Shown: positions 1 to 64,000 of the stretch, one piece after another
Numbering within the stretch: the stretch's first letter is position 1
How the letters are laid out: each line of letters starts with the position of its first letter
From: Paeniglutamicibacter quisquiliarum
GTDB lineage: Bacteria > Actinomycetota > Actinomycetes > Actinomycetales > Micrococcaceae
Direction: 5' to 3'
NCBI RefSeq assembly: GCF_019084045.1
Contig: NZ_JAHRED010000001.1
Span: 682,001 to 746,000 of the forward strand
DNA: 64,000 bases
Made by a program: the position numbers and the translations under genes
The notes under the pieces: generated by a model
The model's database searches: none
The model's input: the letters and a program-made list of their open reading frames with translations, nothing else
Told to the model about the DNA's origin: nothing

Positions 1-30
1 AGCCACCCTTTCTTCCTAGGAGAAGCAGCC

Positions 31-3000
31 GTGTCCCAATCGACTTCGCACGTGCGTGTAGTCCCACCGGCCCAAGCCGCCGATGGCACCCCCCTGGTCC
101 GCCCCCAGGACCTGGCCGACGAGACCATCAAGCTGGTGCGCCATTGGCTCACCGAGGGCTCGAAGGTCCCGGTTGACGCCTCCGCCGCACAGCTCGCCGG
201 CGTGTTGAAGGACCCCAACGGCCTGGACTTCACCGTTGGCTTCGTCGACGGCGTGATCCGCCCCGAGGACCTGAAGGTCGCGGCCCGCAACCTCAAGTCG
301 CTGGCCCCGAAGGTTCCCTCCTTCCTGCCCTGGTACATGAAGTCCGCGGTGGCACTCGGCGGCACCATGGCCCCGATCCTGCCCGGCATCGTCGTGCCGA
401 TCGCCCGCAAGGTGCTGCGCGAGATGGTCGGCCACCTGATCATCGACGCGACCGACGCGAAGCTCGGTGCCTCGATCTCCAAGATCCGCAAGGAAGGCAT
501 CGACCTCAACGTCAACCTCCTGGGCGAGGCCATCCTCGGCGAGGGCGAGGCCGCCCGCCGCCTCGAAGGCACCCACAAGCTGCTGGCCCGCGACGATGTC
601 GACTACGTGTCCATCAAGGTGTCCTCCACCGTGGCCCCGCACAACCACTGGGCCTTCGACGAGGCCGTCGGGCACATCATCGAGAAGCTCGTCCCGCTGT
701 ACCGCCTGGCCGCCACCTCCGCGCCCAAGAAGAAGTTCATCAACCTGGACATGGAGGAGTACAAGGACCTGGACCTGACCATCGCGGTCTTCACCCAGAT
801 CCTTGACCGCGAAGAATTCCGCGACCTCGAGGCCGGCATCGTGCTGCAGGCCTACCTGCCCGACGCCCTCTCGGCGATGATCCACCTGCAGGAATGGTCC
901 GCCAAGCGCGTGGGCGCCGGCGGGGCCCCGATCAAGGTGCGCGTCGTGAAGGGCGCCAACCTGCCGATGGAGCAGGTCGAAGCGAACCTGCACGGCTGGC
1001 CGGTCGCCACCTGGAACACCAAGCAGGACTCGGACACCTCCTACAAGTCGGTGCTGGACTACGCGCTGCGCCCGGGACACGTGGAGAACGTGCGCATCGG
1101 CATCGCCGGCCACAACCTCTTCGACGTCGCCCTGGCCTGGCTGCTGGCCCAGGGCCGCGGCGTCACCGCCGGCATCGAATTCGAGATGCTGCTGGGCATG
1201 GCCACCGGCCAGGCCGAGGCCGTGCGCAAGGACGTCGGACGCCTGCTGCTCTACACGCCGGTCGTGCACCCGGGTGAATTCGACGTGGCCATCGCCTACC
1301 TGATCCGCCGCCTCGAAGAAGGCGCCAGCCAGGAAAACTTCATGTCCGCCGTCTTCGAGCTGGACAAGAACGAGGCCCTGTTCGAACGCGAAAAGAACCG
1401 CTTCCTGGCTTCCCTGGCTGACCTGGATGACAGCATCCCGGCCCCGCACCGCATCCAGGACCGCAACGTGGTCGACGCCGCCGCCATCGAGGCCAAGCTG
1501 GCCGGCCTGGCCGACGGCACGCTCGACTTCGAGAACACCCCCGACACCGACCCCGACCTGCCGGGCAACCGCGCCTGGGGCCGGGAGATCGTGAACAAGA
1601 TGGTCGGCTCGACCCTCGGAAACGACTCCGTCGCCCAGTCCATGATCCACACCGAGGACGAGCTGGAAAAGGTCGTCCAGACCGCGGTCGCCGCCTCCGA
1701 CTCGTGGGTTGCAATGGGTGCCAAGGCCCGCGCCGCCATTCTGCACCGCGCCGGTGCCGCCCTCGAGGCCCGCCGCGCGGACCTCCTCGAGGTCATGGGT
1801 TCCGAATGCGGCAAGACCCTGGACCAGGGCGACCCCGAGGTCTCCGAGGCCATCGACTTCGCCCACTACTACGCCCAGCGCGGCCTGGACCTGGAAAACG
1901 TCGACGGCGCCACCTTCGTTCCCTCGAAGCTGACCGTTGTCACCCCGCCGTGGAACTTCCCCGTTGCCATCCCGGCAGGCTCCACCCTGTCGGCGCTGGC
2001 AGCCGGTTCCTCGGTCATCATCAAGCCCGCGGGCCAGGCGGCACGCTCCGGCGCCGTCATGGTCGAGGCCCTGTGGGAAGCCGGCGTGCCGCGCGATGTC
2101 CTGCAGCTGGTCCAGCTCTCCGAGCGCGACCTGGGCACCGAGCTCGTCTCGCACCCGGCCGTTGACCGCCTGATCCTCACCGGCGGCTACGAGACCGCCC
2201 AGCTCTTCCGCTCCTTCCGCAAGGACCTGCCGCTGCTGGCCGAGACCAGCGGCAAGAACGCCGTGATCGTCACCCCGAACGCCGACCTGGACCTGGCGGC
2301 CAAGGACGTCGCCGCCTCGGCCTTCGGCCACGCCGGCCAGAAGTGCTCGGCCGCATCGCTGGTGATCCTGGTGGGTTCGGCAGCGGACTCCAAGCGCTTC
2401 CACAACCAGCTGATCGATGACATCCGCTCGCTGAAGGTCGGCTACCCGCAGGACCCGCAGACGCAGATGGGCCCGGTCATCGAGCCGGCCCAGGGCAAGC
2501 TGCTGCGCGGCCTGACCACCCTGGGCGAGGGCGAGAAGTGGGTCCTCGAGCCCCGGAAGCTGGACAACTCGGGAAAGCTGTGGAGCCCGGGCGTGCGCTC
2601 CGGCGTCAAGCGCGGTTCCGAGTACCACCTGACCGAGTACTTTGGCCCGATCCTCGGCGTCATGACGGCCGAGACCCTCGAAGAGGCCGTCTCCATCGTC
2701 AACGACATCGACTACGGGCTGACCTCGGGCCTGCACTCGCTGGATTCGGGCGAGATGGCCTACTGGCTGGAGAACATCCAGGCCGGCAACCTCTACATCA
2801 ACCGCGGCATCACCGGTGCCATCGTGCAGCGCCAGCCCTTCGGCGGCTGGAAGAAGTCGGCCATCGGTGCGGGCACCAAGGCCGGCGGACCGAACTACCT
2901 GGTGGGCATGGGCTCCTGGGAAGACGCCCCGGTGGCACAGGCCGGCCAGCTTTCGGCCACCTCGACCGCACTGCTGAACGCCGCACGCGGAACCGACATC

Positions 3001-3567
3001 GCCGAGGCCGACCTTTCCTGGCTCGAGGGCGCACTTGCCTCCGATGCGACCGCCTGGACCAACGAGTTCAACACCGCCAAGGACGTCTCCGGCCTGCACG
3101 CCGAGCGCAACGTGTTCCGCTACCGCGCCCTGCCGGTGACGGTCCGCTTCGAGAACGAGACCTCGGGCCACGGCATCGCCGAACTGCTGCGCGTCGTTGC
3201 CGCTGGCATCGCCGCAGGATCCCGCGTCACGGTGTCCTCCGCGGTCGAGATTCCCTCGGCAATCCGCACCGTGCTCGCCGAATCCTCCGCCACCGTCGTG
3301 GTTGAGGATGCCCAGGCCTTCGGCGCCCGCGCCGCACGCCTGGCCGCCAAGACCGGCCCGGATTCCGCGGCCCGCATCCGCCTGATCGGCGGCTCGCTCC
3401 TGGACGTGGCCGAGGCCACCGGTGGCAAGCCCGATGTTGCCATCTACGGCAACAACGTGGTTTCCGCGGGACGAGTGGAAATGCTGACCTTCCTGCACGA
3501 GCAGGCAGTCTCCATTACCGCGCACCGCTTCGGCACCCCGAACCACCTGAGCGATTCGGTCATCTAG
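31..3567 (+). CDS. putA: Bifunctional proline dehydrogenase / L-glutamate gamma-semialdehyde dehydrogenase
   Basis: PutA oxidises proline to glutamate in two steps: an FAD-dependent proline dehydrogenase, then an NAD-dependent P5C/glutamate semialdehyde dehydrogenase. The 1178-residue protein has the proline dehydrogenase barrel in the first half, ending near the substrate-binding signature YLIRRLEEGA (residues 423-432). The aldehyde dehydrogenase half carries the catalytic cysteine in HAGQKCS (Cys772) and the general-base glutamate in AETSGKN (Glu738). The last ~180 residues resemble the extra C-terminal ALDH-superfamily-like domain of longer PutAs. The N terminus lacks the ribbon-helix-helix DNA-binding domain of trifunctional PutA, so it should not regulate its own gene. 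The GTG start at 31 follows AGGAG at 18-22. A hairpin follows the stop, so it appears to be monocistronic on its downstream side. Confidence 0.96.
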   Translation: MSQSTSHVRVVPPAQAADGTPLVRPQDLADETIKLVRHWLTEGSKVPVDASAAQLAGVLKDPNGLDFTVGFVDGVIRPEDLKVAARNLKSLAPKVPSFLPWYMKSAVALGGTMAPILPGIVVPIARKVLREMVGHLIIDATDAKLGASISKIRKEGIDLNVNLLGEAILGEGEAARRLEGTHKLLARDDVDYVSIKVSSTVAPHNHWAFDEAVGHIIEKLVPLYRLAATSAPKKKFINLDMEEYKDLDLTIAVFTQILDREEFRDLEAGIVLQAYLPDALSAMIHLQEWSAKRVGAGGAPIKVRVVKGANLPMEQVEANLHGWPVATWNTKQDSDTSYKSVLDYALRPGHVENVRIGIAGHNLFDVALAWLLAQGRGVTAGIEFEMLLGMATGQAEAVRKDVGRLLLYTPVVHPGEFDVAIAYLIRRLEEGASQENFMSAVFELDKNEALFEREKNRFLASLADLDDSIPAPHRIQDRNVVDAAAIEAKLAGLADGTLDFENTPDTDPDLPGNRAWGREIVNKMVGSTLGNDSVAQSMIHTEDELEKVVQTAVAASDSWVAMGAKARAAILHRAGAALEARRADLLEVMGSECGKTLDQGDPEVSEAIDFAHYYAQRGLDLENVDGATFVPSKLTVVTPPWNFPVAIPAGSTLSALAAGSSVIIKPAGQAARSGAVMVEALWEAGVPRDVLQLVQLSERDLGTELVSHPAVDRLILTGGYETAQLFRSFRKDLPLLAETSGKNAVIVTPNADLDLAAKDVAASAFGHAGQKCSAASLVILVGSAADSKRFHNQLIDDIRSLKVGYPQDPQTQMGPVIEPAQGKLLRGLTTLGEGEKWVLEPRKLDNSGKLWSPGVRSGVKRGSEYHLTEYFGPILGVMTAETLEEAVSIVNDIDYGLTSGLHSLDSGEMAYWLENIQAGNLYINRGITGAIVQRQPFGGWKKSAIGAGTKAGGPNYLVGMGSWEDAPVAQAGQLSATSTALLNAARGTDIAEADLSWLEGALASDATAWTNEFNTAKDVSGLHAERNVFRYRALPVTVRFENETSGHGIAELLRVVAAGIAAGSRVTVSSAVEIPSAIRTVLAESSATVVVEDAQAFGARAARLAAKTGPDSAARIRLIGGSLLDVAEATGGKPDVAIYGNNVVSAGRVEMLTFLHEQAVSITAHRFGTPNHLSDSVI

Positions 3568-3588
3568 TTACCTCAAGCTCCAACGACG

Positions 3589-3631
3589 GAGGCCCGTGGC
3601 ATTCCCCGCAAGGGGGAAAGTCGCGGGCCTC
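3589..3631 (+). terminator. Nested hairpin after putA
   Basis: The outer stem GAGGCCCG (3589-3596) pairs with CGGGCCTC (3624-3631), and the inner stem TTCCCC (3602-3607) pairs with GGGGAA (3613-3618). It lies 20 bases after the putA stop. There is no clear T-run, as is common for actinobacterial terminators. Confidence 0.6.
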
Positions 3632-3679
3632 TTGCGTGCTCCCGGACAGTGCTTGACGGCTGTCGTCCCGGCCGATAGG

Positions 3680-3712
3680 TTAACGATTATCGTTGTTATC
3701 GCAAATCGTTAA
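3680..3712 (+). promoter_or_regulatory. Inverted-repeat operator before the DUF2975/HTH pair
   Basis: TTAACGATT (3680-3688) and AATCGTTAA (3704-3712) form a 9-bp perfect inverted repeat. A second small palindrome, AACGAT-T-ATCGTT, is nested at 3682-3694, and a further TATCG lies at 3697-3701. The right arm ends exactly at the ribosome-binding sequence AAGGTGGG of the next gene. This AT-rich patch stands out in GC-rich DNA and is the natural binding place for the small HTH protein encoded two genes on; that link is inferred. Confidence 0.55.
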
Positions 3713-3722
3713 GGTGGGTATT

Positions 3723-4403
3723 GTGAGCAGAGACCTGGATCCCCCGGCCCAAAGACTTGGCCACATCGGCGGACGGACATTCCTCCTGACAGTTTCGGGA
3801 GTTGCGGCCGTAGCCGGCTTGCTGGCAGTTTTTTACTTGGTGTGGTTCACCGAGGAAACCTTCACGCGGTCATTCTTTTTCGAAGCGTCCCTGGCGACGC
3901 CACCGGGTGATGTTCCGGACCTACGCGGGGTCTCCGGGACATCCTTCGCCACGTACGGTACTGCAATCGTTGAGAGCGACGAAGGCCTCTTGGGGCCCCG
4001 ATTGGCACTGGCTGCTGCCCAGGCCTTGTACTTCATTCTGTTCATTGCCGGCTGCGCGGCCGTCATCCTGATCTGTCGCCGCCTGTGGAAGAACGAACCG
4101 TTCACCACGATGGCCCACTGGGTCCTGCTTGCCTTGGGGACCCAGGCCGGCATCACTGCATTGATTGCCCCCTGGCTCGAAACGCTCTCGACGCACCTGG
4201 CTGTCACCGAGCTTGGATTCCCCGGTTCAGGATCGGAAATCCCGGGCGCTTCCGGCGACGGCTATTGGCTGGCGACCTCGGCGGAGTTCAGTTTCCAGGA
4301 CGCGAACCACTCATTGCTGGCGCTCGGCGTCGTCTTGATCCTGCTGTCGCTTGTCCTGCGGCGCGGGCGCAGTATGCAGCTAGACACCGCCGGGTTGGTT
4401 TGA
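3723..4403 (+). CDS. DUF2975 four-helix membrane protein
   Basis: A predicted 226-residue integral membrane protein. Hydrophobic stretches near residues 20-45, 105-125, 135-160 and 190-215 give the four helices typical of DUF2975 proteins (Bacillus YoaS type), whose function is unknown. The region between helices 1 and 2 is polar and probably outside the cell. The GTG at 3723 is preferred because AAGGTGGG lies just upstream; an in-frame start at 3693 would fall inside the inverted repeat. The stop overlaps the ATG of the next gene (TGATG), so the two are translationally coupled. DUF2975 genes are commonly paired with a YozG-like Xre regulator, as here. Base composition is lower in GC than in the neighbours. 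Confidence 0.8.
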   Translation: MSRDLDPPAQRLGHIGGRTFLLTVSGVAAVAGLLAVFYLVWFTEETFTRSFFFEASLATPPGDVPDLRGVSGTSFATYGTAIVESDEGLLGPRLALAAAQALYFILFIAGCAAVILICRRLWKNEPFTTMAHWVLLALGTQAGITALIAPWLETLSTHLAVTELGFPGSGSEIPGASGDGYWLATSAEFSFQDANHSLLALGVVLILLSLVLRRGRSMQLDTAGLV

Positions 4404-4666
4404 TGGGCCGCAAGAACGAGGAAATTGATTTGACGAGCGGAGTCCATTGCCGGCTTGACGAGCTGTTGCGTGAGAGCTCCATGACGTTGACCCGCCTGGG
4501 CGAGCTGGCGGGCGTGAGCATCGTGAATCTTTCGGTGCTGAAGAATGACCGGGCCAAGGCCATCAGGTTCAGCACACTCGTCGCCATCTGCCGGGCTCTG
4601 GAATGCGAGATTGGCGAGCTACTGGTACTGGAGAAGCAGGTTTTGAATCGAGTCGCCAACGCTTGA
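4403..4666 (+). CDS. Small Xre/Cro-CI-type HTH regulator (YozG-like)
   Basis: An 87-residue protein that is almost only a helix-turn-helix domain: TLTRLGELAGVSIVNLSVLK (about residues 29-48) is the Xre HTH, followed by a conserved C-terminal helix with CRALECEIGELL. Such proteins sit next to DUF2975 membrane proteins and are thought to control the pair. The ATG overlaps the TGA of the preceding gene. It is likely autoregulatory through the inverted repeat at 3680-3712. The reading frame is open further upstream inside the DUF2975 gene, but that part is not coding in this frame. Confidence 0.85.
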   Translation: MGRKNEEIDLTSGVHCRLDELLRESSMTLTRLGELAGVSIVNLSVLKNDRAKAIRFSTLVAICRALECEIGELLVLEKQVLNRVANA

Positions 4667-4699
4667 GGCGTGCGACACCATCGTGGGATCGCACGCCTC
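4665..4699. terminator. Bidirectional hairpin between convergent genes
   Basis: GAGGCGTGCGA (4665-4675) pairs perfectly with TCGCACGCCTC (4689-4699). The hairpin starts inside the stop codon of the HTH gene and lies before the stop of the leftward ABC permease, so it can serve both strands. Confidence 0.7.
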
Positions 4700-4724
4700 G
4701 AGCGCACCTAGTGCACCCTTCGGT

Positions 4725-5960
4725 TTAGTCCTCGAGCTTCAGCGCCTTGCGCCAAGACAGCGCCGATCCGGTTTGCATGATGGCCCGGCGGTAGATCCGT
4801 TCGCCGAGCAACACCATGGCCCAGGCCGCCGCGATGGCAACCGCCAGCGATGCGATGGGCTCCCAGAGCGGCACGTCGCTGCTCAGCAGGCGGATGGGCA
4901 TGGCCACCGAGGAAACCACTGGAATGTACGAGGCGACGACCAGCAGGGAGCCCTTGGCATACATGCCGGTGAACAACACTGCCACCAACACCATGATCAC
5001 CGGGCCGGTGGACTGCTGCAGGTCCTCGGTCCGCGAAGCCATCGCGCCCAGCGCCGCCCAGACTGCGGCAAGGATCAGGAAGCCTGCCAGGAAGAAGGCC
5101 AGGAACCAGCCGGAGGTGGCAATGACCACCGAGATGAACGGGATTTCCGTGGGCATCATGGTCAGTGCCAACAGACCGATGCCCACAAAGAGACACAGCT
5201 GGCCCATGGCAAGGACCAAATTGCCGAGGATCTTGCCGGCGAGCAGCTGGCGGATGGGAATTGCCGTGGCGAGGATCTCGACCACCCGGTTCTGCTTTTC
5301 CTCGACCACGGAGTTGGCGATCGGCATTCCGAAGATCATTGCGGACATGTAGAAGAGGAACGAGAAGATGAAGCCCATGACCATGGCCATCGAATTGCGT
5401 TCCTGGTTCCCCTCGAGCAGGACCTGGCTGACTTCCGACCCCGCTTTCAGTTCGTCAGGGGTGACTCCCAGTTGGCCTGCATTGAAGTCCAACGCCTGGG
5501 CCTCGGCAGCGTCGGCGAGCAGCGACTGGATGTCGGCCGGTACATCGGAGATCCCGGTGAGGCTGTAGCCGTCCGGGGTGGGCGCGAGCACCAGATCGGC
5601 ATCCTTGGCGCGCAGCGTTTCGAGGGCCGCGTCCCCGGAAGACACCGGATGGGCGGTCAACTCGATCTTCTGGTCCTTGGAGCCGGCCAACTCGTTGGCC
5701 GAGGCCAGAAGGTTGGCGGTCCTGCCGTTTTCGGCGAATGCAACCGTGGCGGTGGTGGTCCGCTCTCCCATGATCCCGGCGAACACCACGGAGCCCACGA
5801 TGAGGGCGACGGTGATCAGCGTGGTGATTATGAACGACTTGTCGCGGACCTTCACCGTGACCTCGCGCAGGGTCACGATCAGCCACGGAGCGCCCCGCTG
5901 TTCGGCAACGGGGGAAATGGCGGTGGCGGTGAACGGCTTGGTGTTTAGATCGGTGCTCAT
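4725..5960 (-). CDS. ABC-2 family exporter permease (NatB-like)
   Basis: The 411-residue membrane component of an ABC exporter. One helix near residues 45-65 is followed by an extracytoplasmic domain of about 110 residues and then about five helices in the C-terminal half. This is the arrangement of the NatB/YhaP branch of ABC-2 permeases, which export sodium or antimicrobial compounds in characterised cases. The ATG at 5960 overlaps the stop of the ATPase gene (ATGA), so the two subunits are coupled. The two-component genes upstream run in the same direction and may control it. The substrate cannot be read from the sequence. Confidence 0.88.
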   Translation of the reverse strand: MSTDLNTKPFTATAISPVAEQRGAPWLIVTLREVTVKVRDKSFIITTLITVALIVGSVVFAGIMGERTTTATVAFAENGRTANLLASANELAGSKDQKIELTAHPVSSGDAALETLRAKDADLVLAPTPDGYSLTGISDVPADIQSLLADAAEAQALDFNAGQLGVTPDELKAGSEVSQVLLEGNQERNSMAMVMGFIFSFLFYMSAMIFGMPIANSVVEEKQNRVVEILATAIPIRQLLAGKILGNLVLAMGQLCLFVGIGLLALTMMPTEIPFISVVIATSGWFLAFFLAGFLILAAVWAALGAMASRTEDLQQSTGPVIMVLVAVLFTGMYAKGSLLVVASYIPVVSSVAMPIRLLSSDVPLWEPIASLAVAIAAAWAMVLLGERIYRRAIMQTGSALSWRKALKLED

Positions 5961-6838
5961 CGGATGACCTCCCGGTAGATTTCTGCCAACGAGGGACGTT
6001 GCGGTGCGAATTCGGTGACGGCCCCGCGCTGGACGGCGGCGCGCAGGACGCGCTGGGCGGTCGCGTCGTCGGCGAACTCGACCAGCGCCCGCGGGCCTGC
6101 GACATCAAGGACGCCCACTCCTGGCTGTTCGCGCAGCCACCCGGCATCGGGCGGGGTCACCACGACGTGTTTGGCGCTGGCGCGCGCCCTCAGTTCCGCA
6201 GCCGTGCCGGAGGCCACGATCTTGCCTCCTGCCAGCACCACCAGGTTGTCGCAGAGCTGGTCGATCAAATCCAGCTGGTGGCTGGAGAACAGGATTGGCA
6301 CCCCGGTGGCCGCGCGCTCGGCCAGCAAGGAGGTCATGGAATCCACGGCCAGCGGGTCCAGCCCGGAGAACGGTTCGTCCAGGACCAGTGCGGTGGGGTG
6401 GTGCATCAGCGATGCGGCGACCTGGACGCGTTGCTGGTTGCCCAGCGAGAGGGATTCGAGTTTGTCCTTGGTCCGGTCGGCAATGCCAAAGCGGTCCAGC
6501 AGGTCCAGGGCCTCGGTGCGGGCATCCCCGCGGCTCATGCCGTGCAGTTGTCCCAGGTATTGGAGCTGGTCCAGCACCTGCTGCTTGGGGTAGAGCCCGC
6601 GTTCCTCGGGCATGTAGCCGAAGCGCGCCCGGTCGGCATCGGCGATCTGCGTGCCGTTGAAGTACACCGACCCGGAGTGGGACTTCAGCACGCCCATGAT
6701 GATGCGCATGGTGGTGGTCTTCCCGGCGCCGTTGGCCCCGACGAATCCCGTCATGCCGTTGGCCGGGACGGAGAACGAGACCTCATCAAGCACCGTCCGG
6801 TCCCCGAAACGCCGGGTGAGACCTTTTACCTCTAACAT
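5957..6838 (-). CDS. ABC exporter ATP-binding protein (NatA-like)
   Basis: The 293-residue ATPase that powers the adjacent permease. Walker A is GANGAGKTT (residues 34-42), Walker B is ALVLDEPFSG, and the signature appears as LSLGNQQRVQ instead of the textbook LSGGQ, a variation usual in the NatA/YhaQ group. A ~75-residue tail after the nucleotide-binding domain matches the C-terminal extension of that group. The start at 6838 opens directly onto the ABC domain (MLEVKGLTRRFG). It is 125 bases after the response-regulator stop. Confidence 0.92.
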   Translation of the reverse strand: MLEVKGLTRRFGDRTVLDEVSFSVPANGMTGFVGANGAGKTTTMRIIMGVLKSHSGSVYFNGTQIADADRARFGYMPEERGLYPKQQVLDQLQYLGQLHGMSRGDARTEALDLLDRFGIADRTKDKLESLSLGNQQRVQVAASLMHHPTALVLDEPFSGLDPLAVDSMTSLLAERAATGVPILFSSHQLDLIDQLCDNLVVLAGGKIVASGTAAELRARASAKHVVVTPPDAGWLREQPGVGVLDVAGPRALVEFADDATAQRVLRAAVQRGAVTEFAPQRPSLAEIYREVIR

Positions 6839-6948
6839 GATTCTTGATTCCTCCGGTATGCATGGCGCCGGCCCGCGGCGGGCCCGATCCTGTCTTCCAA
6901 TCTATGCCGCGGCATGGGCGTCAAGGATCGTTCAAAGGAATGAAATTC

Positions 6949-6977
6949 GGGCCCGGACGTGGGTCAGGGCCGGGCCC
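6949..6977 (-). terminator. Hairpin at the end of the response-regulator gene
   Basis: GGGCCCGG (6949-6956) pairs with CCGGGCCC (6970-6977), spanning the response-regulator stop codon at 6964. It could reduce read-through from the two-component genes into the ABC genes. There is no T-run, so its strength is uncertain. Confidence 0.4.
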
Positions 6978-7674
6978 AGGGCTCCATCGAAGGGATGAGC
7001 CCGGCGCGGTAGGCAAAGACCACGGCCTGGACCCGGTCCCGCAGTCCCGCCTTGGCCAGGATGTTGGACAGGTGGGTCTTGACCGTGGCCTCGGAGACGT
7101 AGAGCGAGGTCGCGATTTCCGCATTGGACAGACCGCCGGCCAACTTGACGAGCACTTCGCGTTCCCGCGCGGTCAGTTCGTCGAGGATCCGCTGGTCGTG
7201 GGGGTCCGCCACTCCCGCCGGGGACGGGGTCCGCGCGGACTGCGGTTGCGCCGCCGCGGTGCCCCGCCGGATGATGCGCATCGTGACCTCGGGGGAAAGC
7301 AGCGCGTGCCCGCCGGCCGCCGCGTGTACGGCACTGATGATGACTTCGGGTTCGGTGTTCTTCAGCAGGAACCCGCTGGCCCCGGCGTCGATCGCGGCAA
7401 AGAGGTAGTCGTCGCGGTCGAAGGTGGTCAGGACGACGACCTTGGCGTCGGTGCCTGCGGTGATCTGCGCGGTGGCGCCGACCCCGTCGAGCTCCGGCAT
7501 CTGGATGTCCATGAGCACCACGTCGGGCTGCAGCTCCAGCGCCGCAGCCACCGCTGCCCGTCCGTCGGCCGCGGTGCCGACCACCTCAAGGTCCTCGTCG
7601 GTGCCGAGGATCAATTCCAGGGAGGAACGGATCAGCGGCTGGTCGTCGCACACCAGGATGCGGATCCTGCTCAT
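6964..7674 (-). CDS. NarL/LuxR-type response regulator
   Basis: A 236-residue transcription factor of a two-component system. The receiver domain has the acidic pair DD at residues 10-11 and the phosphoacceptor Asp56 in VVLMDIQMP. After a linker of about 40 residues, a LuxR-type HTH follows (LTAREREVLVKLAGGLSNAE and VSEATVKTHLSNILAKAGL). The ATG at 7674 overlaps the kinase stop (ATGA), which settles the start although the frame stays open about 70 codons upstream. It probably controls the NatAB-like exporter downstream. Confidence 0.93.
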   Translation of the reverse strand: MSRIRILVCDDQPLIRSSLELILGTDEDLEVVGTAADGRAAVAAALELQPDVVLMDIQMPELDGVGATAQITAGTDAKVVVLTTFDRDDYLFAAIDAGASGFLLKNTEPEVIISAVHAAAGGHALLSPEVTMRIIRRGTAAAQPQSARTPSPAGVADPHDQRILDELTAREREVLVKLAGGLSNAEIATSLYVSEATVKTHLSNILAKAGLRDRVQAVVFAYRAGLIPSMEPWARP

Positions 7675-9047
7675 GGTGTTGCTCCTTCGGCGGCCTCGGC
7701 CACGGTGTTGGTGTTCAGGGATCGGAGCCGCGCGCGGGTCCGCCACCCGGTGGGGGAACGCGGGCCGATGTCCACCTGCCCGTGGTGCAATTCGGCGCGT
7801 TCCCTGATGCCGCGCAGGCCAAAGCCGCTGCCGGCGGTCCCGGGCCGCGGGCTGCCGTCGTCGGTGACCTCGACCTCTGCCCATTCGCCGGTGTCATCGC
7901 GGCCGCTGCGCAGGGACAGGACAGCGGTGCGGGCCGTGGAATGCTCGCGCACATTGGCCAGTGATTCGGCGGCGATCCGGTAGAGCGCCAGCCCGAGCCC
8001 GGCGCCGGCCTGATCGAAAAACCCCTCGCGGTGCTCGACCTTGATCAGCTCGACCTTCACCCCGGCGCGGGCCGACTGCTCGGCCAGGACGGGAAGCTCC
8101 GCGAGCGAGGGCTCGGGGGAACGCTGGGCGGAATCCTCGGGATCCGTTTCCCCGTGCCGCAAGACCCGCAGCAGCGAGCGGGTTTCGCCCACCGCCTGTC
8201 GGGCCGAATCCTCGATGCCATGCATCAGCTCCGCGGCACGCCCCGGGTCCCGGGGCTGGACCATGCGGGCGGCCGCCGCCTGCACGCCGACCGCCGAGAT
8301 GTGGTGGGCAACCACGTCGTGAAGTTCGCGGGCAATGCGCAGGCGCTCGTCGATGACCGCGCGGCGCGCCAGCTCCACGGCCTGCTCCTCGAGCTTCGCG
8401 GCCTGGTCCACGACGATCTCGTGCTGCCAGGCGCTGCGCCAAGACATGAGTCCCAGGAACGTGGCCCCGCCGAAGTAGAACAGGTTGATCAGGAACGAGT
8501 AACCGGCATAGGCAATGACCGGGTCGATGAAGCCCGAGGTCTCGATGGCCATCGGCAGGTCCAGCTCCTCGCCGAACACCAGCTTGGCGTTGGTGATCCC
8601 CACGACCAGCCAGACAAACATGGCAAGGATGACCCCGGTCAGCGCGAGGCGCAGGGCGCGCCTGTCCCGCGCCCAGGTGACGGCCGAATAGAGTCCGACG
8701 AAGTAGGCGATCTGCGGTGCGAGCTGCATCATGACGGCCGGCATCCAGATCCCGAACCCCAGGAACATTGCCGAAAGCACCAGCATGGAACCAATCGGAA
8801 AACGCCGGCGAAACGCCAAGGGGGCCGTCAGCGCACACATGGCCAGATAGCTGGGAATCCGGTCCGGGGCATCCTCGGCCGGGGCAAAGCTGAGCATCAT
8901 TTCCATGCCGAGCAGCGCGGCTGCCATGACCAGAAGCGTGACCCAGACATCGCGCCGCAGCAGCTCGCGGGAAGGCAGGGGGCGTTCGAATTCCTCGGGC
9001 GGAAAGTCGCCGGGCAGGAAGCGTTGGCGCAAGGCCAGGAATTTCAT
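7671..9047 (-). CDS. Membrane sensor histidine kinase (HisKA_3 / DesK-LiaS type)
   Basis: A 458-residue sensor kinase. About five or six hydrophobic segments occupy residues 35-205 with almost no extracytoplasmic domain, suggesting that it senses within the membrane or through a partner. The dimerisation/phosphoacceptor motif RIARELHDVVAHH places the active histidine at about residue 243. The N box (LANVREH) and G box (GSGFGLRGIRERA) of a HATPase_c domain follow. The ATG at 9047 is chosen because GAGGA lies seven bases upstream; earlier in-frame ATGs lack a good site. It pairs with the response regulator that it overlaps. Confidence 0.9.
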   Translation of the reverse strand: MKFLALRQRFLPGDFPPEEFERPLPSRELLRRDVWVTLLVMAAALLGMEMMLSFAPAEDAPDRIPSYLAMCALTAPLAFRRRFPIGSMLVLSAMFLGFGIWMPAVMMQLAPQIAYFVGLYSAVTWARDRRALRLALTGVILAMFVWLVVGITNAKLVFGEELDLPMAIETSGFIDPVIAYAGYSFLINLFYFGGATFLGLMSWRSAWQHEIVVDQAAKLEEQAVELARRAVIDERLRIARELHDVVAHHISAVGVQAAAARMVQPRDPGRAAELMHGIEDSARQAVGETRSLLRVLRHGETDPEDSAQRSPEPSLAELPVLAEQSARAGVKVELIKVEHREGFFDQAGAGLGLALYRIAAESLANVREHSTARTAVLSLRSGRDDTGEWAEVEVTDDGSPRPGTAGSGFGLRGIRERAELHHGQVDIGPRSPTGWRTRARLRSLNTNTVAEAAEGATP

Positions 9048-9166
9048 GGTTCGTCCTCGGGGCACATAGCCGGTCATCATCCCACCCATGAACCTATCGC
9101 ATGGCCCACCCGGCGCGGGCTCCCGATGCGGCGTGGCAGCCAGAATCCCTTGTCTGGAGGAGACAA

Positions 9167-11002
9167 ATGCGATTGGGTGGGGCCATGGCCACATTGATCG
9201 AAGACTACGCCCTGCTCTCGGACCAGCGCACCGCGGCGTTGGTCTCCCTCCGCGGTTCGGTGGACTGGTTGTGTTTTCCCCGATTCGACTCAGGATCGGT
9301 CTTCGCCGCCTTGCTGGGCACCAAGGAGAACGGCCGCTGGCTGCTGGCCCCGACCGCGGGCGAGGTTCTCAGCCGCAACTACCTTGACTCCTCCTTTGTC
9401 CTGCGGACCCTGTGGGGCAGCAAGACCGGGCAGGTCCTGGTCACCGACTTCATGCCCATGGGCGACGGCGGTTCAAGCATCATGCGCCGCGTGGAGGGGC
9501 TCTCGGGGTCCATGACCTTTGAGCACGAGCTGGTCATCAGGTACGACTACGGCCAGGTCCTGCCCTGGGTCCGGCGCAACTTCGATCCGGAGCGCGGCAC
9601 CGAGTCGCTGGTCGCCGTAGCCGGCCCGCATGCCGCGGTGCTTCACGGCACCCGGCTCCCCAAGCCCAAGCACCATACCCACCGCGACGAGTTCGAGGTC
9701 CGGGCGGGAGAATCCTACGATTTCGAATTTGCCTGCTACGCGGGCCACGTGGAGATTCCCGCGCCGAACGACATTGGCATGGCCATGACGCAGACGGCGC
9801 GCCAGTGGCGCGACTGGGCGGCGGACATCCCTCCGCACGGAGACCACGAGGCGCTGGTGCGCCGCTCGCTGCTGGTGCTCAAGGCGCTGACCCACCGCGA
9901 TACCGGTGGCATCGTCGCGGCGCCGACGACCTCGCTTCCCGAGTTCTTCGGCGGCGAGCGGAACTGGGACTACCGCTTCTGCTGGTTGCGCGATGCCGCA
10001 CTGACCCTTCAGGTGATGATGACCCACGGGTACGAGCGGGAGGCCCTGCAATGGCGCGCCTGGCTGCTGCGGGCCATCGCCGGTGACCACCACACCGTGC
10101 AGGTGATGTACGGGGTCGGCGGAGAGCGCGAACTGCCCGAGCGCATCCTGCAGCACCTTCCCGGCTACGGCGGTGCGAAGCCGGTGCGCATCGGAAATGC
10201 GGCGGTGCGCCAGTACCAGGGGGACGTGGTCGGCGAGGTCATGGTGGCACTGGATGAGTTGCGCACCATGGGCGGGCGCGAGGACCACTTCTCCTGGCCG
10301 CTGCAAAAGGCGATGATCGCGGACGTGATCGCCAAGCTCGAGCGCAGGGACCACGGCGTGTGGGAAATGCGCGGGGAACCCCAGTACTTCACGCATTCGC
10401 GCGTCATGATGTGGGCCGCCCTGGAAGCCGGGGTCCGGGCGGTGAGGCATCACGGGCAAACCGGTGACCTGAAGAAGTGGGAGGCCGCCCGCGATGCACT
10501 GCGCGCCGAGATCCAGGAGAAGGGATACAACGAGGAACTGAGTTCGTTCACGCAGACCTACGACAACACCGAGGTCGATGCGTCCTTGCTGGTCCTCGCG
10601 CAGGTCGGGTTCGTTGACTACGCGGACCCGCGGATGCTCGGCACCGTGGCCCGGATCGAGAGCGACTTGCTGGGCCGGCAGGGCTTCGTCCGGCGTTACC
10701 GGACCGAGGTCGGAACCGACGGGCTGCCGCCCGGGGAATACACGTTCATGGTCTGTACCTGCTGGCTCATCGAGCAATACGCCCATTCCGGGCGCCTCGA
10801 CGACGCCCGGCGGCTTCTGGCGAAGCTCGCCGGGATCGTCAACGACGTGGGGCTGGTGGCCGAGGAATTCGACCCGGAAACCGGCCACATGGCCGGAAAC
10901 TTCCCGCAGGCACTTTCGCACCTGGGGCTCATCCGCGCCGCCGATGCCATCGAGGAAGCCGCCGGGGCCCGACCGGCCCGGCCGCGCCGCGGCCCCAAGT
11001 AG
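9167..11002 (+). CDS. Glycoside hydrolase family 15 protein (glucoamylase/trehalase type)
   Basis: A 611-residue predicted cytoplasmic enzyme of the GH15 family. An N-terminal beta-sandwich domain (about 1-230, starting LIEDYALLSDQRTAALVS) precedes the (alpha/alpha)6 catalytic barrel. The family hallmark NWDYRFCWLRDA is present near residue 270, and the catalytic-acid region near residue 525 reads PGEYTFMVCTCWLIEQYAHS. Actinobacterial members include trehalases as well as alpha-glucan glucohydrolases, so the substrate is open. The ATG at 9167 has GGAGGAG immediately upstream; the ATG at 9185 is a weaker alternative. It is divergent from the histidine kinase. Confidence 0.9.
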   Translation: MRLGGAMATLIEDYALLSDQRTAALVSLRGSVDWLCFPRFDSGSVFAALLGTKENGRWLLAPTAGEVLSRNYLDSSFVLRTLWGSKTGQVLVTDFMPMGDGGSSIMRRVEGLSGSMTFEHELVIRYDYGQVLPWVRRNFDPERGTESLVAVAGPHAAVLHGTRLPKPKHHTHRDEFEVRAGESYDFEFACYAGHVEIPAPNDIGMAMTQTARQWRDWAADIPPHGDHEALVRRSLLVLKALTHRDTGGIVAAPTTSLPEFFGGERNWDYRFCWLRDAALTLQVMMTHGYEREALQWRAWLLRAIAGDHHTVQVMYGVGGERELPERILQHLPGYGGAKPVRIGNAAVRQYQGDVVGEVMVALDELRTMGGREDHFSWPLQKAMIADVIAKLERRDHGVWEMRGEPQYFTHSRVMMWAALEAGVRAVRHHGQTGDLKKWEAARDALRAEIQEKGYNEELSSFTQTYDNTEVDASLLVLAQVGFVDYADPRMLGTVARIESDLLGRQGFVRRYRTEVGTDGLPPGEYTFMVCTCWLIEQYAHSGRLDDARRLLAKLAGIVNDVGLVAEEFDPETGHMAGNFPQALSHLGLIRAADAIEEAAGARPARPRRGPK

Positions 11003-11018
11003 GATCGCGGCGCGGCCG
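10979..11018. terminator. Bidirectional GC-rich hairpin
   Basis: CGGCCGCGCCGCG (10979-10991) pairs perfectly with CGCGGCGCGGCCG (11006-11018). It overlaps the end of the GH15 gene and lies before the stop of the convergent metallophosphoesterase gene. Confidence 0.65.
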
Positions 11019-11025
11019 TCCGCCG

Positions 11026-12204
11026 TTAGCGCTCGGGCAGGGGCAGCGGCTCGGCGAGCGGCTGGCGCTTGGGGTCCATGTCGATTCCGTAGTCCTTGGC
11101 GAAGAGGGTGCGGGTGCCGGTGTAGACGCCCTCGTGCTTTTCGTCGAGTTCGAAGACCCGGGCGCCGCGCAGCTCGTGCTCCTTCGTGCCGCCCAGGCCG
11201 TAGGTTCCGAAGCCCGTGCCCGGGCCGTAGCCCAGCTCGATGCCGTAGTAGTCACCCATGAAGGTGTTGATGTGGTCGTGCCCGCAATAGGCACCGCGCA
11301 CGTCGCCGCGTTCCTGCATGGCGGCGAACAGGCCCGAGTTGAACGCCCCGACGTAGACGTCCTCGTTCTTCACGCCCACGATTCCGTGCTTCTTCACGGC
11401 CTTGGCATGGTCAGCGTCGTTGGAGGTGAACTGGGATCCGTACCACATGTGGTGGTGCTCCCAGAGCGGGATGTGGAAGAACATCAGCGACTGGACCTTG
11501 CCGTGTCGAACCTCGGTGGCACGGGAGGTCTCGCGGTACCAGTCGATCTGTTCCGGACGGATCCAGTCGTAGGACTTCAGGCCCTCAAAGTCCTGGCCGC
11601 CGATCTTTTCCGGAGCGTAGCGCCCCGAGTCGAGCAGCCAAATCCCGAAGGCCGGCTTGTTGCCCTGCGAGGAATTGATCAGCAGCTGGGAATTCGAGGA
11701 GCCAAAGGTCTCGTCGTCCTTGGTGTTGACGTTGTAGTCATAGCCGTGCAGGAACTCGAGGATTTTCGCCTCATCCATCTTGGTGCCGTTCGACAGGGAA
11801 TCCTCGTCATGGTTTCCGAAGGTCAGTGCCCACGGGATCTTCCGGGATTCCATGGGCTGGACCACGTTGTTGATGGCCTGCTTGACTTCCGTCGCGTTGG
11901 TGGGCGAGCCGTTGATGACATCGCCGTTGATCACCACGAAGCCCGGCTTCTCGGAGTCCAGCACGGCATCCATGAGCTCGAGGGTGCGGCGGTCGGTCCG
12001 CGGCCCGTCCTGGGTGTCGTTGAACTGGACGATCTTGAACTTGCCGTCCCGGCCGAACTTCAGCTTTGCGCTCGCCGGGGATCCTTGCTTCTGGGGGGCG
12101 ACGGCTGCGGCAGGACGGGCGCCGACGGCAAGGATGCCGGTGACGGCTGCGGCCGTGCCGCCGAGCAGGATGCCACGGCGGGGGACGGAAGAGGAGGTTT
12201 TCAT
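11026..12204 (-). CDS. Tat-exported metallophosphoesterase (purple acid phosphatase/Dcr2-like)
   Basis: A 392-residue secreted phosphoesterase. The signal sequence has a twin arginine at residues 9-10 (VPRRGILLGG), a hydrophobic core and an AAA-type cleavage region near 34, indicating Tat export with a folded metal centre. The dinuclear-metal motifs of calcineurin-like phosphoesterases are FNDTQ, VINGDVING, TFGNHDE and GHDHINTF; the first has DTQ in place of the common DxH, as in Dcr2-like members. It probably releases phosphate from an organic substrate outside the cell. The upstream region has a possible phosphate-control element (see findings). Confidence 0.88.
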   Translation of the reverse strand: MKTSSSVPRRGILLGGTAAAVTGILAVGARPAAAVAPQKQGSPASAKLKFGRDGKFKIVQFNDTQDGPRTDRRTLELMDAVLDSEKPGFVVINGDVINGSPTNATEVKQAINNVVQPMESRKIPWALTFGNHDEDSLSNGTKMDEAKILEFLHGYDYNVNTKDDETFGSSNSQLLINSSQGNKPAFGIWLLDSGRYAPEKIGGQDFEGLKSYDWIRPEQIDWYRETSRATEVRHGKVQSLMFFHIPLWEHHHMWYGSQFTSNDADHAKAVKKHGIVGVKNEDVYVGAFNSGLFAAMQERGDVRGAYCGHDHINTFMGDYYGIELGYGPGTGFGTYGLGGTKEHELRGARVFELDEKHEGVYTGTRTLFAKDYGIDMDPKRQPLAEPLPLPER

Positions 12205-12659
12205 GGAGCGCCTTTCAAACGGATTTCGACCAGAGGTGATTATCGAACGCGATGGTTCGAGGTCGTGAACAAGACCTTAGAAAGGTTTGGTGTCCGGATG
12301 GTTAAGCCCTGGTGACGCCAGGGTTCCGCCAGGTTCGAGACGGGCGTGGTTGCAACGAATGCTTGCGTTCAGTTCGGGGTTTGCGCGCCGGAGGCGCCCT
12401 TGAACACCCGATCCCGGGCGTGGAAGAATGCGTGATGTGCCCCAGACGGGCCGAACTTCCAGCAGGACAAGGCAACCCGCGTTCTTGCCACGATGTGGTG
12501 TTTCGAGGCCTTGCCTCGATCGTTCCGCGGCGGCAATCTTGCGCATTGCAGGGTCCCTCCGCACCCGGCACACACGCGCTATTGTTCCTATGCCTGGCAA
12601 CCGGGCCATGGGCTGCCTGAGTCCTTCGGAATTACCGAATCGGGAAGTTGGAAAACATC
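12205..12659 (+). other. Intergenic region, 455 bases, no convincing gene
   Basis: This divergent region separates the metallophosphoesterase from the VOC protein. Short ORFs on both strands lack ribosome-binding sites and actinobacterial codon bias. On the minus strand GTTCAC (12270-12265) and GTTCG (12248-12244) are spaced exactly 22 bases, compatible with two units of an 11-bp direct-repeat PHO box, but the middle unit does not fit. No tRNA-like cloverleaf was found. Confidence 0.5.
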
Positions 12660-13034
12660 ATGGGCATTTCCTTCAACCACACCATCATTGCCGCCAAGGA
12701 CCGCGAGGCCTCGGCGCAGTTCTACATCGAGATAGCAGAGGCCCGCGCCGTCAATGGCTGGGGGCCGTTCACCAACGTCCAGCTGGACGACGGTGTCATG
12801 CTGCAGTTCGCCCAACCGCCCATCGACTTCCCTCCGCAGCACTACGCCTTCCTGGTCGACGACGACCACTTCGACCGCGCCTGCGCGCGGATCCAGGAAC
12901 GCGGCATCGAGCATTGGGCGGACCCGCAGCGAACCCTCCCGAGCCAGACCAACACGGAACACGGCGGGCGTGGCGTGTACCTCCTTGACCCGGCGGGCCA
13001 CTACATCGAGTTCATCACCCGCCCCTACCTGTAG
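12660..13034 (+). CDS. VOC (glyoxalase/bleomycin-resistance) family protein
   Basis: A 124-residue single-domain protein with the two beta-alpha-beta-beta-beta modules of the vicinal oxygen chelate fold. Module one begins SFNHTIIAAKDREASAQFY and module two contains HYAFLVDDDHFDRA and GVYLLDPAGHYIEFITRPY. The potential metal ligands His (NHT), His (HYAF) and Glu (YIEF) are present. Members act as lyases, dioxygenases or drug-binding proteins, and this sequence does not decide which. ATG 12660 is chosen; a TTG at 12648 is possible. Confidence 0.85.
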   Translation: MGISFNHTIIAAKDREASAQFYIEIAEARAVNGWGPFTNVQLDDGVMLQFAQPPIDFPPQHYAFLVDDDHFDRACARIQERGIEHWADPQRTLPSQTNTEHGGRGVYLLDPAGHYIEFITRPYL

Positions 13035-13106
13035 CGACGGGCTGCCCGGGACGGTGGGAGGGTTCGGTGAATGCCCCGGAAGGGGCGGGAAGCCGCGTTG
13101 CGCCTT

Positions 13107-13139
13107 CGGCTTGCCGGCACCCGTGGGCCCGGCAAGCCG
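13107..13139. terminator. Bidirectional hairpin between VOC and MFS genes
   Basis: CGGCTTGCCGG (13107-13117) pairs perfectly with CCGGCAAGCCG (13129-13139) in the 112-base gap between two convergent genes. Confidence 0.7.
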
Positions 13140-13146
13140 ATGCTGG

Positions 13147-14424
13147 TCAGGCATCCGTCGGTTGCGGTGCTGCCTCACGGTCGAGGGGATGCTCGATCTC
13201 ATCCCGGTACATTCGTCCGGCGAACCATGCGACGACGCCGATCACCGGGGATGCCACGCCCGCCACCACGAAGATCATCCACAGGGGAATGACCTCGGCG
13301 AGCGGTCCGGCCAGCGCCATGGACACCGGCATGAGCGCCAGCGAGACGAAGAAGTCCAGGGAGGAGATCCGGCCGAGCATATGGTGCGGCACGCGGCGCT
13401 GCAGCAGCGTGCCCCAGATGACCTGTCCGAGTCCGCCGGTGATGCCCGGGATGACCATGATGATGGCCAGTGCCAGCGGGGTGCTGGTCAGCCCGATCAG
13501 CGCCAGCGGCAGCGTGCCGAATCCCCAGAACATGATCATGAAGGTGAGGTAGCGCCGCGGGAGCGGGAAGGAGGAGGTCACCATCGAGCCGATGGCGCTG
13601 CCGATGCCGTAGGCGGCGAGCATGAACCCGAAGGTCTTGGCATCCCCGCCCAGCTGGTCCTCCACGACGAAGGGCAGCAACACCTCAATGGGGCCAATGA
13701 AGCTCAGCACCGAGATCACGGCAAAGAGCAGGGTCCAGAGCAACCAGGGAGTGCCCACGGTGTAACCCACTGCCTCGCGCAAATCGGCCAGGACGCTCGG
13801 GCGCTTCTGGTTGGGTTCCAGGTGCGCGTCGTAGGCCTTGTGGTGCCCCAGCATGTTCAGGACCAGGAACGCGACAAGATGGCAGGCCGCGATGCCGATG
13901 ACCGCCATGGCCGGATTGAACGAGGCGACGAGCACGCCGGCAATGGCGGGGCCGGCGGCCTGCTGCAGAACCGGCCGGAACATGCCTTCCATGCCGTTGG
14001 CGGCCAGCAGGTCCTCTGCCGGCAGGATGCGAGGCAATAGCGCGGAATATGCGGGGAAGAAGAACGCTGCACCGGCACCCTGGATGAAACCGGCCACGGC
14101 AAGATGCCAGAGTTCCATGGCCCCGGTGAGGGCCAGGACCGCCACGGTGGTCATGACCGCCAGCGAGACGGCCTCAACAAGGATGATGATCTTCCGGCAG
14201 CTGACCCGGTCGGCGGTGATGCCGCCAATGAGCACGAAGCCCAGTAGCCCCAACGATGTTGCCGTGGCCACCACCGAAAGCTGGGCGGGGCCGCCGCCCA
14301 GGTGCTTGACCTGGTAGACCATGGCCACGGCCCACATGCCATGGGCAAACACGCTGATGGCCATCGCGATGAGCAGGATGCGGTAGTCGCGGTGGGCGAA
14401 GGGGCGGAGTGCGCGCGGGGCCAT
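13147..14424 (-). CDS. MFS exporter (MFS_3/EntS-type, drug or siderophore efflux)
   Basis: A predicted 425-residue transporter with about twelve hydrophobic segments and a central cytoplasmic loop near residues 195-215 (HHKAYDAHLEPNQKRPSVLA). The N-terminal ALRPFAHRDYRILLIAMAIS is typical of the MFS_3 group, which exports siderophores, macrolides or other drugs. The ATG at 14424 has AGGA eight bases upstream and starts just before helix 1. The frame is open to 14514, but the added residues look non-native. The substrate is unknown. It is divergent from the thioesterase gene. Confidence 0.85.
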   Translation of the reverse strand: MAPRALRPFAHRDYRILLIAMAISVFAHGMWAVAMVYQVKHLGGGPAQLSVVATATSLGLLGFVLIGGITADRVSCRKIIILVEAVSLAVMTTVAVLALTGAMELWHLAVAGFIQGAGAAFFFPAYSALLPRILPAEDLLAANGMEGMFRPVLQQAAGPAIAGVLVASFNPAMAVIGIAACHLVAFLVLNMLGHHKAYDAHLEPNQKRPSVLADLREAVGYTVGTPWLLWTLLFAVISVLSFIGPIEVLLPFVVEDQLGGDAKTFGFMLAAYGIGSAIGSMVTSSFPLPRRYLTFMIMFWGFGTLPLALIGLTSTPLALAIIMVIPGITGGLGQVIWGTLLQRRVPHHMLGRISSLDFFVSLALMPVSMALAGPLAEVIPLWMIFVVAGVASPVIGVVAWFAGRMYRDEIEHPLDREAAPQPTDA

Positions 14425-14543
14425 GGGTGGGGTCCTGGAAGTGGGTGCGGAAAGTGGAAACACGGTGGTGCCCGTGTTCAATCTTGGGGTAACCCATTGA
14501 AGAATGTCAATCACTGTTTGGCGTGAGCTGGGTGACAGTCAAG

Positions 14544-14557
14544 TTACTCGCGAGTAG
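14544..14557. promoter_or_regulatory. Palindromic TetR-type operator candidate
   Basis: TACTCG (14545-14550) and CGAGTA (14551-14556) form a perfect 12-bp palindrome inside TTACTCGCGAGTAG. It lies between the divergent MFS and thioesterase genes, next to the thioesterase start. Sites of the TTACTCGCGAGTAA form are known for TetR-family regulators of acyl-CoA genes in actinobacteria; which regulator acts here is not visible. Confidence 0.5.
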
Positions 14558-14567
14558 GATGAGCTCC

Positions 14568-15116
14568 ATGCATGTACTCTTTCGCCTCCTGCTCCTCCTT
14601 GCCACGGCCCGCAAGCGTCCGAAGCTCTCCATGTTCGAGACTTCCTCCGTGCCGATGCGTGCACTGCTCACGGACATCGACATTGCCGGCCACATCAACA
14701 ACGGGATGTACTTTTCCCTCTTCGACCTGGGGCGCTTCGACCTGATGGTGCGTGCCGGGGTCTGGGACGAGATGAAGAGAAACAAGTGGACACCCGTGGT
14801 GCAGTCCGAGACCATCACCTTCCGCAAGTCGGTGGTGTTCAACCAGAAGTTCACCCAGGAAACCAGGATCCTCGGCATGGACGAAAAATGCATCTACTTC
14901 GAGCAGCGGATGGTCGCCGGCGGCGAAATCTATGTGCAGGCCACCATCGCCACACGCCTGCTGTCCAAGATGGGGCCGGTGGCCAACGAGGAGATCCTCG
15001 CCAGCATGGGACTTGCCGTTCCCGAGGACCTGGTTCTTCCCGAATGGGTGGCACGCTGGCGCGAGGACACGGCGTTGCCCGGTGCGCGCAAGCCGGCCCC
15101 GCACCTGTGGGGCTAG
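14568..15116 (+). CDS. Acyl-CoA thioesterase-like hotdog protein
   Basis: A 182-residue protein of the 4HBT/FadM-like thioesterase group. The active-site-type motif DIDIAGHINNGMYFS (near residue 40) opens the hotdog helix, and the later strands QSETITFRKSVVFNQKFTQE and IYFEQRMVAGGEIYVQA complete the fold. A short hydrophobic N-terminal stretch (VLFRLLLLLA) may associate with the membrane. Such enzymes hydrolyse long-chain acyl-CoAs. ATG 14568 follows AGGATGAG; ATG 14559 is the alternative. The palindrome just upstream fits control by a fatty-acid-responsive repressor. Confidence 0.82.
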   Translation: MHVLFRLLLLLATARKRPKLSMFETSSVPMRALLTDIDIAGHINNGMYFSLFDLGRFDLMVRAGVWDEMKRNKWTPVVQSETITFRKSVVFNQKFTQETRILGMDEKCIYFEQRMVAGGEIYVQATIATRLLSKMGPVANEEILASMGLAVPEDLVLPEWVARWREDTALPGARKPAPHLWG

Positions 15117-15146
15117 GGCCGTCCCCGACGGCATCCTCCCCTGACC

Positions 15147-15527
15147 TCAGCGCCTCGGGGTGTGGGTCACCAGGGTCTCGGCCGCGTTGACGACCTGCTG
15201 CGCATGCATCTTCGCGATGAAGTCCAGCGGCCGGTCATCATCGAGCAAGGGATTGGCGGCCTGCAGCCACGCGGCGGCCGCGCCGGGATCCTCCAGGCTC
15301 TGCAGGGTCAGCCACACCCGGTAGCCCAGGCGCAGGCGTTGTTCGGTCACAGCGTCCAGCTCGGTGCCCTCCGGGTGGGCCCAGCGATGCGGGGCCGTGC
15401 GGTCGGTGGTGCCGGAAAGCACCTGGACCCGGGGTGCGCCGATCGCGTCGATGAGGGTGCGCACCAGGTCGTGGATGTCGGCCCGGGCCGCCTCCACGTA
15501 CACGGCGCTGTGGTTCAGCGGTTTCAT
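15147..15527 (-). CDS. DUF2384-like (ParS/MbcA/Xre antitoxin-type) protein, orphan
   Basis: A 126-residue protein. The C-terminal 55 residues (AAAAWLQAANPLLDDDRPLD, then an FIAKMHAQQVVNAAETL helix) resemble the toxin-binding DUF2384 domain of Xre/ParS/MbcA antitoxins, where a W..xxNP.L....P.. motif is typical. The N-terminal 70 residues are not recognised. No RES-domain or other toxin gene is adjacent, so this may be an orphan antitoxin or a stand-alone regulator. The ATG at 15527 is the start of the stretch with credible protein sequence; the longer open frame upstream is an antisense shadow of the next gene. Confidence 0.62.
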   Translation of the reverse strand: MKPLNHSAVYVEAARADIHDLVRTLIDAIGAPRVQVLSGTTDRTAPHRWAHPEGTELDAVTEQRLRLGYRVWLTLQSLEDPGAAAAWLQAANPLLDDDRPLDFIAKMHAQQVVNAAETLVTHTPRR

Positions 15528-15674
15528 GCTTCCAGCATCGCCCCGCCGCGCCCGGAAATCCATGCCCGGAAGCACACCGAATGCCCGCAAGGTGCCCGGC
15601 AGGCCGGGGAAGTTGCCACCCGCGGCCGGGCCTGCTCCTATGCCGGGAACCGTGTTCGGTGGTGGAATGTAACC

Positions 15675-16520
15675 ATGAACCTTATTCCGCCGCCGCTGGC
15701 CGTGACCGGGTCCACCGGGGAACTCGGTGGCAGGGTCGCCGCGCTGCTCAGCGCCGCCGGCGTCAGGCAGCGCCTGCTGGCCAGGACCCCGCGCAAGGCG
15801 CCCCCGCTTGACGGGGCCACCGTGCTGCAGGCCGCCTACGAAAACACCTCGGCCACGCGCACCGCACTCACCGGGGCCGAAACCGTGTTCATGGTTTCCG
15901 CCTCGGAAAGCCGGGATCGCCTGGACCAGCATTGCGACTTCGTCGATGCCGCCGTGGAGGCCGGGGTTCGGCACCTGATCTACGTCTCGTTCATCGGTGC
16001 CGCCCAGGACGCCGTTTTCACCCTGGCCCGGGACCACTACGCCACCGAGGAGTACATCCGTGCTTCCGGACTCCAGTACACGTTCCTGCGCGACAACTTC
16101 TATGCCGACTTCCTGCCGGACCTGGTGGGCCAGGACGGGGCCATCCGCGGGCCGGCCGGGGACGGACGGGTGGCGGTGGTGGCACGGGCCGACGTGGCCC
16201 GGACGGCCGCGGCCATCTTGCGTGCACCGGAACTGCATGTCGGCGCGACCTATGAGCTGACCGGACCCGAGGCCCTGTCGCTGGCCGAGGTCGCGCGGCT
16301 GCTCAGCGACATCGGGCCGCGCCGCGTCTCCTATGTGGACGAGACGGTGCAGGAGGCCTACGCGTCGCGGGCCTCCTACGGCGCCCCGCCGTGGCAACTC
16401 GATGCCTGGGTCTCCACCTACCTGGCCATCGCCTCCGGGGCGCTTCAAGGGGTCAGCGGCGACATCGAGCGGATCACCGGCGAGCCGCCGATGTCCCTGG
16501 AGCAGTTGCTGCGCCCCTAG
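15675..16520 (+). CDS. NmrA/SDR-type NAD(P)H-binding oxidoreductase (QorB-like)
   Basis: A 281-residue atypical short-chain dehydrogenase. The dinucleotide-binding motif TGSTGELGGRVAALL is at residues 11-25. The sequence RHLIYVSFIGAAQDAVFTLA matches the region where classical SDRs have their serine, and the downstream EEYIRASGLQYTFLRDNFY is characteristic of NmrA/QorB-like proteins. These act as quinone reductases or redox-sensing regulators. The ATG at 15675 opens directly onto the Rossmann fold. It is divergent from the DUF2384-like gene and convergent with the catabolic operon. Confidence 0.87.
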   Translation: MNLIPPPLAVTGSTGELGGRVAALLSAAGVRQRLLARTPRKAPPLDGATVLQAAYENTSATRTALTGAETVFMVSASESRDRLDQHCDFVDAAVEAGVRHLIYVSFIGAAQDAVFTLARDHYATEEYIRASGLQYTFLRDNFYADFLPDLVGQDGAIRGPAGDGRVAVVARADVARTAAAILRAPELHVGATYELTGPEALSLAEVARLLSDIGPRRVSYVDETVQEAYASRASYGAPPWQLDAWVSTYLAIASGALQGVSGDIERITGEPPMSLEQLLRP

Positions 16521-16544
16521 CCCACCCCGCCGCACCCCGCGGGG

Positions 16545-17837
16545 TCAGGAAACCAGCGACCGCGAGGCCCCTGCATCCCGTGCGCCGCCGGAAGCGGAAA
16601 CAAATTCGCCGCGCACCACGCGCAACAGCACCTCTGCCAAGAGGTCGACCCCGGCAAGCATGTCCTCATCGCCCGTGAGCTCCCGCTCGTTGTGGCTGAT
16701 GCCCTCGACGCTGGGGACGAAGAGCATGATGGTCGGGACGATGTCCTTCATGTTCGTCGAGTCGTGTCCGGCCAGGGTGCGCACCACCCCGTGGCTCAGT
16801 CCCAGCGACTCGGCGGCCCGGGCCGCCAGTTCCAGCCCGGCCTTGTCGTAGGCCTTGGCGCCCCACACGTGTTCGGCGCCGCGCTCGATCCGCACGTTGG
16901 CCATCTTCTCGATCTTCGCCACGCGCGCATGCAGGTCGGCATCCGCTGCCGCCAGCACGTCGGGATCCGTGGAGCGCACATCCACCAGCAGGTTCACGCG
17001 GCTTGCCACCACCACGGGGGAGTTGGGGAAGACGTTGAACTCGCCGCAGGAGGTGATGACCATGTGCTCGTCCGTGGAGTGTTCCAGCGCGATCTCGCGG
17101 GCGGCGACGACCAGCGCGGAGGCGCCCAGCAGTGCGTCCCGGCGGTCGGCGATGACCGTGGCGCCGGTGTGTGCCTGGTCGCCGTGCACCGTGAACTCGT
17201 ACTTGTTCGCGCCCCAGGTCGACTCGACCAGCCCGATGGTCAGGTCCCGGTCCTCCAGCGAGCGGCCCTGCTCGATGTGGATCTCCACGTAGGCGGACAC
17301 TGGCAGTTCGAAGTCTCCAATGGTCCCGATGGCCTCGAGCGCCTCGCGCACCGTGACGCCGGCCGGGTCGGTGGTTTCCAGCACCTGCGCGGCCGGGAGC
17401 TTGCCGGTGTAGACGGAGCTGCCCATCATCGAGGGCTTGAACCTGCAGCCCTCCTCGTTGAACCAGTTGATGACCACGATGTTGAACCTGGCGGTGCCGG
17501 CGTCCCCGGCCAGCGATTCCCTCACGCGCAGGGCCGCGTGCGCCCCGGCCAGCACGCCGTAGGCGCCGTCGAAGCGGCCGCCCAGCGGCTGGGAATCAAG
17601 GTGCGAGCCCACCGCGATCCACGGGGCGCCGGGGACCAGCTCGAGCATCGCGTATTGGTTGCCGACGGCGTCGTAGCGCACAGTGAAGCCGTGGCCCTCC
17701 ACCAGTCCGCGGAACCAGTTGCGGGTCTGTCCGTCGGCCACGGTGGCCGCCTGGCGGTCCACGCCGCCGCCGGCGGTCGCGCCGTGGCTGCTCATCGAGG
17801 TGAAGTCGGCAAGGAAGGGGTTGTTGTGGGTGGTCAT
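16545..17837 (-). CDS. N-carbamoyl-L-amino acid hydrolase / allantoate amidohydrolase family enzyme
   Basis: A 430-residue M20-family metallo-amidase that removes carbamoyl or ureido groups. The metal ligands of the family are visible: GSHLDSQPLGG with His79, GRFDGAYG with Asp90, NEEGCRF with the catalytic/bridging Glu pair, HIEQG, and the late AGHDSTNM histidine. The lid-domain sequence HTGATVIADRRDALLGAS is also typical. It is the last gene of a leftward operon with a YtcJ amidohydrolase, a ThDP enzyme and an MHS transporter. The substrate could be allantoate, an N-carbamoyl amino acid or another ureide. Confidence 0.9.
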   Translation of the reverse strand: MTTHNNPFLADFTSMSSHGATAGGGVDRQAATVADGQTRNWFRGLVEGHGFTVRYDAVGNQYAMLELVPGAPWIAVGSHLDSQPLGGRFDGAYGVLAGAHAALRVRESLAGDAGTARFNIVVINWFNEEGCRFKPSMMGSSVYTGKLPAAQVLETTDPAGVTVREALEAIGTIGDFELPVSAYVEIHIEQGRSLEDRDLTIGLVESTWGANKYEFTVHGDQAHTGATVIADRRDALLGASALVVAAREIALEHSTDEHMVITSCGEFNVFPNSPVVVASRVNLLVDVRSTDPDVLAAADADLHARVAKIEKMANVRIERGAEHVWGAKAYDKAGLELAARAAESLGLSHGVVRTLAGHDSTNMKDIVPTIMLFVPSVEGISHNERELTGDEDMLAGVDLLAEVLLRVVRGEFVSASGGARDAGASRSLVS

Positions 17838-17874
17838 GATGTCTCCTGCAAGGTGTTCGGCGGACGGGGGGGTC

Positions 17875-19539
17875 TCAGGCGGTGGCCGGAACGGCGGCGG
17901 AGCGTGCGTAGCTGGACGTGCCGCCGACGAAGGTGCCCAGGACCTGCAGCGCGGAAATGTCCGCGGCCTGCAGCGGGGATTCGGAAAGCACCGTGAAGTC
18001 CGCGAGCTTGCCGCGGGCCAGGGACCCGCGGTCGGCGAACAGGCCGGTGGCCCTGGCCGCGTTCACCGTGTAGAGCCGCAGGGCCTCCAGCGGCGAGAGG
18101 CACTCGGCCGCTCCGCCCAGGACCAAGCCGTTTTCGGTCCTGCGGTCCACGGCCGAGGCCATGGCGCGGCGCACGTTGTTGTCTGCCACCGGCAAATCGG
18201 AACTGCCGGCGGCCAGGACCCCGGCGGCCAACAGCGAGGCGCCCCGGTAGAGCCAGCCCTCGCGCCCGGGGCCCACGAGCTTGGCGAACTGGTCGCCCAG
18301 CGGGCCGATGAAGGAGGCCTGCGGGGTCACCGCGATCCCGTGCCTGGCCACCGCCTCGACCTGGTCGGGGCGGGCGATGCCGAAGTGCTCGATGCGGTTG
18401 GGCAGCGCATTGCGGCCGTGCTTCTCCTGCAGCCCGGAGATGATCTCGATCGCCAAGTCGATGGCCGCATCCCCGATGGCGTGCAGGGCCACGGGCCAGC
18501 CGGAGCGGTAGGCGGCGGCGATCCGGTCGCGGTAGGCCTGGGCGTCGTCGAGCAGGTAGCCGGTGTTGTGCAGGTGTCCGCAGTAGTCCTCAGTCACCGC
18601 GGCGGTGGCGCCCAAAAGCGAGCCGTCCATGAACACCTTCACCGGGCCCAGCGAGAGGTGCTCGTTGCCGAACCCGGCCACGACACCCAGGTCCACCCCC
18701 AGCCCGGTGCCGGTGCCGTGGGCGTCGGAGGCATGGGATTCCTGCGCGCGCAGCGCGTCGAGCGTCGGCATCAGCTGGGCCCGGGCGTGCAGCCTTCCGG
18801 CGGCCAGCGCTCGCTGGTAGGCGGTGACCTCCACGGGGGAGTGGCCGATCCAGCCGCCGCCGATGCCTGCCTCGGTGAAGGAGGTGATGCCCTCGGCGGC
18901 GTAGCGGGCGGTTGCGGCATCCAGCGCCCCGACGATCTGGTCCACCGAGTAGGGCAGCAGCATCTTCTGGATGATGCCCTGGGCCGATTCCTCGACCAGC
19001 CCGGTCGGGGAACCCTGCGCATCGCGCACCACGGCGCCGCCCACGGGATCGGCGAAGCCGGGTTCCAGCGCCCCGGCCAGGGCCAGCGTGGCCGTGTTGG
19101 TGATCGAGGCGTGCCCCGAGACGTGGCGCAGGTACAGCGGGCGGTCCCCGGTGATCGCGTCGAGCCGCTTGATGTCGGGGAAGTGCCCGCCGTGGTTCTT
19201 GTGGTTGAAGCCGGTGCCGTTGAGCCACACGCCGGGGGCGGCGGCAAGCCGCTGCATCTCGGCCTCGAGCAGGGCGTAGAGCTCCTCCAGCCCGCGGGCC
19301 TCGGAGAGGTCCAGGGCGGCGAGCCCCAGCCCCCACCACGTGGTGTGGCAGTGCGCGTCGATGAAGCCGGGGGTGATGGCCGCGTCGCCGAAGTCCTCGG
19401 TGCGATCCGCGGTGCATCCGGCCAGCTCCTCGTCGAAGCCCACGATGCGCCCGCCGATGATGCCCATGTCGCGTGCCGTCGGACGGTCCTCGTCCATGGT
19501 CAGGATGGTGCCGGCGCGCACCAGCGCATCGAGCCTCAT
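17875..19539 (-). CDS. YtcJ-like metal-dependent amidohydrolase
   Basis: A 554-residue amidohydrolase-superfamily enzyme. The N-terminal beta-sandwich precedes the barrel motif TPGFIDAHCHTTWWG, whose HxH binds the active-site metal. Later features are a DGSLLGATAAV loop, GDAAIDLAIE and GSDLPVADNNVRRAM, all found in YtcJ/NfdA-type N-substituted formamide deformylases. The ATG at 19539 overlaps the stop of the ThDP enzyme gene (ATGA), so translation is coupled. It probably cleaves an amide or formamide in the pathway of this operon. Confidence 0.88.
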   Translation of the reverse strand: MRLDALVRAGTILTMDEDRPTARDMGIIGGRIVGFDEELAGCTADRTEDFGDAAITPGFIDAHCHTTWWGLGLAALDLSEARGLEELYALLEAEMQRLAAAPGVWLNGTGFNHKNHGGHFPDIKRLDAITGDRPLYLRHVSGHASITNTATLALAGALEPGFADPVGGAVVRDAQGSPTGLVEESAQGIIQKMLLPYSVDQIVGALDAATARYAAEGITSFTEAGIGGGWIGHSPVEVTAYQRALAAGRLHARAQLMPTLDALRAQESHASDAHGTGTGLGVDLGVVAGFGNEHLSLGPVKVFMDGSLLGATAAVTEDYCGHLHNTGYLLDDAQAYRDRIAAAYRSGWPVALHAIGDAAIDLAIEIISGLQEKHGRNALPNRIEHFGIARPDQVEAVARHGIAVTPQASFIGPLGDQFAKLVGPGREGWLYRGASLLAAGVLAAGSSDLPVADNNVRRAMASAVDRRTENGLVLGGAAECLSPLEALRLYTVNAARATGLFADRGSLARGKLADFTVLSESPLQAADISALQVLGTFVGGTSSYARSAAVPATA

Positions 19540-21176
19540 GCGTTGGCCTCCGCGCGGTGCGCCACGGTGCCCGGGCCCATGGTGGACGGATCGGTCTTCA
19601 GGTGGAGCACCGCCGGCAGGCCGCTGGCCAGGGCCCGTTCCAGCGCCGGGGCGAAGTCCGCGGTGTTTTCCACAAACTCCCCGTGCCCGCCGAAGGATTC
19701 GATCCACCGGGCGAAGTTCGGGTTCTCCATCGCCGTGCCCGAGGGCCGCTGCGGGTAGTGCTGCTGCTGGTGGGCCACGATGGTGCCGAAGATGCCGTTG
19801 TCGGCCACGACGATGAGCGGTGTGCCGCCGTGGGCGAAGGAGACGGCAAGTTCCTGGGCGTTCATGAAGAAGTCCCCGTCCCCGCAGACGGCCACGACAT
19901 GGCGTCCCGGGTGCATGATGCTTGCCGCCACCGCGGCCGGGACCGAGAGTCCCATGGCGCCGTTGCGCGGGCCCACCAGGGATTTCGGTCCGTGGTGGGA
20001 GAGGTAGCGGTGGCCCCACAGCGTGGCGTTGCCCGCGCCGTAGGTGATGATCCGGTCATCGTCCAGGGCCGCCTCGAGGGCCGCGAAGGCCAGCCCCAGG
20101 TCCACCCCGGTGCCGCCGTCCGGGCCGGGGGCAGCGAAGGCCAGCTGTTCGGCGCGCAGCGTGTCCATCCATTGCGCGCCGCGGGAGCCACGCAGCGTGT
20201 GGCCCGCCGGCAGGGCGGCGACGCACTCTGCGGGGGACACTGCCAGGTGGGCATCGATCCGCCCGGCGTGGCCGATGAGCTCCGCGTCTTTGGAGATCAC
20301 GATGGTTGGGGTGTCCAATGCCGCCTTGTAGCCCTCGGAGAGCACGTCTGAGCGGGTGCAGCCGATGAACACCAGCAGGTCGGCGTCGTTCAGCGCGGCA
20401 ACGGCGCGCTCGGCGCGGCCGTAGCCCAGCCAGCCGGCGTAGGCGGGGGAATCGTGGTCGATCGCGTCGTAGGCCCGCCAGTCGGCGAGCACCGGGACGT
20501 GGGCGGCGGCGGCGAAGCCGGCCAGCGCCGCAGAGGTGGCGGCATCCCAGCCGTCCCCGCCGACGATGATGGCCGGACGCTCGGCTGCACCCAGCATGGT
20601 GGCAAGCATTCCCATGCCGGAGGCTCCCGGGGCGGCGTCGGGCAGCGGGAGGATGGCGGGCAGGGGCGAATCGGTCAGGCGCACCAGCACGTCCTCGGGC
20701 AGGCCCACCACCACGGGCCCCGGGCGGCCGGTGGAGGCCAGGCGCATGGCGCGCGCCACGAGGTCCCCGGCCTGGTGCTCGTCGTCGAGCACGTACACGG
20801 CCTTGGCGGTGGTGGAGAACCAGCCTTCCAAGCTGAACTCCTGGAAGGAGTCGCGCCCGCGGTCGGCCAGCGGGATCAGCCCGACGAACAGGACCATGGC
20901 CGTGGCGTCCTGCCAGGCGGTGTGGATCGCGATCATGGCGTTGGCGGCGCCGGGACCGCGGGTGACCATGGCGATCCCGGGCACCGTGCCGAGGCGTCCC
21001 TCGGCCAGGGCCATGAAGCCGGCGCCGCCCTCGTGGCGGGTGACCACGGTGTGGATGGAGGAGTCGTGCAGGCCGTCGAGGACGTCGAGGTAGCTTTCCC
21101 CCGGGACTGCGTAGATGCGCGAGACGCCGTGGGCCTCGAGGGTCTTGACGATGAGGTGTCCGGCTGACATGGTCAT
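19536..21176 (-). CDS. ThDP-dependent enzyme, acetolactate-synthase-like (catabolic)
   Basis: A 546-residue thiamine-diphosphate enzyme with the three-domain ALS/POX/BFDC fold. The cofactor-activating glutamate is present in TRHEGGAGFMA (Glu49), which argues against glyoxylate carboligase, where a valine replaces it. The ThDP/Mg site reads CGDGDFFMN...VADNGIFG in the C-terminal domain. Biosynthetic acetolactate synthase would normally sit beside ilvN; none is present. The ATG at 21176 is 12 bases after AAAGGA. Its place between a transporter and two amide hydrolases suggests decarboxylation or carboligation of a pathway 2-oxo acid; the substrate is unknown. Confidence 0.85.
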   Translation of the reverse strand: MTMSAGHLIVKTLEAHGVSRIYAVPGESYLDVLDGLHDSSIHTVVTRHEGGAGFMALAEGRLGTVPGIAMVTRGPGAANAMIAIHTAWQDATAMVLFVGLIPLADRGRDSFQEFSLEGWFSTTAKAVYVLDDEHQAGDLVARAMRLASTGRPGPVVVGLPEDVLVRLTDSPLPAILPLPDAAPGASGMGMLATMLGAAERPAIIVGGDGWDAATSAALAGFAAAAHVPVLADWRAYDAIDHDSPAYAGWLGYGRAERAVAALNDADLLVFIGCTRSDVLSEGYKAALDTPTIVISKDAELIGHAGRIDAHLAVSPAECVAALPAGHTLRGSRGAQWMDTLRAEQLAFAAPGPDGGTGVDLGLAFAALEAALDDDRIITYGAGNATLWGHRYLSHHGPKSLVGPRNGAMGLSVPAAVAASIMHPGRHVVAVCGDGDFFMNAQELAVSFAHGGTPLIVVADNGIFGTIVAHQQQHYPQRPSGTAMENPNFARWIESFGGHGEFVENTADFAPALERALASGLPAVLHLKTDPSTMGPGTVAHRAEANA

Positions 21177-21273
21177 GGGCTGTGCTGGTCCTTTGTGGTG
21201 GAGCGTGAAGAAGTCGGGTTGCCGTGTGGGCCCGGCACCGGATGCGGGGCCCACACGGCGGGAGGGGGTGTGG

Positions 21274-22596
21274 CTAGTGCTTGAATCCGGGCAGCTCGAC
21301 GCTGAGGCGCGGGGCGATGACCCCCGCCACGGCGGTGAACAGTGAAAGGAAGATGAGCATCGCGGCGGCCGGCCACCAGTGGTTTGACGCCGCGGCGACC
21401 AGGGCGGTGGCGGCCAGCGGGATGAACCCGGAGATCATGCCGGCGGTGTTCTGTGCGAAGCCCACCCCGGTGTAGCGGGTCTTGGCCGGGAACAGCCCGG
21501 TGAGCACCGTGCCGGAGGCGGCGTAGGGCAGCGAGAGCGCAGCGACCGCCAGGGTCATGCCGGTGATGACCAGCACGTCGTTTCCGGATTCAATGAGCAG
21601 GAATGCGGGCCAGGCGATGACGGCGGAGAAGATGCCGCCGTAGGTGATGACCTTGGAGGAGCCGAAGCGCTCGCCGAGGCGCCCGCCGAGGATCAGCACG
21701 GGGATTTCCACGACCGCGGCAATGATGCCGCCGGCAAGCATCAGCGAACGCTCGTAGTCCAGCACGTTGACGCCGTACCAGACCACGAATGCGGTGACCA
21801 GGTAGAACCCGCCGATGCCGAGCATGCCCGCGGCCATGCCGATGATGATCTGCTTCCAGGATTCCCTCAGCGTGGTGCGGATCGGGGCCTTTTCGGTCTC
21901 GCCCTTCTCCATGAGTTCCTTGAAGACCGGGGACTCGTCGAGGCGGCTGCGGATGTACAGGGCCACGAGCAGCATCGGGATCGCTGCAAGGAACGGGATG
22001 CGCCAGCCCCAGGCGTCGAAGCTTTCCTGGGAGAAGAACACGGTCATCAGGAAGAAGCCACCGGAGGAGAGGATGGTGCCGATCGGGGAGCCGATCTGCG
22101 GCAGCGCCGCGTAGCGGGCGCGGCGGTGCAGGGGTGCGTTCTCCACGACGATGGTCATGGCGCCGGACCACTCGCCGCCGACGAACAACCCCTGCATGAT
22201 GCGCAGGAGCACCAGCAGGATCGGGGCCGCGATGCCGATGGCGGCGTAGGTGGGCAGCAGGCCGATCAGGCCGGTGATCACGCCGATGCCGACAATGGTG
22301 ACCATGAGCGTCTTGCGGCGCCCGATCTTGTCGCCCATCACCCCGAAGATCATGCCGCCGAGAGGGCGGGCGACCAGCCCCACGCCGAAGGTGGCGAAGG
22401 CCGCCATGGCGGCGGCGGTGGCGTTCTGGCTGGCGAAGAACTGGACGTTGAAGACCAGTGCCGCGGCGGCGCTGAAGAGGAAGAAGTCGTACCACTCCAT
22501 GGCCGTGCCAATGAGGGCACCGACCGCTACCTTGGTGGCCTCCTTGTCGGAGATCTGTCGAGTTGCACCCGCTTCGAGTGTTCCAGTGTGGGTCAT
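21274..22596 (-). CDS. MFS importer, metabolite:H+ symporter (MHS) family
   Basis: A 440-residue twelve-helix transporter. VGALIGTAMEWYDFFLFSA near the N terminus, GDKIGRRKTLM after helix 3 and the QGLFVGGEWSGA loop are hallmarks of the MHS family (ShiA, ProP, KgtP), which imports organic acids, betaines or shikimate with protons. It is the first gene of the four-gene leftward operon and presumably brings in its substrate. The ATG at 22596 is chosen because it starts just before the conserved N terminus. Confidence 0.9.
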   Translation of the reverse strand: MTHTGTLEAGATRQISDKEATKVAVGALIGTAMEWYDFFLFSAAAALVFNVQFFASQNATAAAMAAFATFGVGLVARPLGGMIFGVMGDKIGRRKTLMVTIVGIGVITGLIGLLPTYAAIGIAAPILLVLLRIMQGLFVGGEWSGAMTIVVENAPLHRRARYAALPQIGSPIGTILSSGGFFLMTVFFSQESFDAWGWRIPFLAAIPMLLVALYIRSRLDESPVFKELMEKGETEKAPIRTTLRESWKQIIIGMAAGMLGIGGFYLVTAFVVWYGVNVLDYERSLMLAGGIIAAVVEIPVLILGGRLGERFGSSKVITYGGIFSAVIAWPAFLLIESGNDVLVITGMTLAVAALSLPYAASGTVLTGLFPAKTRYTGVGFAQNTAGMISGFIPLAATALVAAASNHWWPAAAMLIFLSLFTAVAGVIAPRLSVELPGFKH

Positions 22597-22733
22597 GGGA
22601 TTATCTGCCTGAATCTCAAGGGGAGGGCCGTTGCGTTTCTGCTCGCCATCCGGATGGTGGGGACATGTTTCATCTTGCCAAGGATCCGCGGTGACATGGC
22701 GCACGTTTCGCAACGAGTTCCACGCCACAAACG

Positions 22734-22750
22734 GTGCAAATGCACATAAT
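22734..22750 (+). promoter_or_regulatory. Palindrome and -10-like element before the PucR gene
   Basis: GTGCA (22734-22738) and TGCAC (22741-22745) form a small perfect inverted repeat, immediately followed by CATAAT (22745-22750), which resembles a -10 box. The ATG at 22759 is only nine bases further and the intervening GGGGGG abuts it, so a leaderless transcript is likely. The palindrome could be the autoregulatory site of the PucR protein; no good -35 is visible. Confidence 0.35.
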
Positions 22751-22758
22751 ATGGGGGG

Positions 22759-23943
22759 ATGTTAACGCCAGATTTCCCGGGAATCACGCAAAGCGACAAA
22801 AACCACGACACCCTGCGCTGGGAGTCGCTGCTGGACCGCCTGGATGTCGGGGAACTGACGGACGAGTTCATCCGGCGCCTCGGCACCGTTCCCAGCTACG
22901 CCGTGTCCCCGCTGCCGGCCAGCGAGATCAGGCGCACGGGCAGCGCGTCGTTTGAGGCGTTGATCCTGGCGATGAAGGCCGAGGACGACGAGCCGGACTA
23001 CCTGCGCGAACGAGATGCCATCGCGCTGGACGTGGGGGTCTCCCGGGCCCGGGCCGGGGTCCCGATCGAGGCGCTGATGACGGCGATCCGCCTGGACTTC
23101 TCGGTGATCTGGGAGGCCATCACCGGCATTGCCGAGCCGGGGGACGCGCAATTGCTGGTCGGGCACACCGCCCGGGTCTGGGAAGTTGTTGACGGCTACG
23201 CCGGGGAAACGCAGCGTGCCTACGTCGCGGAGTTGGCCAGGATCCAGGCGGAGGCGGCCAGCATGAGGCAGGGCTACCTGGCGACGCTGTTCAGCCAGAA
23301 GAACCTCACCCCTGCCGCACTGGAACGGATTGCCGAGGAACTGGGCCAGGACCTGGACACAGAATATGTGGTGGCGGTGGCCTCGTGGGACCACATCCCC
23401 GCCTTGCGACTGGCACTGGCCAATGCGCCGGCCGGCCGGCAGGTGTTTACCTACTCTCGGGCCGATGCCCTGGTGGTCTTCTTTCCGCTGGGAATCCGTG
23501 CGGGCTCCGAGGGGCAGCGGCTCTACGCGAGCCTGGAGCGGCTCACCTGCGGATTGCTCGGCGAGGGCTGCACCCTGGAACGGGTTCCGCATGCCGCGGC
23601 AGTGGCCGCCTCGCTGGCCAAGCTGCTCGAGCCGGCGGAAGAGGGGGCCATGACCTGGGCGCGGGGCTGGGCGCGCATGGCCAGGCTCGAGCTCGACCGG
23701 GCGGGTGCCCCGGGACTCGGCGAGGTCGAGCGGGCCCTGCACGGTTGCGGGACGACCGAACGCCGCCGGCTGCGCGAGGCGGTGGAGGCGTACCTGCAAA
23801 CCGGCAGTATTGCCCAGGCCGCGGACCGGCTGTATTGCCACCGCAACACCCTGCTGAACCGGCTGAAGCGCTTTGCCGGGCTCACCGGCGTGGACCCGAT
23901 GGTGCCCCTCCAGGCGGCGCGGCTGGTGGTGGGTTGGTCGTAG
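22759..23943 (+). CDS. PucR/CdaR-type transcriptional regulator
   Basis: A 394-residue regulator. The C-terminal PucR HTH (HTH_30) reads LREAVEAYLQTGSIAQAADR followed by LYCHRNTLLNRLKRFAGLTG, about residues 330-375. The middle region (MRQGYLATLFSQKNLTPAAL onwards) resembles the CdaR GGDEF-like segment, and the N terminus is an all-helical sensing part. PucR-type proteins switch on purine, ureide or other catabolic genes when the intermediate is present. It is divergent from the MHS/ThDP/amidohydrolase operon with 162 bases between, so it is the likely activator of that operon. Confidence 0.9.
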   Translation: MLTPDFPGITQSDKNHDTLRWESLLDRLDVGELTDEFIRRLGTVPSYAVSPLPASEIRRTGSASFEALILAMKAEDDEPDYLRERDAIALDVGVSRARAGVPIEALMTAIRLDFSVIWEAITGIAEPGDAQLLVGHTARVWEVVDGYAGETQRAYVAELARIQAEAASMRQGYLATLFSQKNLTPAALERIAEELGQDLDTEYVVAVASWDHIPALRLALANAPAGRQVFTYSRADALVVFFPLGIRAGSEGQRLYASLERLTCGLLGEGCTLERVPHAAAVAASLAKLLEPAEEGAMTWARGWARMARLELDRAGAPGLGEVERALHGCGTTERRRLREAVEAYLQTGSIAQAADRLYCHRNTLLNRLKRFAGLTGVDPMVPLQAARLVVGWS

Positions 23944-23963
23944 GCGGGCAGGGGCACTAGATT

Positions 23964-24548
23964 GTGAAAATGCCACAAGCTACCCCCATCACCGTATCGA
24001 TAACCCGGACGGTACTTCCCGAACACCACCGACGCTTCAACGCCTGGGTCCAGGCCGGCCAGGAACTGGCCCGCGAATGGGACGGCTACCTCGGATCCGG
24101 ATGGATCCGCACCGCCCCTGACTCCAACGAATGGCATGTGCTCTACCGGTTCGCCTCCGCCAAGGCGCTTGCCGCCTGGGACGGATCCGCCGAGCGCCGC
24201 TGGTGGATTGACAGCGCCGCGGAACTGGTGGAAATCACCAAGGTGGAACACCGCACGGGAATCGAGGGCTGGTTCGAGCAGCCCGGGGACACCACCGTCA
24301 CGATTCCCGAGACAGTGGTGCCCCCGCGGTGGAAGCAGGCGGTGAGCATCTTCCTGCCGTTCTTCCCGCTGAGCCTGCTCTCCAACCTCCTGCTGATGCC
24401 GCTGCTGCATGACTGGCCGCTGGTGCTGGCCGTGCTGCTGAACATCTGCATCCTCACCCCGCTGATGACCTACATCTTCCTGCCGGTGACCACGCGGTTG
24501 CTGCGGCCCTGGCTGCAGAAGCCGCGCGGCGGGAAAAGCCGGGCGTAG
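23964..24548 (+). CDS. ABM-domain protein with C-terminal membrane helices
   Basis: A 194-residue protein. The first ~105 residues form a ferredoxin-like antibiotic-biosynthesis-monooxygenase domain (VLPEHHRRFNAWVQAGQELA, RFASAKALAAW), and the last 80 carry two strong transmembrane helices (about 125-145 and 150-175) with a basic tail. This ABM plus two-helix layout recurs in uncharacterised bacterial proteins. GTG 23964 has AGGGG nine bases upstream; ATG 23970 is an alternative. It begins 20 bases after the PucR stop and may be co-transcribed with it. The function is unknown. Confidence 0.75.
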   Translation: MKMPQATPITVSITRTVLPEHHRRFNAWVQAGQELAREWDGYLGSGWIRTAPDSNEWHVLYRFASAKALAAWDGSAERRWWIDSAAELVEITKVEHRTGIEGWFEQPGDTTVTIPETVVPPRWKQAVSIFLPFFPLSLLSNLLLMPLLHDWPLVLAVLLNICILTPLMTYIFLPVTTRLLRPWLQKPRGGKSRA

Positions 24549-24626
24549 GGACCGCAAACAGCCCCGGCGTGCCGGAGGAGACCGGGTTGGCCCCCTCCCG
24601 CACGGCGTGGCGTTGCGGCGATAGGG

Positions 24627-25610
24627 CTAGAGCAATTCGGCGCGCAGCTGCTCCGCGGACTTCGGGGAGAGCAGGCCCGGGGCCACGTCGAACACGGTCT
24701 TGGCACCGACCTGGCCGGCCTGGTTCATCCGGTGCACCGCGCGGGCGTAGGCCACCAGCACGCTGGAGGTGAATTCCGGGTTGGACTGCAGCGTCAGCGA
24801 GTATTCGATGACCTGGGCATGCTCGTCGCTGGTGTTGCCGCTGCGGAAGACGAACCCGCCGTGCGGCATCGAGGAGTGCTCGGCGGCCAGGGTGGCGGCG
24901 TCGATGAAATTCACCGTGGTGTCGTACGCATCGAAGTAGTGCTCCATGGTCACGATGGACTCGCGAACCGCCGCGGCGTCAGCGCCGTCCTCGAGCACCA
25001 CGAAGCATTCGCGCACGTGCTTCTGTCGGGTCTCCAGGCTCGGGCGCTCGCCCGCACGGACCTGGGCGATCGCCTGGGTGCTGGGAATCGTGTACTGGAC
25101 GCCGCCGGCGACGCCGGGCACGCGGCGGATGGCATCCGAATGGCCCTGGCTGAGCCCGCGTCCCCAGAAGGTGTAGGTTTCGCCGTCGGGCAGCAGCGCC
25201 TCGCCGTAGACCCGGTTGATGGAGAACATGCCCGGATCCCAGCCGGCCGAGATCAGCGCGGTCTTGCCCGCCGCGGCGGCCGGGGCATCGACGGCGGCGA
25301 AGTGCTCGGGGATCCGTGCATGGGTGTCGAAGCTGTCAACGGTATTGAACAGGGCTGCCAGTGCAGGTCCCTGTTCTGGGAGGTCGGACTTGGAACCGCC
25401 GCACAGGACCAGCACGTCGATGTCCTCGGTGTGCCCGGGCAGCTGGTCCATGTGGAAGGCGGGGGCGCCGCCGGGAAGCGACAGGGCCGCGGGGTCCCGG
25501 CGGGTGTAGACGCCCACGAGCTCCATGTCGGGGTTCTTGGCGACGGCCGCCTGCACTCCTCGCCCCAGGTTTCCATAACCGGCAATGCCAATGCGGATTG
25601 TTGCTCCCAC
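24627..25610 (-). CDS. ddh: meso-Diaminopimelate D-dehydrogenase
   Basis: A 327-residue NADPH-dependent enzyme that reductively aminates tetrahydrodipicolinate directly to meso-diaminopimelate for lysine and peptidoglycan synthesis. The Rossmann motif GYGNLG is at residues 11-16. Signature stretches shared with Corynebacterium glutamicum Ddh are SAGWDPGMFSINRVY, FWGRGLSQGHSDAIRR, VNFIDAATL and SSMPHGGFV, and the length is close to the usual 320. GTG 25610 is chosen because GAGGA lies five bases upstream; GTG 25622 is in frame but has no binding site. Many actinobacteria lack this one-step route, so its presence is informative. Confidence 0.95.
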   Translation of the reverse strand: MGATIRIGIAGYGNLGRGVQAAVAKNPDMELVGVYTRRDPAALSLPGGAPAFHMDQLPGHTEDIDVLVLCGGSKSDLPEQGPALAALFNTVDSFDTHARIPEHFAAVDAPAAAAGKTALISAGWDPGMFSINRVYGEALLPDGETYTFWGRGLSQGHSDAIRRVPGVAGGVQYTIPSTQAIAQVRAGERPSLETRQKHVRECFVVLEDGADAAAVRESIVTMEHYFDAYDTTVNFIDAATLAAEHSSMPHGGFVFRSGNTSDEHAQVIEYSLTLQSNPEFTSSVLVAYARAVHRMNQAGQVGAKTVFDVAPGLLSPKSAEQLRAELL

Positions 25611-25751
25611 GAATTTCCTCACGTCAAAGTGTTTTTAATATTCCTTCCACGGTAGTGCCTGCGACGCCGGAACACCTAGACGGTTGCGGTCCGGGCCAAG
25701 ACGGCGATGCCCGGCGGCCCCATGCCGTCGATTTGGGCTGAAACGGTACAA

Positions 25752-25799
25752 GGCGCGGCCGGTGCGCCCGCCCCGAGGGGAAGTCGCACCGGCCGCGCC
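25752..25799 (-). terminator. Strong GC hairpin after the heptad-repeat gene
   Basis: GGCGCGGCCGGTGCG (25752-25766) pairs perfectly over 15 bp with CGCACCGGCCGCGCC (25785-25799). It is 39 bases downstream of the stop of the leftward heptad-repeat gene and upstream of ddh. The rest of this 227-base gap shows nothing else recognisable. Confidence 0.75.
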
Positions 25800-25837
25800 G
25801 GTGGTGTCCACGGCCCGGGGACCGCGAAGGGTGGAAA

Positions 25838-28246
25838 CTAGCCGCGCAGGTGCCGGCGGTTCCGGATCATGATGAGCGCCGGGATCAGCAGCAAGGCCAC
25901 CGGGATCAGGAGCAGCAGCGCGCTGGGGCCGCTGCCGATCTTGGATGCCGAGACCGCCCGCGTGCTGGCCTCCAAGCGCGAGGTGCCGCTGGCCAGCTGG
26001 GTCGAACCCTCGGAGAGGGTGGACAGGCCGGTGGCCAGTTGCGAGTTGCCGTCGGCGAGCCGGTTGGCACCGTCATCGAGCTTGGTGGCACCGGCGGACA
26101 AATCACCGGAGCCCTTGCGCAACGCCTCCAGGCCCATGCCCAGGGTTTCGCTGCCGCCGGCGAGCTTGGCCGCCCCGGCGTCAAGCTCCTCGGCACCGCG
26201 GGCGATCTTGGCGTTGCCGGCAGCCAGTTTCGTGGCACCGGCCTCGAGCTTTTCGGCACCGGCCGCCGCGGAGTCAGCTCCCTGTGCCAGCGCGGGGGTC
26301 TTGGACGCCAGCTCGGAGGTTCCGTCCTTGAGCGCCCCGGTGCCCGCTGCCAGCCTGTCGGTGCCGGCCGCAAGCTTCTTGCCGCCGGCCGCAAGCTCAT
26401 GGGCACCCGAGCTGAGCTTGGTGGCTCCGGCGTCCAAGGCCGAAGTGCCGTCCGCGAGCTTGCTGCCGCCCGCGGCCAGGGCATCCGCCCCGGTCGTGAG
26501 CCTGCCCGCCCCGTCCTGGAGGGTGGCGGTGCCCTGGGCCAGGGTTCCGGCCCCGGTGCTGAGCTTGGTGCTGCCGGCGGCCAGCGCGTCGGTGCCCTCG
26601 GCCAGCCGGGAGGCCCCGTTGCCCAGGGTGCCGAGTCCGGCCAGCAGGCCCTTGGAGGAGTCGTTGAAGCCGGCGTCGAGCTGTCCGAGCCCCGAATTGA
26701 GGTCCTGCGCCCCGGCATTGAGCGCGGTGGCTCCGGTCTTCAATGCGCCGATGCCCGCACCCAGGGCCTTGGACCCCTCGCTGAGCTGGCCCAGCCCGCC
26801 GTCGAGCTTGGCGGCTCCGGTCTTGACTGCCTGTGCGCCGTCGTTCAGGGCGTCGGTTTGGCCAACGAGGTCCTTGGTCCCCAGCTTCAGGGAATCCATG
26901 CCCTCGGCCAGTTGGCCGCTTCCGGTGGCCAGCTTCCTGGCGCCGGCCGAAAGATTGGTGGTACCGGCGTGCAGCTTCTCCATGCCGGCATTCAGGTCCT
27001 GTGAACCGTCATGAAGTGCGTTGATCTGCTCCAGCAAAAGGCCCGAGGGCACCGTGGGATTCGCCTTCACGAACGCGGCAAGGTCGCCCAGGCCTTTCGA
27101 CAGCCGACCGGAACCATCCGTCAGTTCACCTGCTTTTCCGTCGGCGGTGACCAGGCCGTCGGCCAGGCCCTTGGCGCCCGTTTCGACGCCCACGGAACCC
27201 TCCTGGGCGGCCATGATGCCTCCGCGGAGTTTCGGCGCAGCGTCGGCCAGCTTCTGGGTGCCCGCCGCCAGCCTGGTGCTGCCGTCCGCGAGCTGTCCCG
27301 AGCCGTCCTTGAGTGCCGCCACTCCTTCAAGCAGGGCCGGGGCCTTGCTGGCCAGCTCCTCGACGCCGCCGAGCAACTTGTCGCTGCCGGCCGCCAGGGC
27401 ATCGGACCCCGCGGCCGCACTTGAGGTGCCGGCGGCCAGCTTCTGCGCACCGGCATTTGCCGCCTGCGTTCCGGCGGCAAGCTTCTGCGCACCGTCGTTG
27501 GCGGCCCCGGCTCCCGCGGAGAGTTGCTGCGCGCCCGCCGAGAGATCGTGGGCTCCGGTGTTGACCTTGCCCGTGCCAATGCCCAGCTGGGACATGCCGG
27601 CCGAGAGCTTCTGGGAACCGTCCCTGAGCGACTGCGCCCCGGCGTCCAGGGTGCCGGTGCCCGCGGCGAGGGAACCGGCACCGGTGGCCAGCTTGGATGA
27701 ACCTTCACTGAGTGCACCTGCACCCACTGTCGCGTCCTTGGCGCCCGCGGCCAGCTTGCCCGCGCCGGCGTTGAGCTTGCCCGCGGCGGCATCGACCGCA
27801 TCGGTGCCGGCGGCGATCTTCTTCGCGCCGGTGGACAGGTCCGCTGCCCCGTTGCCGAGCCTGGTTGCACCGGCCTCGGCGTCCCCGGCGCCGACCGAAA
27901 GCTTGGTCGTTCCTGCGTGCAGCGTGCCCGCACCGTCCGTCAATTTGCCGGCGCCGGTTGCTGCCTTTTCCGCGCCCTTGGCAAGTTTCTGCGCGCCCTC
28001 GGACAACGCGCCGGTGCCGGTGGCCAGTTCGGCGGCGCCGGCGGCGGCACCGGAGGATCCGTCGGCCAGCTTGGCGACTCCGTCGTTTGCCTTGCCCATC
28101 CCGCTGTTGAGGTCCGAGGCGCCGCTTGCCACCTGGGATGAGAACATCGCGTAGAAGGCCACGAAGGCGATCAGGAACAGGCCGAGCAAAACCGTGATGA
28201 TTGCATGCAGCAGCGTGTGCCGCTTGGCCGCAATATGTGCATTCAA
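25838..28246 (-). CDS. Membrane-anchored xxxLxxG heptad-repeat protein (YhgE/Pip-related)
   Basis: An 802-residue protein made of one N-terminal helix (about residues 12-37), about 100 tandem heptads of the form LxxGAxx (about 41-758), and one C-terminal helix (about 775-793) followed by the basic tail RNRRHLRG. The heptads match the TIGR03057 repeat of YhgE/Pip and related phage-infection/ESX-like membrane proteins. The usual N-terminal globular domain and C-terminal multi-helix ABC-2-like domain are absent. A break near residues 385-415 (FVKANPTVPSGLLLEQINAL) interrupts the repeats. TTG 28246 is the start because AGGAG lies five bases upstream and the signal-anchor begins there. The repeat probably forms a long extracytoplasmic stalk; the function is unknown. 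Confidence 0.8.
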   Translation of the reverse strand: MNAHIAAKRHTLLHAIITVLLGLFLIAFVAFYAMFSSQVASGASDLNSGMGKANDGVAKLADGSSGAAAGAAELATGTGALSEGAQKLAKGAEKAATGAGKLTDGAGTLHAGTTKLSVGAGDAEAGATRLGNGAADLSTGAKKIAAGTDAVDAAAGKLNAGAGKLAAGAKDATVGAGALSEGSSKLATGAGSLAAGTGTLDAGAQSLRDGSQKLSAGMSQLGIGTGKVNTGAHDLSAGAQQLSAGAGAANDGAQKLAAGTQAANAGAQKLAAGTSSAAAGSDALAAGSDKLLGGVEELASKAPALLEGVAALKDGSGQLADGSTRLAAGTQKLADAAPKLRGGIMAAQEGSVGVETGAKGLADGLVTADGKAGELTDGSGRLSKGLGDLAAFVKANPTVPSGLLLEQINALHDGSQDLNAGMEKLHAGTTNLSAGARKLATGSGQLAEGMDSLKLGTKDLVGQTDALNDGAQAVKTGAAKLDGGLGQLSEGSKALGAGIGALKTGATALNAGAQDLNSGLGQLDAGFNDSSKGLLAGLGTLGNGASRLAEGTDALAAGSTKLSTGAGTLAQGTATLQDGAGRLTTGADALAAGGSKLADGTSALDAGATKLSSGAHELAAGGKKLAAGTDRLAAGTGALKDGTSELASKTPALAQGADSAAAGAEKLEAGATKLAAGNAKIARGAEELDAGAAKLAGGSETLGMGLEALRKGSGDLSAGATKLDDGANRLADGNSQLATGLSTLSEGSTQLASGTSRLEASTRAVSASKIGSGPSALLLLIPVALLLIPALIMIRNRRHLRG
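25973..28126 (-). repeat. About 100 tandem 21-bp units encoding LxxGAxx heptads
   Basis: The DNA repeats with a 21-base period, encoding leucine at heptad position a and glycine at position d, usually followed by Ala or Thr. Units are degenerate at the base level, so this is an old protein repeat, not a recent microsatellite. The strong codon bias produces long spurious ORFs on the opposite strand. Confidence 0.9.
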
Positions 28247-28598
28247 CTGGACTCCTGGGGGATCGATGGGGATTGGTGGGGAAGCGGTGCCGCGGGGATT
28301 TTGGGCGCACAAAGGTACGCCACGAGCCGTGGCACGATGGAGCGGGAGGGTCCTGCGGCCGGATTCCGGCCGAGCCCAAGGTGTAGCTGTGATGTGGATT
28401 ACAAAGGGACTAGGACCATTGAACTTACTGATGGGTAGCTTTGCAAGTGTTTTGGGAAAATAACTTACCCGGCGGTAGGTTGTGACGTCTTCTCCGCGCC
28501 CCGGCGGACGGGGTGTGAAACCCGGACAGCGGTGGCCGCAGGCGCCCGGCGCCGGGCGATCGGCGCAAAGCCCGCCGGGAAGTTGTAGGCTCGCACTC
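28247..28598. promoter_or_regulatory. Divergent intergenic region with TetR-type operator
   Basis: This 352-base gap separates the heptad-repeat gene and the glutamate-synthase-like gene. AACTTACC (28462-28469) and GGTAGGTT (28474-28481) form an 8-bp inverted repeat with one mismatch around CGGC, a form often bound by TetR-family repressors of efflux or lipid-transport genes. The stretch 28381-28470 is notably AT-rich and is the likely promoter area; I could not fix -35/-10 boxes with confidence. No gene is visible. Confidence 0.45.
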
Positions 28599-30353
28599 AT
28601 GGTGAGATTTCTGATTTTGGCGCTGCTGTCCCTGCTCGGTTTCATCACCATCGTGGCCGCCGCGCTGGGGCCCGGCGGCTGGTGGGTGGTCGCCGTGCTC
28701 GTGGTTCTCCTGCTGGCGCTCGGGATCCACGACGTCGTGCAGACCAAGCACGCCATCCTGCGCAATTTTCCCGTGCTGGGACGCATGCGCTTCCTGCTCG
28801 AGTCGATCCGCCCCGAGATCCAGCAGTACTTCATCGAGCGCAACACCGACGGGCGGCCCTTCGACCGGGACACCCGTTCGCTGGTCTACGCGCGGGCCAA
28901 GGGCGCCGACAGCCACAAGGCCTTCGGCACCGAACGCGACGTCAACGAGGTCGGCTACGAGTACCTGTTGCATTCCACCGCCCCGGTCGAGGTCGCGAAG
29001 GACCAGCACCGCGTGCGCATCGGCGGCCCTGACTGCACGCAGCCCTACGACATGTCGCTGATGAACATCTCCTCGATGAGCTTCGGCTCGCTGTCCAAAA
29101 ACGCCGTGCTGGCCATGAACAAGGGCGCGGCAATGGGCGGATTCGTCCACGAGACCGGCGAGGGCGGGCTGGCCCCCTACCACCTGGAACACGGTGCCGA
29201 CCTGTTCTGGGAAATCGGCTCCGGCTACTTCGGCTGCCGAGACGACGCGGGAAACTTCGATCCCGACCTCTTCGCCCTCAAGGCATCAAACGAACATGTC
29301 AAGGGCATCACCATCAAGCTCTCCCAGGGCGCCAAGCCCGGACTGGGTGGCGTATTGCCGGCGGCGAAGATCACCGCGGAGATCGCCGCGACCCGCGGGG
29401 TGCCCATGGGTGTCGACTGCATTTCACCCGCCTCGCATGCGAGCTTCTCCACGCCACGTGAGCTGATGCAATTCGTGGGCAGGCTGCGGAAACTGGCCGG
29501 GGGCAAACCCGTGGGCTATAAGTTCTGCGTGGGATCGCGCACCGACGTGCTGGCGATGTGCAAGGCCATGCTTGAAACGGGGATCACCCCCGACTTCATC
29601 ACCATCGACGGGTCCGAGGGCGGAACCGGGGCGGCGCCGCTGGAATATGAGGACCATGTGGGAACGCCGCTGACCGAGGGGCTGATGCTGGTGCACAACG
29701 CGCTGGTCGGGACCGGGCTGCGCAGCAGGATCCGGCTCGGGGCCGCGGGCAAGGTCGCCACCGGATCCGATGTGGTGAAGCGGCTGATCCAGGGCGCCGA
29801 CTTCACTTTCAGCGCCCGGGCCATGATGATGGCCACCGGCTGCATCCAGGCGCAGAAATGCCACACCAACGAGTGTCCGGTCGGGGTCGCCACCCAGGAC
29901 CCGCGGCTGATGCGCGCGCTGGATGTCACCGACAAGGGCAACCGCGTCTACAACTACCACAAGCTCACCGTGCAGGAAGCCGCGCAACTGATGGCCTCGA
30001 TGGGCGTTGCGACGCCGTCGCAGCTGAACACCAGGATGCTGCGCCGTCGCGTCGACCACCTGACAACGCGCAGCTACGCCGCCCTGCACAACTGGCTGGA
30101 GCCCGGTGAGCTGATGCGCGAACCGCCCCGGGGCTGGGCCCCGGACTGGCTGGAGGCCGACGCCGACACCTTCGGGGAGCACGCCCCGATGCCGTGGCCG
30201 ACCCCGCGCGAACCCGTCCCCGCGGAGATGACCGTTGCGCCCAAACGGGTGGAACCCAAGGACTCCACCCACCGAGCCGTGGAACCCGTGCACCCCAACG
30301 CCGAGCGACCCGAGGGCAGGCCGGCCCCGAAGGCCACGCCACATGGGGGTTAA
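28599..30353 (+). CDS. Membrane-attached FMN-binding glutamate-synthase-like protein
   Basis: A 584-residue protein of the stand-alone glutamate-synthase (GltS FMN-domain) family. Two hydrophobic segments at residues 3-45 anchor it. The (beta/alpha)8 FMN domain then follows with ISSMSFGSLSKNAVLAMNKG, IKLSQGAKPGLGG, DGSEGGTGAAPLEYEDHVG and GAAGKVATGSD. The CIQAQKCHTNECPVGVATQ stretch supplies the three cysteines of a [3Fe-4S] cluster. There is no glutaminase domain, so glutamate synthesis from glutamine is not expected. Its role (possibly an oxidoreductase or archaeal-type GltS relative) is not established. The Pro-rich C-terminal 60 residues look disordered. Confidence 0.87.
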   Translation: MVRFLILALLSLLGFITIVAAALGPGGWWVVAVLVVLLLALGIHDVVQTKHAILRNFPVLGRMRFLLESIRPEIQQYFIERNTDGRPFDRDTRSLVYARAKGADSHKAFGTERDVNEVGYEYLLHSTAPVEVAKDQHRVRIGGPDCTQPYDMSLMNISSMSFGSLSKNAVLAMNKGAAMGGFVHETGEGGLAPYHLEHGADLFWEIGSGYFGCRDDAGNFDPDLFALKASNEHVKGITIKLSQGAKPGLGGVLPAAKITAEIAATRGVPMGVDCISPASHASFSTPRELMQFVGRLRKLAGGKPVGYKFCVGSRTDVLAMCKAMLETGITPDFITIDGSEGGTGAAPLEYEDHVGTPLTEGLMLVHNALVGTGLRSRIRLGAAGKVATGSDVVKRLIQGADFTFSARAMMMATGCIQAQKCHTNECPVGVATQDPRLMRALDVTDKGNRVYNYHKLTVQEAAQLMASMGVATPSQLNTRMLRRRVDHLTTRSYAALHNWLEPGELMREPPRGWAPDWLEADADTFGEHAPMPWPTPREPVPAEMTVAPKRVEPKDSTHRAVEPVHPNAERPEGRPAPKATPHGG

Positions 30354-30395
30354 CAACCGTCATCAATGCCGGGCGGTGTTTGGCGGCTCGGAATA

Positions 30396-31601
30396 ATGGC
30401 AGCCATGGCTCCCTCCAGCACCGCGCCGGGCATCGGTTTCCCCTCCGTGCTCGCACACGCCTTCTTCCTGCAGGCCGCGGTGTACCTGGTCCGGCCCGCC
30501 ACCTCCTACAAGGCGCTGGAACTCGGCGTCGACCCCGGGCTGCTGGGCCTGGTGGTGGCGAGCTTCTCGATCCTGCCTGTCTTCCTGGCCGTGTTCATCG
30601 GCCGTGCCGCGGACCGGGGCAAGGAGAAACACATCCTGCTGGCGGGCGCCGCCCTGCTGATCATCGCCGGGGCCGGGCTGCTTTTTGCCGCCCCCTCGCT
30701 GCCGGCACTGCTGGGCTGGAACCTGATCCTGGGCGTGGGCCACCTGATGAGCCTGATCGGGGAACACAGCCGCCTGGCCTCGGCCACCAATCGCAACATG
30801 GACAGGGTCTTCGGCTTCTACACCATGGTCACCGCCGTGGCGCAGGCAGTGGCCCCGCTGCTGCTCGGGGTGCTGGGCGGGCCGGCCGTCACCCCCGACA
30901 CCTCGATGCTGCTGCTGGCCTACCTGGTGGGCGCCGCCGGGGTGCTGGCCACTTCCGTCCTGATGGCCCGCCACCGCGGTGCGGGGCGCTCGTCCGGCCC
31001 CGCGAAGGCCCAGGTGAAACTGCGCACCGCGCTGCACGTTCCGCCGGCGGCCCGCAACACCCTCATCGCGTCCATCGGGCTGAGCATGATGGTGCTGTGC
31101 ACCATCGACCTGCTGCAGGTCTACCTCCCGGCGCTGGCCGTGGAGCGGGGGATTTCCACCCAGGCGGTCGGGGTGCTGCTGGCGCTGCGGGCAGTCGCCA
31201 CAGTGCTGTCGCGGCTGGCGATGGACCGCCTGGTCCGCGCCGTGGGCAGGGCCCGGCTGCTGCTCGTGTCCACCGGTGCCTCCGCGGTGCTGGTCGCCCT
31301 GCTGATGCTGCCGCTGCCCACCTCCGCGATGGCGGTGCTGCTGGTGCTGGCGGGCCTGGGACTGGGCATCGGGCAGCCGCTGAGCATGACGGTGGTGTCG
31401 ATGACCGCCACCGAGGGCACCCGTGGCACCTGGATGTCGATCCGGCTGCTGGGCAACCGCCTGGGGCAGGCGGTGATCCCGGTGGGCGTGGGCGTCTTCG
31501 CCACCTCCATGGGTGCCGGGGGAGTGTTCCTCGCCCTGGGCGTCACGACGGCCGCGGCGACGCTGGGGGCGATCGTGCCGCTGCGGTCCATGGAGGACTG
31601 A
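30396..31601 (+). CDS. MFS transporter
   Basis: A 401-residue transporter with about twelve hydrophobic segments. It has the inter-helix basic motif GRAADRGKEKHIL (a variant of GxxxDRxGRR) after helix 2 and a loop near 195-210 (RHRGAGRSSGPAKAQVKLRT). It resembles drug/metabolite exporters but no narrower family is clear. ATG 30396 is used; 30366 and 30405 are other in-frame starts. It begins 42 bases after the glutamate-synthase-like gene and may be co-transcribed. Confidence 0.82.
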   Translation: MAAMAPSSTAPGIGFPSVLAHAFFLQAAVYLVRPATSYKALELGVDPGLLGLVVASFSILPVFLAVFIGRAADRGKEKHILLAGAALLIIAGAGLLFAAPSLPALLGWNLILGVGHLMSLIGEHSRLASATNRNMDRVFGFYTMVTAVAQAVAPLLLGVLGGPAVTPDTSMLLLAYLVGAAGVLATSVLMARHRGAGRSSGPAKAQVKLRTALHVPPAARNTLIASIGLSMMVLCTIDLLQVYLPALAVERGISTQAVGVLLALRAVATVLSRLAMDRLVRAVGRARLLLVSTGASAVLVALLMLPLPTSAMAVLLVLAGLGLGIGQPLSMTVVSMTATEGTRGTWMSIRLLGNRLGQAVIPVGVGVFATSMGAGGVFLALGVTTAAATLGAIVPLRSMED

Positions 31602-31624
31602 AGCCGGCTTGCTGAAGGCCCGAA

Positions 31625-31921
31625 TTATGGACTTTGGGGCAGCGGCAGTTCCTCGTCGGTTGGCTCCTGCCCGTGCAGCAGGCAAATTCCGGTTCCGCCT
31701 TCATAGTTGTACTCGACCCAGATCACTGCCCGGCGGCCATTGCTGTTGGCTTCGGCCCACGCAAGAACGTCGTCAACGCACGCCGCATTCTCGAGCCGAT
31801 GCTCGGTGCTGTCGCGATTCTCGTTCCAGAAATCCACGCGGTATACCGGAGTGAGTACCTCTTCGCTGACATAACGCGGATCAACGAGGGATGCCTTGAT
31901 GCCATCTACGCCCATGGCCAC
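31625..31921 (-). CDS. Small hypothetical protein
   Basis: A 98-residue soluble acidic protein that I do not recognise. It has no signal peptide or membrane helix; it contains VYRVDFWNENRD and RRAVIWVEYNYEGGTGICLL, suggesting an alternating beta structure, and ends LPLPQSP. The GTG at 31921 and ATG at 31915 are both possible starts. GC content of the gene and the following 200 bases is visibly lower than the neighbourhood, which hints at transfer. It is convergent with the MFS gene, 23 bases away. Confidence 0.55.
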   Translation of the reverse strand: MAMGVDGIKASLVDPRYVSEEVLTPVYRVDFWNENRDSTEHRLENAACVDDVLAWAEANSNGRRAVIWVEYNYEGGTGICLLHGQEPTDEELPLPQSP

Positions 31922-32123
31922 AATCTATCCCGCAGAGGGATGGAACTCGCGGGATTTCCCGAACCATTCCGATCGAGTGTCCTTGAAAGCGCATGTGCCA
32001 CCGAACTTCCGCGGAAAAAATGGCCAGTTCGATAAAATCTCCAGTCAACCTTCGGTCGCCAACCGGCGCAAGCGCCAAGACCAGCGCCCTTCGGCGTGAG
32101 CTCCCCTGCGGGTCATCGTGACC

Positions 32124-33176
32124 CTATTCGGAGTCGGCGATCACCGCGGCAATTTTTTCGCGATCCACCTGTCCCAACTCCGCGGGGTTCCACGCCGGGC
32201 TGCGGTCCTTGTCGATGACCTGGGCGCGGATCCCCTCGGCCAAATCGTCGCGGTGCATCAGGTAGTCGGCCACGCGCAGCTCCCGTGCCAGGGCCGAGGG
32301 CAGGTGGTCCTCTGCACGGGCCGCGCGCACCGCCAGCAGCGCGCATTCCAGGGAGGTGGGGCTGTTGGCGCGCATCCGGGCCGCCGCCGCCCGGGCGGCG
32401 GGATGGACCATGGCATCGAGCCGCTCGAGGATCTCCGCGAGCGTCGGCGCACCGAAGGCGGCATCGATCCAGGGCTGCGCGCTCGCCAGCGGGGAGGCGT
32501 CAAAGGATCCGAAAAGCACTTCCAGGCCGGCCGCGATGTCCGCCGCCGGCATCGACTCGAAGTCGGGCAGGGCCTCGATGACCTCCTCGAAGCGTTCCGC
32601 ATCCACCAGCATGTCGGCAAAGCCGAGCTCCACGGCGTCGGCCCCGGTGAAGGTGTCGGCGGTCAGCACCAGGTATTCGCCCAGGTGCCCCGGCGCCCTC
32701 GCCATCAGATGAGTGGCGCCCACGTCGGGGCTGTAGCCGATGCGGGCCTCGGGCATGGCGTATTGCGCATCGGGGGTCGCGATGCGGATGGCGGCGTGGG
32801 AGGCCAGCCCGATCCCGCCGCCCATGCAGAGCCCGTGGACAAGGGTGACCACCGGCTTGGGATAGTTCGCGATCATCTCATCGAGCCTGAACTCCAGGGC
32901 GAGGAGCTCCAGGAAGCGGGCATGCCCGCCGTTTGTCACCGCGTGGTGAAAGTCCTTGATGTCGCCGCCGGCGCAAAATCCGCGCGCTCCCTCGCCGCGC
33001 AGCACCACCATTGACACCCGCGCATCGTCCCGCCACGTCGTGAGGACATCGGTCAGCTCCTGCAGCATGGCGCCGGTGAGGGCGTTGATTTGCTCGGGCC
33101 GGCGCAGCGCCACCAGGCCCAGTGTTCCCAGGACCGTGGAGTCGATAAGGGTCGTGATGGTTCTTGTCCTGTTCAT
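32124..33176 (-). CDS. 3-Hydroxyisobutyryl-CoA hydrolase (enoyl-CoA hydratase family)
   Basis: A 350-residue crotonase-fold enzyme of valine catabolism that releases 3-hydroxyisobutyrate from its CoA ester. The oxyanion-hole motifs are GFCAGGDIKDF (near residue 67) and GLCMGGGIGLA (near 115). The sequence MPEARIGYSPDVGATHLMAR, with the Glu and Asp used by HIBCH-type hydrolases, distinguishes it from hydratases. The C-terminal 100-residue extension, longer than in ordinary enoyl-CoA hydratases, also matches HIBCH. The 202 bases on its 3' side (31922-32123) hold nothing I can identify. Confidence 0.9.
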   Translation of the reverse strand: MNRTRTITTLIDSTVLGTLGLVALRRPEQINALTGAMLQELTDVLTTWRDDARVSMVVLRGEGARGFCAGGDIKDFHHAVTNGGHARFLELLALEFRLDEMIANYPKPVVTLVHGLCMGGGIGLASHAAIRIATPDAQYAMPEARIGYSPDVGATHLMARAPGHLGEYLVLTADTFTGADAVELGFADMLVDAERFEEVIEALPDFESMPAADIAAGLEVLFGSFDASPLASAQPWIDAAFGAPTLAEILERLDAMVHPAARAAAARMRANSPTSLECALLAVRAARAEDHLPSALARELRVADYLMHRDDLAEGIRAQVIDKDRSPAWNPAELGQVDREKIAAVIADSE

Positions 33177-33357
33177 TGCGGCGTGCGGGTCCCAGCCAAG
33201 ATATCTCTCCGGTGGCTCCCAAGGGAAACGCCGGCGGTGCGCAACAGAGCTCCCGGGAGGCGGGACACCTGCATTTCACCGGTATCCTGAAGAGGATTTT
33301 CCGGCGGTGGATGGTGCCTCCGGATTCGAGACTCAACACAGGGGAGCACGCCGGCAC

Positions 33358-33747
33358 ATGGCATCGACCGATGGGAACGACGAACGCGGGAGAATCGCCA
33401 GGCGCGTGCTGCCCGGGGGCCAGGAGCCGGACCCGCGCTTCACCCTGGCCAACGAGCGCACCTTTCTGGCCTGGATCCGGACGGCGCTGGCCTTCCTCGC
33501 CGGCGGCATCGCGCTGGAGGCATTCGCCGCAGCAGCCTTCCCCGGCCCGCTGCGCACCGGCATCTCGGTGCTGCTGATCGTCATCGGCATGCTGATCAGC
33601 GCCGGGGCGGCCTTGCGCTGGCGCAGCATCGAAATGTCGATGCGCCATTCCAGGCCGCTGCCGCTGCCGCTGATCATCCCCATCCTGGGCCTGGGCGGTG
33701 CGCTGGCCGCCGCGGTGGTGGCCGTGCTGATCGCGCTGGGCACGTGA
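33358..33747 (+). CDS. DUF202 membrane protein (YidH-like), first copy
   Basis: A 129-residue protein with the DUF202 hallmark FTLANERTFLAWIRTALAFL at about residues 28-47 and three hydrophobic segments. DUF202 proteins are small inner-membrane proteins of unknown function, often in pairs. The start at 33358 follows GGGGAG. Its final codon overlaps the GTG of the next gene, so the two are coupled. Confidence 0.88.
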   Translation: MASTDGNDERGRIARRVLPGGQEPDPRFTLANERTFLAWIRTALAFLAGGIALEAFAAAAFPGPLRTGISVLLIVIGMLISAGAALRWRSIEMSMRHSRPLPLPLIIPILGLGGALAAAVVAVLIALGT

Positions 33748-34079
33748 GTTCGGCAGCCCGCCCGCCCCTGCACCGCGACCCCGGGCTGCAGCCGGAACGC
33801 ACGGTGATGTCCTGGGGCAGGACCACGCTTTCGCTCTGCGTAGCCGCCCTGGTCTTCCTGCGCTGGCTGCCGCACTACGGGGCCGTCGTGCTGGCCATGG
33901 TCGTGGTGTCCCTCCTGGTCGCCGGCTGCATCTATGCCACGCAGCGGCGGCGCTATTCCGTTGCCTCCCGCGGGATCACCGCGGAGCGGCTGCGCGCCGA
34001 CGTGGTTGCCGTCCTGGCGACGAGTGGTGCAGTCCTCGGGCTGGGAGTCCTCGGCATCCTGGTGGTGCTGGGCCAGTAG
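33744..34079 (+). CDS. DUF202 membrane protein, second copy
   Basis: A 111-residue relative of the preceding protein. The diagnostic arginine-containing first helix is shorter here (LQPERTVMSWGRTTLSLCVA) and three helices follow. The GTG start overlaps the stop of the first copy (GTGA). The pair probably acts as a hetero-oligomer in the membrane; this is an inference from coupling and family habit. Confidence 0.82.
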   Translation: MSSAARPPLHRDPGLQPERTVMSWGRTTLSLCVAALVFLRWLPHYGAVVLAMVVVSLLVAGCIYATQRRRYSVASRGITAERLRADVVAVLATSGAVLGLGVLGILVVLGQ

Positions 34080-34203
34080 GCCCCGAGGCCACCCGTGCCG
34101 GCGGGAACCAACGACGCGCCCCGTTAATCCAGCTGACGTATCATCAAGGTTGATTGACGCGGGCCGGTCCGGCCCTCCAGGGGAAAGCTGTCCAGGAAAA
34201 ACC

Positions 34204-36810
34204 ATGAGAAAAACCGCCATGGCCGTTGCGGCCGCACTCGTCTGCGCACTCCTGTTTCCCGGAACCGCGGCAACGGCCGAGGTGCCGGTTCAGGCCTCCG
34301 TGGCCGCAGCGAGCATCCAGGACACCAACAAGGCGTACCTGGCCAAGGCCGCCAAGACGCTGGGCGGCGCCGATGCCGGAACGGGCAAGCTCAAGGACGG
34401 AACGCTGTGGCGTTCGCACCGCGACGGGATCGTGGTGCACTCGGCCAAGCGCAGGGCATTGACGGTGCGCAATGCGGTGGCCCAGGCCTGGGCCGACACC
34501 GGATGGGAGAACGGCCGCTTCGGCTACCCGACCGGTGAACAATACAAGTCCGGGGCCGACACCCGGCAAAACTTCAGCGGCGGCGTCATCGGGGTCCGCC
34601 CGAACGGGACCTCCTACTGGCTGCCCAAGGCACCCAAGCTGCCCGACTTCACCGTCACCGGTGCGGGCTGGGGACACGGCGTGGGCATGAGCCAGTACGG
34701 CGCCCGGGCCATGGCCGCCGAGGGCAAGAGCGCCACCAGCATCCTGGAGTACTACTACAACCCCGCCAAGGTCACCGCCAGCAAGACCGCGGCATCCGGT
34801 GACATCCGGGTGCAGGTGCTCAAATCCGGAACCAGCACATTGACCGTTGCCGGCGGACGCATGCGCGTCACCGATCCCACGGCCGGAAAAACGTATACCG
34901 CCGTGTCCGGATCCACGCTCACCCTGAACCGGAGCGGCTCGCAGCTCACCTACGTGCTGAAGACCCCGGCCGGGTTCGACGTGGTGCCGCGGGACAGGAA
35001 CAAGGACGGGGTGCGCGACGTGAATCCGGCACCCGGGGCCAACAAGGCCAGCGGCAAGCTGCGCATCACGTGGGAGGGGACGCGCGCGTGGCCCTCCTCC
35101 AACCGCGCCACGATCTCCGTCCCCCAGGCGAACGCCGAATCATCGGCGCCGGGGCTCTACCGGCACGGCGCCCTGGAAGCAGGGCTGCTCGATGACCAGG
35201 TGAACCTCGTTGCCTCGCTGCGGCTGAACGACGAATACCTCTATGGCCTGGCCGAGGTCCCGTCCTCATGGCCCTCCGCTGTGCTGCAGGCCCAGGCCAT
35301 TGCGGGCCGGACCTATGCCATGCGCAAGGTCAACAGGCTCAAGGCATCCTGCGACTGCAACGTCACCGACGAGGTCCAGGACCAGAAGTTCACCGGCTGG
35401 AAGAAGGAAAACGAGCAGCCCGGTTACGGGGCCAAGTGGAAGGCGGCCGTCGACGCCACCGTCTCCCGCAACGCCGCGGGCGTGCCCACCGCAGGAAAAG
35501 TCGTGATGTACGCCGGGCGACTTGCAGAGACCGTGTACTCCTCCTCGACCGGCGGGGCCACGCGCAACAGCGAGGACGTCTGGGGCGGCGCGGGCCAGCC
35601 CTACCTGCGGTCGCGGGCCGACTCCTGGTCGTTGAAGAAAAGCGCCAATAACCCGTACAAGTCATGGACCCAGCGCACCAGCCAGCGGGAGATGGCGAAG
35701 GTCTTTGGGCTCAGCGATGTGGTCAGCGTGAAGTTCACCCGCGCCAAGGACCTGACCATCACCTCTGCCACCGCCAAGTCTTCCTCCGGAACCAGCAAGA
35801 CCCTGAAGGGAAACACCTTCCGCGGATCCACCTCCGGCATCGGCGCACTCTCGGCCTGGATCAGCGGCATCAAGCCAAGCGTGGTCGCCCCGAGCGCAAC
35901 CACCATCAATGCCCGGAACTTCTGCACCACCGCGGTCAAGCCCGGGGCCAGCATTTCCACCGCCGCGGCCAAGGCGCGCGACGGGGCCGTCATCTGCCTG
36001 AAGCCCGGAACCCACAAGCCCAGCAACGTGGTGCTCAAGCCGCGGCAAACGCTGGTCGGGCAGGGAATGTCGAGCACCCGGTTCGACGGGACCATCGCCG
36101 TGAACACGAAGAAGTCAGGCAAGCTGCACCGCATCGGCACGGCAAGGATCCCGGCCAAGGCACCCAAGACGCTCGCGTGCACCACCGGGAGCCAGTGCAA
36201 CAGCGCCCAGGTCCTCTTCGCCAACGGCGCCCAGCTGACCCGGGTGTCGTCCAAGGCCAAGGTGAAGTCCGGAACCTACTGGATCGACCACAAGAACCGT
36301 GCCATCTTCACGGGCAAGGCCAGCAGCTCAAAGAACAAATACACCATGTCCTCCCTGACCCGTGCCGTGACGTTGGGAACCTGGTCCCGGATGGGCAATG
36401 TCAATGTGGTCGGCTACGCGAATCCCTCCAACACCGGGGCGGTGTGGCTGCGCGGAGCGCACTCGACGCTCTTTTCCTCCCGGGTTGCGGTGAACCACGG
36501 CATCGGCGTGCAAAGCAACGGCCATGCCACCGGGATCATCAACTCCATCGTCAGGCTCAACGGCCAGGCGGGCATCAGCGCCTCGGGCGGGAAGAACTCG
36601 GTGGTGCGGGGGAGCGAAATCAGCAAGAACGGGTGGGCCGGGTTCAGGCCGGCGACCTTCACCGGCGGCATCGCCGCATCGAACAAGGCCACATTGAAGG
36701 TCTCGTCCTCCAGGATCCTGGACAACCGCGGCGCCGGGACGCGCGGCGTGCGTTCCAAGAGCGATGCCAAGATCTCCGTGGGCACCAGCACGGTGCGCGG
36801 AAACAAGTAG
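34204..36810 (+). CDS. Secreted LGFP - SpoIID/LytB - beta-helix protein
   Basis: An 868-residue exported protein. Residues 1-25 are a Sec signal peptide (RKTAMAVAAALVCALLFPG). An LGFP-type cell-wall repeat follows (about 85-130, GRFGYPTGEQY). A SpoIID/LytB module covers about 145-560, with GAGWGHGVGMSQYGARAMA and the later LYGLAEVPSSWPSAVLQAQA plus IAGRTYAM, the latter holding the catalytic-type Glu. The last ~290 residues look like a parallel beta-helix with repeated short G/N turns (HGIGVQSNGHATGIINSIVR). SpoIID-type enzymes trim denuded glycan strands; the beta-helix may bind or cut another polysaccharide. AGGAAAA precedes the ATG. Confidence 0.85.
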   Translation: MRKTAMAVAAALVCALLFPGTAATAEVPVQASVAAASIQDTNKAYLAKAAKTLGGADAGTGKLKDGTLWRSHRDGIVVHSAKRRALTVRNAVAQAWADTGWENGRFGYPTGEQYKSGADTRQNFSGGVIGVRPNGTSYWLPKAPKLPDFTVTGAGWGHGVGMSQYGARAMAAEGKSATSILEYYYNPAKVTASKTAASGDIRVQVLKSGTSTLTVAGGRMRVTDPTAGKTYTAVSGSTLTLNRSGSQLTYVLKTPAGFDVVPRDRNKDGVRDVNPAPGANKASGKLRITWEGTRAWPSSNRATISVPQANAESSAPGLYRHGALEAGLLDDQVNLVASLRLNDEYLYGLAEVPSSWPSAVLQAQAIAGRTYAMRKVNRLKASCDCNVTDEVQDQKFTGWKKENEQPGYGAKWKAAVDATVSRNAAGVPTAGKVVMYAGRLAETVYSSSTGGATRNSEDVWGGAGQPYLRSRADSWSLKKSANNPYKSWTQRTSQREMAKVFGLSDVVSVKFTRAKDLTITSATAKSSSGTSKTLKGNTFRGSTSGIGALSAWISGIKPSVVAPSATTINARNFCTTAVKPGASISTAAAKARDGAVICLKPGTHKPSNVVLKPRQTLVGQGMSSTRFDGTIAVNTKKSGKLHRIGTARIPAKAPKTLACTTGSQCNSAQVLFANGAQLTRVSSKAKVKSGTYWIDHKNRAIFTGKASSSKNKYTMSSLTRAVTLGTWSRMGNVNVVGYANPSNTGAVWLRGAHSTLFSSRVAVNHGIGVQSNGHATGIINSIVRLNGQAGISASGGKNSVVRGSEISKNGWAGFRPATFTGGIAASNKATLKVSSSRILDNRGAGTRGVRSKSDAKISVGTSTVRGNK

Positions 36811-36815
36811 GCGCG
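36789..36815 (+). repeat. 27-bp repeat, copy 1 (end of the SpoIID gene)
   Basis: This stretch encodes TVRGNK-stop plus GGCGCG and is repeated at 37369-37395 with four mismatches; within the codons all three mismatches are synonymous. Confidence 0.75.
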
Positions 36816-36878
36816 CGGCCTGCCAGTGCCGGTGTTGCCGGGTGCCCGGCGAGGCGAGGACGATTTCGAAGACGAACG

Positions 36879-37364
36879 ATGAATGTAGTTCCCTTGACCC
36901 AACCTGTTTCCGGCCGGGCGGTCTACAGCCTGGGGGACCAGGCCTTTGACTTCGTCCCCACCGATCCCGGGGACGTGGCGGCGCGCAGGGGTTCGCCTGC
37001 CTCGCTGGCACTGGACACCGTGCTTATCGAGGTAGGTATGCCCAACGGCATCCTCCTTTACGTTTGGGGATACTCGCCGCGGTCCTCGTGGCTCAGTGTC
37101 CCTGGTAGGCCCGAGGGTGCCGTCGACGGGGTGGTGAGGGGCGACGAGCCGGCCTTGGGTCCGAGCGGAAGTGTCTCCATTCGCCGCGACCGCAGTGATC
37201 CCGCAGAGGTGTGGCGGACGCAATTCGACGCGGAAAGCGGCTGGTGCCGGATCACCTGTGGCGGCGCCGATGGGCGCCTGGCGAGGATTGCGACCGACAC
37301 GGTCATTGGAACCGACGACACCGGCATTACGTCGTTGTGGCTGAAGCCAACATTCGTGGAATGA
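36879..37364 (+). CDS. Hypothetical protein between duplicated gene ends
   Basis: A 161-residue soluble protein that I do not recognise. It starts MNVVPLTQPVSGRAVYSLGD and ends TSLWLKPTFVE; the middle is rich in Arg, Gly and Ser with several Trp. No signal peptide or membrane segment is seen. The ribosome-binding sequence is weak (GAAGA eleven bases before the ATG). It lies between the SpoIID gene end and a diverged copy of that end, so it may have arrived by insertion or replaced a paralogue. Whether it is expressed is unclear. Confidence 0.5.
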   Translation: MNVVPLTQPVSGRAVYSLGDQAFDFVPTDPGDVAARRGSPASLALDTVLIEVGMPNGILLYVWGYSPRSSWLSVPGRPEGAVDGVVRGDEPALGPSGSVSIRRDRSDPAEVWRTQFDAESGWCRITCGGADGRLARIATDTVIGTDDTGITSLWLKPTFVE

Positions 37365-37368
37365 GCGC

Positions 37369-37395
37369 AACGGTCCGCGGCAACAAATAGGCGCG
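37369..37395 (+). repeat. 27-bp repeat, copy 2 (remnant of a SpoIID-type gene end)
   Basis: ACGGTCCGCGGCAACAAATAG plus GGCGCG matches 36789-36815 at 23 of 27 positions, including the stop codon and the bases after it. It is not part of any current gene. Confidence 0.7.
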
Positions 37396-37400
37396 TCCGT

Positions 37401-38336
37401 CTAGCGCCGCTTGGGTCCGATGCTCAGCTCGGCCAGGACCCTGGTGAGCCGGTCCATGAACACCCCGACCTTGGGGTTGTCCCGGTTTTCCGGGCGAAGG
37501 GCAAAGATGCTGCGGACCAGGCTGATCTCGGGTGCATCAATCACCTGAATGCCATCGGGTGCCCGCAGCATGGCCAGTTCAGGGACCACGGCGGCGCCCA
37601 GCCCGGCGGCGGCCATGTGCAGCGATGCATTGAAGTCATCCGAATGGGCCACGACCCGCGGGTGGATGTTGAATGCGGCGAAGAGCCGGGAGATCACGGT
37701 GGCGTCGGAGGTCCCCGGATGGTGCATGATCCAGGGCATGTCGGCCAGCTGCGCGGCGCTGAAGACCGAGGAGCCGTCGAGCTTCCAGGAAGCCGGGACC
37801 ACCACGCGGAACGGGTCGTCACCCAGCCACTGGCGCTCCAGCTGCGCCGGCCAGGCCAGCCCGCCCTGGCCCACCTGGAAGATCAGCGCGAGGTCCAGCT
37901 CGCCGTCCTGGCGCAGCCCGGTGATCGTCTGGTGGGGTTCGCCCACGTTCACCCGCAGAGCGATGCCTAGCTGGTCCCAGTCCGGCGAGCCCAGGAGCTT
38001 GGGCAGGGCGTAGGTGGCCAGCGACGGAAAGATCCCGATGCGCAGTTCCTGCAGCGGCTTGCCGCTGGGGTCAAGGTCCGGTGTGGAGGTCGCTGCCATG
38101 AGCGCGTCGATGTCGGTGAGCACGCGGCGGGCATGCCTGGCCATGGTCAGTGCGGCGGGAGTGGGCTCGATGCTCTTGGCCCCCCGGGTGAAAAGGGTGG
38201 TGCCTGTGTCGCGTTCCAGCGCCGACATCTGCTGCGAGACCGCCGAGGGCGTGTACCCCAGGCGGAGGGCGGAGGCGGCGAACGACTTTTGCGTCACGAC
38301 TTCCAGCAGCGTGCGCAAGTGAACCGGATTGACCAC
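37401..38336 (-). CDS. LysR-family transcriptional regulator
   Basis: A 311-residue regulator. The N-terminal winged HTH (HLRTLLEVVTQKSFAASALR, then GYTPSAVSQQMSALERDTG) is classical LysR, followed by a periplasmic-binding-protein-like effector domain (about 95-300). GTG 38336 is chosen because AGGAG is seven bases upstream; the longer open frame adds an unlikely Arg-rich stretch. The target is not obvious: it stands beside an acidic small protein and does not face a divergent metabolic gene closely. Confidence 0.88.
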   Translation of the reverse strand: MVNPVHLRTLLEVVTQKSFAASALRLGYTPSAVSQQMSALERDTGTTLFTRGAKSIEPTPAALTMARHARRVLTDIDALMAATSTPDLDPSGKPLQELRIGIFPSLATYALPKLLGSPDWDQLGIALRVNVGEPHQTITGLRQDGELDLALIFQVGQGGLAWPAQLERQWLGDDPFRVVVPASWKLDGSSVFSAAQLADMPWIMHHPGTSDATVISRLFAAFNIHPRVVAHSDDFNASLHMAAAGLGAAVVPELAMLRAPDGIQVIDAPEISLVRSIFALRPENRDNPKVGVFMDRLTRVLAELSIGPKRR

Positions 38337-38417
38337 TGAAACTCCTGTGCCTCGGGCGGGGTGAGAGCGCGAACCACTGATGGAGCGCGCCCGTCCCATC
38401 CTAGACGGGCGAGGGTC

Positions 38418-38672
38418 CTACGTGGATTCCTCCTCGAGGAGCTCGTCCTCGGACCACTCCTCCTCGACGGATTCCTCGTCTTCCTCCTCGTCCTCGGCGG
38501 CGAGGTCGTCATCGAGGAGATACAGGTGCTTGCGCAGCGGATCGAGGGCCGTCATGGTTTCGGGGCTGTCGGAGGAACCATCGTAGGGCTGGCCGTCCCG
38601 GCCGTCGTCCGGTTCGTACATGTCGTCGTCAATCGGCTCATCGAAGACGGTGTCATCAAAGCTGTTGCTCAT
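38418..38672 (-). CDS. Small highly acidic protein
   Basis: An 84-residue protein with roughly 40 percent Asp plus Glu, ending in long runs of Glu/Asp/Ser. A single less acidic segment (TALDPLRKHLYLL) could be a helix. It is probably intrinsically disordered. GAGGGA precedes the ATG at a good distance, supporting expression. It is 81 bases upstream of the LysR gene in the same direction. The function is unknown; low complexity makes homology unreliable. Confidence 0.62.
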   Translation of the reverse strand: MSNSFDDTVFDEPIDDDMYEPDDGRDGQPYDGSSDSPETMTALDPLRKHLYLLDDDLAAEDEEEDEESVEEEWSEDELLEEEST

Positions 38673-38809
38673 CGTGTCCCTCTTTTCTTCAAACGCCGGG
38701 ATCTGCGACCGAACCCCGATTGATTACAGCCTATGTTGCATCCGGGCGTATGGGAATGGGCACTTTTTCGTGCGCGGAATCGGGCCGTCAGGCGGAGTAT
38801 GGTCGGTAT

Positions 38810-39304
38810 ATGGACAGCGATATTTCCCCACGGTTCCTCACGCCCGCCGTCAGCGGCCGCGCCTTGCTTGCCGCCGCCGGGCGGATCCTGGCACCGGCAC
38901 TGTGGCTGGGATTGCTCATCGGGATTTCGTTCATCGAGACGCCGCTGAAGTTCATGGCCCCGGGCATGACCCTGGCGCTGGGCCTGGGCATCGGGCAGCT
39001 GGTCTTCGCCGCCATGAACATCGTGGAAGTGGTGTTCTTCATCGTGCTCGCCGCCTCCTGCCTCCGGCGGGGCCTGGACCGGGCGTACCTGTGGGTGGTT
39101 GGGTTGCTGGGCACCGTGCTGCTGGCCAAGGTCGCGCTCATCAGGCCGTTCCTGTCCGGGCGCACCGAGGCGGTGCTGGCGGGAGCCGAGGCGGGCGGCT
39201 CGGCCTGGCACTACTTCTACATTGCCGCTGACGGCCTGCTTGTGGTCCTGCTCGTCACGGTTCTGGTCATGGGCGTGCGCCGTTGGGTGCTTCCCGGGCG
39301 GTAG
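38810..39304 (+). CDS. Four-helix membrane protein, uncharacterised
   Basis: A 164-residue integral membrane protein with hydrophobic segments at about residues 20-42, 53-83, 91-111 and 136-156. Conserved-looking polar residues inside helices (SFIETPLKF, AAMNIVEVVFF) suggest a function beyond anchoring, but I cannot name a family. ATG 38810 is chosen from several; the upstream ATG at 38720 would add a hydrophilic leader. Confidence 0.68.
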   Translation: MDSDISPRFLTPAVSGRALLAAAGRILAPALWLGLLIGISFIETPLKFMAPGMTLALGLGIGQLVFAAMNIVEVVFFIVLAASCLRRGLDRAYLWVVGLLGTVLLAKVALIRPFLSGRTEAVLAGAEAGGSAWHYFYIAADGLLVVLLVTVLVMGVRRWVLPGR

Positions 39305-39318
39305 GGGCACCAAATGAA

Positions 39319-39358
39319 ATGGATTCGGCCAGCGGGATTTCCCGGTGGCCGAATCCAT
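39319..39358. terminator. Bidirectional hairpin
   Basis: ATGGATTCGGCCA (39319-39331) pairs perfectly with TGGCCGAATCCAT (39346-39358), with an inner CGGGA/TCCCG stem. It sits in the 69-base gap between convergent genes. Confidence 0.75.
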
Positions 39359-39373
39359 GAATGCGGTGTCTGG

Positions 39374-40372
39374 CTAACCGGCCGCCGCCATGGACATGGC
39401 CTGGGCGGTGATCTTCACCGATTCCAGGCGCTGCGCCGGATCACCGGCGTTGTGCACGGTGATCAGTTCATCTGCCCCCGCGGTGCGCGCGAACTCGCGC
39501 AGGTACTGGGCCACGGCCGTACCGTCGCCCACCGCCGTGTACTGGAGCATCTTCATGATCGAATCCCCATGCGGGGTGTCCAGAAGCATTTCCACTTCGG
39601 CATCGGTGAACTCCGTGGAACGGTTGCGGCCCAGCATCATCCGGATGCGGTCGCGGCGGACCTGTTCCATGATGGTCTGCGCCTCGGCGTTGGTCCCGGC
39701 CGCGACCACGCCCACGCCTGCGATGACGTACGGCTCGGCGAGGAACTCCGAGGGGCGGAACTCGTTGCGGTACGCGGTGGTGGCCTGCACCAGGGCGTCC
39801 GGGGCAAAATGCGAGGCAAAGGAGTAGGGCAGGCCCAGCTGCGCGGCAAGCCGGGCGCCGAACAGGCTGGAGCCAAGGATGTAAAGCGGGACGTTGGTGC
39901 CGTGTCCCGGGTAGGCGTTGACGCCCTCGATGCGGGAGGTTTCGCCGAGGTAGGCCTGAAGTTCCAGCACGTCATGCGGGAACGCGTCGGCGGCGGCGGG
40001 GTCGCGGCGCAAGGCCCGGAACGTCGCCTGATCGGTGCCCGGCGCCCGGCCCAGGCCCAGGTCGATGCGGCCCGGGAAGAGGGTTTCGAGGGTGCCGAAT
40101 TGTTCGGCAATCACCAGCGGTGAGTGGTTGGGCAGCATGACGCCGCCGGAACCCAGGCGAATGCTGCTGGTGTGGTGGGCGACGTGGCCGATGAGCACAG
40201 AGGTCGCCGACGACGCGATGGAACTCATGTTGTGGTGCTCGGCGTACCAGACACGCTTGTAGCCGGTCGCCTCGGCGGTTTGCGCCAATTCGACGCTCTC
40301 GGCGAAGGTCTGGGCGGCGGTACCGCCGCGGCGAATGGGGGCAAGATCAAGGATCGACAAAGGAATGCTCAC
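39374..40372 (-). CDS. LLM-class flavin-dependent oxidoreductase (luciferase-like, group 1)
   Basis: A 332-residue bacterial-luciferase-fold protein. It opens [17 protein letters not shown] and has [45 protein letters not shown] and [20 protein letters not shown], the diagnostic stretches of the group-1 luciferase-like oxidoreductases (TIGR03558). These use reduced FMN supplied by a partner reductase; substrates are mostly unknown. GTG 40372 is the start that fits the family length; the ribosome-binding sequence (GAGGGG) is further away than ideal. Confidence 0.88.
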
Positions 40373-40458
40373 ATAGGCGGCAACTAGCGCCCCTCGGGTT
40401 TCATTCCCGCGGTGTCCGGGCACACACCCCAAACGCCCGAAAGCGTAGGATTTGGGTC

Positions 40459-41121
40459 ATGAAGCGGAAGGCTTTGCCGATAGCCGGCGGCCTGCTGGCC
40501 TGCCTGCTGGGCGCGTGCACGGTGTTGGTCCCTGACCCCGATCCCGTTGAGTCCACGCTGCCGACACCCGATCGCCTGGCCGAGCTCCCCGCCGACTGCC
40601 CGCGTTCCGGGGGTGTGGCGGAGCCCGAGGGGATTGGCCCGGGGACCGAGGCGCAGATAGCCGCCGATTTGTTGGCCGCCGTCGGCGATTGGGTCAATGC
40701 AGGAACCGCAATGGTCGCCAATGAGCCGGACTGGATCGGGCCCGGTTTGCCCGGGCACTGCCTGGCGGACTTGGCCGAGCTGCTGGGGCGGATCCACGGC
40801 CCGGCACTCCTGGCCCAGGGCGGCGATGAGACGTTGTCCGCCTTTCAGGCGGAATTGGTCAAGGAGAACCTGGAAAATCTGGAAGCCGCCCGTGCCCAGG
40901 GCGGGGCCACGAACGCAAGGCGGGAATTGGCGCTCTTGCAGCAATCGTCCCAATCGGAAAGCGGCGCATTCTTGAATCTCATCGTGCGCAAGCTGGAGAA
41001 CCGGTCGATACAACCGGCGGGTACGGAGGAATGGATGGCCATTGTGGTTCCGCAGGGGTCGCGAAACCTGGTGTTCCACTTGGAAACGAAGGAAGCGGCG
41101 CACGGCTACTTCAGTTGGTGA
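40459..41121 (+). CDS. Putative lipoprotein
   Basis: A 220-residue exported protein. The signal peptide ends in the lipobox LLGAC with Cys20 as the lipidated residue, followed by an acidic Pro-rich linker. The mature part is mainly helical and has two further cysteines (ADCPRSG and GHCLADL), which might form a disulphide. The domain is not recognised. Lower GC and more relaxed codon use than the neighbours are noticeable. Confidence 0.72.
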   Translation: MKRKALPIAGGLLACLLGACTVLVPDPDPVESTLPTPDRLAELPADCPRSGGVAEPEGIGPGTEAQIAADLLAAVGDWVNAGTAMVANEPDWIGPGLPGHCLADLAELLGRIHGPALLAQGGDETLSAFQAELVKENLENLEAARAQGGATNARRELALLQQSSQSESGAFLNLIVRKLENRSIQPAGTEEWMAIVVPQGSRNLVFHLETKEAAHGYFSW

Positions 41122-41150
41122 GTCCGGCGCGGCACCCGGTGGGATAAAAC

Positions 41151-41188
41151 AGTATGGGCGCCACTCCCGGGGGAGTGGCGCCCATACT
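41151..41188. terminator. Perfect 18-bp bidirectional terminator
   Basis: AGTATGGGCGCCACTCCC (41151-41168) and GGGAGTGGCGCCCATACT (41171-41188) are exact reverse complements around GG. Preceding AAAA on the plus strand gives a T-run for leftward transcripts of the cold-shock gene, so it serves both convergent genes. Confidence 0.9.
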
Positions 41189-41222
41189 AATCAGCTAAAT
41201 GCCGAAGGTGATGATCCGAAGC

Positions 41223-41426
41223 TTAGACAGCGCGGATATCGGTGGCCTGAAGGCCCTTCTGGCCCTGAGTAACTTCAAACTCAACGCGCTGGCCCTCTTC
41301 GAGCGAACGGAAGCCGTTCGACTGGATGGCGGAGTAGTGTGCGAAAACATCATCCGAGTTGTCGTCCGGAGCGATGAAGCCGAAGCCCTTTTCGGCGTTG
41401 AACCACTTAACGGTACCTGTTGCCAT
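41223..41426 (-). CDS. cspA: Cold-shock protein (CspA family)
   Basis: A 67-residue single cold-shock domain that binds single-stranded RNA/DNA and acts as an RNA chaperone. The RNA-binding motifs are KGFGFI (residues 13-18) and DVFAHYS (26-32). The start at 41426 gives the canonical [10 protein letters not shown]. The gene is lower in GC with highly biased codons (AAC, GAG, CAG), suggesting high expression. It has a long upstream leader. Confidence 0.96.
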
Positions 41427-41629
41427 GATGGGTGTGTCCTTTCGAGACTGTCCTGAAATGGGACGTAGGGGAGTCAATTCCACTGTGGAATCCACTTGCA
41501 GCTACGTGATTCAACGCGGTTCAGAAAGGTACTCGCCCCGGCAACGGGGTGTTTGCACTGAAATTACTGCGAGAAAAACTAGAACTACAAGCTCAACGGT
41601 ACGCTACTTGGCGACCAGTTGCTAGCACG
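41427..41629 (-). promoter_or_regulatory. Promoter and long 5' leader of the cold-shock gene
   Basis: About 200 bases upstream of the cold-shock ATG hold no gene and are clearly AT-richer than the surroundings. Cold-shock mRNAs usually carry long structured leaders that act as temperature switches, so this is the probable leader plus promoter. I could not identify convincing -35/-10 boxes. Confidence 0.45.
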
Positions 41630-41666
41630 GGGGTCATTCCGGGCAAAAGTTTCCCGGAATGACCCC
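41630..41666 (-). terminator. Perfect 14-bp hairpin after the chelatase gene
   Basis: GGGGTCATTCCGGG (41630-41643) pairs exactly with CCCGGAATGACCCC (41653-41666); the loop is CAAAAGTTT. It lies just downstream of the leftward nirD-chelatase operon and insulates the cold-shock promoter. Confidence 0.82.
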
Positions 41667-41672
41667 TGCCGT

Positions 41673-42464
41673 TTACCAGGCGATGGACTGCCGGTAACGC
41701 TCGATGACGAGGTCCACGAGCTCCCGCGGCGGAGCCTGGCCCGGGTGCAGCAACGGTGCGCTCAGCACGTCCGGGGAGCTCGCGGCAGCCACCCCTGCAA
41801 AGTATCCGGGGGCCAGGAGATAGCTGGAAACCACCGTGCGCCGCCCGGGGTTGAGGGCGCGGGCCGCCGCCAGGACATCGGGCAGGCGAGGTTCTGCGGC
41901 CGAAATAAAGGCGGGAGTCACGGGAACCTGCAGCCGGCCGGCCAGCAACTGGGCCATGGCCCGGCAATCCGCCAAGCCGCGCGGATCCGCGGACCCCGCA
42001 CAGGCAAGGACCACCGCCTCGCCGGGAATCCAACCGGCCTCCAAAAGCCGGCGATGGAGGACCGCGGCAAGCGAGGCATCGGGACCCAGGGGAGCGGCCA
42101 CCTCCGTGCCGGGGTGCCCGCCGGCGGCGGCGGCAAGATCGCCCGAGGCATGGGTTCCCGCCGACAACAGCAACGGCACCAGGGCCGCCGCCTGCCCGGG
42201 CTCGATGGCACCGGAGTGCAGGAAGGGACCGACCCGCGGTTCCTGCACGTCGACGAAGGCCGCGTGCACGGAGACATCGGAAAGTGCGACATCCACCACA
42301 TCAACCAGCGCCCGGATGGCCGCACGTCCCGCCGGGCTGTCCGTGCCGTGGGAGACGGCCACCAGATCGGGGGACGGGGCGGTTTCCAGCCAGCCAAGCC
42401 AGGGCGGGTGTTCGACGGTTCCGGCCACCCGGGCGCCGGTGCGCGTGAGCGTGGCGCTGCTCAT
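41673..42464 (-). CDS. Sirohydrochlorin chelatase-like protein (CbiX/SirB)
   Basis: A 263-residue class II chelatase with two CbiX half-domains: the first begins DLVAVSHGTDSPAGRAAIRAL (split active-site histidine in SHGT), the second VVLACAGSADPRGLADCRAM. PRLPDVLAAARALNPGRRTV and VVSSYLLAPGYFAGV match the substrate-binding region. It should insert iron into sirohydrochlorin to make siroheme for NirB. The ATG at 42464 overlaps the nirD stop (ATGA), fixing the start. Confidence 0.88.
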   Translation of the reverse strand: MSSATLTRTGARVAGTVEHPPWLGWLETAPSPDLVAVSHGTDSPAGRAAIRALVDVVDVALSDVSVHAAFVDVQEPRVGPFLHSGAIEPGQAAALVPLLLSAGTHASGDLAAAAGGHPGTEVAAPLGPDASLAAVLHRRLLEAGWIPGEAVVLACAGSADPRGLADCRAMAQLLAGRLQVPVTPAFISAAEPRLPDVLAAARALNPGRRTVVSSYLLAPGYFAGVAAASSPDVLSAPLLHPGQAPPRELVDLVIERYRQSIAW

Positions 42465-42838
42465 TGGGCGGAGTCCAGCCACAACATGCCCTGGTGCAGG
42501 CGCACCGGGTGGACCTGCAGCGCCGGCGCCGCCCCGCTGAGGCAGTCGCCGGTGTCCAGGCGGTACACCTCCTTGTGCAGCGGGCAGGCAATCGTGGGAA
42601 CACGGGCGCCGGCAATGGACTTGTCACCCAGGATGCCGCGGGCCATGACCTTGGCGCCGCTGCCGGGGCAGTGGTGCGAGGCGGCGAAGAACTCATCGCC
42701 CTCGGTGCGGTACACGGCAACCTGCGTGCCCCCAAGCCACGCGGCTTCGCCCCAGCCGGGCTCGAGGTCCCCGGTCTTGCACACCGCAACCAGTCCCTGC
42801 ACGGTTTCGAGCGTGGTTTCTTCGAGCGTTTCACTCAT
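42461..42838 (-). CDS. nirD: Nitrite reductase small subunit
   Basis: A 125-residue Rieske-fold protein, partner of NirB in the NADH-dependent assimilatory nitrite reductase. The second Rieske motif is present (CPLH, Cys85 and His88), but the first is CPG (Cys57-Pro-Gly59) without the histidine, so a [2Fe-2S] Rieske cluster is unlikely, as in other NirD proteins. ILGDKSIAGARVPTIACPLH matches the family. It is transcribed away from nirB, an unusual split of nirBD, and is coupled to the chelatase. Confidence 0.92.
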   Translation of the reverse strand: MSETLEETTLETVQGLVAVCKTGDLEPGWGEAAWLGGTQVAVYRTEGDEFFAASHHCPGSGAKVMARGILGDKSIAGARVPTIACPLHKEVYRLDTGDCLSGAAPALQVHPVRLHQGMLWLDSAQ

Positions 42839-43201
42839 CGCTTCGGTCCTCTCGTCGTTGCTGCTTCGATGGCCCGAGCCTAGAAGTCCCTTGTTTCACG
42901 TGTGGCGATGCCACGTTGCGTGCCGGTAAACCCCATCTCACGCAGCCGCATCCAGTTGGTGAACCGGACCCGAGGCGGGGGTGGTCGGCCTTGGGCGACC
43001 CCGGCGAACCACCTCGGCCGGAGACTTCGACGGCCTCGCGTTAACTGCATGTTTCGACAACCTCACGTCGTGCCTTTTGTCCGGGACGCAGAGTTGTCCT
43101 GCCCGAAACAAAGAGGAAATTGGTCGGCAAAACCCGTTCCCTAGGCTGGAAGGCAATCAACGACGCGTCATGGGCGCAAGAGTGAAAGTCGGGTAACAGA
43201 C
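42839..43201. promoter_or_regulatory. Divergent nirD/nirB control region with possible GlnR site
   Basis: The 363-base gap holds no gene. GTTAA (43040-43044), GTTTC (43051-43055) and CTCAC (43062-43066) are spaced by exactly six bases and match three of the four half-sites of the actinobacterial GlnR box read on the opposite strand (GTTTC exact, the others 4 of 5). For nirB, TTGGTC (43120-43125) and TAGGCT (43142-43147), 16 bases apart, are a weak promoter candidate. GlnR control of nirB is known in other actinobacteria; here it is an inference. Confidence 0.45.
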
Positions 43202-45835
43202 ATGGGTACAGGACACGGCGCACGCCGCATCGTAGTCATCGGTGGCGGTCCGGCCGCACATCGCTTCACCGAGGCCATGGCGGCCCGCGAACCAAGCAAC
43301 CTCGAGATCACCGTGTTGACCGAGGAAGCGCACGTTCCCTACGACAGGGTTGCCCTGACCAAGGCACTGACCGATACCGCCGTGGACCTCACCCTGGGGG
43401 ACCCGGCACTCTGGGCCCGTGACAACGTCACCCTTGCAACAGGCGCCGGCGTGAAGACACTGGACAGCGTCAACCAGGTGGTCCACACCCACGATGGCCG
43501 CAGCTTCGGCTATGACGAACTGGTGCTGGCCACCGGCTCGAATGCGGCAACGCTGCCGATCCCGGGCAATGAACACACCCACGTCTACCGCACCCTCGAG
43601 GATGTCTGGGCGATCAACGCCGGCATTCAGGCGCTCACCGCCCAGCTGGGCCGCAAGCCGGTTGTCGCCACCATCGGTGGCGGGCTGCTGGGACTCGAGG
43701 CGGCAGCAGGCTCCCAGTCCCTGGGCGCCGAGGCGGTGGTCATCGACGGCGGCAAGTGGCTCATGGGCACCCAGCTGGACGAGGGCGCGGGCCAGGCCAT
43801 GGGCAGGCTGATCGCGCAGACCGGGTTCAGGGTCCACGGCGGGGTGTTCCCGCAGGAAGTCACCACCGAGATCGTTGGCGGAACCGAGAAGGTCACCGGT
43901 GTGCTGATGGCCGACGGCAACCGCATCCCCGCGGACATGGTCATCGTCTCCATCGGCGTGCGCCCCCGCGACGAGCTGGCCCGCAACCACAACCAGGCAC
44001 TCGAGGACACCGGCGCGCAGGCCCCGGCCTTCGGCATCGGCCCGCGCGGCGGCATCGAGATCGACGGGCACTGCGCCACCGCGGTGCCCCATGTCTGGGC
44101 CATCGGCGAGGTCGCGAACTTCGCAGGCATGTGCATCGGCCTGGTGGCCCCGGCCAACGCCATGGCCGAGGTGCTCGCTTCCCACCTGCAGGGCGGGGAC
44201 GCCGAATTCACCGGCTTCGACACCGCCACCAAGCTCAAGCTCTCCGGTGTCGACGTGGCAAGCTTCGGCGACGGCTTCGCCCGCACCGAGGGCGCGCTCG
44301 AGGTCGTCTACGCCGACGCCGCCCGCGGCCTGTACCAAAAGATCGTCGTCTCCGCCGACGCCAAGGTCCTGCTCGGCGGGATCTTCGTGGGAGACGCGAG
44401 CCCGTACCAGTCACTGCGCCCGCTGCTGGGCCGCGAGCTGCCCGCCGAGGCCGGCGCCTACCTCAGCGCACTGGGCGGCGAGGTGCCAGACGGGGACCTG
44501 CCCGATGACGCGGTGCTCTGTTCCTGCAACGGCGTGTCGGTCGGTTCCATCAAGGACGCGGTCGGGGGCTGCGGCAGCTGTGCGGGCAGCGAACCGGTCA
44601 ACGACCTTGCCACGCTGAAGACCTGCACCCGCGCCGGAACCCAATGCGGCTCCTGTGTCCCGATGCTCAAGAAGCTCATGGAATCGGAGATGACCAAGAA
44701 CGGCGTCGTCGTCTCCACCGCCATGTGCGAGCACTTCGAGCTTTCCCGCTCCGAGCTCTTCGAGGCCGTCCAGGTTGCCGGGCTGCACAGCTACCCGCAG
44801 ATCATGGAGCGCTTCGGCACCGGATCCGGCTGCGATATCTGCAAGCCGGTCATCGCCTCGGTGCTCGCTTCGCAGACCTCGGGGCACCCGATGGAGGCGG
44901 GCCTGGCCGGCGCACAGGACACCAACGACCGGGTCATGGCCAACATGCAGAAGGACGGCACCTACTCGGTGGTCCCGCGCATTCCCGGCGGGGAAATCAC
45001 CCCGGAAAAGCTCGGCGTGATCGCCGCGGTGGCGGCAAAGTACAAGCTCTACACCAAGCTCACCGGCGGGCTGCGCATCGACATGTTCGGCGCCCGGCTC
45101 GAGCAGCTGCCGGAGATCTGGAAGGAACTGGTGGACGCCGGCTTCGAGTCCGGGCAGGCCTACGGCAAGTCGCTGCGCAATGTGAAGACCTGCGTCGGTT
45201 CCTCCTGGTGCCGCTACGGCATGCTGGACTCGGTGGCCATGGGCATCGAAATGGAGCTGCGCTACCGCGGGCTGCGCGCCCCGCACAAGTTCAAGATGGG
45301 TGTCTCCGGCTGCGCCCGCGAGTGCGCCGAGGCCCGCGCCAAGGACGTGGGGGTCATCGCCACCGCCGAGGGCTGGAACCTCTACGTGGGCGGCAACGGC
45401 GGGGCGAACCCCGCCCACGCCCAGCTGCTGGCCGGCGGCATCGACAATGCCACGCTGCTGCGCTACATCGACAGGTACCTGATGTACTACATCCGCACCG
45501 CGGACAAGCTCCAGCGCACCGCACGCTGGATGGAGGATTTGGACGGCGGCATCGAGCACGTGAAGTCGGTCGTCGTTGAGGACTCGCTGGGCCTGGGCGC
45601 GGAACTCGAGGCGGCCATGGAAACCCACGTGGGCAACTACCAGGACGAATGGGCCGCAACGCTCGCGGACCCGGAAAAGCTGCGCCGCTTCCGCTCCTTC
45701 GTCAACGCCCCGGAGCAGAAGGACGAGGACCTCGCCTACGTCCCCGAGCGCGGGCAGCACCGCCCCGCCGAGCCGGTGCGCCTCGGCGCCACCATCTCCG
45801 TCGGCGCCCCCAATCCCACCCAGGAGCCCTCATGA
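43202..45835 (+). CDS. nirB: NADH-dependent assimilatory nitrite reductase large subunit
   Basis: An 877-residue cytoplasmic enzyme that reduces nitrite to ammonium. Domain order: FAD/NAD pyridine-nucleotide oxidoreductase (RIVVIGGGPAAHRF at about 10-23), a BFD-like [2Fe-2S] segment (CSCNGVSVGSIKDAV from Cys440, with CGSC and later CGSC pairs), the ferredoxin-like domain, and the siroheme/[4Fe-4S] site with Cys664, Cys670, Cys704 and Cys708 (CVGSSWC and GCAREC). The length and motifs are complete. It is followed, with ATGA overlaps, by the methyltransferase and HemD genes that make its siroheme. Confidence 0.97.
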   Translation: MGTGHGARRIVVIGGGPAAHRFTEAMAAREPSNLEITVLTEEAHVPYDRVALTKALTDTAVDLTLGDPALWARDNVTLATGAGVKTLDSVNQVVHTHDGRSFGYDELVLATGSNAATLPIPGNEHTHVYRTLEDVWAINAGIQALTAQLGRKPVVATIGGGLLGLEAAAGSQSLGAEAVVIDGGKWLMGTQLDEGAGQAMGRLIAQTGFRVHGGVFPQEVTTEIVGGTEKVTGVLMADGNRIPADMVIVSIGVRPRDELARNHNQALEDTGAQAPAFGIGPRGGIEIDGHCATAVPHVWAIGEVANFAGMCIGLVAPANAMAEVLASHLQGGDAEFTGFDTATKLKLSGVDVASFGDGFARTEGALEVVYADAARGLYQKIVVSADAKVLLGGIFVGDASPYQSLRPLLGRELPAEAGAYLSALGGEVPDGDLPDDAVLCSCNGVSVGSIKDAVGGCGSCAGSEPVNDLATLKTCTRAGTQCGSCVPMLKKLMESEMTKNGVVVSTAMCEHFELSRSELFEAVQVAGLHSYPQIMERFGTGSGCDICKPVIASVLASQTSGHPMEAGLAGAQDTNDRVMANMQKDGTYSVVPRIPGGEITPEKLGVIAAVAAKYKLYTKLTGGLRIDMFGARLEQLPEIWKELVDAGFESGQAYGKSLRNVKTCVGSSWCRYGMLDSVAMGIEMELRYRGLRAPHKFKMGVSGCARECAEARAKDVGVIATAEGWNLYVGGNGGANPAHAQLLAGGIDNATLLRYIDRYLMYYIRTADKLQRTARWMEDLDGGIEHVKSVVVEDSLGLGAELEAAMETHVGNYQDEWAATLADPEKLRRFRSFVNAPEQKDEDLAYVPERGQHRPAEPVRLGATISVGAPNPTQEPS

Positions 45836-46854
45836 TCGCCACCGGACTGCAACTGCAAGGCCAATTCGTGCTGGTTGCCGGCGCCCGCTGGGCGGCACGG
45901 CACGTCGTGGCACGCTATGTCTCGGCCGGCGCCCAGGTATTGCGGGCCCACCACCCGCACGAGCTCGAGGGCCACGGCCACCTGCTGTCCGAGGTCAGGT
46001 TGCTGGTTGCCGTCGACGACGAAGCCGCGGGCTGGGAGGCGCTGGAAGAGATCGCCCGCCGCGAATCGATCCTGCTCTCCCGCGAACAGGCTGCCCGGCG
46101 CGACGGCGGGATCACCCTGCTGGGCGGCGGTCCGGGCAGTTCCGACCTGCTGACGGTGCGCGGCGCCGCGGCGCTGGCGAACGCCGACGTGGTCTTCCAC
46201 GACCGCCTGGGCCCGGGACACGACCTGGCCGCGCTGGCACCGGGCGCGCAGCTCGTCGACGTGGGCAAGGCCCCGGGGAACCACAAGGTGCCCCAGGAGC
46301 GCATCAACGAGCTGCTCATTGCCGAGGCCCGCGCCGGGAGGGACGTGGTGCGGCTCAAGGGCGGGGATCCATTCGTCTTTGGCCGCGGCTCCGAGGAACG
46401 CGACGCCGCCCTGGCCGCCGGCCTGAAGGTCCAGGTGATACCCGGGATCAGCAGCGCGATCTCGGTGCCCGGCGCCGCCGGGATCCCGGTGACTGCCCGC
46501 GGCGTGTCCAAGGCCTTCACCGTGGTCTCGGGCCACGACCCCTTCACCGAGACCGAGCTGGGGCACCTTGCGGGCATCGGCGGGACGCTGGTGCTGCTCA
46601 TGGGCGTGGCGACCCTGCAGCAAAACGCCGCCGGCCTGCTGCGCAACGGACTGGCGGCCGACACCCCGGCGGCCATCATCGAACGCGGCTTCTGCGACAC
46701 CCAGCGCAGCACCCGCGCCACCCTGGGCACGCTGGCGGCCGCGGCCCGGCTGGCAGGCTGCTCGAATCCCGCGGTCATCGTCATCGGCGGTGTCGCGGCC
46801 CTGGGCGCGGGCGCCGACGATGTGGCCGCCCTGCTTCCGGCGGCCGTGCGATGA
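45832..46854 (+). CDS. cobA: Uroporphyrinogen-III C-methyltransferase with degenerate N-terminal domain
   Basis: A 340-residue SUMT that makes precorrin-2 for siroheme. The methyltransferase domain (about 93-335) has GGGPGSSDLLTVRGAAAL, VRLKGGDPFVFGRGSEE and PGISSAISVPGAAGIPVTAR. The first ~90 residues look like a shortened CysG-type precorrin-2 dehydrogenase Rossmann unit: VLVAGARWAARHVVARYVSA replaces the usual GGGxVA dinucleotide motif, and the rest of that domain is missing, so dehydrogenase activity is doubtful. Both ends overlap neighbours by ATGA. Confidence 0.92.
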   Translation: MIATGLQLQGQFVLVAGARWAARHVVARYVSAGAQVLRAHHPHELEGHGHLLSEVRLLVAVDDEAAGWEALEEIARRESILLSREQAARRDGGITLLGGGPGSSDLLTVRGAAALANADVVFHDRLGPGHDLAALAPGAQLVDVGKAPGNHKVPQERINELLIAEARAGRDVVRLKGGDPFVFGRGSEERDAALAAGLKVQVIPGISSAISVPGAAGIPVTARGVSKAFTVVSGHDPFTETELGHLAGIGGTLVLLMGVATLQQNAAGLLRNGLAADTPAAIIERGFCDTQRSTRATLGTLAAAARLAGCSNPAVIVIGGVAALGAGADDVAALLPAAVR

Positions 46855-47981
46855 GCGCGACGGCAACCGCCGGCACCGGCACGCGAAGCGCCGGGGCGCT
46901 GGCGGGATTCCGCATCGCGGTGACCTCCCAGCGGCGTTCGGCAGAACTCATCGAGGCACTCGAGCGCCGCGGCGCCCAGGTGCTGCACGCCCCGACGCTG
47001 CGCCTGGCCCCGCTGGCCGAGGATTCGGAAGTGCTGGAAGGCACCCGCCGGATGCTGGGGCTGCGGCCCGAGTACGTGCTGGTGAGCACCGCCTACGGGT
47101 TCCGCCGCTGGTTCGAGACCGCCGAGGCCGCGGGGCTTGGCGACGAGCTGGCGGAGGTGCTGCGCGCCGCAAGGATCCACGTGCGCGGTCCCAAGGCGCT
47201 GGGCGCCGTGCGGGCCCTGGGCTTCGATGCGGAGGCGATGGCAGGGGACGAACTGACCTCCTCGATGGTGGCCCGGCTGGCCCCGCAGCTGCGGGGCCAG
47301 GCGGTGGTGCTGCAGCACCACGGGCTCGGGGACGACGAGGCAGCCGCCGCGCTCCTGGAGGCGGGGGCCTCCGAACTGGTGCGGATCAGCCCCTACCGCT
47401 GGGTGCCGCCGGAGGACGCCGGGAGGCTGGAGGTGCTGCTGCGTGCGCTGTGTTCGGGCGCGCTGGACGCGCTGACCTTCACCAGTGCCCCCGCGGTGGT
47501 GGCGCTGCTGGAGGCCGCGCGGGAACACGACTGCCATGCCCAGCTGCTGTACGCGCTGCAGACCACCGTCAGCACGGTTGCCGTGGGGCCGGTGACCGCC
47601 GCGCCGCTGCGCGAGGCGGGCATCGAGCCGCTGGTGCCCGCCCGGCACCGAATGGGCGCGATGATCCACGTCCTGGTCGAGCACCTGGGTGAGCGCGGGG
47701 CGCTGGAATGCGCCACCGTGCTGGGCCCGTGCCTATTGCGCGGGGACACCGTGCACCTGGCCGGGGCCGGGACGGAGCTGGGCGCCAGCCAGTTGCGGCT
47801 TTTCAAGGCCCTGCTCGAGGCCCGCGGGAACGTCGTCTCGCGCGGGGCCCTGGCGGCGCTGCTGCCGGACGGTTCCTCGGACCACGCGCTGGACATGGCG
47901 GTGAGCCGGCTGCGCGGCGCGCTGCCCGATGCCCGGCTGGTGTCCACCGTGGTGAAGCGCGGCTACCGGCTCAACGCCTAG
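46851..47981 (+). CDS. hemD: Uroporphyrinogen-III synthase with C-terminal winged-helix domain
   Basis: A 376-residue fusion. Residues about 15-275 form the two-lobed HemD fold (GFRIAVTSQRRSAELIEALE, VLVSTAYGFRRWFE, ALTFTSAPAVVALLE, VAVGPVTAAPLREAGI). The last ~95 residues form an OmpR/PhoB-type winged helix (LRLFKALLEARGNVVSRGAL, then DMAVSRLRGAL and STVVKRGYRL). The same fusion occurs in mycobacteria near nir and chelatase genes. It could supply substrate and also regulate the locus. The stop codon interleaves with that of the convergent MFS gene in CTAG. Confidence 0.92.
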   Translation: MSATATAGTGTRSAGALAGFRIAVTSQRRSAELIEALERRGAQVLHAPTLRLAPLAEDSEVLEGTRRMLGLRPEYVLVSTAYGFRRWFETAEAAGLGDELAEVLRAARIHVRGPKALGAVRALGFDAEAMAGDELTSSMVARLAPQLRGQAVVLQHHGLGDDEAAAALLEAGASELVRISPYRWVPPEDAGRLEVLLRALCSGALDALTFTSAPAVVALLEAAREHDCHAQLLYALQTTVSTVAVGPVTAAPLREAGIEPLVPARHRMGAMIHVLVEHLGERGALECATVLGPCLLRGDTVHLAGAGTELGASQLRLFKALLEARGNVVSRGALAALLPDGSSDHALDMAVSRLRGALPDARLVSTVVKRGYRLNA

Positions 47982-49561
47982 GCGCCGGTGCCCGCCGTCC
48001 CCGGCGGCAGCGGTGAGCCCTCGACCTCGGACGGCACCCGGCGCAGCGCGAACGCGACGATCGCGGCGGAGGCCAGGGCCAGCACCATGGCAATCGCGGA
48101 GGTGTACACCACGCCCTTGTCGAAGGCCGCGGCGGCGGATTCCAGCAAGCGGTCCGCGGCCGGGGCGCCCAGGCCCCGGGCGACCTCGTGCGCTCCGCCC
48201 AGGGTCTGGCGCGCGGTCTCGGCCGCGTCCGGGCCCAGCTGTGCGGGGATCGCCACGTTGCGGCTGTACGCGGCGTTGAGGATCGAGCCGAGCACCGCGG
48301 TGCCCAGCACCGAGCCGACCTCGTAGGCGGTCTCGGAGATCGCCGAGGCGGCACCGGCCTGGGCCGGGGGCACCGCGGAAAGCGCCATGTCGTTGGACAG
48401 CGTCTCGCTCAGGCCCACGCCGGCACCCAGGACCGCGAAGGCGAGCATGAGCATCGGCACCGAGCCGGACTGCCCGGTGAGCATCACGATGCCGTAGGCC
48501 AGGGCGTTGAGCCCCAGCCCCCACACCATCACGTGCTTGACCGCGAAGCGCCGGGTCATCCGCACCGCCAGCAGCCCGAAGCCAACGGTTAGGCCCAGGC
48601 CCGGGAGCATCAGCACGCCCGCCATCATGGGGGTGTAGCCGGCGACCAATTGCAGGTGCTGGGAGATGAAGTAGATGAAGCCGACCAGCGCGAAGATGCT
48701 CAGCAGGTTCACCGCCAGCGCGGAGGAGAAGGACGGGTTGGCGAACAGCCGAACATCGAGCATCGGGTGGGTGCGCCGCAGCTGGCGCCGCGTGAAGGTC
48801 ACCCCGGCGGCCAGCCCCACGGCGATTGCTGCCAGCGGCAGCAGCGGCGAATCCCCGTGGGTCATCTCCTTGACGCCGTACACAATGGGCAGCAGGGTCA
48901 TGATGACCAGGCCAATGGAGATCGGGTCGATGGCCCCGGGATTCGGGTCCTTGGACTCGGGGACCAGCGCGGGGGCGAGGATCAGCAGCGGCACCAGCAT
49001 CGGCACGGCGAGCAGGAACACCGAGCCCCACCAGAAGTGCTCCAGCAGGAATCCGCCGACGACGGGTCCCAGCGCCGCGCCGCCGGAGAACCCCGCGGCC
49101 CAGATGGCGATGGCCTTGCGGCGCTCGAGCGGGTCGGTGAAGATGTTGCGGATCAGCGAGAGGGTCGCGGGCATCAGCATGGCGCCGAAGATGCCCAGCA
49201 GGGCGCGGGCTGCAATGAGCTGCTCGGCATTGCCGGCAAACGCGGCGGCGGCGGAGACCGCGGCGAAGCCGGTGGACCCGATCAGCAGCAGGCGGCGTCG
49301 GCCGAACCTGTCGCCGAGCGAGCCCATGGGCACCAGCAGGCCTGCCAGCACCAGCGGATAGATGTCAATGATCCACAGCAGCTGGTTCCCGCTGGGGGAC
49401 AGCGCTGCCGACAGCGCGGGGACCGCGAAGCTGAGCACCGTGTTGTCGACTGAAACCAACAGGACCGGGAACATGAGGACAACGAGGGCGGCCCAGCGTC
49501 GGCGATGGATCGTGCCGATGCCCTGGTTCGTGGGAGTGCTCGTGGCGCGTTGGGTGCTCAT
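47978..49561 (-). CDS. DHA2-family MFS multidrug exporter (EmrB/QacA type)
   Basis: A 527-residue transporter with about fourteen hydrophobic segments. The family motifs are seen at VLLVSVDNTVLSFAVPALSA (helix 1), the WIIDIYPLVLAGLLVPMGSL stretch followed by GDRFGRRRLLL, and a motif-C-like AGFSGGAALGPVVGGFLLEH. Substrates of the group are lipophilic cations and antibiotics. ATG 49561 has AGGAAA upstream; ATG 49600 would sit inside the promoter/operator area. The divergent TetR gene and the palindrome at 49604-49631 indicate repression by that TetR. Confidence 0.92.
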   Translation of the reverse strand: MSTQRATSTPTNQGIGTIHRRRWAALVVLMFPVLLVSVDNTVLSFAVPALSAALSPSGNQLLWIIDIYPLVLAGLLVPMGSLGDRFGRRRLLLIGSTGFAAVSAAAAFAGNAEQLIAARALLGIFGAMLMPATLSLIRNIFTDPLERRKAIAIWAAGFSGGAALGPVVGGFLLEHFWWGSVFLLAVPMLVPLLILAPALVPESKDPNPGAIDPISIGLVIMTLLPIVYGVKEMTHGDSPLLPLAAIAVGLAAGVTFTRRQLRRTHPMLDVRLFANPSFSSALAVNLLSIFALVGFIYFISQHLQLVAGYTPMMAGVLMLPGLGLTVGFGLLAVRMTRRFAVKHVMVWGLGLNALAYGIVMLTGQSGSVPMLMLAFAVLGAGVGLSETLSNDMALSAVPPAQAGAASAISETAYEVGSVLGTAVLGSILNAAYSRNVAIPAQLGPDAAETARQTLGGAHEVARGLGAPAADRLLESAAAAFDKGVVYTSAIAMVLALASAAIVAFALRRVPSEVEGSPLPPGTAGTGA

Positions 49562-49603
49562 GATGCTCGGTTTCCTGGGGATGCCGTGGAGGGTTGACAA
49601 GCA

Positions 49604-49631
49604 TAACTGTACCGTCCGGACGGTACAGTTA
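49604..49631. promoter_or_regulatory. Perfect 28-bp palindrome, TetR operator over the MFS promoter
   Basis: TAACTGTACCGTCC (49604-49617) and GGACGGTACAGTTA (49618-49631) are exact reverse complements. On the minus strand TTGTAA (49634-49629) and TACAGT (49611-49606), spaced by 17 bases, make a plausible promoter for the MFS gene lying almost entirely within the palindrome. A repressor bound here would block that promoter and probably the TetR gene's own start. Confidence 0.85.
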
Positions 49632-49672
49632 CAATGTGACGATGCCTACTGGAAAGGGATAGGGTTCACTAC

Positions 49673-50215
49673 ATGTCTCGACCGCCATTAGCCAAGGAAA
49701 AGATCGTCGACGCCTACGCCGCGTTGCTTTGCGACGAAGGCGAGCGGGCGGCGACCATCGAGGCCACCGCAGCACGCGCAGGGGTTTCCAAGGGCGGGCT
49801 GCTTTACCACTTTGCCTCCAAGGAGGCCCTGGCCCAGGGCGTCATCGACGGGCTGCTCCAGGTGCAGGCCGAGGACCTGGAACGCATGGGGTCGGCCCCG
49901 GAAGGTGCATCGCGGTACTTCGTGCGCACATCCACCCTCATCGGCACCGAGCTGGACCGTTTCTTCCTGGCCGTGCTGCGCCTGGCCCAGTCCGGCCACG
50001 AACCCTCCATCAAGACGCTCGATGCCGTGCACTCCGGGTGGCTCGACCTGATCCGCGCCGAGGTCCAGGACCGGTACGTCGCCGAAACCATCATGTTGAT
50101 CGGCGAGGGCCTCTACTACCAGACTTCAATGCCCGGGCCCTGGTCCCAGGGGACCTTCGCCAAGGACCTGGAGCACCTGCTGGACCAGGTCGAACGACTC
50201 AAGAACGGCGGCTGA
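49673..50215 (+). CDS. TetR/AcrR-family repressor
   Basis: A 180-residue regulator. The N-terminal HTH reads ATIEATAARAGVSKGGLLYH followed by FASKEALAQG (about 27-56); the C-terminal part is the helical ligand-binding domain. It is divergent from the DHA2 exporter with the 28-bp palindrome between, the classic layout of a QacR-like repressor. Four bases separate its stop from the following MFS gene, so it may control both carriers. Confidence 0.92.
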   Translation: MSRPPLAKEKIVDAYAALLCDEGERAATIEATAARAGVSKGGLLYHFASKEALAQGVIDGLLQVQAEDLERMGSAPEGASRYFVRTSTLIGTELDRFFLAVLRLAQSGHEPSIKTLDAVHSGWLDLIRAEVQDRYVAETIMLIGEGLYYQTSMPGPWSQGTFAKDLEHLLDQVERLKNGG

Positions 50216-50219
50216 CCCC

Positions 50220-51479
50220 ATGCCCCTGACACCGCCACGGCAAAAGCTGGCCGGCCGCATTGGCGCGCTGCTGGGCATCATCCTGATGGCCCTCTCCCTG
50301 CGCGCCGCGGTCGTCTCCGTACCGCCGTTGCTGGGAAGCATCGGTCCGGAACTGGGGTTCAACTCCTTTTCCACCGGCCTGTTGGCCATGTTGGCGCCGG
50401 TCGTCTTCGCCGCGTTCGGGCTGCTCACCCCGCGCCTGATCCGGTGGTGGGGGCTGGAGAAGGTGCTGGTGGCAGCGGTCCTGCTGGCCGTGGCCGGGCA
50501 GCTGCTGCGGGCCGTGGTGGGGGATGTGGCCAGCTTCCTGCTGCTCTCGGCCATCACCCTGGCCGGGTACGGCATGGGCAACGTGGTGCTGCCGCCACTG
50601 GTGAAGAAGTACTTCCCCGACCGCCTGGCGATAGTCACCTCGGGATATGTCACGATGCTGGCCGTGGGCACCTGGATGGCCCCGCAATTCTCCGTGCCGC
50701 TGGCCGACGCGGCCGGCAACTGGCGTCCCTCCATCGCCGCCTGGGCACTGCTTTCGGCCCTGGTGCTGTTGCCCTGGGCCATCCAGCTGTTCAGGGACCG
50801 CAGGAACCCGCGCCCCGACACCCCGCTGGTCAATGGGCTGGTCGCCGCACCCCCGGCGCGAATCAACCCGTGGAAATCCCCCGTGGCCTGGGGCCTGGCC
50901 ATCTTCCTGGCCGGGAACTCGGCGCAAACCTATGTGTATTTCACCTGGCTGCCCCCGTATCTCTCCCAGCAGGGCCTGGACACGCAAACCGCCGGATCCA
51001 TGCTGGCGCTCTTCGCCATTCTGGGCCTGCCAGTGAGCCTGCTGGTTCCGTTGTGGGTTCCGCGCCTGCGCCACCCGATCGTGGCCGTGCTGGTCTTCAC
51101 CGCCTTCTGGATCGCCGGCCACCTGGGCATGTACCTTTCGCCGACCGAGCACACGGCCCTGTGGGTGGTGTTTGCCGGCCTGGGCCAGGGGACCTTCGCC
51201 ATTGCCCTGTTGATGATGAACCTCCGCTCGCGCAGCACCTACGGATCCGGCGTCCTGGCAGGCTTCAGCCAGGGCCTGGGGTATGCCGGGGCGGCGGTCG
51301 CGCCGCTGCTCTTTGGCATTGTCAAGGACGCCACCGGCGGCTGGACCGCCTCGTTTGCGATGCTGGGGATCTGCCTGGCCGTGATGCTCGCCGGCGCGGT
51401 GATGATCAACGGGCCGCGGAAGATCGAGGACGGCCAGGGCGGGGCCGAGAGGCTCGGCACACTCGAGCGAGTCAGCTAG
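50220..51479 (+). CDS. MFS transporter, CynX/NimT type
   Basis: A 419-residue twelve-helix carrier with features of the cyanate-permease (CynX/YeaN/NimT) group: SLRAAVVSVPPLLGSIGPEL at helix 1, ITLAGYGMGNVVLPPLVKKY and FPDRLAIVTSGYVTMLAVG near helix 4, and long charged loop RDRRNPRPDTPLVNG at about 195-215. NimT-like members export 2-nitroimidazole; others move cyanate or unknown anions. It is directly downstream of the TetR gene and probably in its operon. Confidence 0.87.
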   Translation: MPLTPPRQKLAGRIGALLGIILMALSLRAAVVSVPPLLGSIGPELGFNSFSTGLLAMLAPVVFAAFGLLTPRLIRWWGLEKVLVAAVLLAVAGQLLRAVVGDVASFLLLSAITLAGYGMGNVVLPPLVKKYFPDRLAIVTSGYVTMLAVGTWMAPQFSVPLADAAGNWRPSIAAWALLSALVLLPWAIQLFRDRRNPRPDTPLVNGLVAAPPARINPWKSPVAWGLAIFLAGNSAQTYVYFTWLPPYLSQQGLDTQTAGSMLALFAILGLPVSLLVPLWVPRLRHPIVAVLVFTAFWIAGHLGMYLSPTEHTALWVVFAGLGQGTFAIALLMMNLRSRSTYGSGVLAGFSQGLGYAGAAVAPLLFGIVKDATGGWTASFAMLGICLAVMLAGAVMINGPRKIEDGQGGAERLGTLERVS

Positions 51480-51495
51480 CCCGGTCCGTGGCTTC

Positions 51496-52128
51496 CTAGT
51501 GAAGTTCGGCGTCGCGGTGCCAGGGCCCAACCGCCTTGGGGACGTGCCAGCGGAACTTCAGTGAGAGCAGTCGGAGCGAGAACACAACCGCCGCCACGCC
51601 CAGTTCCCAGGCCCATCCTCCGATGCCCGCCACCCACAGGGCGGCGATGAGCCCGGCACCCAACATGGCAGGGACCGCATACATGTCGCGCGGGTCGAAG
51701 ATCGCGGGGGTCTGGTTGGCGACCACGTCACGCAGCAGGCCCCCGCCCACGGCCGTGGTGGCCCCCAGCAGCGCCGCGGCAAAGGGATTCATCCCGGCCT
51801 CCAGCGCCTTGATCGTGCCGGCGGTGCAGAACAGGGCCAGGCCTGCGGCGTCAAAGACCAACAGCGGCCGCTTCAGGCGCTGCACCCCGGGTGCCACGAA
51901 GTAGACCAGCAGGGCGGCGAGCGTCGGCGGAACGAAGTAGTACGGATTGGCGAACGCGGTGGGGACCTGTCCCAGGATGACGTCGCGAACGATGCCGCCG
52001 CCGATTCCCGTCAGGCTCGCCAGCATCAACGACCCGATGATGTCGAAACCGCGGCGGGCGGCCAACAGCGATCCGGAGACGCCGAAGAAGAAGACCCCCA
52101 GCAAGTCGAAGAACAAGGGCATGGTCAC
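51496..52128 (-). CDS. TRIC/UPF0126-family membrane protein
   Basis: A 210-residue protein with seven predicted helices built as two three-helix repeats. Each repeat carries the glycine-rich motif of prokaryotic TRIC channels: GIGGGIVRDVILG and AVGGGLLRDVVAN. Bacterial and archaeal TRIC proteins are trimeric potassium-permeable cation channels; a cytosolic YicG link to glycine has also been suggested. GTG 52128 has AGGA upstream; ATG 52122 is the alternative. Confidence 0.9.
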   Translation of the reverse strand: MTMPLFFDLLGVFFFGVSGSLLAARRGFDIIGSLMLASLTGIGGGIVRDVILGQVPTAFANPYYFVPPTLAALLVYFVAPGVQRLKRPLLVFDAAGLALFCTAGTIKALEAGMNPFAAALLGATTAVGGGLLRDVVANQTPAIFDPRDMYAVPAMLGAGLIAALWVAGIGGWAWELGVAAVVFSLRLLSLKFRWHVPKAVGPWHRDAELH

Positions 52129-52203
52129 CGGTTTTCATCCTCTGGTTGGGGCTCGGCCGCGGCCTGGCGCTAGGGAATCATTACAACATGGACCGGCGAC
52201 GTC

Positions 52204-52755
52204 TCACGGTGTCGGTGACCGCACGGCCTGGTGGATCTTCCCGATGGTGTTCATGTTCCTGGTCGTCACCAGCGTTCGGGACGCTACCTTGGCGAAGTGC
52301 TTGGCCAGCGGCGTCCGCAGGCTTTCGCCGCGCGGCACTTCCCAGCAGATGGCGTGGCCCAGGCGGGCCACGCGCTCGGAGGCCGCTGGTTCCGGGGCGC
52401 TGTCCAGGACGTCCGCCGCATCCCGGTCGCTGCCCGTGAGCACCAGGTATTCGTGCCGTTGGATCCCGTCCCGGGGTGCTTCAAAGGGATACTGCGCCAC
52501 GATTCGCTCGAGTTGTTCCCGGTCCTGCACGATGACAGGGATGTCCCTGCCATAGCGGTTCCGCAGGATCTGCTCAACGGTTTCCTTGACGCGTGCAGGG
52601 TCGGCTTCATCGCTGCCCAGGACCACATTGCCGCTGGCCAGCAGCGTGCGGACCTGCGTGAATCCGGCCTCGCGCAGCAGCGCGGAGAGGTCCTTCATGA
52701 GGACCTTGACGCCGCCGACGTTCACCCCGCGCAGGAAGATTGCATAGAGATTCAT
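52204..52755 (-). CDS. DUF1697 protein
   Basis: A 183-residue soluble protein with the family opening YAIFLRGVNVGGVKVLMKDL and the middle RTLLASGNVVLGSDEADPAR. The ending NMNTIGKIHQAV corresponds to the family's conserved RNxxTxxKL region. DUF1697 proteins have no established function. ATG 52755 is chosen because sequence similarity begins there. It is downstream of a terminator-like hairpin that separates it from the Nramp-like gene. Confidence 0.85.
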   Translation of the reverse strand: MNLYAIFLRGVNVGGVKVLMKDLSALLREAGFTQVRTLLASGNVVLGSDEADPARVKETVEQILRNRYGRDIPVIVQDREQLERIVAQYPFEAPRDGIQRHEYLVLTGSDRDAADVLDSAPEPAASERVARLGHAICWEVPRGESLRTPLAKHFAKVASRTLVTTRNMNTIGKIHQAVRSPTP

Positions 52756-52802
52756 GTGGCCAAGTCTGCTCCGCGGGCGCTTGCGGTGTCCATTCGCGCC
52801 CG

Positions 52803-52857
52803 AAACGCAGCACGGTGCCGCACCCGCGATCAGCGGATACGGCACCGTGCTGCGTTT
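52803..52857. terminator. 18-bp hairpin with T-run
   Basis: AAACGCAGCACGGTGCCG (52803-52820) pairs exactly with CGGCACCGTGCTGCGTTT (52840-52857) and is followed by further Ts on the plus strand. It is 22 bases past the stop of the leftward Nramp-like gene, so it probably ends that transcript; the T-run is better on the opposite strand. Confidence 0.78.
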
Positions 52858-52878
52858 TTTATTGCCCCGGCGGGGTGG

Positions 52879-54186
52879 CTAGCCGGCCCAGAGCGGCGAG
52901 ATGGCCTTGTAAAGCTGCTGGACACCCAGGGAAATGAAGAGCAGGGCGGTGATGCCCAGCAGGATGTTGGTGTGCAGCTTGTTGGACCAGACCTTGGGGA
53001 TCCGCTTGCCGTTGAGCAGGCCCAGCAGCGTCAGTGCCAGGAACGGCATGAACAGCGAGCCGAGCACGCCGTAGGCCAGGATCAGGCCGATCGGCTGGTC
53101 AAGCAGGAACAGGACCATCGGCGGGAAGGTGAGCCACAGGACGTAGAACTTGAAGTACTTGCCGCCCACGCGGGTGTCCTCGTGCCCGGATTCCTTGCCG
53201 CGGATGTTGCCCCAGAAGTCGGCGAACATCAGCGAGACGCCGTTCCATACCCCGATGATCGAGGAGAAGGATGCTGCCCAGAAGCCCACCAGGAACCCGG
53301 TGCCAACCACGTCGCCGTACTTCTCGTTGAGCACATTGGTCAGGTCGAGCAGGCCGGCATCGCCGGCACTCAGCGAGACGCCCGCGGCACGCACCACCTC
53401 GGCGCCGACAATCAGCATGGCAATGACGAAGATGCCGGTGATCACGTACGCCATGGTGTTGTCGATGCGCATGACCTTCATCCACTTGGGCGTGTACCAG
53501 CCCTTCTCACGCAGCCAGTACCCGTAGGCCGCCAGGGTGATGGTGCCGCCGACGCCGCCGGCCAGTGCCAGGGTGTAGACCAGGCCGCCGGAGGGGATGA
53601 TGGGGATCAGGCCCTTGAACATCTCGGGGATGTTCGGCACGGCGATGATCGCCAGGCCGACCACGGTGACGAACATGATGCCCACCAGCACCGCGGTGAT
53701 CTTCTCGAAGATCGCGTAGCGGCCGAACCAGACCATGGCGAAGCCGGCCAGTCCCATCAGGACCGCCCAGATCTTCAGGTCGATGGCCGGGAAAAGCGCT
53801 GCCAGCGGCATGGCCGCGGAGCTCATCGCGGTGGCGCCGTAGACGAAGCCCCAGATGATGATGTACGGGCCGAAGTACCAGGTGGTCCACCTGCCCAGGG
53901 ACTTCCAGCCTTCGAAGATGGTCTTTCCGGTGGCCAGTGTGAAGCGTCCGGCGCCTTCGACCAGGATGATCTTCAGGATGACGCCGATGATCACCGCCCA
54001 GAGCAGGCCGTAGCCGTAGCGGGAGCCGGCCACCAGGGTGGCGACCATGTCGGCGGCGCCGACGCCGGTGGCCGCAACGACCAGGCCGGGGCCGACGATT
54101 TTCCATTTGGCGGGCTTGCCGCCGTCATCGTCGATGCGGTCGGCATGCGACACCTTGACCGGCGGGACATTGTCTTGTGTTGGCAT
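52879..54186 (-). CDS. Nramp-superfamily carrier lacking the canonical metal-binding motifs
   Basis: A 435-residue protein with about eleven helices and clear Nramp architecture (WKIVGPGLVVAATGVGAAD, AGSRYGYGLLWAVIIGVILK, FTLATGKTIFEGW). The helix-1 DPGN motif is replaced by GAAD (residues 43-46) and the helix-6 MPH motif by hydrophobic/Ala residues in GGTITLAAYGYW. The usual Asp, Asn and Met ligands for manganese or iron are therefore absent, so the substrate may differ (magnesium-type Nramp relatives also deviate at these sites). ATG 54186 is used; the frame is open further upstream. Confidence 0.85.
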   Translation of the reverse strand: MPTQDNVPPVKVSHADRIDDDGGKPAKWKIVGPGLVVAATGVGAADMVATLVAGSRYGYGLLWAVIIGVILKIILVEGAGRFTLATGKTIFEGWKSLGRWTTWYFGPYIIIWGFVYGATAMSSAAMPLAALFPAIDLKIWAVLMGLAGFAMVWFGRYAIFEKITAVLVGIMFVTVVGLAIIAVPNIPEMFKGLIPIIPSGGLVYTLALAGGVGGTITLAAYGYWLREKGWYTPKWMKVMRIDNTMAYVITGIFVIAMLIVGAEVVRAAGVSLSAGDAGLLDLTNVLNEKYGDVVGTGFLVGFWAASFSSIIGVWNGVSLMFADFWGNIRGKESGHEDTRVGGKYFKFYVLWLTFPPMVLFLLDQPIGLILAYGVLGSLFMPFLALTLLGLLNGKRIPKVWSNKLHTNILLGITALLFISLGVQQLYKAISPLWAG

Positions 54187-54588
54187 CAGCCTATTTTTCC
54201 TAACCCTTGTGGTTGCCGTATGTGCCTGGGATGTCTCCCGCGGGGCGGCACATCCGGCACGATCCTGCGCATCCTCCGGGCCGGCACACTGCCCGTGGGA
54301 CGCCCTGCGGCGGAAGACGTCCGCCGGTGGCGCAGGGGACCGGCCCGGTACGAGATCGCAGCGTTGCGGATCGATGTGGGCCAAGTCCCGTGCGAGAGTC
54401 TTGTCACAGACTAAGGTATAGGTGATCGTGCGCACACCCACGCTCATTTGCCTTTTCCTAACACTTTCTTAAGGAACCGTCCGGTGCGCCGTTTTGGCAT
54501 TTTCTGCATCGACCTGCTTCGCGGCCGCATCGGCGGGCAGCACGCGGCGGGGGTTCATCCGCACGAACGGGGCGGCTAGGATCGCATC
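54187..54588. other. Divergent intergenic region, 402 bases
   Basis: No gene is visible between the Nramp-like gene and the S9 peptidase gene. The decamer TTTTCCTAAC occurs twice (54195-54204 and 54453-54462), the first just ahead of the Nramp-like start. TAGGA (54578-54582) is the ribosome-binding sequence of the peptidase gene. The middle is GC-rich and featureless. Confidence 0.4.
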
Positions 54589-56550
54589 ATGGATACGCAT
54601 TTGCCCTATGGCTCCTGGCCCTCGCCCATTACCGCCGGCCATGTTGCCGCCGGCACCACCCCGGTGGGCGGCGGGGCCTTTGTGGGGGAGGAGCTCTGGT
54701 GGCTTGAGGGCCGCCCGGCCGAGGGCGGGCGGCTGACGGTGCTGGCGCGGAATGCCGCTTCCGGCGGGGAGACGCGCGAACTTCTCGCCGCCCCGTTCAA
54801 TGTCCGCAGCCGCGTCAATGAATACGGCGGGGCGTCCTGGGCCGCCATTGAGGCCGGAGGGGGGCACCGCCTGGTGTTTGCCAACTTCGCCGACCAGCGC
54901 CTCTACGCCGTGGGCGCGCCCGGCGATACACCGGTACCGCTGACCCCCGCCAGCGCCGTGGCCGACGGGGATCCGCAATTGCGCTTCGCCGAGATCATCC
55001 CCGGCCCGACCGCGGAGTCGGTGCTGGCGATTTGCGAGGACCACCGCTCCGAACTGCGCCGCTACATCGTCTCCATTCCGCTGGACGGCTCGGCGGCCGA
55101 GGACCCGTCTGCACTGGGGGAGGTCACGCCCTCCTCGCGCTTCGTGGCGGCGCCGCGGCTGAATCCCGCAGGCACCCGGATCAGCTGGATCTCGTGGGAG
55201 CACCCGCAGATGCCCTGGGACGGCACCGAGCTGCACGTGGCCGACCTCGAATCCCTGGCCGCGCGCAACGACACCGTGCTTGCCGGCTCGACCACCGAAT
55301 CGGTGCTGCAGCCCGAGTGGCTCGGCGACGACGAGCTGGTCTTCGTCTCGGACCGCAGCGGCTGGTGGAACCCGTACCTGCACAGCCTGGCCAGCGGAAC
55401 CCAGCGGCGGCTGTGCGAACTCGCCGAGGAATTCGCCGGACCCCTGTGGACGGTGGGGCAGACCTGGTACAAGGTGATCGACGCGGACACGCTGCTTGTC
55501 ACCCACGGAACCCACGGCACCTCGCTGGCCCGGCTGGATGTGCCAAGCGGGAAGCTCGCGCAGCTGGTGCTTCCCTTCACCCGCATCTCGCCCTCGGCGC
55601 TGGAGGGAAACCGGCTGCTGGCCACCGCCACCTCGCTGGTGGAGGGGGACGGGCTGCGGCTCATCGACCTGGACACCCTCAAGACCCAAAACATCTCGCT
55701 GGCCCTGAAGGAACTTCCCGATCCCGAGGCGCTGCCCGGGGCCGAGGCCATGGAATTCAGCACGGACGACGGCTCGCGCGTCTACGCCCACGTGTATGAG
55801 CCGAAGCTGGGAAACCTTGCCGGACCGGAGGGGCAGCTGCCGCCCTACGTGGCCTTTGTCCACGGCGGGCCCACCGCCCAGGCCTTTGCCCAACTCTCGC
55901 TGTCCATCGCCTACTACACCTCCCGCGGGATCGGGGTGGTGGACGTGAACTACGGCGGCTCCACCGGATTCGGCCGGGCCTACCGCGAGCGCCTGCGCGG
56001 TGCATGGGGCGTGGTCGACGTGCAGGACACCGTCGCGGTGCTCGAGGGCCTGGTCGCCGCCGGCATGGCCGATCCCCAGCGCCTTGCCATCGAGGGCGGG
56101 TCCGCCGGCGGCTGGACGGTGCTCAGCGCGCTGACCACCACCAAGACCTTTTCCGCCGGGATCTCCCGGTACGGGGTCTCGGACCTGGTGGGCCTGGTGC
56201 AGGACACCCACGACTTCGAATCCCGCTACATGGACTCGCTGGTCGGCCCCTACCCCGAGGCCGCCGAGCTCTACGCCCAACGTGCGCCCATCAACCACGT
56301 GGATGCGATCAGCTGCCCGGTGCTGCTGCTGCAGGGCGACCAGGACAAGGTTGTGCCCCCGGCCCAGTCCCAGGTGGTGGCCGACGCGCTGGCGGCCAAC
56401 GGCATCCCGCACGCCTACGTGCTCTTCAAGGGCGAGCAGCATGGCTTCCGCCGAGCCGAAAACATCGCCACGGCGCTGGAGACCTCGCTGGCATTCTATG
56501 CCGCGGTCTTCGGCTTCGAGGCAGACGTTCCGGTGCTCCACCTGAGCTAA
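54589..56550 (+). CDS. S9-family serine peptidase (prolyl oligopeptidase / acylaminoacyl-peptidase type)
   Basis: A 653-residue cytoplasmic peptidase. The first ~380 residues are a beta-propeller (FVSDRSGWWNPYLHS and similar blades) that filters substrates; the rest is the alpha/beta hydrolase domain. The catalytic triad is Ser505 in GGSAGGW, Asp586 in GDQDKVVPP and His618 in EQHGFRR. GFGRAYRERLRGAWGVVDVQ is typical of S9C enzymes. TAGGA precedes the ATG. It is 59 bases upstream of a DAO-type oxidase, so peptide degradation and amine/amino-acid oxidation may be linked. Confidence 0.93.
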   Translation: MDTHLPYGSWPSPITAGHVAAGTTPVGGGAFVGEELWWLEGRPAEGGRLTVLARNAASGGETRELLAAPFNVRSRVNEYGGASWAAIEAGGGHRLVFANFADQRLYAVGAPGDTPVPLTPASAVADGDPQLRFAEIIPGPTAESVLAICEDHRSELRRYIVSIPLDGSAAEDPSALGEVTPSSRFVAAPRLNPAGTRISWISWEHPQMPWDGTELHVADLESLAARNDTVLAGSTTESVLQPEWLGDDELVFVSDRSGWWNPYLHSLASGTQRRLCELAEEFAGPLWTVGQTWYKVIDADTLLVTHGTHGTSLARLDVPSGKLAQLVLPFTRISPSALEGNRLLATATSLVEGDGLRLIDLDTLKTQNISLALKELPDPEALPGAEAMEFSTDDGSRVYAHVYEPKLGNLAGPEGQLPPYVAFVHGGPTAQAFAQLSLSIAYYTSRGIGVVDVNYGGSTGFGRAYRERLRGAWGVVDVQDTVAVLEGLVAAGMADPQRLAIEGGSAGGWTVLSALTTTKTFSAGISRYGVSDLVGLVQDTHDFESRYMDSLVGPYPEAAELYAQRAPINHVDAISCPVLLLQGDQDKVVPPAQSQVVADALAANGIPHAYVLFKGEQHGFRRAENIATALETSLAFYAAVFGFEADVPVLHLS

Positions 56551-56609
56551 CCGCAGACAAGTCCCCGCCGCCGATGTTCCCCCAGGGCAGGAATGAACCA
56601 GGAGAGCAG

Positions 56610-57998
56610 ATGACCACCAACGGAAACGTGTCGTTTTGGCATGCCGCCGACGGGCTGCCCGCGCCGCGCCCGGCGCTCGCCGGGGACCTGGACGTCGATG
56701 TGGCGATCGTGGGTGCCGGGTACACGGGGCTGTGGACCGCCTACTACCTGGCGAAGGCCGACCCGGCGCTGCGCATCGCGGTGCTGGAGGCGCGCTTCGC
56801 CGGCTTCGGGGCCTCCGGGCGCAACGGCGGCTGGCTGGCCAACACCATCACCGGCGGCCGCGATGGCTACGTGAAGTCGCACGGCCGGGCCGTGGTGGGG
56901 GAATTCCAACGCATGCTCAACGAGTCCATCGACGAGGTCATTGCCGTTGCCGCCGCCGAGGGCATCGATGCGCACATCGTCAAGGGCGGGGAACTGCTGG
57001 TTGCCCGCAACCCCGCCCAACTGGCCCGGCTCGAGCTCCTGGCCGCCGGGGAAGCGAAATGGCCGGAGGACGACGCGGTGCGCCTGGGCGCGGCCGAGAC
57101 CCGGGACCGAATCAACGTCGCCGGTGCCCTGGGTGCCCTGCACATCCCGCATTGCGCGCGGATCCACCCGGCCAGGCTGGTGCGCGGACTGGCGCTGGCG
57201 GTGGAACGCCTCGGCGTGGCGATCCACGAAAACACGCTGGTCACCGAGATCCGGGCCGGCGGGCAGGGAATACCCGCAACCGCGGTGACCGAACGCGGAA
57301 CCGTCAGCGCCGCCCACGTCCTGCGGGCCACCGAGGGGTTCACCGCGAACCTTCCGGCGTCTCACCGCGACTGGCTGCCGATGAACTCCTCCATGATCGT
57401 CACCGAGCCGCTGGAAGCGGCAACCTGGGCGGGGATCGGCTGGGACGGATGCGAGACCCTCGAGGACCTGGCCCACGCCTACGTCTACCTGCAGCGCACA
57501 CACGACGGCCGCATTGCCCTCGGCGGCCGCGGGGTGCCCTACCGCTACGGGTCGCGCACCGACATGGACGGGGCAACGCAGCGAAAGACCATCAAGACCC
57601 TGACGGGCATCCTGCACTCGATGTTCCCCGCCGCCGCGGGCGGCAAAATCGACCACGCATGGTCCGGGGTGCTGGGGGTGCCGCGCGACTGGAAGGCAAC
57701 CGTCAACCACGACCCGGCCACCGGGCTCGGCTTTGCCGGGGGATATGTGGGCACCGGGGTCACCGCCGCCAACCTGGCCGGCCGGACCCTCACCGACCTG
57801 GTCCTGGGCCGCGAGTCCCGGGCCACCGCCATGCCGTGGGTCAACCGCAGGGTGCGCCGCTGGGAACCCGAGCCGCTGCGCTGGATCGCCGTCCAGGCGA
57901 TGTACGCGATGTACCACCGCGCCGACCGGCAGGAAGCCGGCGGCCGGGCCACCACCTCGCCGCTGGCCGTGATCGCGGACAGGATCTCCGGGCGATAG
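56610..57998 (+). CDS. DAO-family FAD-dependent oxidoreductase
   Basis: A 462-residue flavoprotein. The FAD-binding motif is VAIVGAGYTGLWTAYYLAKA (residues 31-50), followed by FAGFGASGRNGGWL, typical of the glycine/D-amino-acid and gamma-glutamylputrescine oxidase (PuuB-like) group. The C-terminal GLGFAGGYVGTGVTAANLAG closes the FAD site. It oxidises an amine or amino acid, releasing peroxide in most relatives. GGAGAG is six bases upstream of the ATG. The exact substrate is not readable. Confidence 0.88.
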   Translation: MTTNGNVSFWHAADGLPAPRPALAGDLDVDVAIVGAGYTGLWTAYYLAKADPALRIAVLEARFAGFGASGRNGGWLANTITGGRDGYVKSHGRAVVGEFQRMLNESIDEVIAVAAAEGIDAHIVKGGELLVARNPAQLARLELLAAGEAKWPEDDAVRLGAAETRDRINVAGALGALHIPHCARIHPARLVRGLALAVERLGVAIHENTLVTEIRAGGQGIPATAVTERGTVSAAHVLRATEGFTANLPASHRDWLPMNSSMIVTEPLEAATWAGIGWDGCETLEDLAHAYVYLQRTHDGRIALGGRGVPYRYGSRTDMDGATQRKTIKTLTGILHSMFPAAAGGKIDHAWSGVLGVPRDWKATVNHDPATGLGFAGGYVGTGVTAANLAGRTLTDLVLGRESRATAMPWVNRRVRRWEPEPLRWIAVQAMYAMYHRADRQEAGGRATTSPLAVIADRISGR

Positions 57999-58025
57999 CC
58001 CGGCACCGGAACCCAGGACAGCACA

Positions 58026-58086
58026 GGGCGGGAGCCCGCGAGCCGGGGAACCTACGTGTTCCGATCCGTCCGCGAGCGTCCCGCCC
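58026..58086. terminator. Imperfect hairpin between convergent genes
   Basis: GGGCGGGA (58026-58033) pairs with TCCCGCCC (58079-58086), with a small inner GGAAC/GTTCC stem. It lies in the 113-base gap between the oxidase and the leftward MFS gene. Confidence 0.5.
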
Positions 58087-58111
58087 GGTTCATTGAAGGA
58101 GGGGCGTGGGG

Positions 58112-59455
58112 TTAGTCCCGGGCCGCCTCGCGCTCCACGTCGAGCGCGACTGCCGGGGTCTCGGCGATCCGCTTCGGGATCAGCGACACCGCAACCGCTG
58201 CGATGACCCCGACGATGGCGAAGAAGACGAAGTTGAACTCGAAGCTCAACCCGGTCGAGGCGATCCAGCCGCCGATGATCGGGCCGGAGATGGCGCCGAT
58301 GCGGGCGAACGACAGCGCCCACCCGGTGGCGGTGCCGCGCTGGGCCGGCGGGTAGTAGTCGGCGATGTAGCCGGTGAGCACCAGCGAGGTGGAGATCGAT
58401 CCGATGCCGGCAAACGCCACGAAGCAGAGGTTGACGAACATGGTGTTCGGGAACATCAGCAACAGGATGCCGCCGGCGCCGAGCAGGTAGAAGAGCACCA
58501 GGATGGTCTTCTGCCCGTACTTGTCTGCCAGGTAGCCCAGGACCAGGCCGCCGATGGCCGAGGCCAGGGAGAACACGAGCAGGAAGGCCAGGGAGGATCC
58601 CAGGTCGTAGCCGGCCTTGCGCATGATCTGCGGCAACCAGGTGTTCAGCCCGTAGACCAGCACCATCCCGCAGAACAACGAGATCCAGAAGAACACCGTG
58701 GAGCGCAGGTATTTCCCGGAGAACATGGCACCCATGACCTCGCGCCAGGGGATGCGCCGGCCCGGGTTGGCAGGTGCCACCGGGCGGTAGTCGCGCACGT
58801 TCAGCTTCGCGGCCAGGGCCTTGGCCTCGGGAATCCGGCCCTTGGCCACGAGGTATTCAAGGGACTCGGGAACGAGCCAGGCGACCACGGGAAGAATCAG
58901 CACCGGAAGCGTGCCCACGGCGATCACCCAGCGCCAGCCGAGGGTCGGCAACAGTGCCATGGCCACCATGGCCGCCGCCACGATGCCCAGCGAATAGCCG
59001 GAATACATGATGCCGTAGTTCAGCGAGCGCTTCTTGGGGGCCGAGTATTCAATGGTCAGTGCCGCGGCAACCGGGATGATCCCGCCCATGCCCAGGCCGC
59101 CCAGGAAACGGAAGAAGCCAAACATCTCCGGCGTCGGAGCCAGGGCGGCGCCGGCCTGGGTAATGGTGAAGATCGCCATCGAGAGCAGGAGCATCCTGCG
59201 CCGGCCGATGATGTCGCTGAGGGTGCCGATGAACAGGGCCCCGAAAAGCATCCCGACCAAGGCGTAGGCACCCAACCCGCCAAGCTGAAGTGGGGTCAGC
59301 GACCATTCCTGGTATTCCGCCAACGCAGGGAGGACCGCGCCGAGCACGCCCACGTCGTACCCTTCGGCCAAGATGGCCAGCCAACAGGCAAAGAGGACCA
59401 CCGAGGTGGTGCGTTTGGGGATGTTCCAGTCGGTGCTGGCTTGTGTTGACGCCAT
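58112..59455 (-). CDS. MFS importer, aromatic acid:H+ symporter (AAHS) type
   Basis: A 447-residue twelve-helix transporter. GYDVGVLGAVLPALAEYQEW in helix 1 and GTLSDIIGRRRMLLLSMAIF after helix 2 are AAHS hallmarks (the DxGxxG aspartate couples protons in PcaK/BenK). FFRFLGGLGMGGIIPVAAAL and the late YIADYYPPAQRGTATGWALS agree. It is divergent from the thioesterase-cyclase-ThDP genes and is likely the uptake system for their aromatic substrate. Confidence 0.9.
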   Translation of the reverse strand: MASTQASTDWNIPKRTTSVVLFACWLAILAEGYDVGVLGAVLPALAEYQEWSLTPLQLGGLGAYALVGMLFGALFIGTLSDIIGRRRMLLLSMAIFTITQAGAALAPTPEMFGFFRFLGGLGMGGIIPVAAALTIEYSAPKKRSLNYGIMYSGYSLGIVAAAMVAMALLPTLGWRWVIAVGTLPVLILPVVAWLVPESLEYLVAKGRIPEAKALAAKLNVRDYRPVAPANPGRRIPWREVMGAMFSGKYLRSTVFFWISLFCGMVLVYGLNTWLPQIMRKAGYDLGSSLAFLLVFSLASAIGGLVLGYLADKYGQKTILVLFYLLGAGGILLLMFPNTMFVNLCFVAFAGIGSISTSLVLTGYIADYYPPAQRGTATGWALSFARIGAISGPIIGGWIASTGLSFEFNFVFFAIVGVIAAVAVSLIPKRIAETPAVALDVEREAARD

Positions 59456-59571
59456 GCTTGGGGCTCCTCGTCAATAAGGGTGCGAGTGGTGCAGGTGGTG
59501 GATCAACGAATGCTTGTATTATGTCGTTAAGGTGACGTGCGTAACAATAGTTGAATGGAGAATTCTTAGCG

Positions 59572-60063
59572 ATGGTCAACGAAATTGAGGAACGTGTCGA
59601 TGCCGGAGCGGCCGACGTCGCTCGACTGGTGGAGGATTTCCTGGCAGGGAAAATCCGGGGCGCCTCCCTGGAGCGCACCATCGAGTGGGTTGACACCGAC
59701 GCCGCCGGGCATCAGCACAACTCCGCGATCATGCGCTTCGTCGAGGCCGCCGAGGCCAGGCTCTTCCGGTTGCTCGGGGCCACCTCGTACTTTGGCATTG
59801 CACCCCGGGTCCGCCACGAAATCGATTACCGCGCAAAACTCTACTTCGGGCAGCAAGTCAGCGCCGCAATCGCGATCGAACATGTCGGCACGAGCTCCAT
59901 GGCGTTCGTGTTCAAGGTCTGGGGACACCCGCACGAGGGGCGGGAACCCGTGTTGGCGGCCGAGGGCCGCTTCGTCACCGTCTGCGTGCCGCAGGGTGCC
60001 GAGGAATCCGCTCCCTGGCCCGAAACGATCCTCACCGCGATCGCGTCAAAATCCACCATCTGA
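59572..60063 (+). CDS. Acyl-CoA thioesterase-like hotdog protein (YbgC type)
   Basis: A 163-residue hotdog-fold protein. TIEWVDTDAAGHQHNSAIMR (about residues 36-55) carries the Asp and the HxxN-type helix start of 4-hydroxybenzoyl-CoA thioesterase/YbgC relatives; VRHEIDYRAKLYFGQQVSA is the central strand pair. The N-terminal 30 residues are an extra helix. In this cluster it could hydrolyse an aromatic or ring-cleaved acyl-CoA. ATG 59572 is used (GGAG 11 bases upstream); a TTG at 59551 is possible. Confidence 0.83.
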   Translation: MVNEIEERVDAGAADVARLVEDFLAGKIRGASLERTIEWVDTDAAGHQHNSAIMRFVEAAEARLFRLLGATSYFGIAPRVRHEIDYRAKLYFGQQVSAAIAIEHVGTSSMAFVFKVWGHPHEGREPVLAAEGRFVTVCVPQGAEESAPWPETILTAIASKSTI

Positions 60064-60140
60064 GCAGGACTTATACGCGGGACAAGTTCGCTGGTAGCCT
60101 GACCGCAATCAACCACCCCCCAACCGCTTGGAGCCCCGCC

Positions 60141-60923
60141 TTGAGTCCCGTACAGAACATGCTTTCCTCGCTTGCCGCGGGATCGACGGAGGTCTTCGAC
60201 CTGACCGCGCCGCTTTCTTCCCGCACGCCGACGCTGGTGCTGCCCGAACCGTTCTCCAACCTCATCGACTTCAGCATCGAGGAAGTGTCGGCCTACAACG
60301 AGAGCGGCCCGCTGTGGAAGCACCACAACATCCACACCGGCGAACACATCGGCACGCACCTTGATGCACCCATCCACTGGGTGTCGGGGCGCGGTGGCAA
60401 GGACGTTTCCCAGCTGGATCCCGCCCGGCTGGTCGGCCCGGCCGTGGTTTTGGACTTCAGCGCCGAGGCGGAGGCGGACCCGAATTTCCTCATCGACGTT
60501 GCGCACCTGGTCGCCTGGCAAGAGGAGCACGGACCCTTCCCGGCCAATGCGTGGCTGCTCTTCCGCACCGGATGGGACCGGTACGACCACGACCCACAGG
60601 CCTTCCTGAACCTCGACGACAACGGATCGAACACCCCCGGATTCACCGCCGCATGCGCCCGGTGGCTCGCCGAGGAACTGGATATCTCCGGCGTCGGGGT
60701 CGAGACGGTCGGCATCGATGCCGGCAACGCGGCAGCTCAGGATCCGCCCTTCCCCATGCACCACTTCCTGCTCGGGGCCGACAAGTACGGCATCACCTCG
60801 CTGAAGAACCTCGACAAGCTGCCCCCGCACGGGGCCATGGTCGTGGTCGCCCCGCTGCCGATCGTCGGCGGTACCGGCGCACCGACCCGCGTGCTGGCCA
60901 TTGCGGCGGGAGTCGGGGCATGA
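60141..60923 (+). CDS. Cyclase-family metal-dependent hydrolase (isatin hydrolase / kynurenine formamidase-like)
   Basis: A 260-residue hydrolase of the cyclase family. The metal motif HIGTHLDAPIH is at residues 69-79, with His69, His73 and Asp75 as predicted Mn/Zn ligands, spaced as in isatin hydrolase. The second half (GIDAGNAAAQDPPFPMHHFL, then LGADKYGITSLKNLDKLPP) resembles isatin-hydrolase-like members more than bacterial KynB. The expected reaction is ring opening of isatin to isatinate, or formylkynurenine hydrolysis. The TTG start follows GGAG; ATG 60159 is the alternative. The stop overlaps the ThDP enzyme start (ATGA). Confidence 0.85.
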   Translation: MSPVQNMLSSLAAGSTEVFDLTAPLSSRTPTLVLPEPFSNLIDFSIEEVSAYNESGPLWKHHNIHTGEHIGTHLDAPIHWVSGRGGKDVSQLDPARLVGPAVVLDFSAEAEADPNFLIDVAHLVAWQEEHGPFPANAWLLFRTGWDRYDHDPQAFLNLDDNGSNTPGFTAACARWLAEELDISGVGVETVGIDAGNAAAQDPPFPMHHFLLGADKYGITSLKNLDKLPPHGAMVVVAPLPIVGGTGAPTRVLAIAAGVGA

Positions 60924-62578
60924 ACGTCGCGCAGCTGGTGGGCAAGACCCTGGCCGAACTCGGCGTCGGACACTGCTTCGGCGTGGTCGGCTCCGGAAAC
61001 TTCACCATCACCAACGCCCTCATCGAACACGGGGTGCCCTTCACCGCCGCCCGGCACGAGGGCGGGGCCGCGACCATGGCCGACGCCTTTGCGCGCTCCA
61101 GCGGCCAGGTGGCGCTGCTCTCGGTGCACCAGGGCTGCGGGCTGAGCAATGCGGCAACCGGGATCGGGGAGGCGGCCAAGTCCCGCACCCCGATGATCGT
61201 GCTGGCCGCCGAGGCCGCGCCGAGCGCCGTGTATTCGAACTTCGCCATGGACCAGGACGGTTTCGCCGCCTCGCTCTACGCGATCCCCGAGCGCGTCCAC
61301 GGCGCCGCCAGCGCCGTGGACGACACCGTGCGGGCCTACAAGCGCGCGGTCAACGACCGCCGCACCGTGGTGCTGAACCTGCCGCTGAACGTCCAGGCGC
61401 AGGAGGTCACCGAGGAGCAGTCTGCCGCACCGGTCGGCATCGCGGCGGCGGAACCGATCCGCCCCTCGCGCGCCTCGGTCGCCGCGCTGGCAGGGCTGAT
61501 CGAGAAGGCCGAGCGCCCGGTGTTCGTCGCCGGCCGCGGAGGCCGCGGCGCCCGGGACGAAATCCTGTCCCTGGCCCAACACGCCGGAGCCCTGGTGGCC
61601 ACCTCGGCGGTGGCCAAGGGCCTGTTCAACGGGGACGACTTCAACCTGGGCATTTCCGGGGGCTTTTCCTCCCCGCTGGCGGCCGAGCTGATCACGGGGG
61701 CGGACCTGATTGTCTCCTTCGGCTGCGCCCTGAACATGTGGACCATGCGCCACGGGCATTTGATCGGCGAGGCAACCAAGGTGGTGCAGGTCGACGTGGA
61801 GGACCAGGCGCTGGGCGCCAACCGGCCAATCGACCTGGGCGTGGTGGGGGACTCGGCACAGTGCGCCGCTGATGTCCTGGAAGCGCTGACCGGCCGAAAT
61901 TTTGCCGCCCGGGAAGGCTACCGCTGTGCCGGGATTCGCGGGCGCATCAAGGAATCCATCCACTGGAACCAGATCGACTACGAGGACCTCTCCGACGGCC
62001 GGCGCATCGACCCGCGCACGCTGACCAAGGCCCTGGACGGGCTGCTGCCCGCCGAGCGGATCGTCAGCGTCGATTCGGGGAACTTCATGGGCTACCCCAG
62101 CCAGTTCCTCTCGGTGCCCGACGAGTTCGGCTTCTGCTTCACTCAGGCCTTCCAATCCATCGGCCTGGGCCTGTACACCGCGATCGGCGCGGCCCTGGCG
62201 CAACCCGGGCGGATCCCGGTGCTGGGCACCGGGGACGGCGGCTTCCACATGGCCATCGCGGAGCTGGACACCGCCGTGCGCCTGGCCCTGCCGCTGGTCT
62301 GCATCGTCTACAACGACGCCGCCTACTCGGCCGAGGTACACCACTTCGGTGCCGTTGCCCCGGAGTCCGACATGGGCACCGTGCAATTCCCCGACACCGA
62401 CTTCGCCGCCATCGGCCGCGGCTTCGGGGCCGAGGGTATCACCGTGCGCACGCCCGAGGACCTGGACGCCGTGGGTCACTGGCTGGCCTCGAACCCGTCC
62501 GGGCCACTGGTCATCGACGCGAAGATCGCCTCGGACTCGGGCTCCTGGTGGCTTGCCGAGGCCTTCAAGGGGCACTGA
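60920..62578 (+). CDS. ThDP-dependent decarboxylase-like enzyme (benzoylformate decarboxylase / ALS family)
   Basis: A 552-residue enzyme with the three-domain ThDP fold. The cofactor-activating Glu47 is in AARHEGGAATMADAF and the ThDP/Mg motif GDGGFHMA...VYND starts at Gly438. It is translationally coupled to the cyclase-family hydrolase. If that enzyme makes isatinate (2-aminobenzoylformate), this one would be well placed to decarboxylate it, since the substrate is an amino-substituted benzoylformate. The substrate is inferred from context; acetolactate-synthase-like carboligation cannot be excluded. Confidence 0.85.
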   Translation: MNVAQLVGKTLAELGVGHCFGVVGSGNFTITNALIEHGVPFTAARHEGGAATMADAFARSSGQVALLSVHQGCGLSNAATGIGEAAKSRTPMIVLAAEAAPSAVYSNFAMDQDGFAASLYAIPERVHGAASAVDDTVRAYKRAVNDRRTVVLNLPLNVQAQEVTEEQSAAPVGIAAAEPIRPSRASVAALAGLIEKAERPVFVAGRGGRGARDEILSLAQHAGALVATSAVAKGLFNGDDFNLGISGGFSSPLAAELITGADLIVSFGCALNMWTMRHGHLIGEATKVVQVDVEDQALGANRPIDLGVVGDSAQCAADVLEALTGRNFAAREGYRCAGIRGRIKESIHWNQIDYEDLSDGRRIDPRTLTKALDGLLPAERIVSVDSGNFMGYPSQFLSVPDEFGFCFTQAFQSIGLGLYTAIGAALAQPGRIPVLGTGDGGFHMAIAELDTAVRLALPLVCIVYNDAAYSAEVHHFGAVAPESDMGTVQFPDTDFAAIGRGFGAEGITVRTPEDLDAVGHWLASNPSGPLVIDAKIASDSGSWWLAEAFKGH

Positions 62579-62623
62579 GGATTAATCCTTCGTGCCCGGA
62601 AGCGGGCCATCGGATTCGTTGGC

Positions 62624-62736
62624 CGAAGGGTTCTAGCCCTTCGCCGGGCATCGCGGGCTCTTCGCCGCAGGGGCGCCCGGAGGAAGCGGAAAGGCAGTGG
62701 CCGGTTCCGCCCTGCGGCGGAGCCGGCCACTGCCTT
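62624..62736. terminator. Two hairpins between convergent genes
   Basis: CGAAGGG (62624-62630) pairs with CCCTTCG (62637-62643) just after the ThDP enzyme gene. A stronger 14-bp stem, AAGGCAGTGGCCGG (62691-62704) with CCGGCCACTGCCTT (62723-62736), precedes the stop of the leftward gene and can serve both strands. Confidence 0.8.
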
Positions 62737-62754
62737 GGCTGCGTGGCGCCGGGT

Positions 62755-64000
62755 TTAGGCGCTGGGAACCAGGCCCTTGGCATACCCGGCCGGCGCCGCC
62801 TGGGCAGGGGTCCAGCGCAGGTGGACCTGCTCGTCGATTGCGTTTTCCTTCAGCAGCGACAGGCGCGGGCGGACCGCGTCGGTGCGGGAGCTTGGCGGCT
62901 TGCGGCGGCCTGCCTTGAACGGCAGCGGCCAGCTGGCGCCCTCGCCCGCGTAGTCCTGCTCGGCGGCGGCCTGCAGCGTCCAGGCCGGGTTGTACAGGTG
63001 CGTGCGGCCCAAGGCCACCAGGTCGGCGCGGCCCGCCAGCAGGATCGAGTTCACGTCGTCGTAGGAGGAGATCGCGCCCACCGCGATGACCGCGACGCCG
63101 GCCGCGGCAGCGACCTGGTTGCGGATCTTGTCCGCGAACGGCGTCTGGTAGCTGCGCCCGAAGGCGGGGCGCTCGTTGCGCACGATCTGCCCGGAGGAAA
63201 CGTCAATGGACTTGACCCCGTGGTCGATGAATGCCCGGGCGATGGCCAACGCGTCGTCTTCGGTGTTCCCGCCCTCGGTCCAGTCGGTGGCGGAGATGCG
63301 CACGCCGATCGGCTTGTGCGCCGGCCACGCCTCGCGCACCGCGTCGAGAATCTCGAGCGGGTAGCGCAGGCGGTTTTCCAGCGACCCGCCGTACTCGTCG
63401 GTGCGCTCATTTGAAAGCGGGGACAGGAAGGAGGAGAGCAGGTAGCCGTGGGCGGCGTGCAGCTCGAGCAGGTCAAAGCCCGCTTCGTCGGCGCGGCGGG
63501 CCGCGGCGACGAACTGCCCGCGGACCTCATCCATCATGGCCCTGTCCATTTCCACCGGCACGTGGCAGCCCTCGCCGTAGGGAATCGCGCTGGGGGCCAG
63601 CACCTCCCAGTTTCCCGATTCCAGCGGCTCGTCGATGCCCTCCCACATGAGCTTCGTGGAGCCCTTGCGGCCGGAGTGGCCGATCTGCGCGCCGATCTTG
63701 GCCTGCGAGTTGGCGTGCACGTAGTCGGTGACGCGCTTCCAGGCGCTTGCCTGCTCGTCGTTGTACAGGCCGGTGCAGCCGGGGGTGATCCGGCCGATGT
63801 CCGAGACGCAGACCATTTCGGTCATGACCAGCCCGGCACCGCCCATGGCCTTGGATCCCAGGTGCACCAGGTGGAAGTCCCCGGGGACGCCGTCGGTGGC
63901 CGAGTACATGTCCATGGGGGAGACGACCACGCGGTTGACCAGGTCCAGCTCGCCGATCCTGTAGGGCTGGAACATGGCCGGGGCAACCTGGTCCGACCCC
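62755..64000 (-). CDS. Old-yellow-enzyme domain, probably the C-terminal part of a 2-aminobenzoyl-CoA/salicylyl-CoA monooxygenase-reductase (partial)
   Basis: At least 415 residues; the frame stays open to the window edge, so the 5' end is missing. The visible part is an FMN-dependent OYE barrel: MFQPYRIGELDLVNRVVVSP with MDMYSATDG, TEMVCVSDIGRITPGCTGLY, AQIGHSGRKGST (substrate-binding His and Arg), DLLELHAAHGYLLSSFLSPL and DVSSGQIV. The ATG at 63975 lacks a ribosome-binding sequence, and the codons before it read GSDQVAPA, as in linkers of bifunctional salicylyl-CoA 5-hydroxylase/2-aminobenzoyl-CoA monooxygenases, where an N-terminal FAD monooxygenase precedes this domain. It would hydroxylate and reduce an aryl-CoA. 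Confidence 0.82.
   Translation of the reverse strand, partial: GSDQVAPAMFQPYRIGELDLVNRVVVSPMDMYSATDGVPGDFHLVHLGSKAMGGAGLVMTEMVCVSDIGRITPGCTGLYNDEQASAWKRVTDYVHANSQAKIGAQIGHSGRKGSTKLMWEGIDEPLESGNWEVLAPSAIPYGEGCHVPVEMDRAMMDEVRGQFVAAARRADEAGFDLLELHAAHGYLLSSFLSPLSNERTDEYGGSLENRLRYPLEILDAVREAWPAHKPIGVRISATDWTEGGNTEDDALAIARAFIDHGVKSIDVSSGQIVRNERPAFGRSYQTPFADKIRNQVAAAAGVAVIAVGAISSYDDVNSILLAGRADLVALGRTHLYNPAWTLQAAAEQDYAGEGASWPLPFKAGRRKPPSSRTDAVRPRLSLLKENAIDEQVHLRWTPAQAAPAGYAKGLVPSA

Follow-up and report, generated by a model that had tools for sequence, protein, structure and literature searches.

Among the closest described systems are the iad loci of Variovorax and Bradyrhizobium, for which the available text of two reports (PMC9613470, PMC12633357) gives a cyclase-type step after dioxindole/isatin, anthranilate as the end product, and IorA/IorB, a 2-oxoacid ferredoxin oxidoreductase pair. 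The accessible part of the second, a preprint, reports that anthranilate is likely preceded by the intermediates C8H7NO3 and C7H7NO, and assigns no gene to the step; we interpret the two formulas as isatinate and 2-aminobenzaldehyde. The literature searched, some of it accessible only in part, yielded no gene assigned to isatinate decarboxylation, and a review, in the portion available, asks whether isatin truly is an intermediate of indole breakdown (PMC6221969). Among isatin hydrolases, WXW/FXW and GLQC/GLAS serve as isatin signature motifs, and the pocket is formed by a swapped dimer (PMC6117287). For the lower part of such a route, plasmid pAL1 of Arthrobacter sp. Rue61a encodes a ligase with reported anthranilate-CoA ligase activity, and the accessible sections of that study report growth on anthranilate and none on salicylate or gentisate (PMC3534580).

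We analyzed a 64,000-nucleotide stretch (the window) from the soil actinobacterium Paeniglutamicibacter quisquiliarum, in which a cyclase (CYC) and a thiamine diphosphate (ThDP)-dependent enzyme (THDP), encoded beside anthranilate genes, may supply the missing isatin-route step of indole-type breakdown. A sequence-only reading had listed a transporter, a thioesterase, a cyclase, a ThDP enzyme, and an OYE open reading frame near the end of the window, and all were found where it had placed them:

58112..59455, minus strand: AAHS-type MFS transporter (TIGR00895 best match; MFS_1 over its cut-off)
59551..60063, plus strand: hotdog acyl-CoA thioesterase (4HBT_2 and 4HBT over their Pfam cut-offs)
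60141..60923, plus strand: CYC, a PF04199 isatin-hydrolase-like cyclase/amidohydrolase (PDB matches; metal motif HIGTHLDAPIH)
60920..62578, plus strand: THDP, a single-chain ThDP-dependent enzyme (all three TPP domains)
62755..64000, with the gene running to about 65181, minus strand: C-terminal OYE part of an 808-amino-acid monooxygenase/reductase, predicted to be of the 2-aminobenzoyl-CoA type (NF006101)

The transporter scored 306 bits against TIGR00895, under that model's cut-off of 418.55, and has a counterpart in 8 of 20 neighborhoods of relatives; as a member of the aromatic-acid/H+ symport type, it possibly takes up an aromatic acid. The thioesterase gene is the first on the plus strand, ahead of CYC, and has a tblastn counterpart on pAL1 (49%), where a hotdog protein is annotated. 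Read directly from the letters, CYC and THDP overlap by ATGA at 60920-60923, which bears out the coupling proposed earlier.

The cyclase appears to be of the isatin-hydrolase type. Its best PDB matches are isatin hydrolases (5nmp at 2.1e-71, then 5nnb, 5nna, and 4j0n), and the likeness, previously placed in the C-terminal half, is real and spans nearly the whole protein. The metal motif HxG[T/A]HxDxPxH is present as HIGTHLDAPIH. All six LaIHA residues H69, H73, D75, H79, D193, and H207 are kept in CYC and form invariant columns in alignment A1, and the six metal/catalytic residues were kept in 134/134 loci with a match (144 given; D or E accepted at D193). At the aromatic pocket motif CYC has WKH rather than WXW/FXW, and at GLQC/GLAS it has GITS. 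Because both published isatin signatures are missing in the focal clade, isatin itself is in doubt as the CYC substrate. WxH occurs in 14 of the 16 Micrococcaceae with a match, and WxW in 68/75 named loci (from the best 80 of 588 THDP relatives) and 30/34 phylum loci.

THDP Ser25, Glu47, and His70 are invariant in alignments A2 and A4 and may correspond to the Ser, Glu, and His catalytic positions of benzoylformate decarboxylase, an assignment made by residue numbering rather than by direct alignment to that enzyme. The structural model (pLDDT 86.4) suggests a fold of the benzaldehyde-lyase/2-hydroxyacyl-CoA-lyase kind: benzaldehyde lyase/formolase chains share the modeled fold with TM scores of 0.83 to 0.87 but are only 26 to 28% identical to THDP. 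On the NCBIfam benzoylformate decarboxylase model (PRK07092), whose cut-off is 493, THDP scored 139.9 bits. A profile search returned no match at 1e-60 and was repeated with a cut-off of 1e-25.

Past position 64000, the FAD monooxygenase domain looked for there was found fused to the OYE part. The 808-residue fusion lies at 5756-8182 of the focal locus (L005) and scored 1224 bits against NF006101 (cut-off 1078) over residues 8 to 774, consistent with a 2-aminobenzoyl-CoA monooxygenase/reductase. Beyond it come a CoA ligase, TesB, cupin, and FAH genes on the minus strand, then RidA (plus) and PaaX (minus). The ligase, sought as an aminobenzoate-CoA ligase, is 72% identical to ARUE_RS22905 of pAL1, the gene to which we assigned the activity reported in PMC3534580 by gene order, since the available text uses an old locus tag. 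With a close relative of shown activity and a matching operon order, the focal enzyme is probably an anthranilate-CoA ligase. Given this identity and the shared operon order, we read the lower pathway as one for anthranilate, not salicylate, and the proposed convergence on aminobenzoyl-CoA gains support from a CoA ligase that adjoins the monooxygenase-reductase as it does on pAL1.

These observations suggest a mechanism for the upper steps. CYC would open the ring of isatin, or of a substituted isatin, by hydrolysis to give isatinate (a 2-aminophenylglyoxylate); the translationally coupled THDP would decarboxylate it, most simply to 2-aminobenzaldehyde; and an unlinked aldehyde dehydrogenase would oxidize this to anthranilate. 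We consider the conversion of isatin to isatinate by CYC, followed by decarboxylation towards anthranilate by THDP, the best reading of the locus and a somewhat probable one; the sequence-only interpretation as a whole is partly supported.

The comparative evidence for the CYC-THDP pair, drawn from genome sequences, is strong. A scan of genome contigs gave 588 THDP relatives, of which the best 80, all actinobacterial by their titles, were kept as named loci; in 75 of these 80, no more than 150 bp separates CYC from THDP. With the pair so conserved, CYC and THDP are not chance open reading frames, and the tight coupling of the cyclase to a ThDP enzyme holds well beyond the focal genome. Genomes of the same family agree: CYC (E <= 1e-60) was found in 65/197, and every one of the 65 also encodes a relative of THDP that is 49% identical or more. 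The monooxygenase-reductase occurs in 40/197, with a THDP relative in 37 of the 40 and the two at most 15.5 kb apart in 25 of those 37. Linkage of CYC/THDP to the monooxygenase-reductase and ligase recurs in Micrococcaceae, other actinobacteria, and Deinococcus, and in Deinococcus psychrotolerans the monooxygenase-reductase, ligase, CYC, THDP, and RidA form one run. Genomes of one family, like the 19 Sulfitobacter plasmids, are non-independent samples.

The neighbors of the pair vary. Among the named loci (best 80 of 588), the monooxygenase-reductase is nearby in 5/80, the ligase in 4/80, and an aldehyde dehydrogenase partner in 4/80; a Pfam tally of 149/183 neighboring proteins, from 26 of 32 loci chosen from the 80, showed no dominant family among the first 25 of 175 families. 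Of the 20 relatives fetched, 4 have a styrene/indole-monooxygenase-like module next to the pair and 3 have genes for a thiolase and a ligase there; the Tsukamurella cluster has an FMO-like flavoprotein and no StyA-like gene. The suggested supply from indole-3-acetate (IAA) fits some relatives, with indole-monooxygenase-like or auxin-type genes flanking the pair, but is not supported for L005, where tblastn found no Rieske oxygenase, IAA-type ligase, thiolase, or indole marker, and no isatin-forming gene stands beside the focal cluster. An IAA pathway in the focal genome is likewise unsupported, as its best matches to IAA-type markers are 32% (ligase) and 31% (Rieske subunit). Elsewhere in the genome, some 5 kb from a gene for an FMN reductase, is a StyA1-like gene that shares 67% identity with its counterpart in a relative. 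The aldehyde dehydrogenase looked for in the focal cluster was absent, and the best match in the genome to that of R. erythropolis is 36%.

The strongest competing explanation is that the substrate of the pair is a different cyclic 2-oxo amide or lactone, that the 2-oxoacid released by ring opening is then decarboxylated, and that the anthranilate genes are mere neighbors in some lineages. Most pairs among the best 80 of 588 do lie away from anthranilate genes, the focal clade has changed isatin motifs, and both of the split-ThDP loci checked, L073 and L081, have acyl-CoA dehydrogenase genes no more than 10 kb from the cyclase. We nevertheless think this explanation rather unlikely, given the repeated linkage to the monooxygenase-reductase and ligase across three groups of bacteria, the linkage to styrene/indole-monooxygenase-like genes, and the retention of WXW in most of the wider family.

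Alternatively, THDP could act downstream, cleaving the ring made by the monooxygenase-reductase in the manner of cyclohexane-1,2-dione hydrolase, a distant relative, with CYC supporting that step. THDP is indeed linked to the monooxygenase-reductase without CYC in 4/197 family genomes (G048, G086, G159, and G176) and in Cryobacterium (L172). However, pAL1 has the matching lower operon yet does not appear in the lists of plasmid records with THDP or CYC, and THDP loci keep CYC far more often (75/80) than the monooxygenase-reductase (5/80; best 80 of 588), which makes this role improbable.

More improbable still is that CYC is a kynurenine formamidase on a tryptophan-kynurenine-anthranilate route, with THDP unrelated. 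Tryptophan dioxygenase and kynureninase, which as adjacent genes would have told against the isatin route, are present in the genome but on other contigs, and CYC is its sole match to TIGR03035 (KynB). That match, however, reached 29.8 to 31.7 bits against a cut-off of 223.05, and CYC has Thr at the LaIHA Gln219 position, where verified KynB enzymes conserve Glu (PMC6117287); on these two grounds we rejected the assignment, which would also leave the ATGA coupling unexplained. Finally, a salicylate pathway running through salicylyl-CoA and gentisate, suggested by the NCBIfam name of NF006101 and by the cupin and FAH genes, is scarcely credible and was rejected, because the ligase, the gene set, and its order are those of pAL1, for which the available text of PMC3534580 reports anthranilate activation and growth on neither salicylate nor gentisate, and because RidA would suit an amino substrate; annotators should be wary of the label "salicylyl-CoA 5-hydroxylase", which probably misleads in this case.

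Returning to isatinate decarboxylation by THDP, cyclases of this type have other ThDP partners. On plasmid records, the source of all proteobacterial contexts of CYC, IorA accompanies CYC on 40/61, within 5 kb on 19 (best place per record), and THDP occurs on none of these 40; 16/61, including Roseibium and Labrenzia records, have neither. Split ThDP subunits occur in 6/34 phylum loci, versus THDP in 25/34. We give about even chances to the idea that at least three interchangeable ThDP enzymes handle the isatinate-type 2-oxoacids released by isatin-hydrolase-like cyclases: a single-chain decarboxylase as in the focal locus, which would found a new family of isatinate decarboxylases, common among actinobacteria and supplying the missing isatin-anthranilate step; IorAB, acting oxidatively and possibly yielding anthraniloyl-CoA in one step; and a split enzyme of two subunits. 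With its gene so tightly tied to that of a cyclase, the ThDP enzyme is a candidate for the isatinate step within reach of two purified proteins and, if the reading is true, would account for the way in which actinobacteria connect upper pathways of the indole or auxin type with the anthraniloyl-CoA route.

Compared with known systems, CYC shares near full-length homology and the six metal/proton-transfer residues with the isatin hydrolases LaIHA, LaIHB, and RsIHA (5nnb/5nna, 4j0n/4m8d, and 5nmp) but differs at both signature motifs. In Roseibium aggregatum, a cyclase that shares 96% identity with crystallized LaIHA belongs to an iad-type operon with no THDP in 20 kb, whereas the focal CYC is paired with THDP. 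Like the iad loci, as far as their available descriptions go, the focal cluster has a cyclase-type step and, we propose, anthranilate as its end product, but it lacks the Rieske, thiolase, and IAA-type ligase genes and its ThDP enzyme is single-chain. The iif/GS indole clusters of Acinetobacter and Providencia (PMC9871250, PMC12538310) share a StyA-type monooxygenase, an SDR, and an AraC regulator with the module in relatives, and that of Providencia also has a PF04199 cyclase; no ThDP enzyme is named for them in the accessible text, and no such module stands beside the focal pair. On pAL1, PaaX, RidA, FAH, cupin, thioesterase, ligase, and monooxygenase-reductase genes follow in the identical order, but there, according to the available part of PMC3534580, the anthraniloyl-CoA pathway is fed from quinaldine.

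All five genes claimed by the sequence-only reading were found in the window (contig C1, bases 682001 to 746000, of a 4.44-Mb focal genome in 35 contigs). The proposed ATGA coupling between an isatin-hydrolase-like cyclase (CYC) and a single-chain ThDP-dependent enzyme (THDP) is an overlap at window positions 60920-60923. The fetched locus L005 (C1:739000-756000; window coordinate = L005 + 56999) reaches past the window end, and there the OYE-domain reading frame, taken for the monooxygenase-reductase type, proved to be the C-terminal half of an 808-amino-acid protein scoring above cutoff for NF006101. The ligase sought past position 64000 is present as an AMP-binding ligase gene, next after the 808-amino-acid gene on the same strand.

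Features of the focal locus
Window 60141-60923 (+), CYC
Window 60920-62578 (+), THDP
Window 62755-64000 (-), OYE part of the monooxygenase-reductase
After the AMP-binding ligase in L005 (-, as the 808-amino-acid gene), TesB-like thioesterase
L005:10786-11271 (-, as the 808-amino-acid gene), cupin, 161 amino acids
After the cupin (-, as the 808-amino-acid gene), FAH-family hydrolase
L005:12318-12737, window about 69317-69736 (+), RidA, beyond the FAH gene
Beyond RidA (-), PaaX-type regulator
Beyond the regulator (+), D-2-hydroxyacid dehydrogenase

An Nramp-family metal transporter (Pfam Nramp above cutoff) lies at window 52879-54447 (-); the Mn dependence of isatin hydrolases offers a context for it, the link being putative.

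Isatin hydrolases are the closest relatives of CYC with solved structures. The metal-binding and proton-transfer residues described in PMC6117287 are invariant in alignment A1 (13 sequences), and all six are retained at 134 of 134 loci with a usable match (144 loci given). Of the claimed isatin-hydrolase likeness, the relatives and the six residues stand; both signature motifs given in that paper are altered: where isatin hydrolases carry WXW/FXW and GLQC/GLAS, CYC has WKH and GITS. WxW is retained in the wider CYC family, at 68 of 75 named-genome loci (from the best 80 of 588 THDP relatives) and at 30 of the 34 loci from the phylum set. The Micrococcaceae form is WxH (14 of 16), which also occurs in Tsukamurella. 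The cyclase of Roseibium aggregatum, 96% identical to LaIHA, is located in an iad-type operon. Judged by its sequence, CYC is isatin-hydrolase-like and a putative member of that group.

The closest solved types to THDP are benzaldehyde lyase, 2-hydroxyacyl-CoA lyase, ThDP-dependent HKA synthase, and acetolactate synthase, with 18 to 28% identity across the 50 best fold matches; the predicted model has a mean pLDDT of 86.4. S25, E47, and H70 are invariant in both alignments (19 and 34 sequences); their presumed counterparts in benzoylformate decarboxylase are Ser26, Glu47, and His70. In the alignment, S25 is matched by the serine of 3iae, an A28S benzaldehyde lyase crystallized with benzoylphosphonate.

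Linkage of the two genes is widespread. Among 80 named-genome loci (the best 80 of 588 THDP relatives), 75 have CYC no farther than 150 bp from THDP, and L118, L140, L144, L172, and L178 lack it; the monooxygenase-reductase occurs in 5 and the ligase in 4. Across 197 genomes of the focal family, with THDP relatives counted at at least 49% identity, CYC was found in 65, THDP relatives in 75, and the monooxygenase-reductase in 40. THDP is present in all 65 CYC genomes and in 37 of the 40 with the monooxygenase-reductase, from which it lies within 15.5 kb in 25 and farther away or unlinked in 12 (6 of these on other contigs); Fisher values for this co-occurrence are too small because the genomes share ancestry. 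The phylum set (396 genomes) gave 34 CYC loci besides our own, at which the neighbor of CYC is THDP in 25 and two split ThDP subunits in 6, no ThDP partner being found beside CYC in the remaining 3 (L092, L097, and L098). Within about 10 kb of CYC, these loci carry the monooxygenase-reductase in 6 cases; the ligase is found in 7.

The split enzyme, with two subunits of about 170 amino acids, adjoins isatin-hydrolase-like cyclases at L069, L073, L074, L075, L081, and L089; the L081 subunits match the Pfam N- and C-terminal TPP domains, and in L073 and L081 the cyclase has acyl-CoA dehydrogenase genes no more than 10 kb away. A third partner is indolepyruvate:ferredoxin oxidoreductase (IorAB), whose homologues are named IadA/IadB in PMC9613470. 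In Tsukamurella its genes adjoin CYC; the anthraniloyl-CoA operon flanks them at one end, and at the opposite end stand AraC, SDR, and FAD oxidoreductase genes resembling those of the indole module described below, with an FMO-like flavoprotein replacing StyA. The cyclase and IorAB of Alloyangia pacifica share a 20-kb stretch with an annotated styrene/indole monooxygenase and a flavin reductase, as well as with the monooxygenase-reductase, RidA, cupin, and FAH. No AMP-binding ligase is among the annotated genes of that locus, as expected if IorAB itself forms the CoA ester; Tsukamurella, which has both, speaks against replacement of the ligase as a strict rule. The plasmid set comprises 61 records with CYC, many closely related (19 Sulfitobacter): IorA is present in 40 (within 5 kb of CYC in 19) and THDP, at 50% identity or more, in 5; the two never occur together, and 16 records have neither. 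Because a ThDP 2-oxoacid enzyme recurs next to the cyclase, the cyclase most likely releases a 2-oxoacid, and isatin hydrolysis yields such a product. That the ThDP partners are interchangeable would surprise specialists.

Relatives offer several possible upper pathways. We selected and fetched 20 Micrococcaceae neighborhoods, of which 15 contain CYC and 9 the monooxygenase-reductase and/or ligase. In four (L027, L029, L031, and L036), CYC is adjoined by an indole module of SDR, StyA-like protein, StyA-flavin reductase fusion, and amine-oxidase-like FAD oxidoreductase; L029 has Pfam matches to AraC, SDR, styrene-monooxygenase A, and flavin-reductase domains. The FAD oxidoreductase, to which we assign no reaction, accompanies the module's SDR in these four and in L059, L064, and L077, with no StyA match found in L059 or L077. 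Thiolase and CoA-ligase genes occur in three of the 20 (L028, verified separately, L033, and L043), and in Rhodococcus erythropolis R138 CYC-THDP is accompanied by thiolase, ligase, and aldehyde dehydrogenase. A single run in Deinococcus psychrotolerans comprises monooxygenase-reductase, SDR, MarR, enoyl-CoA hydratase, acyl-CoA dehydrogenase, ligase, CYC, THDP, and RidA.

For the focal strain, import of isatin by the adjoining transporter is possible. Its genome also encodes, on contig C7, a StyA1-like flavoprotein monooxygenase (G000:C7:34253-35473; L052:8172-9500) with 67% identity to a relative's indole-module StyA1; its surroundings showed an FMN-reductase gene at a distance of about 5 kb, but no StyA2B, SDR, or cyclase directly beside it. 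Tryptophan dioxygenase (contig C23) and kynureninase (contig C30), both away from the CYC-THDP locus, make tryptophan a further possible source of anthranilate. The suggested indole-3-acetate pathway is not supported for this genome, the best own-genome matches being 32% (IAA-type ligase) and 31% (Rieske subunit).

Given the enzyme families and their linkage, CYC and THDP most likely act on isatin, via isatinate, to give an anthranilate precursor, which would then enter anthraniloyl-CoA metabolism. An isatinate decarboxylase was not named in the open-access literature searched; subscription journals fall mostly outside it, so novelty is unproven. A preprint (PMC12633357) places IadI, annotated as a kynurenine formamidase, after C8H7NO2. 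The isatinate step is now open to direct testing.

RidA recurs in anthraniloyl-CoA operons (L005 and L063, from plasmid pAL1 of Arthrobacter sp. Rue61a) and could hydrolyze the enamine 2-amino-5-oxocyclohexenecarboxyl-CoA. The deaminated C7H8O4 CoA ester reported, with that of C7H7NO3, by PMC3534580 would be consistent with such a reaction. The 161-amino-acid cupin, with no specific family name or assigned reaction, is among the operon's best-conserved proteins (83 to 93% in relatives' loci where found, except 70% in L077 and 75% in L064).

The focal ligase and cupin are 72% and 85% identical to their pAL1 (NC_009453) counterparts. According to PMC3534580, both the pAL1 gene and a chromosomal paralogue have anthranilate-CoA ligase activity, and growth occurred on anthranilate, not on salicylate or gentisate; by gene order, we infer that the old locus tag in that paper denotes the ligase of the pAL1 record. 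Together with the shared gene order, these identities, activities, and growth data lead us to read the focal lower operon as an anthranilate route rather than a salicylate one. The pAL1 order of PaaX, RidA, FAH, cupin, thioesterase, ligase, and fused monooxygenase is the order in the focal operon.
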